Origin: Archaeoglobaceae archaeon
GTDB lineage: Archaea; Halobacteriota; Archaeoglobi; Archaeoglobales; Archaeoglobaceae
DNA: 42,683 nt
NCBI GenBank assembly: GCA_015520485.1
Contig: WAPX01000046.1
Span: forward strand, 1 to 42,683
Reading direction: 5' to 3'
Of the stretch, positions 1 through 42,683 are shown one piece after another. Made by a program: the position numbers and the translations under genes. The notes under the pieces were generated by a model. The model was not told the origin of the DNA. It was given only the letters and a program-made list of their open reading frames with translations, and searched no databases. Every line of letters begins with the position of its first letter. The first letter of the stretch is position 1.

Positions 1-182
1 GTTGTCGAACCGGATGACCAGTAAGTTGCTTTCCCCTCTTCTATAAGATCCATGACTATTTTCTGCACAACTTTTTTGTTCATTCTGAGAACTTTTGCAA
101 GGTCTTTTATCTTCCATGTTTTCTGGTCGAGTTTTTCAAGGACTTTCTGTTTGTCCTCTTCTGTATATGTAATTTCGGCCAT
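1..182 (-). CDS. dsrD: DsrD, dissimilatory sulfite reductase-associated winged-helix protein (partial)
   Basis: The first 60 codons are present; the 3' end lies beyond the window edge. The protein begins MAEITYTEEDKQKVLEKL and continues through an alpha-rich stretch to KATYWSSGSTT, which matches the small (about 75-80 residue) DsrD family with its winged-helix fold. DsrD stimulates sulfite reduction by DsrAB in vitro and is found in sulfate and sulfite reducers. It follows dsrB by about 40 bases on the same strand. The ATG is preceded by GGTGAG four bases away, so it is translated from its own site within the dsr transcript. Confidence 0.9.
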   Translation of the reverse strand, partial: MAEITYTEEDKQKVLEKLDQKTWKIKDLAKVLRMNKKVVQKIVMDLIEEGKATYWSSGST

Positions 183-224
183 TTAACTCACCACAGTAAT
201 TTCTGTAAGCCCTGTATATTATTT

Positions 225-1334
225 TTACCATCTGAACTGGGTACCGACTCTGTAGGAAGCGTACATGAACGGTGGTACTCTGAAATCGTCGATGAGGTGC
301 CATGAGAATTCAAGCCCGGCAAGCTCGAAGAACCTCTCCCAGCCAATCCTCTCTATGAACTCAATCATCCTTTCGTGTTTCTTGGCGTTGTTTGCCCATG
401 CCATGAATATCTTCTTGATATACTCAACGATACCGGGCCACCTTGGCGGCTCGTTTGGCACCCACGGTACAACGACCTTTGAAAGTTCTGGCGGGTGTCT
501 CGCATCTGAAACTTTACCTCCGCAGAGTATGGCAGCTCCATCGTTTTCAGGATCGAACAGTGGCATACCCGGACACATCGTGTAACAGTTTCCACAGTAC
601 ATGCACTTCTCGCCATCAACCTCAACAGTCTTCTTCTTCGCGTTAACCCTTATAGCAGCGTTCGGACATGAAGCAGCTGTCGTTGGCAGTTCACACATTC
701 TTCTGACGGCATCATCATCAACGAGCGGAGGCGTTCTGTGAATGCCAACTAAAGATATGTCAGATGCGTGGACAGCTCCACACATATTTGCACAACAGGC
801 AAGGCTGATTCTGCAGAGTCCCGGCAGTTTCATGTCAACGAAGTACTCGTAAAGTTCGTCCATTATTGCCTTGACTATACCGGAAGCGTCGATAGCCGGT
901 GTGTGGCAGTGAACCCAGCCCTGTGTGTGTATTATGTTCGTGAGTCCATACTTGCCGCGTGGAGTATCCCATGTACCACCACACGGGAAGCCCACTTTCT
1001 CCTCCACTTCTTTTATGAGGTCATCTATCTTGCTTTCATCGGTAAGAATGAACTCAACGTTGTGTCTGCTCGTCCACCTCAGGTATCCGTCACAGTACTT
1101 GTCGGCTATATCACACAGCTCTCTGACGGTGTAGATGCTTATCAGTCTCGGAGTACCAAATCTGACCGTGTAAACAACATCTCCACTTTCAGCCACTCTC
1201 TTTATTACACCCGGTCTTATCACTTCGTGGTATGCCCACTTTCCGTAGTTCTTTTTAATTACTTCTGGAAGGAACAGGTCGTATTTCGGTGGTCCAAAAT
1301 CGGTCTTCCACCAGGGTGGTTTTTCAGTTGCCAT
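225..1334 (-). CDS. dsrB: Dissimilatory sulfite reductase beta subunit
   Basis: This is the beta subunit of the cytoplasmic alpha2beta2 enzyme that reduces sulfite with siroheme-[4Fe-4S] centres. Counting from my start, the siroheme/cluster cysteines are in [12 protein letters not shown] (about residues 179-190, including C181 and C185). An inserted ferredoxin domain follows, with C223, C244, C247, C250 and C254 in CPNAAI...[13 protein letters not shown]. The length of 369 residues agrees with the archaeal family. The frame opens seven codons further upstream, but the ATG at 1334 lies one base after the dsrA stop and has GGAGGAG just upstream inside the Glu codons of dsrA, so translation is probably coupled. 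The order is dsrA-dsrB-dsrD. Confidence 0.97.
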
Positions 1335-1335
1335 T

Positions 1336-2631
1336 TTACTCCTCCTCCTCTTCACGTTCTAAACTCTTAAACTTAATACCCCTCTTCTTAAGCTCCTCCA
1401 CAACCTTCGATGGTCTGAGTTCCTTCTCCTCGAAGTACATGAACGGGTTTGTTCTGGGGTGCTTGATCATTCTTACGTCGGGCTCCTGACCGATAACCCT
1501 TAGGAACTTACCCATTCCCATTCTCCAGAGGAACTCTCCGATTCTCTCTCTGAACTTACCCTCGTCGTCCCACCAGTCCCAGAGCGGTTCGACGATTTCC
1601 TTGACTCTGTCCTTCAGCTCGTCTGCGGGTATAAACGGTACGGCGACCCATCCAATTATGGCACCCTCCACACAGGGAGCCTTTGCACCGATACATATCG
1701 TCGCTCCTCTCTCTTTACCCGGTTTGAGGGCTTTTGGCATCTTGTTTATGCAGTGCATGCACCTAACACAGTTCGAGTTGTCAATCTTTATTTCCTTCTT
1801 TTCGGCGTCGTAGCTTATGGCACCAGTTGGACAGAGTTTTACAACTTCTTCTTCGATGTCCATCCACTCTGCGTACTCCTTAACTGCTTCCTGGTCGATC
1901 TGGATGTCGCCTTTCCATGTTCCAATTATAGCAAAGTCAGACCTCGCCTTGGCTGCAACGCAGTCGTTCGGGCATCCGGATATCTTGAACTTGAACTTGT
2001 AAGGCCACATTGGTCTGTGCAGCTCGTTCTGGTACTCCATTGTGAGGTCATAACATAGATCGAGCGTGTCAAAGCAGGCGAACTCACACAGAGCGGGGCC
2101 CATGCAGCAGCTTGGTGTTCTCAGGTCAGAACCCGAACCACCGATGTCGAATGGCGGGTCCATCTTCATCATGTCTTCGAACGCTGGCTGCAGGTACTCA
2201 CTCCTAGTTCCGAGGAGAATGATGTCTCCGGTTGAACCGTGCATGTTCAGAAGACCGCTGCCCCACTTCTCCCATACATCCATGAGCTGTCTGAGAGCTT
2301 TTGTCGAGTAGAACCACCCTGCTGGCATGTTAACTCGTATCGTGTGGAAGTGGTGCACTTCAGGCAGTTCATCACCAAGATCCGAGTACCTTCCTATAAC
2401 TCCACCACCGTAACCGACAACCGAAACTATACCACCGTGCTTCCAGTGCGTTTTCTTATCCTCGTAACTCCTTTCAAGCTGCTTTAAAACAGCCCTTGCG
2501 CAACCGGGCATTTTGATTTCTTTGCCCTCTTTAATCGCTTTCTCCTGTAGCTCTGCTGTTTTTCTAATTTCTTTCACAAAACTGGGCCAGGGCCCGTCTG
2601 GAATCTGGTCAAGCAAAGGTGTTTCTGACAA
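1336..2631 (-). CDS. dsrA: Dissimilatory sulfite reductase alpha subunit
   Basis: This is the alpha subunit of DsrAB, the terminal reductase of sulfite respiration. The siroheme-[4Fe-4S] ligands are visible as C176-x5-C182 (CCMGPALC) and C220-x3-C224 (SGCPNDC). A ferredoxin insert follows, with C267 and C288/C291/C294. The length is 431 residues, slightly longer than I expect for the archaeal family because of an acidic tail (EREEEEE). The start codon is TTG; it is convincing because a full GGAGGTGAG ribosome site sits at the right distance (about 2634-2643) and the family N-terminus ([18 protein letters not shown]) begins there. The acidic tail codons double as the ribosome site for dsrB. 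Confidence 0.97.
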
Positions 2632-2664
2632 ATTCTCACCTCCGTTTAAAACACAGCATAGTTT

Positions 2665-2690
2665 TACAATATATAAGTCTTTCGAAGTTT
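2665..2690 (-). promoter_or_regulatory. Core promoter of the dsrABD operon
   Basis: On the minus strand TTATATAT (2669-2676) is preceded by the purine-rich CGAAAGA stretch expected of a TFB element. Transcription would start about 25 bases downstream, near 2645, giving a very short leader that contains only the GGAGGTGAG ribosome site. The 215-base gap to the divergent methyltransferase gene is AT-rich and holds no other gene. Confidence 0.65.
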
Positions 2691-2857
2691 ATTCGCCGTT
2701 ATCTGCCGATATCGCTAACTTAGGGCTATTGAAATTTGAAGAAAATTTATTAAATCGATGTTTCTAAAGTTCAGGAAATTATTGAAAATCACTGTAAAGC
2801 GATCATCAAAATAGCTAACCGGGGAAAATAAATACCCAGCAGAGTTTGAGGGATCAG

Positions 2858-3583
2858 ATGAAAAAACCTGGGAAAGTTTACATAGTTGGAGCCGGGCCAG
2901 GAGACCCGGAGTTACTGACGATAAAAGCGATGAGGCTGATGGAAGAGGCGGATGTCATACTTTACGACAAGCTTGTCGGTGAAAAGATAGTGGAGCTGAT
3001 AAAAAAACTTAGAAAAACTGCCATTTACGTCGGAAAAAACAGTGGAGAAAAGGGGATGAAGAGGCAGGAGGAAATAAACGAAATGATGAAAAGCTTTGCT
3101 CTTTCGGGAAAAACCGTAGTGAGACTTAAAGGAGGAGACCCCTTCGTTTTTGGAAGAGGTGGAATAGAGGCAGAATTTCTGACGAAAGAAGGTATTCCTT
3201 TTGAAGTCGTTCCGGGGGTGAGCAGCATAAACTCAGTTCCAGCCTCTGCAGGCATCCCTCTCACGCATCCGGGGTTTTCGTCATCAGTTCTTGTCGTTGC
3301 CGGGAGAGATGACGTTGAGGAGTGGAAAAACGCTCCGTTGAAGGGGACCATAGTAATACTTATGGGAAGGGACACGCTCGAGGAGATATGCGCAAACCTG
3401 ATAAAGGCTGGAAGAAATCCGGAAACGCCGGTTGCAGTCGTTGAAAACGGGACGACAGCAAACCAGAGGGTAGTTACCGGAAACTTAAAGAATATAGCGA
3501 AAAGGGCAAGAGACGTAACCGGTCCTGCGGTAATAGTAGTTGGAGATGTTGTGAAGGTGAGGAAAAACCTCGGTTTTGAGTGA
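2858..3583 (+). CDS. cobA: Uroporphyrinogen-III C-methyltransferase (SUMT)
   Basis: The enzyme transfers two methyls from S-adenosylmethionine to uroporphyrinogen III to give precorrin-2, the precursor of siroheme, cobamides and, in archaea, heme. Family marks are VYIVGAGPGDPELLT near the N-terminus, VVRLKGGDPFVFGRG in the middle, then EVVPGVSS, AGIPLTHP and a C-terminal PAVIVVGDVV. The length of about 241 residues is typical of a single-domain SUMT. The frame also offers a TTG at 2846, but GAGG eight bases upstream of the ATG at 2858 favours the ATG. It is divergent from dsrA, which needs siroheme, so the neighbourhood is functionally sensible. Confidence 0.93.
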   Translation: MKKPGKVYIVGAGPGDPELLTIKAMRLMEEADVILYDKLVGEKIVELIKKLRKTAIYVGKNSGEKGMKRQEEINEMMKSFALSGKTVVRLKGGDPFVFGRGGIEAEFLTKEGIPFEVVPGVSSINSVPASAGIPLTHPGFSSSVLVVAGRDDVEEWKNAPLKGTIVILMGRDTLEEICANLIKAGRNPETPVAVVENGTTANQRVVTGNLKNIAKRARDVTGPAVIVVGDVVKVRKNLGFE

Positions 3584-3626
3584 TTTACACCATTTAATGT
3601 ATGTAGATTACTGATAAATTATTTGC

Positions 3627-4145
3627 TTATAGAAATGCACTGACGTTAAATATTTCGACGACGTCGGCGAGCGGAAGGTCATCTTTCACCATCGTGTAAT
3701 TTCTGGCAAGATACCTGGCTCCTTTAAGCAGTTTATTCGGGTTATAATCGATAAGCATCGGGCTGTAACAGGAAAAAGTATCTGAAATCCTGTAAACGTC
3801 ATCTGTCGTAATACTGCATATCATTTTTCTTTTAACATCAAGTTTATGCTTTTTTATCAGTTTTCCCAGCGGTATTTCAGCTTCGCTCAGAGACTTTTTA
3901 AATTCCTCACTCACTCTGTCAAGTAGAATTGCCGAAAACGCAAGGCAAACAGGCTTTCCAGAGGTGAATAAAACCACCCTGTAATTTACCATTTCCGATC
4001 TGCTTGCACCAAGCTTTTCTGCAAATACAGTTGCTTTTCCTCTCCACTGCTTTAAAATCCGGAACTGTATTCTGCCAAATACAGCTTTTAAAAAGTCTGT
4101 CACGCTTCCGTCGTAGTTTGCCATAAATTCGATAAAGTTCTTCAA
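3627..4145 (-). CDS. Chorismate-lyase-like protein (UbiC/DUF98-like fold)
   Basis: This 172-residue protein has the pattern I associate with the archaeal DUF98/chorismate pyruvate-lyase-like family: an N-terminal DGSVTDFLKAVFG block, a central YRVVLFTSGKPVCLAFSAI strand pair, and IPLGKLIKKHKLDVKRKM, comparable to the PLG...R region of UbiC. Such enzymes convert chorismate to 4-hydroxybenzoate and pyruvate. Whether this one does is inference; in archaea 4-hydroxybenzoate would be wanted for the pterin cofactor. The start is TTG in a TTGA overlap with the upstream kinase gene; an internal ATG at 4124 is an alternative. The two genes look translationally coupled. Confidence 0.6.
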   Translation of the reverse strand: MKNFIEFMANYDGSVTDFLKAVFGRIQFRILKQWRGKATVFAEKLGASRSEMVNYRVVLFTSGKPVCLAFSAILLDRVSEEFKKSLSEAEIPLGKLIKKHKLDVKRKMICSITTDDVYRISDTFSCYSPMLIDYNPNKLLKGARYLARNYTMVKDDLPLADVVEIFNVSAFL

Positions 4146-5116
4146 ACTTCCTCGCTCCAGAGATCTATTTCTTTAACCGGTTTTCCATTTACGGTTTCCG
4201 GAGTTAACCAGTCTATGAACCTCTCGAAAGGAATTCCGTAAACTCTGAACGTAACGACTATCGGGGATAGAACTGCGTTTTCCTCGGTGAAATTTATCCT
4301 CGAAACAGTTGCCGCCTGCTTGTTTATAAATACAGTTGACTCATTACCCCTCCAGCCTCTCCTGAGTTCCGTTCTCGCCGTGTCGAGTATTCTCTGCCTT
4401 CTCAAAAGCTCTCTGAACTTCTCGAGTTTCTCCGTTTTACCGGTCAGAACGCCTCTATCTTCATCGTACTTAAGCTCGATATCTGGAAAAAGGTTTTCTA
4501 CAGCTTTTTTTACCTTCTCGACGTCTTCAGTCGGGTTTACCTTAACTTCCACTTCAGCTTCAACTCTCTTCGTAAACGTCTTGAGGATCTCCTTTATTTT
4601 CTCCCTGAAATCGTCAATATCCGTGGTGTTTTCCACCGTCAGGTTGGCTTTATTCATTGCCTCGAGCATGCCCCACGCAATCTCTCTTTCGTCCCTCCTC
4701 TTCAACTCTTCGACACTTTTAATGCTTTTGTCGTCCTCTCTCTGCCTTTTCTTTGCTCTTTCATACCTGATCTCCAGAGGACACTCTATGGATATGAGAA
4801 CGAAGTCATCTCCAAAAACCTTCTTGAACCTCTCAACCTCGGCAATACCCCTCACTCCGTCAACTACAACCACATCCGAGTTCGCTTCCCTTATCTTCGG
4901 TATACACCTCTTGGCTACAGCGTCCATTCCCTCCTTCTCCCTGAGTTCGCTGGCGACTTTTCCAGCGTTTTCATCTGTTAGCGGTAAGCCCTTCCTTTTC
5001 ACTTCCTCTCTTACAACATCACCCATAACCACAACTGGGATACCCATTTCTCTCGCCACAGACGAGGCTGTGCTTTTACCGCTGAGAGGCAATCCCACGA
5101 ATGCTATTATCTTCAT
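4142..5116 (-). CDS. UPF0200-type P-loop kinase fused to UPF0201 domain
   Basis: The N-terminal ~180 residues are an adenylate-kinase-like P-loop domain (IIAFVGLPLSGKSTASSVA, Walker A at about residues 8-16; VVVDGVRG as the Walker B/switch region). The C-terminal ~140 residues are the UPF0201 domain (EAEVEVKVNPTEDVEKVKKA at the junction, then the RQRILDTARTELRRG segment). The same fusion is known from Archaeoglobus. The substrate is not established; related proteins are annotated as dephospho-CoA or nucleotide kinases. The 3' end overlaps the start of the chorismate-lyase-like gene by four bases. The 195 bases upstream are AT-rich and hold the divergent promoters for this gene and NAC. Confidence 0.85.
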   Translation of the reverse strand: MKIIAFVGLPLSGKSTASSVAREMGIPVVVMGDVVREEVKRKGLPLTDENAGKVASELREKEGMDAVAKRCIPKIREANSDVVVVDGVRGIAEVERFKKVFGDDFVLISIECPLEIRYERAKKRQREDDKSIKSVEELKRRDEREIAWGMLEAMNKANLTVENTTDIDDFREKIKEILKTFTKRVEAEVEVKVNPTEDVEKVKKAVENLFPDIELKYDEDRGVLTGKTEKLEKFRELLRRQRILDTARTELRRGWRGNESTVFINKQAATVSRINFTEENAVLSPIVVTFRVYGIPFERFIDWLTPETVNGKPVKEIDLWSEEV

Positions 5117-5311
5117 AATCGGCGTTTTCTGGATTCCCGCATATTAACGTTATCTCCTCTTTTTTATTTTCAATCAAAATGCAGTACATTTAGTTGATTA
5201 ATTTCCATTTTTAATAATTTTAATTTTCTAACAAAAGCTATCTGCCGCAATCAACAAGTTTGATACAGAACAAACCAAAAACAAAAATAACAATACACGA
5301 AAATCAGGACT

Positions 5312-5641
5312 ATGTTTCCGACAAACCCCAACCAGCTCAAGAAAATGATGAAGCAGATGGGAATAGACATCGAAGAGGTTCCGGCAGTCGAGGTAATAAT
5401 AAGAACGAAAAGCGAGGACTTAATTTTCAGGAACCCAAGCGTAACGAAGATGTGCGCGAGAGGCGTTGAAACTTTTCAGATTACCGGAAGCTACGAGGTC
5501 GTGGAGAAGGTGGAGATAAAAGAGGAAGACGTTGAACTTGTAGCGGAACAGGCCGGTGTTAGCAGGGAAGAAGCAAGAAAAGCACTCGAAGAGGCAAAAG
5601 GAGATCTGGCTGAAGCACTGATGAAGCTCCAGAACCTCTAA
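5312..5641 (+). CDS. nac: Nascent polypeptide-associated complex protein (archaeal NAC)
   Basis: Archaeal NAC is a homodimeric ribosome-associated chaperone that contacts nascent chains. The 109-residue protein starts MFPTNPNQLKKMMKQMGI, carries the NAC barrel (EVPAVEVIIRTKSEDLIF...GVETFQITG) and ends with a UBA domain (VELVAEQAGVSREEARKAL...GDLAEALMKL). Both domains are complete. The gene is followed after 16 bases by the tRNA methyltransferase, so the two probably share a transcript. Confidence 0.95.
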   Translation: MFPTNPNQLKKMMKQMGIDIEEVPAVEVIIRTKSEDLIFRNPSVTKMCARGVETFQITGSYEVVEKVEIKEEDVELVAEQAGVSREEARKALEEAKGDLAEALMKLQNL

Positions 5642-5657
5642 CGTTCAGGGTAAAACC

Positions 5658-6404
5658 ATGCCACTGGAACCTCCAGTTGTTGTGGTCAGCGGAAAGGACA
5701 GTTTTCTCGTAACGAGTTTTAAAGGAAAGCTACACACCCACAGAGGCGTTATCGACCTCGAAGAACTTGCAGGAAAAAGTTATGGGGATGAAGTAAAAAC
5801 GCATACCGGACACGCTTTTAAAATCCTGCCGTTTGCCCCTTCTGATTTTTTCAGACATTTTAAGAGGTCGGCAACGCCAATAATGCCGAAGGATATTGGA
5901 GCGATAATAGTAACATGTGGTCTCAAGCCCGATTCTCTCGTTCTCGATGCGGGAACAGGCAGTGGGATGATAGCCGCGTACATCGCTTACTTCAACAGGT
6001 ACGGTGAGGTCGTAACGGTTGAAAAAAGGCGCGAGTTCGCAAAAATAGCGAGGGAGAACTTCAGACTTGCGAACCTCAAAAACGTTCACCAGATTGTTGG
6101 AGATGTAAATTACGTTGCGGACGGCTTTAAAAAAGAGTTTGACCTGATAGTTCTGGACATGAAAGACGATTACATGTTCATACCAAAGGCAAAAAAACTT
6201 CTTAACGCCGGAGGGTATCTGGCTGTTTACAATCCGTACATAGAGCCGTCAAGGAGGGCTTACGAAACGATGAAAAAAACGGGCTTTGTCGAGCTTGAAT
6301 GTTTTGAGCTGCTGAAGAACGACTACGAGTTCAGGAGGGTTGGAACCAGACCCGCAACGAAGGTTTGGCATACTGGGTTTATAGTTATCGGGAGAAAGTG
6401 CTGA
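5658..6404 (+). CDS. trmI: tRNA (adenine-N1)-methyltransferase, TrmI family
   Basis: The enzyme makes 1-methyladenosine in the T loop of tRNA (position 58, and also 57 in archaea) with S-adenosylmethionine. The N-terminal ~80 residues form the small beta domain, with KSYGDEVKTHTGHAFKIL. The Rossmann fold follows, with LVLDAGTGSGMIAAYIA as motif I (about residue 95), VVTVEKRREFAKIARENF as motif II, and FDLIVLDMKD as motif IV. The length of 248 residues is normal. It lies 16 bases after NAC, with a weak AGGGTAAAACC spacer before the ATG. Confidence 0.92.
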   Translation: MPLEPPVVVVSGKDSFLVTSFKGKLHTHRGVIDLEELAGKSYGDEVKTHTGHAFKILPFAPSDFFRHFKRSATPIMPKDIGAIIVTCGLKPDSLVLDAGTGSGMIAAYIAYFNRYGEVVTVEKRREFAKIARENFRLANLKNVHQIVGDVNYVADGFKKEFDLIVLDMKDDYMFIPKAKKLLNAGGYLAVYNPYIEPSRRAYETMKKTGFVELECFELLKNDYEFRRVGTRPATKVWHTGFIVIGRKC

Positions 6405-6486
6405 TTGCTGTTATCTTTTATCTTTTTGCTCTTCAGGCAAAATAAAAATTGAGAACTGTGCTGATAAAACTAACGATAAAAACCGA

Positions 6487-7308
6487 TTAAAGTTCAATTC
6501 CATAAACCTTTTCCACGTTGTCCTTGCATATTTTCATTACAAAATCCTCGTCAAATCCTTTTTTTAGCAGTTCTTTCATCTTTTTTGGAACTGTCTTTGG
6601 GCCCAGAACGGCTCCCGGTCTGTTCGGGTCGTCTATGTAGTCAGTCTCAACGGTGAATCTATCACCCGCTATTGACGCCTTCAGCACGTTATCGCCCATT
6701 GCTATTACCGAGGGAAATATGCCGACCTCTTCGAATACGTCTATTGCAGGAGGGGCAAAATGCTTCACGACCCTGTGTAGCTTTATGCCCGCTTTTTTCG
6801 CCATTTCTGCTATTTCCTCTATACCCTTTCTGCTGAAACTCTCAGTGTGAAGCTGGACTGCACAATCAACGTCTTTTGCTATTTCGAATGCGTGAAACAT
6901 CACCTCGTTGCTGAGCTCCCAGACTTCCCCGCTCACCGTGTAGTGGGGTCTGCCACTCTTTATTGCAACTGCTCTGCCCTCTTCGACGTATTTTCCCGCT
7001 ATTTCCAGTGCGTCCTTCATTATCTCCGCAGCAGCCTCGTATCCCAGCTTTTCTCCAATAATCGTTATTTCAGCCGGGTGAACCCCTAAAACTGCGTACG
7101 CTCTGACCACGGTATTCGCTTCTTCAACCAGCCTGATGTGGCTGTCGAACACGTGTTTGAAACTCTTTCCCTCTGCAGGAAAAATATCGTAGTACCTGGA
7201 AGGCAAGTTCACGAGAAGTACATGCGTCCCTCCAGCTCTTTTGAACTCCTTTAACGCTTCTAAGCGTTTATACCTGTACAGGTGCATGTGGTCGTCAGTT
7301 ATAAACAT
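6487..7308 (-). CDS. TatD-like metal-dependent hydrolase, archaeal subgroup
   Basis: A TIM-barrel amidohydrolase-type protein of 273 residues. Metal-ligand motifs can be followed in order: DDHMHLY near the N-terminus, LGVHPAE around residue 75, AVQLHTE around 152, VKHFAPP around 181 and TVETDYIDDP around 221. The family includes the DNase TatD, but this archaeal subgroup has no established substrate; the usual Glu of the TatD GE-GLD motif is replaced by IKSGRPHY. It stands alone, about 80 bases after the convergent trmI. Confidence 0.82.
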   Translation of the reverse strand: MFITDDHMHLYRYKRLEALKEFKRAGGTHVLLVNLPSRYYDIFPAEGKSFKHVFDSHIRLVEEANTVVRAYAVLGVHPAEITIIGEKLGYEAAAEIMKDALEIAGKYVEEGRAVAIKSGRPHYTVSGEVWELSNEVMFHAFEIAKDVDCAVQLHTESFSRKGIEEIAEMAKKAGIKLHRVVKHFAPPAIDVFEEVGIFPSVIAMGDNVLKASIAGDRFTVETDYIDDPNRPGAVLGPKTVPKKMKELLKKGFDEDFVMKICKDNVEKVYGIEL

Positions 7309-7363
7309 AGGATATGGTTAAACCCTGAGTTTTTCTGAGTTTTGCTCCTCACGTACAGTGCAG

Positions 7364-7864
7364 TCACAGCCCCTCGTTTTGATAAGCTCCTGCGTAACCC
7401 TCGCTTTCTCTATCGAGTCTCATGAATACGAGCTGCACTATTCTGGCGTTTCTCTTCAGCCATAACCCGCTGTAAACGACTATTCCAACTTCACTCCTCC
7501 CCCTGTATCCGGCGTCCCAGACTGCCGTGAGAACGTTTGCCCCGCACCTTATCAAAGAGCTTCTTGGCCTTCCAATTGCCATCATGTCTTTTGGCAGATC
7601 AACAACCTCGTTCAGCCTCGCCCTGTACACACCTTTATCCAGAAAAATCCAATCGTCCTCAAACTCCATTTCCTCTGCTTCAGGTAAAACTCTCTCCCGG
7701 TTGCTGAAGTCTATTTTTCCCGTGCCACGAATTCTGTAAATCGATCTGAGCGTGCAGTCAAACCCGTTGGGCTGAATCTGCGTATCAAGGTCGATGTAGC
7801 TTTTTATCAGTCCTCTCTCCTTCACGAGCTTTCTGATTTCCTCCCCGCTAAGAACACAGCCCAT
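7364..7864 (-). CDS. dut: dUTPase / dCTP deaminase family protein
   Basis: Members of this trimeric family remove dUTP (dUTPase), deaminate dCTP, or do both. The fold is recognisable from GLIKSYIDLDTQIQPNGFD at the N-terminus, MAIGRPRSSLIRCG (motif 2 with the conserved Arg and Ser), and TAVWDAGYRGRSEVGIVV (motif 3), which is closer to archaeal dUTPases than to bacterial deaminases. The ORF stays open for 25 codons upstream into the SWIM gene, with TTG at 7939 and ATG at 7924. I chose the ATG at 7864 because MGCVLSGEEIRKLV is where family similarity begins. No candidate start has a clear ribosome site, so the start is uncertain. Confidence 0.82.
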   Translation of the reverse strand: MGCVLSGEEIRKLVKERGLIKSYIDLDTQIQPNGFDCTLRSIYRIRGTGKIDFSNRERVLPEAEEMEFEDDWIFLDKGVYRARLNEVVDLPKDMMAIGRPRSSLIRCGANVLTAVWDAGYRGRSEVGIVVYSGLWLKRNARIVQLVFMRLDRESEGYAGAYQNEGL

Positions 7865-7898
7865 GGAAAAGCACAATTCTCTGTCGATAAAAACGTTT

Positions 7899-8261
7899 TC
7901 AGCTCCTTTTTCCGGACTTCTCATCTCTGAGAAAATCAACGTAGTAGCAGTCGTAGTACTCGTAGAGTTTCATTATTCTCGCAAGCTTTACTGCAATTAT
8001 GTGGGAGCAGGCTCTTTTCGCTCTTAAATTGAACTGAAAGTCCATACACGTACAGAAATTGCCGTCCACAACGTACTCGTTCGTTCCGATAACGACAAAG
8101 AAATCTCTATATTTTTTTACTCTTTTTTCCTTCAGGTAAAAAAACGCTTTTTCTCCTCTCTTTCCGTACTCGAAAATTAAAGCTCTGTAAAGCTCGTAAC
8201 CGAGGCCTTTTTTTGCAGCTTTAACAACCTCCGGGCTGAGAGAAAACGACATCTTCCTCAT
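7899..8261 (-). CDS. Small SWIM zinc-finger protein
   Basis: This 120-residue protein has one SWIM motif, CTCMDFQFNLRAKRACSHII (C-x-C ... C-x-H, about residues 70-90), embedded in a compact alpha/beta protein. SWIM fingers bind DNA or partner proteins; archaeal examples occur as small stand-alone proteins, some linked to recombination. The function here is not known. The C-terminal codons overlap the extended reading frame of the dUTPase-like gene downstream, so the two may be cotranscribed. Confidence 0.8.
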   Translation of the reverse strand: MRKMSFSLSPEVVKAAKKGLGYELYRALIFEYGKRGEKAFFYLKEKRVKKYRDFFVVIGTNEYVVDGNFCTCMDFQFNLRAKRACSHIIAVKLARIMKLYEYYDCYYVDFLRDEKSGKRS

Positions 8262-8311
8262 TTCTTAGTTACTCTGCAAATTCAGATTTAGTAAGCTCAT
8301 TTCTGTTAAGC

Positions 8312-8872
8312 TCATTCAACCTCCGACGAGTCGATCTCCATCAGCAGCATCACCGTGTTTATCGCATCGACTCCATCTATCCAGCTCAACACCACACCGT
8401 CTTCAGGAACCAGAAGCTCTTCTGGAAGTTTTTCCCCCCTAAAAACTCTGGCTCCAATTCTGACAATAAGGTCAAACGCTCCTTCCAGATCGCCTTTTTT
8501 CTCTTTTTTGACTGCCTCTTTAATCAGGTTGTCGAAACTCTTTTTACTGAGTTTACCTTCCAGACAGTATATCGCCGAGTTCACGATCGCCCTCAGCCCT
8601 TCTTTTATGTACTCAAAAAAATCGTTTTTCACCGGGTCTTTAAAGTCAACATTACCCGTTACGATCTCTTCTATTTCTTTAAGCTCTTTAATGGCATTTT
8701 TCTTCGTTAACTCCCTCCCCTTTACAGCCCTGATTACATTCAAACACGCAACAACCAGATCCTCCATCATACGGTCAAATACGACCAGTGACTCTGGATC
8801 GCTAAAATCAATATATGATTCCCTTATCTTATTTATCCAGTTGTTAAATCTATCCAAGCTGTAGTAGTTCAT
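8312..8872 (-). CDS. Uncharacterised archaeal alpha-helical protein (DUF2150-like)
   Basis: This 186-residue, Lys/Glu-rich, predominantly helical protein has no signal peptide or membrane segment. It opens MNYYSLDRFNNWINKIRESY and ends in a hydrophobic helix followed by EIDSSEVE. The pattern resembles the archaeal DUF2150 family as I remember it, which has no assigned function. It sits 50 bases upstream of the SWIM gene on the same strand, so SWIM, dUTPase-like and this gene could form one transcript. Confidence 0.65.
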   Translation of the reverse strand: MNYYSLDRFNNWINKIRESYIDFSDPESLVVFDRMMEDLVVACLNVIRAVKGRELTKKNAIKELKEIEEIVTGNVDFKDPVKNDFFEYIKEGLRAIVNSAIYCLEGKLSKKSFDNLIKEAVKKEKKGDLEGAFDLIVRIGARVFRGEKLPEELLVPEDGVVLSWIDGVDAINTVMLLMEIDSSEVE

Positions 8873-8970
8873 TGCCGAGCAGTAATTATAAAAGAATATA
8901 ACATTTTTGCCCGTTATTTATGCATGAGGTTTGCACTTAAACAGATTTAAAAAAGTTAAGCCAGCTAAAA

Positions 8971-10398
8971 TCAGTGGGCCGCTGTTTTTTGAATAGACTC
9001 CCAGTATTTTATGTTTCTTATGCAGCCGGGATCGGGCTTAAGGTAATCTCCAAAGTAGTTGTACGCCCTCGCCCTGCAGCCACCGCAGTAGTACCTGTAC
9101 TCACACCTTCCACAGCCTTCAATTAAATCCTTGTTTCTGAGTTCTTCGAAGACTCTGTTGTTCCTCCAGAAGTCCTCCAAGTCTTTTGCACTCATCTCCC
9201 TTATGTTTCCGAGCTTTAGCGGGAAGAAGACACAGGGCTGTATGTCACCGTTCGCCCTCATGGACATGTAAAACCTTCCAGCCCCACAGCCACCTATGAA
9301 TTCAGCGAGGTCTTTTAGCCTCTCTCCAGCTGAGATATTGTAAAAGTGCGTTGGAATAAAACTTTTTTCAGCTTTTGCACACTGAAGGGCAACTCTCGCA
9401 AACTGAGGAGCTGTTGAAAGCAGGCTGATTTTACTCTCGAAGTTTTTCATGTACAGCTTTACAAGCAGGTCTTCCCTCTGCTGCGGAGTTATGTCTCTGT
9501 CAACTATCTCCCTGCCTCTTCCAGTCGGTATGAAGTTGTAGTGCATGAACCAGTCAACTCCAAGCTCTTCACAAAGGGATACTACTGCATCCACATCGTG
9601 GTAGTTGTACTTCGTGACAGTCATTGAAACGTTTACAAAGAAGTTCTGCTTCGCGCAGTTTTTTATACCCTCCACAGCTCTGTCGTAACACCCCTTTATG
9701 CCTCTGAAGCTCTCGTGTGTTTCCTTCGTTCCATCTATGCTTATCTGCACGTATCCTACTCCAGCCTCTTTCATCTTTCTGGCAACTTCCTCGCTTATCA
9801 GCGTTCCGTTCGTGGCAACAGCGACGTAAATTCCTTTTTCGTGAGCGTAGCTCATAAGTTCATAGATGTCCTTTCTAACCAGTGGTTCTCCTCCGGAAAA
9901 GGAGATTATAGTAACGCCAAGTCTGTTGAGCTTGTCTATTGCATCCATAGCTTCTTCGGTGGTCAGTTCGTCCGGAAGAGGTTTTCCGGCAGTGGCGTAA
10001 CAGTGTTTGCACCTCAAATTGCACGCGTAGGTAACATCCCAGACCACCTGAAACGGTGCACCGGGAACAAAAGGCTTTCTAACCCCAAAGTAAGCAAGCC
10101 CCTTTATAACGCTCGCCAGACCTTTTCTCCAGTACGAATCCTTAAATTTCTCCTTTAACTCCTCCAGAGTGACGTTAAATGCTCTGGCTCCACTTTCAAG
10201 AACGGGCTCAAGAGCTTTTTCAGCAAGTCTGCATTTCCAGCACGCCTCGCTGGGTGATTTAACCCCGACAAACAACTCAAGAGCAGATTCCAGCCTACTC
10301 TTTCCACATTTCTCACAGTAGCTGGTGAAAGCCTGAAGAGTTTTTTTGGTAGCCGGGTTTTCTACAAGGTGCATGAACAGTGAAATTTTATCCATCAT
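8971..10398 (-). CDS. Radical SAM/SPASM protein with N-terminal Cys4 domain
   Basis: The N-terminal ~110 residues carry two CxxC pairs (CEKCGK and CWKC), probably a zinc or Fe-S site. The radical SAM core begins at CNLRCKHC (CxxxCxxC, about residue 126) with FSGGEPL and ISIDGT. The C-terminal SPASM region has CGAG, QPCVFF, CGRCEYRYYCGGCRARAY and a last Cys in PDPGC, enough for two auxiliary [4Fe-4S] clusters. The SPASM end resembles the AhbC/AhbD/NirJ heme-pathway enzymes and peptide maturases alike; I cannot assign a substrate. The start is the first of two adjacent ATGs (10398 or 10395) behind GGTGGT; the ATG at 10410 overlaps that site. The upstream neighbours are cytochromes. Confidence 0.85.
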   Translation of the reverse strand: MMDKISLFMHLVENPATKKTLQAFTSYCEKCGKSRLESALELFVGVKSPSEACWKCRLAEKALEPVLESGARAFNVTLEELKEKFKDSYWRKGLASVIKGLAYFGVRKPFVPGAPFQVVWDVTYACNLRCKHCYATAGKPLPDELTTEEAMDAIDKLNRLGVTIISFSGGEPLVRKDIYELMSYAHEKGIYVAVATNGTLISEEVARKMKEAGVGYVQISIDGTKETHESFRGIKGCYDRAVEGIKNCAKQNFFVNVSMTVTKYNYHDVDAVVSLCEELGVDWFMHYNFIPTGRGREIVDRDITPQQREDLLVKLYMKNFESKISLLSTAPQFARVALQCAKAEKSFIPTHFYNISAGERLKDLAEFIGGCGAGRFYMSMRANGDIQPCVFFPLKLGNIREMSAKDLEDFWRNNRVFEELRNKDLIEGCGRCEYRYYCGGCRARAYNYFGDYLKPDPGCIRNIKYWESIQKTAAH

Positions 10399-10605
10399 TT
10401 TACCACCCATAACAGATTTTAACGGCGTATGGTTCTAACAACGTCATAATTAAATAGTTATCTCGTCACGTTTTACATAAGTTTTTTGTTAGAGTTAAAT
10501 GTTTTTCAATTCAATAGTTTAACTCAAAATCCGAAAAATTAAAAATTTAATAATCGCAAAAACATTAAAAAAATAAAAAATAAGGGAAAATAAATCATTT
10601 TTTGT
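10399..10605. other. AT-rich intergenic region with short inverted repeat
   Basis: There is no gene here. It holds a likely promoter for the radical SAM gene (TATTTAATTATG on the minus strand, near 10444-10455) and an 8-bp inverted repeat, GAGTTAAA (10492-10499) with TTTAACTC (10518-10525). The cytochrome b end of the gap is A-rich on the plus strand, so on the transcribed minus strand it reads as T-runs after the cytochrome b stop, consistent with termination. Confidence 0.4.
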
Positions 10606-11292
10606 TTAATGCCTTCTCCTGACTTTTATCACTCTCTCCCTTCTCTTGCCCGTAACCATCGAACCCACAACGTCGAAAATTATGACTGCGTAGGCGTGGA
10701 TGAGCATCGTCATCAGAAAGAGGTACATGAAAAGTCTGTGTATAGCCCTGATCAGCATTATTCCGCTGCTCAACCCAAATGCCGGCGCTATTTGGTTGGC
10801 CCAGTTTATTATTGGTGCAAAGTACTGCTTCTGGTAGTAGAGCGTAAATCCAGTTATGCCCATTATCGCCGCCATAAGTAGGTACATCCAGAGCACCATG
10901 ACCTCAGTTGGCACAAGCTTTTCTACGTACCTCCCCTCTGGATCGACTCCTCTCGGGTCTTCTATGTGCGGCCCTATGCCGGTCCACGCCAGCATCTCTT
11001 TTATGAAGAACTTTATTGCGTACGGAAATCTTCTTGGCGAAAACCACTCCCATTCGTGTTTAACCACGTAAGCAAACAGAAGCACCCATAGAGCTCCAAA
11101 GATGAAACCGAGGTAAACGTGTATCTTTAAAGCCGTCAGCATGTCCGGCCAAGTTATTCCGTAGAGATTTCCGAGCCTTAACCCAGTCCACCCTATTATC
11201 AGTCCGGTTGAAACGATTCCCCAGTGGCATAACCTGTAAAACAGGTGGTGCCTTTCAACCTCCATTGTTTCGTAATTCTGCTGATGGCTCAT
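10606..11292 (-). CDS. Membrane di-heme cytochrome b (formate-dehydrogenase gamma/Ni-Fe hydrogenase type)
   Basis: An integral membrane protein of about 228 residues with four to five hydrophobic helices. Candidate heme-b histidines lie in RHHLFYRLCHW before the first helix, LKIHVYLGF in the second, and IRAIHRLFMYLFLMTMLIHAY in the last. Proteins of this type carry electrons between the quinone pool and a partner on the outer face. The start is the ATG at 11292 in an ATGA overlap with the multiheme cytochrome gene, behind GGGAGGTG; the upstream GTG at 11301 falls inside that site. The tight overlap indicates that the two products work as one complex. Confidence 0.88.
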   Translation of the reverse strand: MSHQQNYETMEVERHHLFYRLCHWGIVSTGLIIGWTGLRLGNLYGITWPDMLTALKIHVYLGFIFGALWVLLFAYVVKHEWEWFSPRRFPYAIKFFIKEMLAWTGIGPHIEDPRGVDPEGRYVEKLVPTEVMVLWMYLLMAAIMGITGFTLYYQKQYFAPIINWANQIAPAFGLSSGIMLIRAIHRLFMYLFLMTMLIHAYAVIIFDVVGSMVTGKRRERVIKVRRRH

Positions 11293-12395
11293 CCAATCCA
11301 CCTCCCGAGAGTAATTCTGCGCTTAAGCAGGTGTATCAGTATACCAACAAGCACACCAGTTATTATCAGAGTGCCAAGCTGTGTTATGTTTATCTTCAGC
11401 GGAATTCCGAAGCTGTGTAGGTCAACTATTATCGTAGAAGGCGGCATTGCAAATTTTTCATCCGGCTTTATTAGGGAGTAGTTTTCCGCAAATTTGGTTA
11501 TGTTTACGTTTGGAGGTACGTAAGCGATACCGGGTGGACCAATCAGAGAATCAACTTTTGGATGATATACAAAGCTAAGGTTTGTGTGACAGTCCTTGCA
11601 GGGTCTACCCTTGGCACTTATGGTGTGAGGTAGTATCATTCCAAAGCTCGACGTAGTCTTGTTCTTGTAGGAGATTATCATCCTCACAGCAGGGTAGAGC
11701 TTTCCATCAGGCCCGACTATCAGGTGGAACTCGCTCGTTGTTATGCGGTCAATCTTACCCGTGTCAAGATGGCAGTTTATGCACGTCTGATACCACACGG
11801 CGTGGCAGGCAACGCAGGAGACTTTGCCGGCATGCAATCTGTGAACGAGCAGGTTGGGGTTGTACTTTTTCACCTTCATACCTTTTATTGTCAGGTTCGA
11901 CTTTCCGTGGCAGTCCAAACAGTTCACCTTAACGGCATACCAGCTGAATGTGTACTTGTGGCCATTACCGTGTATTTCCGTGCTGCTGTGGCAGTCGGTA
12001 CAGTTAAGACCGTAAACGTAGTGTATGTCTGGACTTGGCCCCTTGCCCATCTTTTCAATTAAGTAGCCCTCGTAGTTAACTCCGACATTGTGCTCGTGGC
12101 ACTCAACGCATTTGCTCATGTTGGGTATTTCACCGTGGTATGTGTGGCATTCCGTACAGCTCTCCACGTGGCACTTCCAGCAGAACTTCGGCATGCTCAT
12201 GTTAAATTGACGTCCTGCCCCCTGTTTCCACGCTATTCTTATACCAGCAATTGTGTAATGAAGGCTTGTAGAGTAATTTTCAGATATGCTGCGGTGGCAG
12301 AGAGCACAGGATTGCTCAAAGGCAAAAACAGGTGCAATCGATATCAAAGTTATTGCCAGTGCAACAACCAGAACCGCTGGCTTTATTCCCCGCAT
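11289..12395 (-). CDS. Nine-heme c-type cytochrome, exported and C-terminally anchored
   Basis: There are nine CxxCH heme sites, with first Cys at residues 30, 72, 80, 96, 132, 159, 194, 205 and 266. A signal peptide (residues 1-25, cleavage near FAFEQ) and a C-terminal membrane helix (about 338-356) followed by KRR place the heme domain outside the membrane. There are many NxT/NxS sequons. Between the last heme and the helix lie about 70 residues without hemes. With the overlapping cytochrome b gene it forms a plausible quinol-linked extracytoplasmic electron conduit. The terminal acceptor (sulfur oxyanion, metal or partner protein) cannot be read from the sequence. Confidence 0.92.
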   Translation of the reverse strand: MRGIKPAVLVVALAITLISIAPVFAFEQSCALCHRSISENYSTSLHYTIAGIRIAWKQGAGRQFNMSMPKFCWKCHVESCTECHTYHGEIPNMSKCVECHEHNVGVNYEGYLIEKMGKGPSPDIHYVYGLNCTDCHSSTEIHGNGHKYTFSWYAVKVNCLDCHGKSNLTIKGMKVKKYNPNLLVHRLHAGKVSCVACHAVWYQTCINCHLDTGKIDRITTSEFHLIVGPDGKLYPAVRMIISYKNKTTSSFGMILPHTISAKGRPCKDCHTNLSFVYHPKVDSLIGPPGIAYVPPNVNITKFAENYSLIKPDEKFAMPPSTIIVDLHSFGIPLKINITQLGTLIITGVLVGILIHLLKRRITLGRWIG

Positions 12396-12411
12396 GCAGC
12401 ATGGAAGACAA

Positions 12412-12440
12412 ATGAATATATCTCACTTTCGATTTTATTA
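12412..12440 (-). promoter_or_regulatory. Promoter of the cytochrome pair, probably leaderless
   Basis: On the minus strand GATATATTC (about 12415-12424) lies some 25 bases before the ATG at 12395, with a purine-rich CGAAAGTGA just upstream as a possible TFB site. No ribosome site precedes the ATG. Transcription would start at or beside the start codon, so a leaderless mRNA is likely. Confidence 0.45.
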
Positions 12441-12553
12441 TACTAATTCAGCTTAAAGCAGTATTGACAGTGGCTTAATCCCGTCAAACTCTTTACAATT
12501 TACAAAATATACTATATATGATACAAATTTAATTTGCTAAAAATAGGAAAAAT

Positions 12554-12748
12554 TTATAATCTTGCTACAAGAGATCTTAGAATCACTAACTCTTTGAACA
12601 TCTTTTTTTGTTCAGGGTTCATGTACTGGAAACAATCAACGAAAGGGTCGTATCCGTAAGGACAGAGAGCACTGATGCACTTAAAACCACACCCACATTC
12701 AAGACATGGGGGCTTCCTGAAGTTTAACTCTCCACAGGCTATGAGCAT
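12554..12748 (-). CDS. Small Cys-rich hypothetical protein
   Basis: This 64-residue protein has seven cysteines in the first 39 residues (C5, C15, C18, C20, C24, C29, C39; core PPCLECGCGFKC) and a short charged helix at the end. GGTGGTTGA directly before the ATG is a good ribosome site, and a TATA-like TTTTAAATC lies near 12772-12781, so I regard it as real. I do not recognise the family. It could bind a metal or an Fe-S cluster, or be a substrate of the radical SAM/SPASM protein further along the same strand; both are speculation. Confidence 0.6.
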   Translation of the reverse strand: MLIACGELNFRKPPCLECGCGFKCISALCPYGYDPFVDCFQYMNPEQKKMFKELVILRSLVARL

Positions 12749-12830
12749 TCAACCACCTGCCCAGCTGAGTATTAGATTTAAAACCAGTTACACACTATTA
12801 CTTTGTATTTTAAACTATTTAAACTTTTCT

Positions 12831-12844
12831 GGGTTAGATGCAGC
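12831..12844. repeat. Left copy of 14-bp target-site duplication
   Basis: GGGTTAGATGCAGC, identical to the copy at 13323-13336 in the same orientation. The two copies flank the inverted-repeat ends of the IS remnant, so they read as a target duplication. Confidence 0.8.
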
Positions 12845-12845
12845 T

Positions 12846-13322
12846 TGTCTTTTCCCGAAATTATTTCCCAGTTCAACAAACCCCTGTGTGAAACTTGACG
12901 AGAAAGCAATAAAATGGATAATAAGATAGAAAGAAAAGGAAACACCAGCAAAGGAAATAGCAGAAATAGAAGGGGTAACGCCAAGAAGAGTAAATCAGAT
13001 TTACAAGCAATACAAAGACACCGGAGGGATTCCCAGGTTCGAGAAATTGCTGAGAATGGAATTAAACACATAGTTGGAAGAGTAAACCATCCTCAGACGA
13101 ACGGGAAGATTGAGAGGTTTTTTGGGACGTTGGAGGCTAAAATCAAGTATTTTGATACCGTAGTTCATAGAGTGGTATAACTTCAAAAGAACTCACATGA
13201 GTTTGAATTTGGATGAACTGGAGACCCCCCATCAAGCGTTTCTGAGAAAGCTCCCACCTGAAAGGATTTTGGGTTATTCATGGAGGTGGTTTGATGGTGG
13301 GAAATAATTTTAGGAAACTACA
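12846..13322 (+). mobile_element. Internally deleted IS481-type insertion sequence (MITE-like remnant)
   Basis: The element is 477 bp. Its ends form a terminal inverted repeat of 26 bp with 21 matches: 12846-12871 begins TGTCTTTTCC and the complement of 13297-13322 begins TGTAGTTTCC; both share AAATTATTTCCCA. The TGT...ACA termini and the long target duplication (14 bp) fit the IS481 family. Inside lie the helix-turn-helix start and the extreme C-terminus of a DDE transposase; most of the catalytic core is missing. The element sits directly upstream of the tRNA-Gly promoter. It cannot transpose by itself but could be mobilised in trans if a full copy exists in the genome. Confidence 0.85.
12888..13307 (+). 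pseudogene. Degenerate IS481-family transposase
   Basis: The N-terminal part reads from a GTG at 12888 as VKLDEKAIKWIIR, then an in-frame TAG (12927-12929), then KEKETPAKEIAEIEGVTPRR and VNQIYKQYKDTGGIPRF, a typical transposase helix-turn-helix. After a large internal deletion and a frame change, the C-terminal part reads AENGIKHIVGRVNHPQTNGK then IERFFGTLE, the region around the last catalytic Glu of the DDE domain. A further frameshift near 13165 follows, then IEWYNFKRTHMSLNL and a tail to a TAA at 13307. At least three lesions make it non-functional. Confidence 0.85.
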
Positions 13323-13336
13323 GGGTTAGATGCAGC
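13323..13336. repeat. Right copy of 14-bp target-site duplication
   Basis: GGGTTAGATGCAGC, identical to 12831-12844. It ends seven bases before the TATA box of the tRNA-Gly gene, so the element entered immediately upstream of a tRNA core promoter. Confidence 0.8.
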
Positions 13337-13340
13337 GCAA

Positions 13341-13352
13341 CGGTTATATAGC
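13341..13352 (+). promoter_or_regulatory. TATA box of tRNA-Gly
   Basis: TTATATA at 13344-13350 lies about 30 bases before the mature 5' end of the tRNA, the usual place for an archaeal tRNA promoter. Confidence 0.6.
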
Positions 13353-13379
13353 CTGATAGAAACTAGGGTTAAATCTCGA

Positions 13380-13453
13380 GCGCCGGTGGTGTAGCCTGGC
13401 TAACACAGGGGCCTGCCACGCCCCCGCCCCGGGTTCAAATCCCGGCCGGCGCA
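13380..13453 (+). tRNA. tRNA-Gly (anticodon GCC)
   Basis: A full cloverleaf can be drawn: acceptor GCGCCGG/CCGGCGC, D arm closed by GTGT/ACAC, anticodon stem GGGGC/GCCCC with loop CTGCCAC (anticodon GCC), a four-base variable loop, and T arm CCGGG-TTCAAAT-CCCGG. The discriminator base is A. CCA is not encoded. A TTTTT run follows directly and can terminate transcription. No intron is seen. Confidence 0.95.
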
Positions 13454-13505
13454 TTTTTGATAACAGAAAAACTTAAAAAATAGAAGAGGGTATAAGCTTG
13501 ATGGC

Positions 13506-13550
13506 TTTTTTAAGCTGCTGAGTGCAGCTTGAGCCGCTTAAAACGGAGGA
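13506..13550 (+). promoter_or_regulatory. Structured leader of psmB
   Basis: Two overlapping inverted repeats precede the ribosome site: AAGCTGC (13512-13518) with GCAGCTT (13524-13530), loop of five bases; and TTTTAAGC (13508-13515) with GCTTAAAA (13536-13543). They share AAGC, so the full stems exclude one another. GGAGGA (13545-13550) follows immediately. It could be a regulatory switch or coincidence in a short leader. Confidence 0.35.
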
Positions 13551-13556
13551 ATGCTC

Positions 13557-14234
13557 ATGTACGGTATGCATATAAGTGGAATGGGGCAGAGTTTAAACCA
13601 GTACGGTGATATGGTGTTCAAGGGTACGACTACCGTTGGTCTAATCTGCAGAGACGGCGTGGTGCTTGCAACGGAGAAAAGAGCAACAATGGGAAACTAC
13701 ATAGCGAGCAGAAGGGCCAAGAAGATTTATCAGATAGCTGATAGAGTGGCGATGACCACTGCAGGTAGCGTTGGTGACGCTCAATTTCTTTCGAGATTGG
13801 TAAAAGTGGAGAACAAGCTGTACGAGATAAGAAAGGAGGAAAAGCCAACGGTAAAGGCAATAGCAACGATGATATCGAATCTCCTGAATTCCTACAGGTA
13901 CTTCCCCTACCTCGTTCAGCTTTTAATTGGCGGAGTTGACAGGAGGGGGCCGAGCATATACTCAATAGACCCGATAGGTGGTGCCATAGAAGAAAAAGAC
14001 ATAGTGGCCACCGGGTCTGGCAGCCCAACAGCATACGGTGTGCTTGAAGATAGGTACAGCAGGGACATCAGTGTTGACGAGGGAGTGGAGATTGCGCTGA
14101 GAGCAATAACTTCGGCTATGAAGAGAGATTCTGCGTCTGGAGACGGAATAGATGTGGTTAAAATTACTGGAAAGGAGTATGTGCAGCTTGAAGCGGAGGA
14201 CATAGATGAAATAATTAAGAAGTTCAAAAAATAA
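13557..14234 (+). CDS. psmB: Proteasome beta subunit
   Basis: This is the catalytic subunit of the 20S proteasome. A 23-residue propeptide ends FKG, and the mature protein begins with the catalytic threonine in [20 protein letters not shown], which also carries the active-site Asp and Lys of the family. The region from [16 protein letters not shown] to ASGDGIDVV completes the Ntn-hydrolase fold. The frame opens with ATG at 13551, one base after the GGAGGA ribosome site, which is too close; the ATG at 13557 has proper spacing and is preferred. It is followed 55 bases later by aCPSF1, a neighbourhood common in euryarchaea. Confidence 0.96.
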
Positions 14235-14289
14235 ACAAATCTATTTTTATTTATTACAGCAAATTTCCCAGATAATTAAAGGTGATTAA

Positions 14290-16194
14290 ATGTCAAGTAA
14301 ACTCGAAGAACTAAGAAAAAGAGTGAAGAGTTTAATTCCAAAGAACGTAAAGGTAAAAAACGTCGACATAGAAGGGCCAATGGTTGTAATCTACGTTGAG
14401 AACCCTCAGGAGTTCGCTGAAAGTGGGGACATAATAAAAACTCTCGCCAAAGACCTCAGGAAAAGGATAACTGTGAGACCGGATCCAAAAAGTCTGAAGC
14501 CACCGGAAGAAGCTAAGGAAATCATAAAAAAGATAGTGCCACCAGATGCAAGCATTACAAACTTCTTTTTTGATGAGGAGAACGGAGAGGTAATAATAGA
14601 GGCAGAAAAGCCGGGAATTGTAATAGGAAAGCAGGGTTCCACGCTAAGAGATATAATGAAGGCAGTAGGCTGGAGTCCGAAACCGGTAAGGACTCCCCCT
14701 CTGAAGTCCAAAACCATAGAAGACATAAGAAATTACCTCTTAAGCGTTAAAGAGGAAAGGAGGAAAATTCTCAGGAGAATAGGCGAGAGAATACACAGAC
14801 CGTGCATTCACGAAGACAAGTGGGTGAGAGTGACATTTCTCGGAGGGTCGAGAGAGGTCGGCAGGAGCTGCTATCTTTTACAGACTCCAAACAGCAAGAT
14901 AATGATCGATTGCGGGGTTAACGTCAGCAACGTGCAGGCTTCGCCATACCTGTACGTGCCGGAAGTTCAGCCCCTGCACGAGATAGATGCAGTCGTTATA
15001 ACCCACGCTCACCTCGACCACTGTGGTCTGGTACCTCTGCTTTACAGGTACGGATACGACGGGCCGATTTACCTGACCGCTCCAACCAGAGACCTCATGG
15101 TTTTGCTTCAAAAAGACTTCATAGAGGTTTCGGAGAGAGAGGGCAATGCCGTGCCCTACGACAGCAAGTTCATAAGAGAGGCTCTGAAACACACGATTAC
15201 ACTCGATTACGGTATCGTTACCGACATAAGTCCTGAAGTCAGACTGACATTCTACAACGCCGGGCACATTCTCGGTTCAGCCATAGCCCACTTTCACATA
15301 GGGGAAGGACTTTACAACATAGCGTTTACGGGAGATTTCAAGTTTGAAAGGACGAGACTGTTTGACAGAGCGGCCACGAACTTCCCCCGACTGGAAGCTT
15401 TGGTAATGGAGGCTACCTACGGAGGCAGCGAAGACTTTCAGCCGTCGAGAAAAGAGGCAGAGGAGCAGCTGATAGCCGTAATAAACGAGACTCTGAAAAG
15501 GGGGGGAAAAGTTCTGATTCCAACGTTTGCAGTGGGTAGAAGTCAGGAAGTCATGATCGTGCTGGAAGAGGCAATAAGAGAGAAGAAAATTGAAAGAGAG
15601 GTTACGGTTTACCTTGACGGTATGATACACGAAGCTACGGCAATACATACGGCCTATCCGGAATACCTGAACTCAAGGCTCAGGGACATGATATTTCACC
15701 ACGGGATAAATCCGTTCATAAGTGAAAGCTTCGTTAACGTTGACTCTTCAAGTAAGAGGGACGAAGTTCTCAACGACCCCGAACCTTCGGTCATACTTGC
15801 CACGTCCGGCATGCTGAACGGGGGACCGGTAATGGAGTACTTCCGCCACCTCGCTGAAGAGGAGAAGAACACCATTGTCTTCGTCGGTTATCAGGCGGAG
15901 GGAACTCTTGGAAGGAGAATTCAAAAGGGGTGGAAAGAAGTGCCTTTCAGCGTTAACGGGAGGAGAGAAGTCGTAAAGGTCAACATGAGAGTGGAAACCG
16001 TCGATGGTTTTTCCGGACATTCGGACAGAAAACAGCTCATGAACTATGTCAAAGCTCTCAGCTCGAAACCCGAAAAAGTCGTTACGATACACGGCGAGGA
16101 GAGCAAGTGCGTCGATCTCGCATCGAGCATATACAAGGCTTACAGAATCGAAACGAGAGCTCCGTACAACCTTGAGACCATAAGGTTCATCTGA
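14290..16194 (+). CDS. aCPSF1/FttA, KH-domain beta-CASP ribonuclease (transcription termination factor)
   Basis: This is the archaeal homologue of CPSF73, a 3'-end ribonuclease that cleaves nascent RNA at U-rich sites and terminates transcription. The first ~145 residues are two KH-type domains (VIGKQGSTLRDIM in the second). The metallo-beta-lactamase domain carries THAHLDHCG (HxHxDH, about residue 238), then GHILGSAIAHFHIG and FTGDFKFE. The beta-CASP insert has LIPTFAVGRSQE, and the C-terminus has SGHSDRKQL. The length of 634 residues is typical. It follows psmB on the same strand. Confidence 0.95.
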   Translation: MSSKLEELRKRVKSLIPKNVKVKNVDIEGPMVVIYVENPQEFAESGDIIKTLAKDLRKRITVRPDPKSLKPPEEAKEIIKKIVPPDASITNFFFDEENGEVIIEAEKPGIVIGKQGSTLRDIMKAVGWSPKPVRTPPLKSKTIEDIRNYLLSVKEERRKILRRIGERIHRPCIHEDKWVRVTFLGGSREVGRSCYLLQTPNSKIMIDCGVNVSNVQASPYLYVPEVQPLHEIDAVVITHAHLDHCGLVPLLYRYGYDGPIYLTAPTRDLMVLLQKDFIEVSEREGNAVPYDSKFIREALKHTITLDYGIVTDISPEVRLTFYNAGHILGSAIAHFHIGEGLYNIAFTGDFKFERTRLFDRAATNFPRLEALVMEATYGGSEDFQPSRKEAEEQLIAVINETLKRGGKVLIPTFAVGRSQEVMIVLEEAIREKKIEREVTVYLDGMIHEATAIHTAYPEYLNSRLRDMIFHHGINPFISESFVNVDSSSKRDEVLNDPEPSVILATSGMLNGGPVMEYFRHLAEEEKNTIVFVGYQAEGTLGRRIQKGWKEVPFSVNGRREVVKVNMRVETVDGFSGHSDRKQLMNYVKALSSKPEKVVTIHGEESKCVDLASSIYKAYRIETRAPYNLETIRFI

Positions 16195-16233
16195 AAGTTT
16201 AAAAGTTTATCCGAAAACAGTTGCGTTAGTTTT

Positions 16234-16671
16234 ATGATAGTTGTCGCTGTGTCCGGAGAATCGAAAAGCGGAAAGACTACACTCATAGAGGAGCTGATTA
16301 GAGAGCTATCTTCAAGAGGTCTTAAGGTGCTCGCCGTAAAGCATGGCAGGGATTTTGAATTCGACAAAAAGGGAAAGGATAGCTGGAGAATGTGGAACGC
16401 TGGAGCCGACACGGCAATGCTCTCAGACGGATTCACAACCATAATGCTCAGAGAAGAGCTCAGTCTGGAAGAATTGGGAAGAATTTCCAAGGCGGATGTT
16501 GTTATAGCCGAGGGGTTTAAAAGGGCAAACATCCGGAAGATCGTCGTTAAAGGTAAGGAAAACCTGAAGGTTTCAGGAGAAGTCATCGCTGTGCTGAAGA
16601 GCGAAGACGTTTTGAGCGGGAACTTCGACGTGAGACTGCTGGCTGACCTAATCGTCGAGCGCAAAGAGTAA
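16234..16671 (+). CDS. mobB: Molybdopterin-guanine dinucleotide biosynthesis protein MobB
   Basis: A P-loop GTPase-like protein of 145 residues with VAVSGESKSGKTTLIEELI (Walker A at about residues 8-16), VLAVKHGRDFEFDKKGKDSW, and VVIAEGFKRANIRKI near the end. The family assists conversion of molybdopterin to its dinucleotide form for molybdenum and tungsten enzymes, which are numerous in this group of archaea. The start ATG lies 39 bases after the aCPSF1 stop; no strong ribosome site is seen. Confidence 0.88.
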   Translation: MIVVAVSGESKSGKTTLIEELIRELSSRGLKVLAVKHGRDFEFDKKGKDSWRMWNAGADTAMLSDGFTTIMLREELSLEELGRISKADVVIAEGFKRANIRKIVVKGKENLKVSGEVIAVLKSEDVLSGNFDVRLLADLIVERKE

Positions 16672-16735
16672 CAGTGTGAGGTAAACAAGGGTAAATTTAA
16701 TATTGCCGTTATCCCATGCTAAGCTTGATGTTCGG

Positions 16736-16808
16736 GCCGCCGTGGCTCAGCTGGCAGAGCGGGTGACTTGTAATCACCAGGTCCCGGGTTCAAATCCCGG
16801 CGGCGGCT
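16736..16808 (+). tRNA. tRNA-Thr (anticodon TGT)
   Basis: Cloverleaf: acceptor GCCGCCG/CGGCGGC, D arm GCTC/GAGC, anticodon stem GGTGA/TCACC with loop CTTGTAA (anticodon TGT), T arm CCGGG-TTCAAAT-CCCGG. The discriminator is T, and a T-run follows. CCA is not encoded and there is no intron. AATTTAATAT near 16694-16703 is a possible TATA box. The 3' half is read in antisense by the small ORF described next. Confidence 0.95.
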
Positions 16809-16983
16809 TTTTTGAATTTAAGGTGAGAAAGTGCGATTTTAAATCGATAAAGTACCTTGCCCTCACAGGATTGTAAAAGCCTCCTGCAAGCAAATCGGGA
16901 AGTTCAACTCCTTTGGTAGCAGCATAATTTTTAATCGAGTCTTTTATTAAAGTTACCAGAAGTACCCAATCCAAACCTTTCAA
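16774..16983 (-). CDS. Short ORF running antisense into the tRNA-Thr 3' half (possible intN remnant)
   Basis: This frame of 69 codons opens with TTG four codons after a stop and ends inside the tRNA gene, reading KKPPPGFEPGTW from the antisense of the acceptor and T arm. In SSV-type archaeal elements the integrase gene contains the attachment site, and after integration a 60-70 codon N-terminal piece (intN) lies just downstream of the tRNA in exactly this orientation. The N-terminal part (MKGLDWVLLVTLIKDSIK...) does not look random, but I do not recognise it as an integrase. There is no ribosome site and no second tRNA-Thr 3' half or intC in the window. It could equally be a chance ORF. Confidence 0.35.
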   Translation of the reverse strand: MKGLDWVLLVTLIKDSIKNYAATKGVELPDLLAGGFYNPVRARYFIDLKSHFLTLNSKKPPPGFEPGTW

Positions 16984-17122
16984 GTGAATGAGTTACAATT
17001 ACCTGCTACAAATGATGAACAAGAAATTTACAATACGTTATCTTATTTACACTTATCCGCGATCATCACAATATCGTCTACATAAAGTTAGTTCTGTGAA
17101 AAGTAAAAATCTGTACAGCAGT

Positions 17123-17626
17123 TCAATCAACACAGAACCTGCGAAAGTGACAGTTCCTGCAAAAAGTTCTGTCCCCTTCCGGTATATCGAAACTGGTTAT
17201 GTGCTCTGCAAGAGTTTCAAAGTACTTCAGGCTCTGCCTTATCAGAAATTCTGACCTTTCAAGTTTCAAAAACTTTCCATCTCCGGACAGGAGAACTCCG
17301 TTATCCTTTCCCTCCATCAGCATGTAGAGGTTGAGCTGAGCCATATTCGGTACCAAAAAAGCAGAGCTGAGTCTGGTTTTTACCTCTATTACCTCGTTGT
17401 CGGACACGAAGTCCGCTCTTCCTACAAGAGTAAAATCCTTAAAATAGAGCTCTTTCGTTTTTCCCCTCCAGATTTTCTTTCCCGTGTACTTTAGAGCCAT
17501 TTCAGCCCTCCTCTCAGCTAACCTCCCTTTCTCTTCCAGCCTCTTAGACAGTTTTGGTTTTGTGTAGTATGCGAAGTACGAGTACCTCATGCACCTCATA
17601 GCCCAGCTGACGGAGAAATTCAGCAC
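17123..17626 (-). CDS. Stand-alone Cas4-like RecB-family nuclease
   Basis: A 167-residue protein with the Cas4 layout: one N-terminal Cys (C12 in WAMRCMRYSYF), the nuclease core VGRADFVSDNEVIEVKTR (catalytic Asp then E-x-K), QLNLYM after it, and a C-terminal CRNCHFRRFC (C-x2-C-x5-C) completing a four-Cys Fe-S site. Cas4 proteins are 5'-3' exonucleases; those outside CRISPR loci probably serve DNA repair or recombination. No CRISPR array or cas1/cas2 is near. The start is GTG; the promoter is shared with the divergent resolvase gene. Confidence 0.8.
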   Translation of the reverse strand: MLNFSVSWAMRCMRYSYFAYYTKPKLSKRLEEKGRLAERRAEMALKYTGKKIWRGKTKELYFKDFTLVGRADFVSDNEVIEVKTRLSSAFLVPNMAQLNLYMLMEGKDNGVLLSGDGKFLKLERSEFLIRQSLKYFETLAEHITSFDIPEGDRTFCRNCHFRRFCVD

Positions 17627-17640
17627 GAAAAACTTTTCTC

Positions 17641-17664
17641 CCTGAAAAATTTAAAGCTTTCAGG
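17641..17664. promoter_or_regulatory. Palindromic bidirectional promoter of the Cas4-like and Hjc genes
   Basis: CCTGAAA (17641-17647) and TTTCAGG (17658-17664) form a perfect inverted repeat around AAATTTAAAG (from 17648), a TATA-like stretch readable on both strands. Only 37 bases separate the two divergent genes, so both must use this region; the palindrome could be an operator. Confidence 0.5.
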
Positions 17665-18152
17665 TGGTTGCCTTGAACGGCGATACAAAAAACAACTGTA
17701 AACACAGGAAAAACGGTAAAAATAACAGCAAAAGAGTCAAAAGAAAAAACAAGGGAACGAAATTTGAGAGAGAGCTGATACACATTCTGTGGGAGAACGG
17801 ATTTGCTGCCATCAGGGCTGCTGGCAGCGGTGCCACGTCTTTCCCGTGCCCGGATATCCTTGCTTCAAACGGCAAAATCGTGCTCGCGTTTGAAGTGAAA
17901 GCGAGGGTAAGTTTACCGCTGTACCTGACGGAGCAGAAGGTCAAGGAGCTGGTTATGTTTTCCAACCTCTTCGGGGCAAAGCCCTACATAGCTCTGAAAG
18001 TATTGAGAAAAGGCTGGAGGTTCATAGAGGTGAGCAGGCTGATAAAAACGCCGAAGGGGTACAAGGTTGATGAGGAGCTGTTTGCTGAGGGATGTGACAT
18101 AAACGAGGTTGCGGGTAAAAGCGTACAGGTGAGGTTGAAATTTGTTGAATGA
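17664..18152 (+). CDS. hjc: Holliday junction resolvase, Hjc family
   Basis: Hjc is a homodimeric structure-specific endonuclease that resolves four-way DNA junctions. The core reads GTKFERELIHILWENGFAAI, RAAGSGATSFPCPDILA and IVLAFEVKAR, giving the E...PD...E-x-K catalytic set. The first ~25 residues are a Lys/Arg/Asn-rich extension (NNCKHRKNGKNNSKRVKRKN) not typical of the family. Either the GTG at 17664 or the TTG at 17673 is used; the TTG has AGGTGG upstream. The C-terminal ~50 residues after the fold are also extra. It is divergent from the Cas4-like nuclease. Confidence 0.88.
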   Translation: MVALNGDTKNNCKHRKNGKNNSKRVKRKNKGTKFERELIHILWENGFAAIRAAGSGATSFPCPDILASNGKIVLAFEVKARVSLPLYLTEQKVKELVMFSNLFGAKPYIALKVLRKGWRFIEVSRLIKTPKGYKVDEELFAEGCDINEVAGKSVQVRLKFVE

Positions 18153-18211
18153 GTTCGTTACCGTTTGCTGTTTTTGCCTGCAACTTAAAAGAGCTTAAAA
18201 GCCGAAAACGG

Positions 18212-18637
18212 TTAGTGAGCATATCCCATGAAAGTTCCACAGAAGTAAACCGGGGGGATTTTGCTAACCTGGCCCACGGGTATGGGTATGCCTGCAATTA
18301 TTGTGAGATTAACGGATTTACTCAGATTGACCCCTCTGAAGTAGAGAACGTCATCGAGTTTTTTAGCTGGAAACAGAAACTCCGCGTGGTCGTACCCTAT
18401 TCTCAGCACCGTAAAATTCGAGGTCGTGTTAAAGATCGAAACGACGTCGCTTTCAATTGTTTTCGTTCCGAAAAAGAACACCTTAATAGCCGTGGCCGGG
18501 TCGAGGGTGTAATTGATGCTTACGATTACGCCGTTGCTTGAAGGCTTAACGCTGACGCTCTTCACTTCAAAAGCCATGGTGGGAGTTACCGTCAGCGCGA
18601 TCACAGCTACCAGCGTCAGGCAGAGCAATTTCTTCAT
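18212..18637 (-). CDS. Exported hypothetical protein
   Basis: This protein of about 141 residues has a clear signal peptide (MKKLLCLTLVAVIALTV, cleavage near MAFEV), then a beta-rich extracytoplasmic domain with several NxT/NxS sequons and no membrane anchor. The ATG at 18637 is preceded by GGTGA five bases away; the GTG at 18646 overlaps that ribosome site and is rejected. I do not recognise the family. It stands upstream of no obvious partner; the metal transporter operon lies behind it on the same strand. Confidence 0.65.
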   Translation of the reverse strand: MKKLLCLTLVAVIALTVTPTMAFEVKSVSVKPSSNGVIVSINYTLDPATAIKVFFFGTKTIESDVVSIFNTTSNFTVLRIGYDHAEFLFPAKKLDDVLYFRGVNLSKSVNLTIIAGIPIPVGQVSKIPPVYFCGTFMGYAH

Positions 18638-18735
18638 TTTATTCACCTTGACCTCTTAACATCTCAGTTCATGCCCACCGGCTAAGAGAATATAAGGCTT
18701 TCGAAACCGAATTCAGCGTTAGCTGAGTTTCTGAG

Positions 18736-19542
18736 CTACTTTTTCAGAAAGGCTGAGATGAAGTACGTGGAGCTTGCAGTAAGAGCGGCAATTGCTCCGG
18801 GAGAAAAGGGTAACTGGAAAGAGAGGTAAATGCCGAGCAAACCGCTGAACAGTGAAATCAAAAAGGACATGGCAAAAACAAAGCCCGTACTCTTGGCAAA
18901 CCTCACTGCTGTGGCTGGAGGGGCAACGAACATAGCAAAAACGAGAATTGCTCCAACACCACCCATTATAACGACCACAGAAACGGCAATCATGGACAGC
19001 AGCAGGTAGTCGTAGAGTCTGACGTTCATACCGTATGCGAGGGCAACTTCCGGGTCAAAAGATACAAACATAAAGGCTCTGTAAAACAGTAAGGAAATCA
19101 GTATTACTGTCAGCGTAGCGAAAAACATCAGCTTCAAGTCAGAGTAGCTGAGCAGGAACAGGTCCCCTATTAACAGCCCCCACACTCTTGCGGCGTACTC
19201 CCTGATCATGGATATAAACAAAACAGCTAAACTCATTGAAAACGCAAAAGAAACGGCTATTGCAGTGTTCAGGTCTTCAACTCTGTTTAACTTTCCTTTT
19301 CCAGCATAACCGGCAGAGAGTGAAGCGATAACGGCAAATACGAGCCCTCCGAATAAAACCGGAACGTGAAATCCAAGCTCTTCGATAATTATTGCAAGTG
19401 CAGCCCCTGCCAAAGCGGCGTGAGCCGCTCCAGCAACGAGGAAAGAAGCGTTTCTGAAAACCGTAAACGTTCCTGTTAAGCTTGCGTTTACTGAAATCAG
19501 AACCACAGCAAGAAGTGCTCTTTCAAGGAACGGAGGTAGCAT
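18736..19542 (-). CDS. znuB: Metal ABC transporter permease (ZnuB/MntB family)
   Basis: An integral membrane protein of about 268 residues with eight or so hydrophobic helices. The family marks are AGAAHAALAGAALAI near the start (the AHA-A-G motif), FVSFDPEVALAYGMNV in the middle and GAILVFAMFVAPPATA towards the end. It forms the channel for a divalent metal such as zinc or manganese. The ORF is open from 19578 inside the ATPase gene, but the ATG at 19542 has GGTGGT four bases upstream and lies 16 bases after the ATPase stop. It is the third gene of the operon. Confidence 0.9.
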   Translation of the reverse strand: MLPPFLERALLAVVLISVNASLTGTFTVFRNASFLVAGAAHAALAGAALAIIIEELGFHVPVLFGGLVFAVIASLSAGYAGKGKLNRVEDLNTAIAVSFAFSMSLAVLFISMIREYAARVWGLLIGDLFLLSYSDLKLMFFATLTVILISLLFYRAFMFVSFDPEVALAYGMNVRLYDYLLLSMIAVSVVVIMGGVGAILVFAMFVAPPATAVRFAKSTGFVFAMSFLISLFSGLLGIYLSFQLPFSPGAIAALTASSTYFISAFLKK

Positions 19543-19558
19543 CACTACCACCCTGATG

Positions 19559-20362
19559 CTACCCGTGTATGTCTCCAAAAAGCGGGTGCGGGTACCCTTC
19601 CTCGCACACAGTTACCGGGATTGAAACGCCGTATGCTCTTAAAGTGTTCTCCGCTGTGAGAACTTCCTCCGGCTTTCCGCAGGCAATTAAAGTTTTGTTC
19701 AGCAGGGCGATTTTGCTGACGTGGTGTATCAGCGGACTGACGTTGTGGACGACAGTTATAACAGTAATTCCCCCGTTAGAGAGCTCACTCAGCAGGTTTA
19801 TTATCTTTTCCTGAGTTGGCAGGTCAACTCCGTTAAACGGCTCATCGAGCAGCAGTATGTCTGGTTTCGTGGCAAGAGATCTCGCCAGCAAAACCCTCTG
19901 CTGCTGTCCACCGCTCAAATCGGTGAATGGGGCGTTCCTGAGCTCAAACATCGCCACAGCTCTTAAAGCTTCTTCAACCGCTTTCTTTTCTTCCTCTGAA
20001 AGTTTAACTGACCACCTGAACTTTTTACCTTTCGCAAGAATGGACATGGCGACTACGTCCCAGACCTTCATCGGTATGTTCACGTTTACGTAGTCTTTCT
20101 GGGGCATGTAACTGATGCTACCGTAAACTCTGACCTCTCCTTTTACAGGTTTCACAATTCCAGCTATGGCTCTGAGTAAAGTCGTCTTTCCGGAACCATT
20201 GGGACCCATAACTGCTACAAATTCCCCTCTCATCACGTCCATGCTCACGTCTTTTAAGGCTACGTGTCCGTTGTAGGCGCATGTAATGTCCCTTACTTCG
20301 ACCGCTTTTCTACCTTTACCGTAATTTTCGCCGTTTTCATCCATTTTAACAGCTTTAACCAC
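19559..20362 (-). CDS. znuC: Metal ABC transporter ATP-binding protein
   Basis: The nucleotide-binding subunit has Walker A MGPNGSGKTTLL, a Q-loop in YMPQKDYVNVNIPMKV, signature LSGGQQQRVLLARSL, Walker B DILLLDEPFNGVD and the switch His in VVHNVS. The N-terminal ~20 residues (MVKAVKMDENGENYGKGRK) precede the domain and may not all be translated, but GAGGTG five bases before the GTG at 20362 supports that start. The gene lies 14 bases after the binding-protein gene. Confidence 0.93.
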   Translation of the reverse strand: MVKAVKMDENGENYGKGRKAVEVRDITCAYNGHVALKDVSMDVMRGEFVAVMGPNGSGKTTLLRAIAGIVKPVKGEVRVYGSISYMPQKDYVNVNIPMKVWDVVAMSILAKGKKFRWSVKLSEEEKKAVEEALRAVAMFELRNAPFTDLSGGQQQRVLLARSLATKPDILLLDEPFNGVDLPTQEKIINLLSELSNGGITVITVVHNVSPLIHHVSKIALLNKTLIACGKPEEVLTAENTLRAYGVSIPVTVCEEGYPHPLFGDIHG

Positions 20363-20376
20363 TTTTACACCTCTTT

Positions 20377-21342
20377 TTACCCTTTAATTCTCTTAAAGCA
20401 TGCACACAGAAAGAGCATTGACAGAGCCAGAACGAGTGAAAACCCGGGTGTTGTTTCAGACTTCACCCTGAGGTTTGACGCTGAATTCAGTGCCATTGCG
20501 TTGTAATAGGCTATACCAACGTACGTATCGTTTTTACTGGCCATAACGAATTTTACGTATATTATGGGTTTTCCACAATCTCTCGACAGCTGTAACGCCA
20601 TTTCACCAACTCTCGTGTTTTTTGCAAATTCTGGAACGAGTATGCCCACGTAATTCTTGCTGGACAGCATTTTTTCCAGCCTCACCATTTCAGATCCGCT
20701 CGTAAATCCTGTACTTTCACCCATGAGCACCGCTCCAACCCTTACACCCGAGTTTTCGGCTATGTAGCAAACTCCCGGAACAGCTGCGACGCAGTACTTC
20801 CCCATCACTGCTGACTGCTCGCCTATCACCTTCTCAGCCTCTCTGACCTGCATTTCAAACAGATTCAGGTTGCTCCTGAAGTAATCGCTTTTGCTGGGGT
20901 CAATTCTCGACAGGGCTTTTTCAATTGCTTTAGCTATGGAAATTCCGTTTTCGAGTTTCAGCCAGTAACCGTGATAGCACGGAGAGTAGCCGGGAAAGTT
21001 TTCAACTCTAACCCCGCACTTCACGTAGTCTTCAAAATCGAGACACTTGCCGGGAAAAACTTTCCTGATTCTGCTTTCGAAGGAGATCAGATTTGAATCA
21101 GCCAGAACTATCAGATCGGCCTTTTCAAGCTCATCCATAGTCTTTGCCGAAATCGTGAAGGCGTGGGGATCGCAGCCGGGAGGCATTAAAGATTTTACGG
21201 TAACGGCGCTCCCTCCAATTTCCTTTACAATGGGCACGAAGTCCGGAATTGAGCACACGACCGTTATTTTTCCACCGGTCTTTCCATTTGCCGGAGCCAC
21301 GAGTGCAAGCAGAAGCACAGCAAGAACGAAAACTCTGCGCAT
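20377..21342 (-). CDS. znuA: Metal ABC transporter substrate-binding protein (ZnuA-like, atypical)
   Basis: The protein has a signal peptide (MRRVFVLAVLLLALVAPANG), the ITVVCSIPDFVPIVKEIGG start of cluster A-I binding proteins, and DPHAFTIS with the first metal His (H60). H124 in YHGYW may be the second. The region that should hold the third His reads AVPGVCYIAENSG and has none, and there is no His-rich loop. The C-terminus has a hydrophobic helix (FSLVLALSMLFLCACF) and basic KRIKG, so it is membrane anchored. It is first in the operon, before the ATPase and permease. The metal may be other than zinc. Confidence 0.82.
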   Translation of the reverse strand: MRRVFVLAVLLLALVAPANGKTGGKITVVCSIPDFVPIVKEIGGSAVTVKSLMPPGCDPHAFTISAKTMDELEKADLIVLADSNLISFESRIRKVFPGKCLDFEDYVKCGVRVENFPGYSPCYHGYWLKLENGISIAKAIEKALSRIDPSKSDYFRSNLNLFEMQVREAEKVIGEQSAVMGKYCVAAVPGVCYIAENSGVRVGAVLMGESTGFTSGSEMVRLEKMLSSKNYVGILVPEFAKNTRVGEMALQLSRDCGKPIIYVKFVMASKNDTYVGIAYYNAMALNSASNLRVKSETTPGFSLVLALSMLFLCACFKRIKG

Positions 21343-21407
21343 TACAATTTTAAGTAAACTCGAAGAGGTAAATAAATAACTAACGGTAGCTGAACGGTGA
21401 TTGAACG

Positions 21408-22346
21408 ATGATTCTGATCAGGTACGGAGAACTCGGCCTGAAGGGAAAGCTGAGGAGAAAGTTCGAAAACACGCTGATATCGAACATACGCAGGGTTGCC
21501 TGTAAAGAGGGAATTAAAGGCTGTGTGAAGAGGGAGTGGGGCAGGCTGTACTTTACCGTTTCTGCCGGAAGCGGCGACTTCGCCGACTTTGAAAGGCTCG
21601 TGGCAAAAAGGCTCTCCTGCATTTTTGGAGTGGTTTCCACGAGTCCGGCAGTCGTATGCTCATCTGATCTGGATGAAATAGCTGAAACAGCAGAGGTTTT
21701 CGTTGACGTCGTAAAAAGGAGCGGTAGCTTTGCGGTCAGGGCAAGAAGGAGCGGAAGTCACGAATACACGTCGATAGACGTTGCGAGGGTTGTGGGGGAA
21801 CGCATAAAGAGGAAGAGCAATTCAAGGGTTGACCTGAAAAACCCGGATTTTGAAGTTTTTATCGAGGTCAGGAACGATAGAGCATACGTCTTTTCGGAGG
21901 TTTTCAGAGGATACGGTGGTCTGCCCGTCGGAACTCAGGGCAGAGTTCTGGCTATGGATGAGCTTTCAGCCTGGTTTGCTCTGAGAAGGGGCTGTGATGT
22001 TGACTTAACGGTTGATGGGGGTGCCGTTGAGAATTCATTCAGCCCGGAGCAATCCAGCCTAGAAGAAATCCTGAAAGCGTGGGCGTGTTACAGAAACGTT
22101 GGAAAGGTTAAACTTGGATTCGAAGAAGCGTTGAAGAGCGATTATCCGGCAGTCTTCTGCTCTTGCGGAGTGAAGGAGCTGATTGAAAAAGCTGAATTGT
22201 TAAAGGAGAGAAAAACTGTCTTTCTGACACCCTTCGCATCCGAAAAAGTTTACAGCAGAGAGCAGGTTAAGAAAATTTTGAAGTCCATTTCGGGGTTGGT
22301 AGAATGCGTTCGTGCGAGGTGCAGATACTTGGAGCGGGAGCGATAG
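21408..22346 (+). CDS. ThiI-like THUMP protein lacking the PP-loop
   Basis: Canonical ThiI makes 4-thiouridine in tRNA using a THUMP RNA-binding domain and a PP-loop ATP-pyrophosphatase domain. Here the N-terminal ferredoxin-like and THUMP parts are intact up to GGLPVGTQGRVLA (about residues 170-182). The PP-loop that should follow (SGGxDSPVA) is absent and the sequence goes on as MDELSAWFALRRGCDVDL, as if about eight residues were deleted. The remaining 110 residues are short and poorly conserved. GGTGAT precedes the ATG. It probably keeps RNA binding but not thiolation. It overlaps panE by 43 bases. Confidence 0.78.
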   Translation: MILIRYGELGLKGKLRRKFENTLISNIRRVACKEGIKGCVKREWGRLYFTVSAGSGDFADFERLVAKRLSCIFGVVSTSPAVVCSSDLDEIAETAEVFVDVVKRSGSFAVRARRSGSHEYTSIDVARVVGERIKRKSNSRVDLKNPDFEVFIEVRNDRAYVFSEVFRGYGGLPVGTQGRVLAMDELSAWFALRRGCDVDLTVDGGAVENSFSPEQSSLEEILKAWACYRNVGKVKLGFEEALKSDYPAVFCSCGVKELIEKAELLKERKTVFLTPFASEKVYSREQVKKILKSISGLVECVRARCRYLERER

Positions 22347-23200
22347 GCTCTGTTTTTGGATACTTCCTGCTCAAATCAGGGTGCGATGTTGTTTTCGTGG
22401 CGAGGGGCAGGAGGTATGAGGAACTCAGGAGAGGTCTGAAGATTGAGGGACTTGTTGATTTTTTCGAGGAGGTGGAGGTGTCAGACAGACCTGTTAAATC
22501 CTGGCTTACGATCGTGGCGGTGAAAAGCTACGATACGGCAGAGGCTGTCAGGGGAATTGGAAAGCTGACGGACATCGCCATGAGCATACAGAACGGCATA
22601 GGCAACGAGGACATCATAGCAAAAGAAGTTGACAGGGTTATGGGGGCTACAACGAATTACGCTGCAAATTTGAGGGACGGTACCGTCGTGTACGCAGGAG
22701 AGGGTGAAACGTGGATTGGAAACTGGAAAAACTGCGAAAGAGAAGTTGAAGAGGTAGCGGAGATTTTCAGGAGGGGGGGGATGAACGTCAGGGTGACTGA
22801 AAGGATAAGGGAGATGAAGTGGAGAAAAGCGGCAATAAACGCAGTGATAAATCCGCTGACCGCTATAACAGGGGTGAGAAACGGAGAAATTTTGAGGAAT
22901 GAGTTGTGGAACGCTGCAGAACTCGTGTGCGACGAATGTGAGCTTGTGCTCAAAAACATGGGGATAGACGTAAACTTGAGGCAGGAGGTCAAAACGGTGG
23001 TGAAAAAAACGGCGAACAACAGGTCTTCCATGCTTCAGGACATTGAAAGGGGAAAGAGGACGGAAATTGATGCAATAACCGGAAAAATACTGGAAGAGGC
23101 GAGAAAGGCAGGTATTGAGGCGAGAGTGAACGAAGCCCTTTACTGGATTGTCCGGGCTTTAGAATGCAAAATGAAAAATTCAGACGTGCGGCAATACTGA
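22304..23200 (+). CDS. panE: 2-dehydropantoate 2-reductase
   Basis: The enzyme reduces ketopantoate with NAD(P)H on the route to coenzyme A. The N-terminal Rossmann motif is VQILGAGAIGSVFGYFLL. TIVAVKSYDT, MSIQNGIGN, GATTNYAANL and KWRKAAINAVINPLTAITG (catalytic Lys) follow in family order, and the C-terminus has SSMLQDIERGKRTEIDAITG. The length of 298 residues is normal. The ATG lies inside the end of the ThiI-like gene in another frame, so the two are cotranscribed. Confidence 0.93.
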   Translation: MRSCEVQILGAGAIGSVFGYFLLKSGCDVVFVARGRRYEELRRGLKIEGLVDFFEEVEVSDRPVKSWLTIVAVKSYDTAEAVRGIGKLTDIAMSIQNGIGNEDIIAKEVDRVMGATTNYAANLRDGTVVYAGEGETWIGNWKNCEREVEEVAEIFRRGGMNVRVTERIREMKWRKAAINAVINPLTAITGVRNGEILRNELWNAAELVCDECELVLKNMGIDVNLRQEVKTVVKKTANNRSSMLQDIERGKRTEIDAITGKILEEARKAGIEARVNEALYWIVRALECKMKNSDVRQY

Positions 23201-23308
23201 GCTGGCGGGCAGTCTGCAATAACTGTCTGCAATAGTGTTGAATGGTGTTGAAATTACTAAAAAACCAAAAAATTTAAACATTAAATACCAACCTCAACAA
23301 TCCTCGGC

Positions 23309-23776
23309 ATGTTCAACGTGAACGAGGTACTGACAGTGATCTTGGTTGCAGCCATGCCCATTTCAGAACTCAGAGGAGCAATACCTCTCGCAGTTTACTA
23401 CGGCTTTTCTCCAGTAAAGGCTTACGTCATTTCAGTTCTGGGAAATTTGCTGCCAGTTCCATTTCTCTTAGCTTTTCTCGAAAAGGTGAGAGAGGTCGTG
23501 AAAAAGTGGAACCTGACGTCAAGGGTTTTCGAGGTGTTCGAGAGAAGAGCCTTAAAAAACAGGGATTTAATAGAGAAGTACGGCTACCTCGGCCTAACAC
23601 TGTTCGTGGCGATACCGCTCCCCGTTACCGGGGCGTGGACAGGCACTCTGCTTGCAGTCCTGCTCGAGTTAAAGGAGCTGAAGTCCCTCGCTTGCATAGC
23701 TCTGGGTGTTGTAATTGCTGGAATAATCGTTTTAGCTTCAGTGGAGGGATTTTTCACTTTATGGGGTGTATCCTGA
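23309..23776 (+). CDS. Small membrane protein, COG2426 family
   Basis: A 155-residue protein with four to five hydrophobic segments. It starts with VILVAAMPISELRGAIPLAV, and has GNLLPVPFLLAFLEKV and FVAIPLPVTGAWTGTLLAVL. This pattern belongs to the family labelled putative small multidrug export protein; no transport activity is established. Its end overlaps the end of the convergent FrhB-like gene by 23 bases. AAATTTAAAC just upstream is a possible TATA box. Confidence 0.85.
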   Translation: MFNVNEVLTVILVAAMPISELRGAIPLAVYYGFSPVKAYVISVLGNLLPVPFLLAFLEKVREVVKKWNLTSRVFEVFERRALKNRDLIEKYGYLGLTLFVAIPLPVTGAWTGTLLAVLLELKELKSLACIALGVVIAGIIVLASVEGFFTLWGVS

Positions 23777-24836
23777 CTTTGAAATTCGCGAGCTTCTCCA
23801 CGATGTCAAGGTTAACTTCTCCGAACTCTGCGTTCAGAGACTTTACGAGGTCGAGGTACTCCGCATTTCTTATCAGAACTGTTGAAAATCCGTCCGGAGA
23901 GCCAACGCTCCCGACGCTTATGTCGCTCTGAACAGATGTGAAGTCCTGACAGACCCTGCACCCCGGCGGAACGATGCCGTCCAGTTCTTTAACCGGAAAG
24001 CTCGTGCCTGATGGGCGCAGTATAAACTTGCCCTTTTTTATGTCCATTTTTTCAACAGAACTTATGTCAACTCCTTTCTCTTTCAAGAACTTCATTAGCT
24101 CCGGGTAGTAGAAGTTCTCCATGCAGAAAAGCCCGATTACCAGCTTTATTTTCCTCGCAAATTTTCCCATCTCTGCCTGCAGTTTTCTAACAGCTGAAAC
24201 GACGCATGGAGTTCCCACCACAGCAATTCTCTCAGAACCAGCACCTTTTAATCCCTTAAGGGCTGAGAGCGGATAGGCGTGACTGTACTTGGTTTTGGAA
24301 GAGAGAACAACTTCTTCAACGTTACCGGTAAGGAGGGGGGATGGCTTCCAGTTTTCGTCTCCAGCAACGACTAAAGCAAAATCCACAATACCTTTCTCCA
24401 TTGCGGAAACGAGGATTTCTGTTACAGCTCCGCCGTCCTGTCCGTCAAACCTGTTTGACTTTACAGCCAGGGCTTCAACGTAACTCCCAGTTCCGCTGAG
24501 AGGTACGTAATCCCATCTCGGGCACGCTCTTACGCAAAAACCGCAGTCCGTGCAGTTGTCTTCCCAGCCGGGAAAGTAGGGTGGCGAGGAATAACTCGTC
24601 ACGCTTATACCCTTCACCGGACACGCCGCAACGCACGCAGCGCAGTTACAGCAGTAGTTGTCCATGACGACTCTCTTTAAGTTTTCGAAGTACTTACCCG
24701 GTATTTTTTTTGGTGGTTTTCTCCTGCCCTTTCCCATTCCTTTTCCTCCACCCATGCTTCTGCCTCCACCTTTGCACATGCCTTTGCCACCTTTACCCTT
24801 ACCCTTTTCTTTTCCTCTGCCTTTACCCCATCTCAC
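23754..24836 (-). CDS. FrhB/FpoF-type F420-linked iron-sulfur protein with Gly/Lys/Met-rich N-terminus
   Basis: From about residue 58 the protein has two [4Fe-4S] motifs (CCNCAACVAACPVKG and CTDCGFCVRACPRWD), then an FrhB-type domain with DGGAVTEIL, VGTPCVVSAVRKL, GLFCMENF and PPGCRVCQDF. Such proteins pass electrons between F420H2 and partner enzymes. The first ~45 residues are almost only Gly, Lys, Arg and Met (for example GKGKGGKGMCKGGG). The frame starts at a GTG without ribosome site, about 25 bases after a TATA-like TTAAATATC; an internal ATG (residue 34) has GGAGG six bases upstream and is a serious alternative start. The partner enzyme is unknown. Confidence 0.82.
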   Translation of the reverse strand: MRWGKGRGKEKGKGKGGKGMCKGGGRSMGGGKGMGKGRRKPPKKIPGKYFENLKRVVMDNYCCNCAACVAACPVKGISVTSYSSPPYFPGWEDNCTDCGFCVRACPRWDYVPLSGTGSYVEALAVKSNRFDGQDGGAVTEILVSAMEKGIVDFALVVAGDENWKPSPLLTGNVEEVVLSSKTKYSHAYPLSALKGLKGAGSERIAVVGTPCVVSAVRKLQAEMGKFARKIKLVIGLFCMENFYYPELMKFLKEKGVDISSVEKMDIKKGKFILRPSGTSFPVKELDGIVPPGCRVCQDFTSVQSDISVGSVGSPDGFSTVLIRNAEYLDLVKSLNAEFGEVNLDIVEKLANFKVRIHPIK

Positions 24837-24958
24837 GTTTGCATTCTGGTAGCAAAGATATTTAATGATTTTTCAAAATATTTTCAGCCAGAGTGACGAC
24901 AGGAAATCCTTATAAACGTACAAGTTTAAAATTGATTCGAAAATTAGAAATTAAACAC

Positions 24959-26185
24959 CTAAATCTCCTCTCCCAGATATATACCGTCGTGCGTTCTCGT
25001 TACAACGAAGTCCACGTACTCCCCAACTCTCTTACTCGTTCTGACAGTAACTGTTCTGTTTCTAACAGTTACAATTCTTTCGTTTCTCATCCTGCCGGGG
25101 AGTACTATTCTCGCTCTGAACCTTTCACCTCTCCTCAACGGAGATGGATATCTTTCTCTTTTCTCAATTCCGAAATCTTCAGGGCTTAAAACCAGCTTTA
25201 TTCCGTACTCCTTCTCAAGCTCCCTCAGCTCTGCGTAAAACTGTGAAAAGCTCATGGGCTTTGTTTTCACCTTCCTGCCGTACTTGTAGGGTATGTACTT
25301 CTGAATTCCGAGTGGTGGCCACTTCTTTCCAGCTCCTATTTCCAAGGCGAACTCTATTATTTTCTTTATATCCCGGTCGTTGTAGCCGGGAACCCAGACG
25401 GGAGCTATCAGCAAATCCATCCGGCTTTCGGCAACCATCCTCGCAGCGTCGAGTATTCTTTCAAGCGGATACCTTACTCCGGCCAGAAAACTCGCAACCT
25501 TCCTGTCCATCGAGCTGAGAGAGAGGTTTATTCTGTCGACGTATTTTTCCAGCATCTCAATGCTCTCCTCTTTCAGCAGCGAGCCGTTGGTCTGCATGGA
25601 TATTACGCTGACTTCCCTAATTTTTCTGATTCTTTCCAGCAGCTCCTCCATGTACGGGTACAGCATCGGCTCTCCCTGCCCGTCGAGGTGGACTTCAACT
25701 CCCTTTCCCTTGAACTTTGCCAGCTCCTCCACCCAGTCTGCGAGGTAAGATGCTTCAACAACGTAATCCGTAACCCTGCTCTTGCTGCACTTTCCTTCAT
25801 CAACGCTGCAAAAAGCACAGCAGAAGTTGCAGCCAGTGACCCCTCTCACCTGTAGTAAATTCGTTCCCCTGTCAATTACGCCAAAAGCTGGATTGCCCAT
25901 GAGGGGTATTCCACTTTCCCTCGTAATTACTTCCAGATTTCTTTTCGTTACGTGGCTGATCACTCTCCTCGGCTCACCCATTGAAACTATGTACTCGAGG
26001 GGATACCTCTTTTCCAGCTTTCTGTAGTGTTTTAATGGTATTCTAACCTCTATGAAGTTTCTGACGACGAACACCTTTTCTCCGGTGTTCCTGTCCATGT
26101 AATCCCTGAGCAAATTCACGTGGAAATATCGACAGCCCTCTATTTTTCGTTGTCGGACTATGCAAAACTTTAAGTACTCAGGCAT
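24959..26185 (-). CDS. Radical SAM protein with C-terminal TRAM domain
   Basis: The protein has about 408 residues. The core motif is CNFCCAFC (CxxxCxxC) followed by the GQGEPMLYPYMEEL glycine-rich motif and MQTNGSLLK. The N-terminal ~110 residues are a separate domain ending in PLMGNPAFGVIDRG. The C-terminal ~65 residues (RARIVLPGRMRNERIVTVRN...) look like a TRAM RNA-binding domain, which points to RNA as substrate. It is conserved in archaea but I know of no proven reaction. The ORF is open from 26263; the ATG at 26185 is where the regular coding pattern begins, with AGGTT three bases before it. Confidence 0.78.
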   Translation of the reverse strand: MPEYLKFCIVRQRKIEGCRYFHVNLLRDYMDRNTGEKVFVVRNFIEVRIPLKHYRKLEKRYPLEYIVSMGEPRRVISHVTKRNLEVITRESGIPLMGNPAFGVIDRGTNLLQVRGVTGCNFCCAFCSVDEGKCSKSRVTDYVVEASYLADWVEELAKFKGKGVEVHLDGQGEPMLYPYMEELLERIRKIREVSVISMQTNGSLLKEESIEMLEKYVDRINLSLSSMDRKVASFLAGVRYPLERILDAARMVAESRMDLLIAPVWVPGYNDRDIKKIIEFALEIGAGKKWPPLGIQKYIPYKYGRKVKTKPMSFSQFYAELRELEKEYGIKLVLSPEDFGIEKRERYPSPLRRGERFRARIVLPGRMRNERIVTVRNRTVTVRTSKRVGEYVDFVVTRTHDGIYLGEEI

Positions 26186-26215
26186 TAACCTGAATGAAAA
26201 GCTTAATCCCGTTAA

Positions 26216-26247
26216 GCAGGTTTGAACCTGCAGGAGACGTATAAGAA
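26216..26247 (+). promoter_or_regulatory. Promoter and operator-like palindrome of the trp cluster
   Basis: GCAGGTT (26216-26222), two bases, then AACCTGC (26225-26231) is a perfect inverted repeat. The TATA-like GTATAAGA (about 26239-26246) follows, and trpG starts at 26290. A further AACCTG half-site lies at 26187-26192 beside the start of the divergent radical SAM gene. The position just upstream of the TATA box suits a regulator site. Confidence 0.5.
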
Positions 26248-26289
26248 ACGAAGTCAAAAGCATGTTGTGTACAGAAGAGGTGTGTTAGA

Positions 26290-26871
26290 ATGATACTGCT
26301 CGTCGATAACAGGGATTCGTTCGTCTGGAATCTTGCTGAATACGCCTCAATATTCGACGAGGTAAGGGTTGTGCCCAACACCGTAAGTCTACAGGAAGTT
26401 AAAAAAATAGATCCCGACGGCATAATAATTTCTCCCGGCCCCGGTTCTCCCGACAGCAGGAGAGACGTCGGTAACAGCCCGGAGATAGTGGTAGAGGCTG
26501 AAGTTCCTGTGCTCGGAGTGTGTCTCGGTCATCAGATAATAGGTCATGTCTTTGGCGGGAGAGTTGGCAGAGTGAAACCCCTGCACGGAAAGGCATCAAC
26601 AGTCAAACACGACGGAAAGACAATCTTTTCCGGCGTGAAAAATCCGCTGAGAGCTGGAAGATATCACTCCTTAGCGGTTCTGGAAGTTCCAAAGGGTTTT
26701 GTTGTTTCTGCAATATCGCAGGAAGACAACGTGGTCATGGGCATAAGGCACAAAAGCAGGCAGATAGAGGGCGTGCAGTTCCATCCGGAGAGCGTTTTAA
26801 CCGAGTTCGATAGCGGGGAGGGGCTGAAAATCGTAAAGAATTTCGTAGATATGTGCAAGGGTCGAAGATGA
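26290..26871 (+). CDS. trpG: Anthranilate synthase component II (glutamine amidotransferase)
   Basis: The subunit hydrolyses glutamine and channels ammonia to TrpE. The class I triad is present: C78 in VLGVCLGHQ, H165 and E167 in QFHPESVLTE. NRDSFVWNLAEY at the start and ISPGPGSPDSRRDVG, the oxyanion region, fit TrpG/PabA. The length of 193 residues is complete. No trpE lies upstream in this window. PabA function for aminobenzoate is an alternative, but the trp neighbours favour TrpG. Confidence 0.9.
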   Translation: MILLVDNRDSFVWNLAEYASIFDEVRVVPNTVSLQEVKKIDPDGIIISPGPGSPDSRRDVGNSPEIVVEAEVPVLGVCLGHQIIGHVFGGRVGRVKPLHGKASTVKHDGKTIFSGVKNPLRAGRYHSLAVLEVPKGFVVSAISQEDNVVMGIRHKSRQIEGVQFHPESVLTEFDSGEGLKIVKNFVDMCKGRR

Positions 26872-27028
26872 TTGGAGAATTCGCTCAAACGAACATTTTG
26901 CGGATAGCTGTGGTGGATAGGAGAAGACCCGAGTTTCGGAGTTAGAACAGGATTAGAACAGGATTGGTATGCTGATTTACAGGCGATGGTCGATAAAGCT
27001 GCGAGTGCTGAGAAGGCCGGGTGATGGT
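26868..27028 (+). other. trpG-trpF gap with gene debris
   Basis: A 25-codon ORF starts in an ATGA overlap with the trpG stop (MIGEFAQTNILRIAVVDRRR...) and ends near 26945. In another frame an open stretch without start codon (about 26908-27027) encodes GEDPSFGVRTGLEQDWYADL then QAMVDKAASAEKAG and a stop. Two tandem copies of TTAGAACAGGA lie at 26942-26963. The first ORF could be the stump of trpC and the second the end of a lost gene, but neither can be identified with confidence. Confidence 0.35.
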
Positions 27029-27667
27029 ATGTTTGTGAAGGTCTGCGGAATTAGAGATCTAAACGACCTAAGAACTGTCGAAAGATACGCTGATGCTACT
27101 GGAGTTGTTGTCGAATGCGAATCGAAACGTCGCGTAAGTTTGGATGATGCGAAGGTAATAGTTGAAAACGCGAGAATTCCAGTGTTTGCTGTTTCTACTT
27201 TGAGCGACTTCGAAAAATGGAGCAGAGTTATAGAAGCGACAAATGCCTGTTTCGTTCAGATACATACGGATGCCATCGATCCCAGAGATGTGGAGAGGAT
27301 AAAGTCCGAATTCGGAGTTTTCATCATGAAGGCTTTTAAAGTTCCCAGAAGAAGTGAAGACCCAGCTAAGGATGCTGACAGTTTGATCGAGCGGATTGAA
27401 ATGTTCGAAGTCGATAGGATCTTGCTCGACACGGGCAAAGGATCTGGCATAACGCACGACCATCGCGTCAGCAGGATGGTTGCTGAAAAGCTCGAAATAG
27501 TCTTGGCTGGTGGTTTAAATCCTCAAAACGTGGCTGAAGTCGTAGAGTTCGTCAAGCCGTTCGGCGTTGACGTTTCGAGTGGTGTGGAAAAAAATGGTAG
27601 AAAAGATGAAAGTCTTATCAGGGAGTTCGTCAGAAAGGTCAGAAGTGCCGGCAGCATTACGGAATAG
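27029..27667 (+). CDS. trpF: Phosphoribosylanthranilate isomerase
   Basis: A TIM-barrel enzyme that isomerises N-(5-phosphoribosyl)anthranilate. Marks are KVCGIRDLNDL (catalytic Cys) at the start, LLDTGKGSGITHDH, VLAGGLNPQNV and GVDVSSGVEKNGRKD (phosphate-binding end). The ORF opens at 26969, but the ATG at 27029 with GGTGATGGT before it matches the family N-terminus. Codon use differs from its neighbours: CGT, CGC and CGG arginine codons and many TTG leucine codons occur, while trpB and trpA use almost only AGA/AGG and CTG/CTC. This suggests a separate origin. Confidence 0.93.
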   Translation: MFVKVCGIRDLNDLRTVERYADATGVVVECESKRRVSLDDAKVIVENARIPVFAVSTLSDFEKWSRVIEATNACFVQIHTDAIDPRDVERIKSEFGVFIMKAFKVPRRSEDPAKDADSLIERIEMFEVDRILLDTGKGSGITHDHRVSRMVAEKLEIVLAGGLNPQNVAEVVEFVKPFGVDVSSGVEKNGRKDESLIREFVRKVRSAGSITE

Positions 27668-27726
27668 GTTGATGAGTGCTGTCTGAATACCTGAACGTGT
27701 GCAATAATATGTTAAAAGGTGATTTC

Positions 27727-28887
27727 ATGAAATTTGGTGAGTTTGGTGGACAGTTCGTTCCAGAGGTGTTGATTCCTCCTCTGAAAGAGCTGGAAAAAGC
27801 CTACGAAACGCTGAAGGAGGATGAAGAGTTTAAAAAAGAGCTCGATTACTACCTGAAGGTTTACGCCGGAAGACCGACGCCGCTCTACTTCGCCAGAAAC
27901 CTGACGGAATACGTTGGAGGTGCAAGAATATACCTGAAAAGGGAAGATCTTCTTCACAGCGGCGCTCACAAGATAAACAACACAATAGGACAGGCCCTTC
28001 TCGCAAAGTACATGGGTAAAAGCAGGCTAATCGCGGAAACAGGAGCGGGACAGCACGGAGTTGCCACAGCAATAGCTGGAGCTCTGTTTGGATTAAAAAC
28101 CGAAGTTTACATGGGTAGCGAGGACGTTGAAAGGCAGAAACCAAACGTTTTCAGGATGAAACTGCTTGGAGCCAGCGTTATACCCGTGGAGAGCGGTAGC
28201 AGAACGCTTAAAGATGCCATAAACGAGGCTCTGAGGGACTGGGTTGCCACTTTTGAGTACACGCACTACCTGATAGGCTCAGTCGTGGGGCCACATCCGT
28301 ACCCCACAATCGTCAGGGATTTTCAGTCAGTCATAGGGAGAGAAACAAAGGTTCAGATAATGGAGCTCGAAGAGAGGTTGCCTGATTGCATAGTAGCCTG
28401 CGTTGGCGGTGGAAGCAATGCGATGGGAATCTTTTACCCCTTTGCCAGAGACAGCAACGTAAGGCTTGTGGGCGTTGAAGCGGCTGGAAAAGGACTCGAA
28501 ACCGGAAAGCACTCCGCTTCACTCTGTGCCGGAAAGAAAGGCGTGCTGCACGGAATGCTTTCTTATTTCCTGCAGGATGATGACGGACAGATTGCGACCA
28601 CCCACAGCGTTGCTGCTGGACTCGACTATCCGGGAGTTGGTCCTGAACATGCATGGATGAAGGAGACCGGAAGAGCTGAGTACGTTGCGGTAGATGACAG
28701 CGAGGCTCTGGAAGCTTTCTCTCTGCTCTCCAGACTTGAGGGAATAATTCCAGCTCTGGAGTCCGCTCACGCAATAGCCTACGCTGTGAAACTCGCAGAG
28801 GAAATGAGCAGGGATGAAATAATCGTCGTGAACCTTTCTGGCAGAGGCGATAAGGATCTGGAAATAGTTATGAACCTGCTTGGATAG
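27727..28887 (+). CDS. trpB: Tryptophan synthase beta chain
   Basis: This PLP enzyme joins indole and serine. Marks are [16 protein letters not shown] at the start, the PLP lysine in [23 protein letters not shown], the phosphate-binding VGGGSNAMG, and LSGRGDKDL at the end. The length is 386 residues and it is TrpB1-like. The frame is open 17 codons upstream (27676), but the ATG at 27727 has GGTGAT at the right distance. It is followed by trpA after three to twelve bases depending on the trpA start. Confidence 0.97.
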
Positions 28888-28899
28888 GGGGTGTCGCTG

Positions 28900-29688
28900 T
28901 TGAGTTTTAAAGATGCGCACGCCAGCGTTTATCCTAAAACGCCATGGCTCGTTACGTTCGTAACTGCTGGAGACCCGAGTCCAGAACTCACACTGAAGTT
29001 CATGCTTGCGCTGGAAAAGCACTCCGACATAATTGAGCTCGGAATTCCGTTCAGCGATCCAATGGCTGACGGCCCAACGATCCAGAAAGCAAACGTAAGG
29101 GCGTTAAAGGCTGGAACGAAGGTGAAAGACGTTTTTGAAATCGTCAGGAATTTCAGAGAGTATTCGAGCAAGCCGGTCATACTGATGACCTACTACAACA
29201 TAGTTTACGCAAGAGGGGTTGAAAATTTTCTGAGAGAGGCAAAGGACTGTGGAGCTACCGGAGTAATAGTCGTTGACCTTCCAGTAGAGGAGAGTGAAGA
29301 ATACTTAAGGGCGTGTGAAAAAACAGGAATGGATACCGTATTTCTTGCCGCTCCAAACACTCCTGATGACAGGTTGAGGGTTATAGACGAGGTCAGCTCT
29401 GCATTCGTTTACCTCGTTTCCCTCTACGGAACGACGGGAGCAAGAGAAGAGTTGCCGGAGACTGCTTTTAAAGCCATTACCAGAGCAAAAAGCGTGTGCA
29501 GAAAGCCCGTTTGCGTGGGGTTTGGCGTCTCAAAAAAGGAGCACGTTAAAGCCCTGATCGATGCTGGAGCCGATGGTGTCGTCGTCGGCTCGGCGATAGT
29601 CAGGCTGATAGAAGAATTCGGTGAAGGTGCTGCTGAGAAAATAGAAGAATTCGTTTCAGAACTCAGAAAGGGTCTGGAGAAGTCCTGA
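28900..29688 (+). CDS. trpA: Tryptophan synthase alpha chain
   Basis: The subunit cleaves indole-3-glycerol phosphate. Marks are LVTFVTAGDPS, the catalytic Glu in IIELGIPFSDPMADGPTIQ, the catalytic Asp in VIVVDLPVEE, LVSLYGTTGARE and VGFGVSKKEHV, GADGVVVGSAIV. Two starts compete: GTG at 28891 and TTG at 28900. I prefer the TTG because GGGGGTG lies six bases before it and overlaps the GTG. It is the last gene of the trp cluster; about 150 bases of AT-rich sequence follow. Confidence 0.95.
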   Translation: MSFKDAHASVYPKTPWLVTFVTAGDPSPELTLKFMLALEKHSDIIELGIPFSDPMADGPTIQKANVRALKAGTKVKDVFEIVRNFREYSSKPVILMTYYNIVYARGVENFLREAKDCGATGVIVVDLPVEESEEYLRACEKTGMDTVFLAAPNTPDDRLRVIDEVSSAFVYLVSLYGTTGAREELPETAFKAITRAKSVCRKPVCVGFGVSKKEHVKALIDAGADGVVVGSAIVRLIEEFGEGAAEKIEEFVSELRKGLEKS

Positions 29689-29846
29689 TTCGTTCAGCTT
29701 TCAATTTTTCTTTCCAGTTTTCCGTTACGGTGATGCTGATCTACGTTTAATCGGTTCAAACGTCTAAAAATTTTTAACTGACCGAACGATCATCAAACAA
29801 CCAAACAGGATTTAAACTACAAAGAATCTGAGGAGGTATGCTTTCG

Positions 29847-32800
29847 ATGCTTTCGGTTTACAGGGGTTTGTGTCCCCAGTGTGGAAAAGATTTGCGTTCA
29901 GAAGAAGTTGAATCCGGTTTCTGTGCGAAGAAAAAGAAACCCTTATGCTTACTTCCAGTTGATTACAGGGTTGAAGACTTTTTGAGTTTCTTTAAAAAAG
30001 TCGTTGGAGAGCCAACCTCACTGCAGAAGATGTGGGCGAAGAGAATTCTGAGCGGAGAGAGTTTTGCTGCCGTCGCACCCACCGGCGTTGGAAAAACAAC
30101 CTTTGGTCTGGCCATGTCCGTCTTTCTCGCCCTGTCTGGAGGGAGGTGTTACCTCCTGTTTCCCACCTCTCTGCTTGTTGAGCAGAGTTTCAGCAGACTG
30201 GTAGAGATATGCGGTAAGGCTGGAGTTGAAGTTGAAAGCAAAAACGGTTACCTCGAAGTTAAGGGCGGGAACAAAACCCTGAAAATACTGCACTACCACA
30301 GCAAAATGAGTAAGAGCGAAAAAGAGGCTTTCTTTGACCTGTTAAGAAAAGGAGAGGATTCCGTACTGATTACGACGTCCCAGTTCCTTGCAAGAAATTT
30401 CCAGAACATGAAGTGCTGCTACAATTTCATATTTGTCGATGACGTCGATTCCGTTCTGAAAGCTTCAAAAAACATAGACAGAATACTGCAGCTTCTGGGG
30501 TTCAAGTACGACAGGGGCTGGAAGGGGAAGGCTAAGGGCGTGCTCATGGTTTCCACAGCTACCGCAAAAAAGGGAGAAAAGGTCAGGCTGTTTAGAGAGC
30601 TCCTGAACTTCGACGTCGGCTCATCACACCACTCGATAAGAAACGTTGAGGATGTTGTCGTCGAGAGAGATGACGTCGAAACTCTCTGCAAAATCCTCGA
30701 CGAGATGGGTGAGGGAGGAGTAATATATGCGAGGAGCAGAGAGGACGCCGAAAAGCTATACGAGGCTTTGAAAGACAGGTACAGGATAGGGCTCGTATCA
30801 GGCAAGGCTGAAAAGGTTTACAGAGAGTTCGAGAGCGGGGAGCTGGACTACCTCGTGGGCACGTCCTACTACTACGGAACGCTCGTCAGAGGTCTCGACC
30901 TTCCTGAAAGGATAAGGTTTGCTGTATTTGTGAAATCTCCTGTTTTCACCGTAAGGGTGGAGGACGTTGATTCAATCTCCGACAAAATGCTCAGAGTGCT
31001 GAGAATTGTATTCAGAATCCCCGACGACGTGGACGATGAGGAAGCGAAAAAAATGCTCAAGGAGCTGATAGAGAGCGGAGAGGCGGTCGTTGACAGGGAC
31101 GTCTGTTTCAGAAAAGGAGAGGTCGTGTTTCCGGATCTGAGAACTTACATTCAGGGGTCTGGCAGAACTTCAAGGCTTTTTGCGGGCGGCATAACGAAAG
31201 GAGCCTCCTTTCTTTTGGAGAGTGACGAGTGTGTCAGAACTGCGTTTCTCGAAAGAGCAAAACACTTTGACGTCGATTTCAGGAGGCTGGAAGAGGTAAA
31301 CTTCGAAGACCTGAAAAAGGAAATAGACGAGAGCAGGAAGAAGCTCAGAAAGAGAGCAGTCACAGACCTGATAAAGCCAGCCCTGTTCATAGTCGAAAGC
31401 CCGACAAAAGCCAAGCAGATTTCCCGATTCTTTGGCAGACCGAGCATAAAGGTGCTGGAAGGAATCGTAACTTACGAGGTTCCTTCCACTCCGTACGTTC
31501 TTCTCGTTTCTGCGAGTCTGGGGCATGTAACCGATCTAACGACTGAAGGTGGCTTTCACGGAGTTGAAATAGCCGGCAACGGTTCAAAAGTTTTCGTACC
31601 TGTTTACTCTCCGATAAAGAGGTGCAGAAACTGCGGCTACCAGTTTACGAGCAGCTCAGACAAATGTCCAAAGTGCGGGAGCGACGATATTGACGATTCA
31701 TCAACGAGAATATCTTCTCTGAGAAAGCTCGCCCACGACGCCGGGCTCATCATAATCGGAACAGACCCGGACAGCGAGGGAGAAAAGATAGCGTGGGACA
31801 TAAGGTGCCTTCTCTCAAACTGCGGCGAAATAAGAAGGGCTGAATTCCACGAAATAACACCAAAAGCAGTCACAAACGCTCTGAACAACCTCAGAGACGT
31901 TGAGCTGAACCTCGTAAAGGCTCAGGTCGTGAGGAGGGTGGAAGACAGGTGGATAGGCTTTGAGCTGAGCCAGAAACTGTGGAAGGTTTTCAATTCGAAA
32001 AACCTGTCTGCCGGCAGAGCACAGACGCCGGTACTGGGGTGGATCATAGAGAGGTACGGCGAACACAAAAAGAAGAAGAGGGTTTTATTTTTGAGAGATC
32101 TGGAATTAACCATCGAGCTCGGTGAGCACGGAGATGCCAGGGGGAAGAACGGGAAAGAAGAGCTCAGAGTTGTGGTAAAAATAGACGTTCTGGAAAGGAG
32201 AAGGGAGGAGAGAACGCCGCTACCACCCTACACAACTGACGCTATGCTCAGAGACGCCAACTCTATTCTGAAAATGAGTGCAGCTGAAGCTATGAAAATA
32301 GCTCAGGACCTCTTTGAGAGTGGTTTGATAACTTACCACAGGACCGACTCCACAAGGGTCAGCGAGGCTGGCTGGAGGGTTGCCAGAGAGTGGCTTGGTG
32401 AGGACTTTCAGCCGAGAGAGTGGTTTGCAGAAGGCGCTCACGAGTGTATCAGGCCGACAAGACCGGTTGACAGAGAAACCCTGAGGAGGCTAATTCACGA
32501 AGGAATTATCGTGGTGGAGGGTATGAGCTGGAAGCACTACGCACTCTACGATTTGATTTTCAGGAGGTTCATGGCGAGTCAGTGCAGAAACTACGAGGTC
32601 GAGGTTGCCGTTTACGACGTGGAGGTAACTGGAGAGAACATCAGGGGTAGAGTGAGAGAAGAAAGAGTGATCAGAGCTGAAGGCAGGGCTTACGAACTCT
32701 ACAGGGCGGTGAGAGTTAAGAGTGAGTTGCCCGAAGGCGAATTCGAGACCGCTGGAGAAATCAGGCTCGTTCCACTGAAACCGCTTTTAACGCAGTCTGA

Positions 32801-33086
32801 AGTAATTCAGATGATGAGGGAAAGAGGAATAGGCAGACCGTCAACGTACTCCACGATAATTGAAAAGCTGTTTCAGAGAAAATACGTAGTCGAAAAAGGC
32901 GGCAAACTCATTCCAACCAAAAGAGGTATGGAGGTTTACGAATACCTGACCCGAAACTACTCCGAGTTCGTGAGCGAGGAGAGGACGAAAAAACTCGAGG
33001 AAAAAATGGACGCAGTTGAAAAAGGAGAGATTGACTACATGGATGTTCTCAGAGAGCTTTACGACGAAATAAGGATGATCGGATAA
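29847..33086 (+). CDS. rgy: Reverse gyrase
   Basis: This ATP-dependent positive supercoiling enzyme is diagnostic of hyperthermophiles. An N-terminal zinc finger (CPQCGKDL...FCAKKKKPLC) is followed by a helicase-like half with Walker A APTGVGKTT (about residue 80) and DDVD (Walker B position), and a topoisomerase IA half that begins ALFIVESPTKAKQIS (about 515), has a second zinc finger CRNCGYQFTSSSDKCPKC (about 595), GTDPDSEGEKIAWD, and the active-site Tyr in GLITYHRTDSTRVS (about 830). The length is about 1080 residues. Of two ATGs, 29838 lies one base after GGAGG and is too close; 29847 is preferred. Confidence 0.97.
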   Translation: MLSVYRGLCPQCGKDLRSEEVESGFCAKKKKPLCLLPVDYRVEDFLSFFKKVVGEPTSLQKMWAKRILSGESFAAVAPTGVGKTTFGLAMSVFLALSGGRCYLLFPTSLLVEQSFSRLVEICGKAGVEVESKNGYLEVKGGNKTLKILHYHSKMSKSEKEAFFDLLRKGEDSVLITTSQFLARNFQNMKCCYNFIFVDDVDSVLKASKNIDRILQLLGFKYDRGWKGKAKGVLMVSTATAKKGEKVRLFRELLNFDVGSSHHSIRNVEDVVVERDDVETLCKILDEMGEGGVIYARSREDAEKLYEALKDRYRIGLVSGKAEKVYREFESGELDYLVGTSYYYGTLVRGLDLPERIRFAVFVKSPVFTVRVEDVDSISDKMLRVLRIVFRIPDDVDDEEAKKMLKELIESGEAVVDRDVCFRKGEVVFPDLRTYIQGSGRTSRLFAGGITKGASFLLESDECVRTAFLERAKHFDVDFRRLEEVNFEDLKKEIDESRKKLRKRAVTDLIKPALFIVESPTKAKQISRFFGRPSIKVLEGIVTYEVPSTPYVLLVSASLGHVTDLTTEGGFHGVEIAGNGSKVFVPVYSPIKRCRNCGYQFTSSSDKCPKCGSDDIDDSSTRISSLRKLAHDAGLIIIGTDPDSEGEKIAWDIRCLLSNCGEIRRAEFHEITPKAVTNALNNLRDVELNLVKAQVVRRVEDRWIGFELSQKLWKVFNSKNLSAGRAQTPVLGWIIERYGEHKKKKRVLFLRDLELTIELGEHGDARGKNGKEELRVVVKIDVLERRREERTPLPPYTTDAMLRDANSILKMSAAEAMKIAQDLFESGLITYHRTDSTRVSEAGWRVAREWLGEDFQPREWFAEGAHECIRPTRPVDRETLRRLIHEGIIVVEGMSWKHYALYDLIFRRFMASQCRNYEVEVAVYDVEVTGENIRGRVREERVIRAEGRAYELYRAVRVKSELPEGEFETAGEIRLVPLKPLLTQSEVIQMMRERGIGRPSTYSTIIEKLFQRKYVVEKGGKLIPTKRGMEVYEYLTRNYSEFVSEERTKKLEEKMDAVEKGEIDYMDVLRELYDEIRMIG

Positions 33087-33104
33087 TGTGATTCCAGACG
33101 ACAG

Positions 33105-33120
33105 CAGCCAGTCATGGCTG
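33105..33120 (+). terminator. Hairpin after reverse gyrase
   Basis: CAGCCA-GTCA-TGGCTG forms a six-pair stem with a four-base loop 18 bases after the rgy stop. No T-run follows closely, so a role in termination is uncertain. Confidence 0.25.
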
Positions 33121-33248
33121 TGTCATGGGTATTGCATGTATTGCATACAGGACTTTTACGGAATGAGTTCATGAAATGCGTTTAAAAATTAAAAGTTCAA
33201 ATAGAGCCAGATAAATCAAAGTAAGGTAAAAACGGGAATAAAAAATGT

Positions 33249-34940
33249 TTATGGATGGGTGTAGATCGCTCTGATTCCGCTCTCGTCTGCAAACTCTATC
33301 CTACAGAAGGCAAACCTCTCAAACTGAACAACTTTTCCTGCATCCTGAACTGCATTTTTTTCAGCAAATCCCCCCCACTTGAGCAGGGGTTTGTCCCCTA
33401 TGACGACGCAGACAACGCCGTCCTTCCAGCTCAGCCAGTGCACTATGTTTCTGCCCTTTCTGACTTTCTCGTCCATTTCCCACGAGACGAATTCCAGCTG
33501 GTTTTTTTCCTTGCTTTTCACCCTGGCAGTGCAGAAATCCTTCAGTCTTACAATGTCACCTTCCTCAAACCTGTCCCAGTCGTCTCCCGCAATCAAAACG
33601 TCTTTCTCTCCCGTGAGTTCCCTGTACTCATTCCCCTCTGGCTTCTTCGGTATTCTGACGACTCTACTTTCCGGCAACCCTTTTATTTCAACTGCCACGG
33701 GATCCCAGACAAAAAAGTACCTGCTGGCCGTTCTGTCCACGATTTTTCTGTTCTCCGCGTAGAGGTTTTTCATGCTCACAGCCACGTCGTTTTCGCCGAC
33801 ACCGAGGGAAAGCAAAAACTTCCTTATCGCTTCGGCTCTGAAGCCCCTCCTTCTGAGAGCCCTTATGGTCGGTAAAGCCGGATCGTCCCAGCCATCGTAA
33901 ACGCCTTTTTCGATTTCTTTCCTTATTTCGCTCGTGGACAGCTTTCCAAACTCGTGTATTTTCACTCTACCCCAGTGTTTCGTTACCGGGTATTCCCACC
34001 CGAAATACTCGTATATGTACCTCTGCCTCTTCTCCGAATCTATAAGGTCTTTCCCCCTTATTATGTGAGTTATGCCCAGCACGTGGTCTTCTATTGCAGA
34101 TTCGAAGTCGAGAGTTGGATAAACCGTGTACCTGTCCCCAACCAAGGGATGATCGGCTTTTATTATCCTGAAAGCCACCCAGTCCCTTATTGCCGGATCT
34201 TTGTGCCTCATGTCCGTTTTTATTCTTATAACTACCTCTCCCTCGTCGAACTCTCCGGCGAGCATTCTGTCCCATATTTCAAGCGCTTTTTCAGCCGGCG
34301 TGTTTCTGTGAGGACATTCAATTCCCTCATCCCTGAACTTCTTGAACTCCTCCCTCGAGCAGAAGCACGGATAGGCTTTCTCCATTTCCAGAAGTTTTTT
34401 CACGTAATCGTAGTACATTGGAATTCTTTTTGAGGCGTAAACCACTTCGTGAGGTTTAACATTTAACCATTCAGCGTCCTCCAGATACCACTCGTAAGCT
34501 TCGAGCATCGGCCTCTTCGTCCTCGGATCTGTGTCGTCAAACCTTATTATCAGCTTTCCGTCGTAAATTTTGGCGTACTCATCGTTTACAACCATTCCCC
34601 TCGCGGAGCCGAGAGTTGGAGGGCCATTTGGGTTTGGAGCAAACCTCATGACGACCTTTCCCTTCTCAGCCTTCGGCAGGTCGGGGAGCGTTTTCTCTTT
34701 ACTCTCTTTTTTCTCTTCCTTTTTTGCAGTCAGCTCAATCAGCTTTCTCCTTTCCTCCTCATCCATCGCTTCGAACTCGGCTATGCACTCTCTGACGAGC
34801 TCTAAAACTTCTCTGGCTCTTTTTCTCATTTCGGGTACTTCTGCCATAATTTTTCCCATTACTGCCTTTTCGTTCGGTTTTCCGTACTTGGCTGCGTTTA
34901 AGGCTATGTACTTCAATATCAACTCTTTTTCGTCTTTCAC
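33249..34940 (-). CDS. gltX: Glutamyl-tRNA synthetase, archaeal type
   Basis: A class I synthetase that charges tRNA-Glu and, in archaea, also tRNA-Gln for later amidation. It has an archaeal N-terminal helical extension of about 95 residues, then RFAPNPNGPPTLGSARG, where HIGH is replaced by TLGS, a variant I believe occurs in related archaea. FDDTDPRTKRP, HIIRGKDLIDS, the KMSKS-like GKLSTSEIRKEI and beta-barrel anticodon-binding domains follow. The length of 563 residues is normal. The gene converges on reverse gyrase. Confidence 0.95.
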   Translation of the reverse strand: MKDEKELILKYIALNAAKYGKPNEKAVMGKIMAEVPEMRKRAREVLELVRECIAEFEAMDEEERRKLIELTAKKEEKKESKEKTLPDLPKAEKGKVVMRFAPNPNGPPTLGSARGMVVNDEYAKIYDGKLIIRFDDTDPRTKRPMLEAYEWYLEDAEWLNVKPHEVVYASKRIPMYYDYVKKLLEMEKAYPCFCSREEFKKFRDEGIECPHRNTPAEKALEIWDRMLAGEFDEGEVVIRIKTDMRHKDPAIRDWVAFRIIKADHPLVGDRYTVYPTLDFESAIEDHVLGITHIIRGKDLIDSEKRQRYIYEYFGWEYPVTKHWGRVKIHEFGKLSTSEIRKEIEKGVYDGWDDPALPTIRALRRRGFRAEAIRKFLLSLGVGENDVAVSMKNLYAENRKIVDRTASRYFFVWDPVAVEIKGLPESRVVRIPKKPEGNEYRELTGEKDVLIAGDDWDRFEEGDIVRLKDFCTARVKSKEKNQLEFVSWEMDEKVRKGRNIVHWLSWKDGVVCVVIGDKPLLKWGGFAEKNAVQDAGKVVQFERFAFCRIEFADESGIRAIYTHP

Positions 34941-35346
34941 AGGCTATCCTGAGGCATCTGAACTTAAAAAACTTTAGAGGAGTTGGTATGCCGAGCGCCA
35001 GTTCTGTCAGCGATGTACTTAGGGCCATAAACATCCTGAGGCACATGAGTGATCTTACCTGGTCGGTGCATTCACAGCGCTCGCTTTGTACATGGCCTTT
35101 TCTGCCGTACTTCATCGAACGGCTTATTTTATAGGACATTACTGTTTATCCTTCACCAAGTTTTTCTCCCAGCTCTGCATGTCACTTTCAATGCGCTCGG
35201 GCATGCTTAATTCCTTGTTTAATCTTCTACAGGTCTGCCTACAAACTGAACAAACTTTATGTATCTGCGTTAATACTGAAACTTCAAACACTTCAAAACT
35301 TCAAAAACCGAAAACTGTTTAACCTTTTGTAATCACACCTTTAACT
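34941..35346. other. 406-base region without an intact gene
   Basis: It holds the promoter region of gltX, a broken ORF (next entry) and an AT-rich stretch before the CBS gene. No RNA gene or repeat is recognisable. Confidence 0.5.
34988..35200 (+). pseudogene. Possible frameshifted small membrane protein
   Basis: An ATG at 34988, with GAGGAG eight bases upstream, starts MPSASSVSDVLRAINILRHM then SDLTW. The next frame then continues as a strongly hydrophobic helix, LVGAFTALALYMAFSAV (about 35057-35107), followed by HRTAYFIGHYC. A single shift near 35055 would join them into one membrane protein N-terminus. In either single frame the product is short and unlikely. It may be the decayed start of a transporter or a sequencing error. 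Confidence 0.35.
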
Positions 35347-35730
35347 ATGAAAATAGGTGACGCAATGGTAAAGGATGTTGTGTCGGTAGACTACAAAACT
35401 CCAGTAATGGAAGCTTGTAAGATAATGGGTAAAAAGAGAATAGGCTGCGTTCTTGTTACGAAGGAGGGAAAACCATACGGAATGTTTACAGAAAGAGATC
35501 TGCTCTCCAAGGTCTTACTTGAAGGTGACCTCAACGAAGAAGTTGGCAAGTACTGTTCAGCTCCTCTGATCGTGGTAACACCGGACTACGACATAGCAGA
35601 ATCAGCAAGAATAATGGCTGATATGAAAATAAAAAGGCTTGTAGTTGTCGATGAAGAAACTGAAGAAGTTGTGGGAATATTCACAGCAGCTGATCTTGCG
35701 AGAGTGATAGCTGAACACGGTGTTGAGTGA
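35347..35730 (+). CDS. Two-CBS-domain protein
   Basis: The 127-residue protein is two CBS motifs in tandem: MVKDVVSVDYKTPVMEACKI through GMFTERDLLSKVL, and APLIVVTPDYDIAESARIM through VGIFTAADLARVI. Such Bateman modules bind adenosyl ligands and regulate partners; no partner domain is fused here. It is followed by a small zinc protein 10 bases later, so they are probably cotranscribed. Confidence 0.92.
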   Translation: MKIGDAMVKDVVSVDYKTPVMEACKIMGKKRIGCVLVTKEGKPYGMFTERDLLSKVLLEGDLNEEVGKYCSAPLIVVTPDYDIAESARIMADMKIKRLVVVDEETEEVVGIFTAADLARVIAEHGVE

Positions 35731-35740
35731 GGTGGTAAAA

Positions 35741-35959
35741 ATGGCAGAAGAGCTCAAGTGTGGAATATGCGGAAAGGAACTTAAAGCCAAGGATGAGGGT
35801 AAAACATGGAGAAGATGTTCAATCTGCAAAAAACCGACGTGCTTCGACCACCTGCACTACATGGGTGTATGGAGGAGGGGAATGTACAGAAACTACGTTG
35901 AAGTCGTTCCCGTTTGCGAGAAGTGCATGCCCAAGAAGAGGAGAAAACCGGTGGATTAA
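35741..35959 (+). CDS. Small zinc-binding protein
   Basis: This protein of 72 residues has CGICGKEL, CSICKKPTCFDHLHYMG and VCEKCMPKKRRKP, seven Cys and two His in all, which can form two zinc sites in a treble-clef or RING-like arrangement. The frame opens seven codons earlier inside the CBS gene, but the ATG at 35741 has GAGGTGG upstream. The C-terminus is strongly basic, which suggests nucleic acid contact. I do not know a function. Confidence 0.75.
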   Translation: MAEELKCGICGKELKAKDEGKTWRRCSICKKPTCFDHLHYMGVWRRGMYRNYVEVVPVCEKCMPKKRRKPVD

Positions 35960-36008
35960 CGAGTTAGACTGATTGTTTGCTGTAAGATCTGGAGAAATAG
36001 CTAAAAAC

Positions 36009-36623
36009 ATGTCAAATCTTTTTAATTTTAACAGACTGTTCATAGTCATCGGGAATAAAGCTGTTACGTCTCCTTTTAACCTGAACGACATGCCCGGTAG
36101 CGCTGGCAGAATGGACATAATGTGCAGGTGCGTGGCTCAGGCTCTGTTCGTTTCTCACGGCGTGAGAAAAGACACAGCAATCTGTTTGCTGCTGAAAGGT
36201 GAGCCGAACCCTCCAAAAGCCATTCTCTTCAAAGGAGACCGCGTTAGGTATCTCGCTCCAGACGAAAGAAACGTTGGTGGAATAATAAGGAAGGCTCTGA
36301 GTGTTGAGCGTATTGACGACTGGGTGAAAAGCTCTCCCGGAGTTTACGTCGCAAGAAGGGATTTGAAAGCACTTCTCGAAGAGGTTGAAGACTTCGACAT
36401 TTTTTACCTCAAGGAGGGTGGGGAGGACATAAGAAACATCAAGTTTGGGAATAGAGTGGCGTTTGTGCTGGGAGATCATCTGGGAGTTGAGAAGGATGAC
36501 GAGGAGCTGATTCTTTCCCGTTCTGCAGGAGTCGTTAGTTTAAGCCCTTTAAGCCTTCAGGCAGACCAGTGTATAGTTATAGCTCATTACGAACTTGACA
36601 GGCGTTTTGCTGGTTTAGACTGA
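36009..36623 (+). CDS. trmY: tRNA (pseudouridine-54 N1)-methyltransferase
   Basis: A SPOUT-class methyltransferase that makes N1-methylpseudouridine at position 54 of archaeal tRNA. Marks are LFIVIGNKAVTSPFNLNDM near the start, AGRMDIMCRCVAQALF, and the trefoil-knot segment VAFVLGDHLGVEKDD with SLSPLSLQADQCIVIAHYELD. The frame opens with TTG at 35973; the ATG at 36009 gives the usual family length, with only a distant GGAG before it, so the start is uncertain. Confidence 0.9.
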   Translation: MSNLFNFNRLFIVIGNKAVTSPFNLNDMPGSAGRMDIMCRCVAQALFVSHGVRKDTAICLLLKGEPNPPKAILFKGDRVRYLAPDERNVGGIIRKALSVERIDDWVKSSPGVYVARRDLKALLEEVEDFDIFYLKEGGEDIRNIKFGNRVAFVLGDHLGVEKDDEELILSRSAGVVSLSPLSLQADQCIVIAHYELDRRFAGLD

Positions 36624-36809
36624 TCTTTTATTTTTACGGTTTGCGTTCTCGAATTTATTAATTTATTTATCAATTTAATTAATTTATTGCTTTCAAAAAG
36701 CCGAAACAGTAAAAAAATCGATTCAGTCGCTGCAGGATTTGGGAGTGAACACAAAAGATCTGCACGGAAAAGAAAAAAGAGTTATAAACCGCGGTGATTT
36801 TTAATCTTC

Positions 36810-37301
36810 ATGGATAAAAAGGCTCAGGAAGTACTAAGGTTACTCGAGAACGACGCAAGGCTGACGTTCAGAGAAATAGCAGAAATGATTGGAATAAGCG
36901 AGGATGAGGTTAGAGAAATCGTCAAAAAAGCTGAAGACAACGGGATAATTCTCAAGTACAAAACCCTGATAAACTGGGAAAAATTTGGGGAGGAGCCCGT
37001 TTATGCTGTAATAGACATAAGGGTTACGCTGACGAGAGAAAAGAGCTACGACGATATAGCGAAGAGAATAGCCAAATATCCGGAGGTTCATGCAGTCAGG
37101 CTGATAAGTGGAGATTACGACTTTCAGGTCGTCGTGAAGGGTAAGAGTCTGAAAGACGTCTCCTTCTTCGTTGCCGAAAAGATTTCCACGATTCCAGAGG
37201 TTCTCACAACTGTAACTCACTTCGTCCTCAGAACTTACAAGGAGGAGGGAGTTCTGCTGTTCAAGGAGGAAGAGGACAGGAGACTTGCCATAACTCCCTG
37301 A
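36810..37301 (+). CDS. Lrp/AsnC-family transcriptional regulator
   Basis: It has an N-terminal winged-helix domain (VLRLLENDARLTFREIAEMI, then GISEDEVREIVKKAEDNGII) and a C-terminal RAM/AsnC ligand domain (VYAVIDIRV...YPEVHAVRLISGDYDFQVVVKG). The length of 163 residues is normal. It is followed by an aminotransferase gene; this pair recurs in archaea and suggests that the regulator senses an amino acid and controls the enzyme. AACCGCGGTG just before the start is GC-rich and may hold its own site. Confidence 0.92.
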   Translation: MDKKAQEVLRLLENDARLTFREIAEMIGISEDEVREIVKKAEDNGIILKYKTLINWEKFGEEPVYAVIDIRVTLTREKSYDDIAKRIAKYPEVHAVRLISGDYDFQVVVKGKSLKDVSFFVAEKISTIPEVLTTVTHFVLRTYKEEGVLLFKEEEDRRLAITP

Positions 37302-37408
37302 TTTCATACCTTTTACCCATCTTACCGTCAGAGCTAACCGAACAGGCTGATAAGTATTATAGTCTGAACCTTACCATTTTGCTGAGAGCCGAACAAAGGG
37401 GAGGTGCG

Positions 37409-38563
37409 ATGAGAACTTCAAAAAGTGTGGAATCCTTAAAACCTTCAGGCATAAGAAAATTCTTTGAGCTAATAATAGGCAGAGAGGACGTCATAAGTCT
37501 TGGAGTTGGTGAACCGGACTTTCCAGTTCCTTGGAGGATAAGGGAGGAAATGATATACTCTCTGGAAAAGGGTATAACCTCGTATACGTCCAATTACGGT
37601 CTCTACGAGCTGAGAGAGAGCATAGCAAATTACTACGAAAAGTTTGGAGTCAAGTGTACTGCCGAAAACGTGATAGTGACCACGGGAGTCAGCGAAGCAG
37701 TTGATATAGCTTTAAGGGCAATTTTAAACCCGGGGGAGGGCGTTCTCATTCCCGAGCCCTGCTACGTCTCGTATCTGCCTCTGACCGTTCTCGCTGGAGG
37801 CGTGGCGTTGAGTTATCCAACAACCCCTGATTTTATACCAACCTGTGAGGAAATGCTGAAAATTGCGAAAAAAGCTGAAAGCGAGGGCGTTAAAATAAAG
37901 GCTGTGATGATTAACTACCCGAACAATCCAACAGGAGTTAGCTACAACAGGTCAATCCTTGAGGAAATAGCAGATTTTGCGGTTGAAAAAGACGCTGTAG
38001 TCATTTCAGACGAAATTTACTCGGAGCTGAGTTACTCTTTCAAGCACAGGTCCATAGCTTCACTGGAAGGCATGCTTGAGAGGTCTGTTATTCTCAACGG
38101 GTTCTCCAAGGCTTATTCGATGACAGGCCTGAGAGTTGGCTACGCCATAGCTCCGGAGGACATTTTCAACGCCATGCTCAAGATTCACCAGTACTGCATG
38201 CTCTGCGCACCGGTGATATCGCAGATCGGTGCAATAGAAGCGCTGAGAAACGGGGAAAAAGACCTCGAGGAGATGAGGGCTGAGTACATCAGAAGGAGAA
38301 ACTTTTTTGTCAAGAGGATAAAAAACGTGTTCGACGTAAAAAAGCCAGACGGAGCCTTTTACGCTTTTCCATCCATATCGAAAACGGGTCTGGACAGCGA
38401 GGAATTTGCCAAAAGGTTGCTTTTCGAAAAGAAGGTTGCCGTCGTTCCGGGAAGTGCCTTCGGAGATTGTGGAGAGGGATACATACGGTGTGCTTACGCC
38501 GTCGGCATGGACAAGTTGAAAGAGGCCGTTGAGAGAATTGTTGAGTTCGTCGAGAGTCTGTAG
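37409..38563 (+). CDS. PLP-dependent aminotransferase, class I (aspartate/aromatic type)
   Basis: This is a fold-type I transaminase of 384 residues: ISLGVGEPDFPVP at the start, VTTGVSEAVDIALRA, NYPNNPTGVSY, ISDEIYSEL, the PLP lysine in NGFSKAYSMTGLRVGY, and IRCAYAVG with the carboxylate-binding Arg. Substrate choice cannot be read from the sequence; aspartate, alanine or aromatic amino acids are possible. The ATG at 37409 is preceded by GGGGAGGTG and preferred over the frame opening at 37379. Confidence 0.92.
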   Translation: MRTSKSVESLKPSGIRKFFELIIGREDVISLGVGEPDFPVPWRIREEMIYSLEKGITSYTSNYGLYELRESIANYYEKFGVKCTAENVIVTTGVSEAVDIALRAILNPGEGVLIPEPCYVSYLPLTVLAGGVALSYPTTPDFIPTCEEMLKIAKKAESEGVKIKAVMINYPNNPTGVSYNRSILEEIADFAVEKDAVVISDEIYSELSYSFKHRSIASLEGMLERSVILNGFSKAYSMTGLRVGYAIAPEDIFNAMLKIHQYCMLCAPVISQIGAIEALRNGEKDLEEMRAEYIRRRNFFVKRIKNVFDVKKPDGAFYAFPSISKTGLDSEEFAKRLLFEKKVAVVPGSAFGDCGEGYIRCAYAVGMDKLKEAVERIVEFVESL

Positions 38564-38603
38564 TTTTTCGTTTTAAGGCACTTTAATCATTAAACCTCAA
38601 ACA

Positions 38604-39974
38604 TCAGTCTTTTTCACTTTCGAGCAGGGAATCCAGCAATTTTGGAGTTTCGGGAAACAGAACGTCCTCAGCCGCTTTCAGAGACTCTTCGTATATGTGG
38701 GCGTCGTTGGCAAAGTGGTAGTATTCGTAGCCTGAAAAACCCGTGAGCTCCGACACGTAGGACGTTAGGGTTGCAAAGGCAAACATGTTGGCGTGCATCG
38801 CTCCAAACACGTCGTTGGACCTCATGTAGAATATCCCCGCAAGCCTCCTTCCTGCGCTCTCTCTTCTTTTTCTGCCCGCCAGAAACTGATAGCCTCTGAG
38901 ACAGGGAGGATCGTCGCAGAATAAATCCCACGGTCTTGAAACCGTAACGTAACAGTCTCTCGAAAATCTATTCTTCCTCAGCTTTTCTATGCACGTGTAA
39001 AGCTGGTCAACCTTTACGCTGTCAGCCTCACAGTACCTCGCTCTTTCTGCGTACGTGTAAACCTCCCCCTCCCCTTTTTTTACTGGAGTGCTTACAGGCC
39101 TGTCTATGCACTCAGCGTGGATCACGTAGCTGTGGGCGTAACTTATTCCGTACTCTTTTGAAAACGGAGCCTTATCGTGTATCTGATTTTCCTCCGGATT
39201 TTTAACTTCCACGAACAGTCTCGGCAGAAACCTGCACTTTTCCTGTCCCTCAAAAAGCTTACCCCATTCAGTCTTTTTTTCCATGCCGTGGTAAACGGCT
39301 TCGACAGCAGAATGCCAGGCTGAGGAAATTGAGTTTTCAACGATGTGTGTTCCCTCCTCTGTGCTACCAAACACCTCCTTTAACTTTGAGTGTCCAATTT
39401 CCTTCTCAGCTCTTTCAACATCCCTCTCGTACACGTGAGGGCAGGCAACGAGCATGCCAATGCTTCCAGCGTCGAAACCCGAAAGGCTGCAAACTTTTTC
39501 GAGCATGTAGTTCAGCAGGTCAAAATCGTGGGTGAAGTAATCCGCAACGTTCAGACTTCTGATGTACGCTGTCAGGTTTACCCTGTCGTTGAAGTGGAGA
39601 AAACTGACCTCTGTTATTGCTGGTGGATAGGCTGAGAAGTGGTCTTCGGGATACCACAGCGGGAGGGACATCCTCCTCGTAAAAGGACTCGACTTCAGCT
39701 TTGACGCTATAGCTTCCAGCAAGTTCCCCGCTCTCTCCAGATAGTTCTCGAAATCTTCTTTTTTATCCTTGGAGCTTCTCGTGCACGCACGACCTCTGTC
39801 AATGTACCAGAAGCTTTCAATGTCTGAATCGAAGTACTCCGGATTTTTTACAACCAGAAGTGCTGGAGGAGAGCGAAGCGTCATTCCGTACCTCGAAATC
39901 ATCGGGTTTCCTTCTTCAACAACCTTTGCGAGCAACCTCTGCATCGCTGCATCAGCTTTTGCTTCGACAATCAT
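38604..39974 (-). CDS. Tandem thymidylate-synthase-like protein (pseudo-domain plus active-type domain)
   Basis: The C-terminal half (about residues 215-456) follows archaeal ThyA-type thymidylate synthase: YTYAERARY, FSRD, PPCLRGYQF with catalytic C358, FYMRSND (R385, S386, D388), HANMFAF (N396) and HFANDAHIY (H426, Y428). The N-terminal half repeats the same layout: FTRRM, PPAITEVSF with Ala119 in place of the Cys, YIRSLN (R139, Asp replaced by Asn) and ACPHVY. The 456 residues are thus two copies of one fold, the first without the nucleophile. dTMP synthesis from dUMP is the expected reaction of the second copy. No ribosome site precedes the ATG; AAATTAAATTATC about 25-30 bases upstream suggests a leaderless transcript. 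Confidence 0.75.
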   Translation of the reverse strand: MIVEAKADAAMQRLLAKVVEEGNPMISRYGMTLRSPPALLVVKNPEYFDSDIESFWYIDRGRACTRSSKDKKEDFENYLERAGNLLEAIASKLKSSPFTRRMSLPLWYPEDHFSAYPPAITEVSFLHFNDRVNLTAYIRSLNVADYFTHDFDLLNYMLEKVCSLSGFDAGSIGMLVACPHVYERDVERAEKEIGHSKLKEVFGSTEEGTHIVENSISSAWHSAVEAVYHGMEKKTEWGKLFEGQEKCRFLPRLFVEVKNPEENQIHDKAPFSKEYGISYAHSYVIHAECIDRPVSTPVKKGEGEVYTYAERARYCEADSVKVDQLYTCIEKLRKNRFSRDCYVTVSRPWDLFCDDPPCLRGYQFLAGRKRRESAGRRLAGIFYMRSNDVFGAMHANMFAFATLTSYVSELTGFSGYEYYHFANDAHIYEESLKAAEDVLFPETPKLLDSLLESEKD

Positions 39975-40032
39975 TGAGGTTAAGCTTTATTCACAGATAA
40001 TTTAATTTGACGATTCGGTGTTTTGCCAAGTA

Positions 40033-40956
40033 ATGTCAAAACCTGTAATGTCGAAAGACGAGATTAAGAAGGAAATAGAAAGGCTGAAAGAGGAGAAAAA
40101 CGCTGTAATTCTTGCTCACAACTACCAGACTCTGGACGTTCAGGATGTTGCCGACTTCAAAGGAGACAGCCTTGAACTCGCAGTTGCTGCGTCCAAGCTT
40201 AAAGCGGACATAGTCGTGTTCTGCGGGGTTGACTTTATGGCTGAAACCGCAGCAGTTCTGAATCCGGACAAGAAGGTTCTGATTCCGTGTACTAAAGCCA
40301 AATGCCCGATGGCTGCCCAGTTAACGCCGGAAATGGTAAGGGAGGCGAAGAAAAGCGGTTACCCGTTTATAGCCTACGTGAATACCTTTGCATCCGTTAA
40401 GGCTGAGGCAGACATCTGCTGCACGTCAGCCAATGCGGCAAAAGTTGCCAGAGCTGTGGCCAAGGATGGCGTTTGCTTTCTTGGGCCGGATGCCAACTTA
40501 GCAAAATTTGCCTGTAAAAATGGAATTAAGGTTATACCCGTTCCGGAACACGGATACTGTTACGTCCACAAAGCTTTTCAGGTGGAAGATGTGGAGAGGG
40601 CGAGAAAAGAACATCCAGAAGCCGAGGTAATCGTACATCCAGAGTGCGATTTGGAAGTTCAGAAAAGTGCCGACTTCGTTGGTTCCACAAGCCAGATGCT
40701 GAGGTATGCCCTGAACAGCGAGTGCGAGTCTTTCGTCGTTGGAACAGAAATTGGATTGATAGAGAGGATGAAAAGAGAGATAAAAGATAAACAGTTTTAC
40801 CCGCTGAGAAGGTCGATATGCGTGGAGATGAAGCTGAACAATCTGGAAAACGTTTATTCAGCTTTAAAGGAGGAAAAACACGAGGTGAGGCTGGACGGGG
40901 AAATTGCAGAAAGAGCAAAAAAGGCTGTGAAGAGGATGTTTGAAGTGCTGGATTAA
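40033..40956 (+). CDS. nadA: Quinolinate synthase
   Basis: This [4Fe-4S] enzyme condenses iminoaspartate and dihydroxyacetone phosphate to quinolinate. It has the three-domain NadA pattern: VILAHNYQTLDVQDVADFKG at the start, VFCGVDFMAETAAVLNP, YVNTFASVKAEADICCTSAN (cluster Cys), FLGPDANLA, VIVHPECDLEV (second Cys), VGSTSQMLRY, VGTEIGLIERM and a C-terminal RSICVEMKLNNLENVY (third Cys). The GTG at 40018 and the ATG at 40048 are alternative starts; none has a clear ribosome site. Confidence 0.95.
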   Translation: MSKPVMSKDEIKKEIERLKEEKNAVILAHNYQTLDVQDVADFKGDSLELAVAASKLKADIVVFCGVDFMAETAAVLNPDKKVLIPCTKAKCPMAAQLTPEMVREAKKSGYPFIAYVNTFASVKAEADICCTSANAAKVARAVAKDGVCFLGPDANLAKFACKNGIKVIPVPEHGYCYVHKAFQVEDVERARKEHPEAEVIVHPECDLEVQKSADFVGSTSQMLRYALNSECESFVVGTEIGLIERMKREIKDKQFYPLRRSICVEMKLNNLENVYSALKEEKHEVRLDGEIAERAKKAVKRMFEVLD

Positions 40957-41052
40957 CTGCTGATTTGAATAATTTAACTTTAATTTAATATAATAATAGT
41001 TTAATAAAACAGTTAATAAAACAGTAAAATTTTTAACCGGGTGAAAAAAGAG

Positions 41053-41862
41053 ATGAAAAACGCGAAACTGAAGGTCAGTCTGCTTGGTTGCGGGGCGATT
41101 GGCAGAACCATTGTTGAAAACTCCGGAGATGAATACGAGATACTAGCCGTTTTTGACAGAAACACTGAAAAGGCAGAGGAGCTCGCCGGTATATGTTCAG
41201 CTGAAGTGGCGAAGAGCATGGAGGAATTTCTGGAGTATGCATCTCTCAGCGATGTGGTTGTGGAGGCAGCATCTCAGCAGGCAGTCAGGGAGTGTCCAAA
41301 AATTTTAGAATGTACGAACCTCGTAATCATGTCTGTTGGCGCTCTGAGCGATTCAGAGCTGCTTGAAAAACTGATCAACACAGCCAGAGAAAGCGGTAAA
41401 AAGGTACTCATACCTTCCGGAGCTGTTGGGGGAATTGACGCTTTGAAAGCCGTTAAAGGCCTTGCAGAGGAAGTCGTGCTGAAAACAGTAAAGCATCCGG
41501 AAAGCCTGAAGGGTGCACCTTTCTTTAAGGAGAAGGGAATTTCCGAGAATATTGAGGAGAGAACTGTTCTTTTTGAAGGAAGTGCCATAGAAGCGATTAG
41601 ACTTTTTCCGGCAAACGTAAACGTGGCAGCAACTGTTAGCCTGGCGTGCATGGGTTTCGACAGGACGAGGGTAATCGTTATCGCCGATCCGAACGTAAGA
41701 GAGAACGTCCACGAAATAAGGGCTAAAGGTGAGTTTGGGGAACTGGTTTTCAAAGTCAGGAACAGGAAACATCCGAAAAATCCAAAAACGAGTTATTTAG
41801 CCGCTTTATCCGTCGTGAAACTGCTCAGAGATCTGGCAGGAGAGATGAGGGTGGGAACTTGA
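41053..41862 (+). CDS. nadX: L-aspartate dehydrogenase
   Basis: The enzyme oxidises aspartate to iminoaspartate with NAD(P), replacing NadB in many archaea. Marks are VSLLGCGAIGRTIVEN (Rossmann), VVVEAASQQAVREC, SVGALSD, IPSGAVGGIDALKA, KHPESLKGAPFF, VLFEGSAIEAIRLFPANVNV and NPKTSYLAALSVVKLL. It is close to the characterised Archaeoglobus enzyme. The GTG at 41041 is an alternative start; the ATG at 41053 has GGGTGA eight bases before it. TAAAATTTTTAA near 41023-41035 is a likely own promoter, so nadX-nadC may be separate from nadA. Confidence 0.95.
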   Translation: MKNAKLKVSLLGCGAIGRTIVENSGDEYEILAVFDRNTEKAEELAGICSAEVAKSMEEFLEYASLSDVVVEAASQQAVRECPKILECTNLVIMSVGALSDSELLEKLINTARESGKKVLIPSGAVGGIDALKAVKGLAEEVVLKTVKHPESLKGAPFFKEKGISENIEERTVLFEGSAIEAIRLFPANVNVAATVSLACMGFDRTRVIVIADPNVRENVHEIRAKGEFGELVFKVRNRKHPKNPKTSYLAALSVVKLLRDLAGEMRVGT

Positions 41863-42683
41863 AGGTTTTGAAGCTGTCAAAACCGGTGGTTGAAAAGTTT
41901 TTGAGGTATTACGTTGAGGAGGATGCTTTCTACGGGGATGTGACACCGGTGCCGGAAACTTACGTTAAAGCTGAGATTGTTGCAAAGGAAAGCTTCGTTC
42001 TGTCGGGCGCTGAGGTTGCCTGTCTGTGTTTCGAGATATGCGGAGCAAGGGCTAAATCTCTGAGCAGGGACGGAGCTGAAGTTAGGAAGGGAGACACGGT
42101 AGTAGAAGTAGAGGGCACGTCAGGAGATGTTCTGTTAGCCGAAAGGACAGCTCTGAACATCCTGCAGAGAATGAGCGGTATAGCCACGGCAACGAAAAAG
42201 CTCGTGGAGCTCGTGAAACCTTACGGGGTTAGAGTTGCGGCCACGAGAAAGACGACTCCCGGCTTCAGGCTTTTCGAGAAGCTCGCAGTAATTCACGGTG
42301 GTGGCGACACGCACAGAATGAGTTTATCCGATTGCGTGCTTGTGAAGGATAACCACATTGCGGTGGCTGGTGGCGTCAGGAAAGCTTTGGAGCTTGCAAA
42401 AAACACGTCTTTTACGAAGAAGGTTGAGGTCGAGGTCAGTAACCTGAAAGACGCTTTAGAGGCTGTGAAGTGTGGAGCGGACATAATCATGCTCGACAAC
42501 ATGAGCGTTGAGGACGTCAGAAAAGCTGTGAGGGAGATAAGGAAAATAAGCGAGAACGTCGTAATAGAGGTGTCGGGAGGAATAACACCGGACAACGCAG
42601 AGGAGTACGCCAGAACAGGCGTGGACGTTATTTCTTCCGGATACATAACTCACTCCGCCAGATCTGTGGACGTGAGCATGAGA
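41859..42683 (+). CDS. nadC: Nicotinate-nucleotide pyrophosphorylase (partial at window end)
   Basis: NadC converts quinolinate and PRPP to nicotinate mononucleotide. The first 275 codons are present, nearly the whole protein: YYVEEDAFYGDVTP at the start, ERTALNILQRMSGIAT, VAATRKTTPGFRLFEKLAVI, GGGDTHRMSL, VLVKDNHIAVAGG, VEVEVSNLKDALEA, IIMLDNMS and IEVSGGITPDNAEEYA, all in family order with the PRPP and quinolinate-binding residues. The start is TTG in a TTGA overlap with the nadX stop, after GGGTGGG. The 3' end lies outside the window. It completes the nadA-nadX-nadC set for de novo NAD synthesis. Confidence 0.94.
   Translation, partial: MKVLKLSKPVVEKFLRYYVEEDAFYGDVTPVPETYVKAEIVAKESFVLSGAEVACLCFEICGARAKSLSRDGAEVRKGDTVVEVEGTSGDVLLAERTALNILQRMSGIATATKKLVELVKPYGVRVAATRKTTPGFRLFEKLAVIHGGGDTHRMSLSDCVLVKDNHIAVAGGVRKALELAKNTSFTKKVEVEVSNLKDALEAVKCGADIIMLDNMSVEDVRKAVREIRKISENVVIEVSGGITPDNAEEYARTGVDVISSGYITHSARSVDVSMR

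What the first reader, a model, noticed from the sequence alone, without database searches (positions are those of the whole stretch)
38604..39974. Duplicated thymidylate synthase fold: an inactive-looking copy fused to an active-looking copy
The sequence shows two halves with the same ordered motifs: FTRRM / FSRD, PPAI / PPCL, YIRSLN / YMRSND, PHVY / AHIY. The second half keeps the nucleophile C358, the RSxD motif and HIY; the first has Ala at the nucleophile position and Asn for the motif Asp. Established: ThyA-type synthases are obligate homodimers in which an Arg pair of one subunit contacts the phosphate in the other. Inference: the fusion may make a permanent pseudo-heterodimer in which the first half supplies the cross-subunit phosphate contacts or a regulatory site. 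I know of no description of such an arrangement.
Basis: partly seen in the sequence, partly recalled or inferred. Interest (0 to 1): 0.68.

Follow-up and report, generated by a model that had tools for sequence, protein, structure and literature searches.

The report
Thymidylate synthase fused to dead twin
In Archaeoglobus-type archaea the enzyme that makes the DNA letter T is two copies of the same protein joined end to end: one copy has lost its catalytic cysteine but has kept the pair of arginines that the other copy needs, so this enzyme, usually built from two identical chains with two active sites, seems to have become one chain with one working site.

Summary
The 456-aa minus-strand ORF holds two thymidylate-synthase (ThyA) domains; both pass the Pfam cut-off, and the halves align profile to profile (E 1.7e-8; reversed control fails). 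The N-half alone is modelled as a TS fold. It is not a local oddity. The same two-domain protein is in most Archaeoglobaceae genomes, a sister family, and three more distant mcrA-bearing families. The tree needs only one fusion. In every copy examined the N-half lacks the nucleophilic cysteine but keeps both cross-subunit arginines. The C-half keeps cysteine, RSND, Asn and HxY, while in Archaeoglobales its own second arginine has become Asp. In 31 of 40 good family genomes it is the only thymidylate synthase homologue; the six good genomes without it carry ThyX. Best reading: a permanent pseudo-heterodimer with one working dUMP site, like the engineered E. coli TS heterodimer of PMC5981203. 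The window's genus also has ThyX, so here it is not the only synthase. No biochemistry was found and inter-half geometry could not be inspected. No description was found in the literature searched.

The parts
38604..39974 (-). Two-domain ThyA gene, 456 aa plus stop codon
   Evidence: PF00303 twice
39333..39974 (-). N-terminal half (residues 1-214): TS fold without the catalytic cysteine
38607..39332 (-). C-terminal half (residues 215-456): TS domain with the catalytic residues
39672..39677 (-). R100-R101, counterpart of E. coli R126'/R127' (cross-subunit phosphate arginines)
   Evidence: invariant in 45 of 45 two-domain proteins
39618..39620 (-). A119 at the position of the nucleophile (E. coli C146): inactive half
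   Evidence: A/T/S in all 45, never C
39555..39560 (-). R139-S140 (E. coli R166-S167), kept in the inactive half
   Evidence: invariant
39429..39437 (-). H180-V-Y182 (E. coli H207/Y209), kept in the inactive half
   Evidence: H and Y invariant
39264..39266 (-). W237: replaces E. coli R21 / the Arg of the DERG motif of single-domain archaeal ThyA
   Evidence: W in 45 of 45
38955..38960 (-). R339-D340: C-half counterpart of the arginine pair; second Arg lost
   Evidence: RD in 37 of 39 Archaeoglobaceae plus both sister-family proteins; RR in the four most distant proteins
38901..38903 (-). C358: catalytic nucleophile (E. coli C146)
   Evidence: invariant in 45 of 45
38811..38822 (-). R385-S-N-D388 (E. 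coli R166-S-x-D169)
   Evidence: invariant
38787..38789 (-). N396 (E. coli N177; Asn fits uracil as substrate base)
   Evidence: invariant
38691..38699 (-). H426-I-Y428 (E. coli H207/Y209)
   Evidence: H and Y invariant
40018..40956 (+). Neighbour: nadA (quinolinate synthase), divergent; not part of the system
   Evidence: PF02445; neighbourhood not conserved across the family

Best explanation
The gene encodes a thymidylate synthase of archaeal ThyA type in which an ancestral gene duplicated and fused in frame. The N-half has lost its own catalytic cysteine and acts as the permanent partner subunit: its arginine pair R100-R101 reaches into the C-half's site and holds the dUMP phosphate together with R385. 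The C-half does the chemistry with C358, Y308, D388, N396, H426 and Y428, transferring a methylene/methyl group to dUMP, probably from methylene-tetrahydromethanopterin. The chain is thus a built-in pseudo-heterodimer with one working site. In most Archaeoglobaceae, and in the seven other carriers tested, it is the only thymidylate synthase; in the window's genus ThyX is also present. Shown here: the duplication, the residue pattern, the TS fold of the N-half, the single-origin tree and the genome census. Inferred: the arginine donation, dTMP synthesis, the cofactor and the one-site chain.
For: Two PF00303 domains, halves homologous, N-half folds as TS, whole chain pLDDT 88 and pTM 0.89. N-half R100-R101 invariant while its Cys is A/T/S in 45 of 45; C-half catalytic set invariant; C-half second Arg is Asp in Archaeoglobales. 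N-halves and C-halves each form one group (100/97 and 99/90), fitting one fusion. Census: of 40 good family genomes 34 have it, 31 of these with no ThyX and no other ThyA; all 6 without it have ThyX (Fisher p 2e-5, phylogeny not corrected). All 7 other carrier genomes tested have no ThyX and no other ThyA. PMC5981203: an E. coli TS heterodimer of one wild-type and one R126E/R127E protomer has one functional site, the one in the mutant protomer, because the pair acts on the opposite site. PMC6514825: TS is an obligate homodimer whose dUMP phosphate is held by R21, R166, R126', R127'.
Against: The C-site lacks the R21 arginine (W237 in all copies), so only three of the four phosphate arginines can be assigned. 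V. parahaemolyticus TS also works with three, but lacks a different one (PMC6005164). The N-half keeps R139, S140, H180 and Y182 invariantly, more than pure arginine donation needs. The model's inter-half geometry could not be measured. The protein is below the TIGR03283 cut-off (117.9 versus 174.55 bits). No activity data exist, and methanogen-type ThyA biochemistry is itself little studied (PMC9012536).
Confidence: 0.74

Rival explanations
1. The N-half is kept mainly as a regulatory, non-catalytic nucleotide site (dUMP or dTMP sensing), with or without arginine donation.
For: R139, S140, H180, Y182 and R184 of the N-half are invariant in 45 of 45, and D or E stands at 142 in 43 of 45; R339 of the C-half, which would serve this site, is also invariant.
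Against: The site has lost the second cross-subunit Arg (D340) in Archaeoglobales; the position of N177 varies (N/D/T) and the R21 position is not cleanly kept there; the N-half diverges faster than the C-half (mean identity 0.49 versus 0.69). Invariant residues may be structural.
Confidence: 0.3
2. Chains pair with each other so that C-halves form a conventional two-site dimer and the N-halves are a separate structural appendage.
For: TS is described as an obligate homodimer (PMC6514825); the oligomeric state of the fused protein could not be tested.
Against: A C:C dimer would place Asp340 at the phosphate, where an Arg is expected, while the invariant RR of the N-half would serve a site without a nucleophile. 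High pTM for one chain suggests a fixed intra-chain arrangement.
Confidence: 0.13
3. Not a thymidylate synthase but another TS-superfamily pyrimidine enzyme such as a hydroxymethylase.
For: The first structural matches of the whole chain are MilA (CMP hydroxymethylase) and dCMP-binding enzymes such as AfhB (dCMP hydroxylase).
Against: N396 is Asn in 45 of 45, as in dUMP-using TS (PMC6514825); the ThyX/two-domain distribution is complementary; NCBIfam matches of all 39 members are thymidylate synthases; otherwise 31 good genomes would have no known dTMP synthase.
Confidence: 0.08
4. In the window's genus specifically, ThyX has taken over and the fused ThyA is becoming redundant or has changed role.
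For: All six genomes of the genus have ThyX plus the fused ThyA; Ser or Asn at 278, a position that is Asp/Glu in 35 of 39 and probably matches E. coli Glu58, occurs in only four proteins, all of this genus; N142 is likewise odd here.
Against: The C-half catalytic residues are intact in the genus and the window protein's branches are not unusually long.
Confidence: 0.25

Closest known systems
Single-domain archaeal ThyA (TIGR03283 thy_syn_methano, PF00303)
   Same: Same domain and motifs (RR, PC, RSxD, HIY), similar half length; both halves align to it (C-half E 4e-25, N-half E 1e-20).
   Different: One ~220-aa domain carries every residue and has DERG (R21); here two domains share them, one lacks Cys, and the C-half has TEWG instead of DERG. 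Window protein is below the TIGR03283 cut-off.
Bacterial/eukaryotic thymidylate synthase (E. coli ThyA)
   Same: C146, R126'/R127', R166, D169, N177, H207 and Y209 counterparts present across the fused protein; half-the-sites behaviour is reported for E. coli TS.
   Different: Homodimer of identical 264-aa chains with two potential sites, and a C-terminal segment not present here.
Engineered E. coli TS heterodimer, wild type with R126E/R127E (Falk et al. 2016, described in PMC5981203)
   Same: One functional site per dimer; the protomer with the damaged arginine pair holds the working site and the partner supplies the pair.
   Different: Laboratory construct of two separate chains; there the partner keeps its Cys. 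The natural protein has Cys to Ala plus RR to RD and is covalently fused.
Trypanosomatid deoxyhypusine synthase with dead paralogue (PMC3663545)
   Same: Catalytically dead paralogue needed as partner of the active subunit.
   Different: Unrelated enzyme, separate chains, allosteric activation.
MilA (5jnh) and AfhB (9iqu)
   Same: Among the first structural matches of the models.
   Different: Enzymes acting on CMP/dCMP; the C-half here keeps the uracil-type Asn.

Membership tests
ThyA (PF00303) | Profile match above curated cut-off | tested here: met
   Both halves above 24.3 bits: 68.6 and 32.2
ThyA (PF00303) | Catalytic cysteine | tested here: met
   C358 in the C-half, 45 of 45; absent from the N-half, 45 of 45
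ThyA (PF00303) | RSxD, Asn177, His207-x-Tyr209 counterparts | tested here: met
   R385-S-N-D388, N396, H426-x-Y428 invariant
ThyA (PF00303) | Cross-subunit arginine pair | tested here: met
   R100-R101 in the N-half; C-half has R339-D340
ThyA (PF00303) | Fourth phosphate arginine (R21) | tested here: not met
   W237 in the C-half of all members; in the N-half R28 lies next to the position in Archaeoglobaceae, and R is at the position in four distant proteins
ThyA (PF00303) | Homodimer of identical single-domain chains | tested here: not met
   One chain carries two unequal domains; actual oligomeric state not testable here
ThyA (PF00303) | dUMP to dTMP activity | not testable with these tools
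   Only the genome census speaks to it
TIGR03283 (archaeal thymidylate synthase equivalog) | Score above curated cut-off | tested here: not met
   117.9 bits versus 174.55, although it is the best NCBIfam match for this protein and every one of 39 members matches it
ThyX (PF02511) | Thy1 profile | tested here: not met
   No match for this protein; a separate ThyX gene lies on contig C23
dCMP hydroxymethylase | Asp in place of Asn177 (my own knowledge of the family) | tested here: not met
   N396 is Asn in 45 of 45

The most novel reading that the evidence does not exclude
A natural single-chain, one-site thymidylate synthase, fused once in an ancestor shared with other archaeal lineages and serving as the only dTMP source of most Archaeoglobales, in which an inactive twin is fixed as arginine donor and possibly as a nucleotide-sensing allosteric subunit: evolution's permanent half-of-the-sites enzyme.
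Probability: 0.6. Interest if true: 0.72.

Novelty: new variant of a known kind. Interest (0 to 1): 0.6.

Why it matters
TS is a textbook obligate homodimer with reported half-the-sites reactivity, and why it needs two identical sites is debated. A natural version with one dead half gives a covalently locked heterodimer, which biophysicists say they need for asymmetric TS studies (PMC5981203), and lets one ask whether the second site is ever required. It also bears on which enzyme makes thymidylate in Archaeoglobus and some mcrA-bearing archaea, and on which C1 carrier is used, since 55 of 55 family genomes have no DHFR.

Tried and rejected
Chance motif match: rejected (reversed-profile control; Pfam on both halves). 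Sequencing or assembly error: rejected, since 45 proteins from many genomes share the pattern. Conserved operon: none found in 22 neighbourhoods. Viral or plasmid origin: no record in the phage or plasmid collections covers 80% of the query, a virus-contig scan gave only weak partial matches (a second scan gave none), and no viral structure matched the whole chain (best query TM 0.41). Another ThyA in the same genome: none. DHFR partner: none in 55 genomes. Partner dihydromethanopterin reductase via TIGR02700: only sub-threshold, patchy matches. Direct check of the R100/R101 to C358 distance: impossible, the tools return no coordinates. Literature: ten full-text searches found no description of a two-domain ThyA, but the library lacks most subscription journals.

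Full report
OBSERVATION. The feature is one ORF on the minus strand, 38604-39974, 456 aa. Pfam finds only PF00303 (Thymidylat_synt), in two stretches; searched in the genome, residues ~303-439 score 68.6 bits and the N-half 32.2 bits against a cut-off of 24.3. Profile-profile alignment of the halves of 39 relatives gives E 1.7e-8 over 108 columns, while the reversed C-half profile gives a single aligned column. Each half also aligns end to end with single-domain archaeal ThyA (C-half E 4e-25, N-half E 1e-20). AlphaFold2 of residues 1-214 alone gives pLDDT 85, pTM 0.85. Its first two PDB matches are 9iqc (a flavin-dependent enzyme with dCMP) and AfhB (dCMP hydroxylase); the rest of the 50 listed are thymidylate synthases, DHFR-TS and MilA. 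The whole chain gives pLDDT 88, pTM 0.89 in the best of five models.

ANATOMY. Mapping on E. coli ThyA: R126'/R127' correspond to R100/R101 in the N-half and R339/D340 in the C-half; C146 to A119 and C358; R166-S167 to R139-S140 and R385-S386; D169 to N142 and D388; N177 to D150 and N396; H207/Y209 to H180/Y182 and H426/Y428; Y94 to Y308. In 45 two-domain proteins the N-half never has Cys (A, T or S) yet always has R100, R101, R139, S140, H180 and Y182. The C-half always has C358, R385, S386, N387, D388, N396, H426 and Y428. The second Arg of the C-half pair is lost in Archaeoglobales (D in 39 of 41, T and N in one each) and kept in the four most distant proteins. By parsimony the cysteine was lost first and the now useless arginine later. 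E. coli R21, which is the R of DERG in single-domain archaeal ThyA, is a Trp (TEWG/TQWG) in every C-half; the four distant N-halves keep R there, while Archaeoglobaceae N-halves have F or Y with R or K just before it. The working C-site can therefore be assigned three of the four phosphate arginines: R385, R100' and R101'. A three-arginine TS is known in Vibrio parahaemolyticus, missing R127' and with a raised Km for dUMP (PMC6005164).

DISTRIBUTION. A search with the window protein matches 46 of 55 Archaeoglobaceae genomes, 34 of 40 of good quality. One of the 46, G016 (72% complete), has only single-domain matches, and two genomes (G018, G031) show the protein only as fragments, so the intact two-domain form is in 43 and the architecture in 45. 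One genome of 2,178,400 bp matches my recollection of A. fulgidus DSM 4304. In a 393-genome sample of the phylum it also occurs in a sister family (G217, G226) and in three more distant families (G076/G118, G146/G171, G178); the other phylum matches listed are shorter ORFs that align only to the C-half. All seven of these further genomes carry mcrA, G076 and G118 in four places each. PMC9894754 reports that short-chain alkane-oxidising archaea encode thyA and that ANME-1 replaced thyA with thyX of viral origin; the passages found do not mention a two-domain form.

WHAT ELSE MAKES THYMIDYLATE. ThyX (PF02511) is in 15 of 55 family genomes. Of 40 good genomes, 34 have the fused ThyA and 31 of those have neither ThyX nor any other PF00303 protein; the six without it all have ThyX (Fisher p 2e-5, not corrected for kinship: the absences are in two genera). 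The seven other carriers have no ThyX and no second ThyA, and the two genomes of the same class that lack it have ThyX. The fused protein is thus very probably the thymidylate synthase of these organisms. The window's genus is an exception: all six genomes hold both. There, a position that is Asp/Glu in 35 of 39 proteins, probably E. coli Glu58 (alignment good to about one residue), is Ser or Asn in four (S278 here).

EVOLUTION. In a 64-row tree of halves, single-domain archaeal ThyA and E. coli ThyA, all 24 N-halves form one group (100/97), all 24 C-halves another (99/90), and single-domain proteins a third; within both half-groups the distant families stand apart from Archaeoglobales. This fits one fusion before those lineages split, or one fusion followed by transfer. 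Caveats: the E. coli branch is very long, the program warned of long branches meeting, and the root is not inferred. The N-half diverges faster (mean identity 0.49 versus 0.69). Gene neighbourhoods are not conserved; in the window the gene lies between an aminotransferase and nadA.

MECHANISM. TS is an obligate homodimer because R126'/R127' of one protomer hold the dUMP phosphate in the other (PMC6514825). Lee and Sapienza describe an E. coli heterodimer of wild type and R126E/R127E with one functional site, which is in the mutant protomer (PMC5981203). The archaeal protein has the same logic with the halves' defects placed to match: the half without cysteine has the arginines, and the half with the cysteine has, in Archaeoglobales, a broken arginine pair. 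I therefore infer a chain that is its own dimer with one working site. Shown: duplication, residue pattern, N-half fold, census, tree. Inferred: arginine donation, dTMP formation, one-site stoichiometry, and methylene-H4MPT as donor (no DHFR in 55 of 55 genomes; Archaeoglobus uses H4MPT, my own knowledge).

LIMITS. Model coordinates are not returned, so the distance from R100/R101 to C358 is unmeasured. The N-half's intact R139, S140, H180 and Y182 leave room for a non-catalytic nucleotide site. Other archaeal phyla could not be searched. Thymidine salvage was not surveyed. The literature library is incomplete; within it no two-domain ThyA is described.

VERDICT. A real, ancient, family-wide variant of ThyA, not categorically new, but a natural test case for the half-of-the-sites question.

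Noticed in passing
G000 contig C23 13496-14071 (L003; also in L082): The window's genome also carries a ThyX, so it has two non-homologous thymidylate synthases; the same holds for all six genomes of its genus.
   Followed up: yes
G016 contig C2 (66 kb): L072 4426-5049 (-) and 6062-6790 (+), and G016:C2:3650-4057 (-) in L071: Three divergent single-domain TS-fold ORFs on one 66-kb contig among many small unknown ORFs and an ORF with a Walker-type ATPase motif (L072 3458-4411); it looks like an archaeal virus or mobile element.
   Followed up: partly
Archaeoglobaceae genomes, e.g. G001:C1:1372245-1372652: A protein of mostly 180-210 aa matching TIGR02700 below cut-off (104-127 bits) is in 25 of 55 genomes, almost only in those without ThyX (exception G031, 9% contaminated); a possible dihydromethanopterin reductase partner of ThyA.
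   Followed up: no
window residue S278 (codon 39141-39143, minus strand): Position that is Asp/Glu in 35 of 39 relatives and probably matches E. coli Glu58 is Ser/Asn only in four proteins of the window's genus, where ThyX is also present.
   Followed up: partly
window 40018-42683 (+): nadA, aspartate dehydrogenase and nadC in a row: an NAD biosynthesis cluster next to the gene.
   Followed up: no
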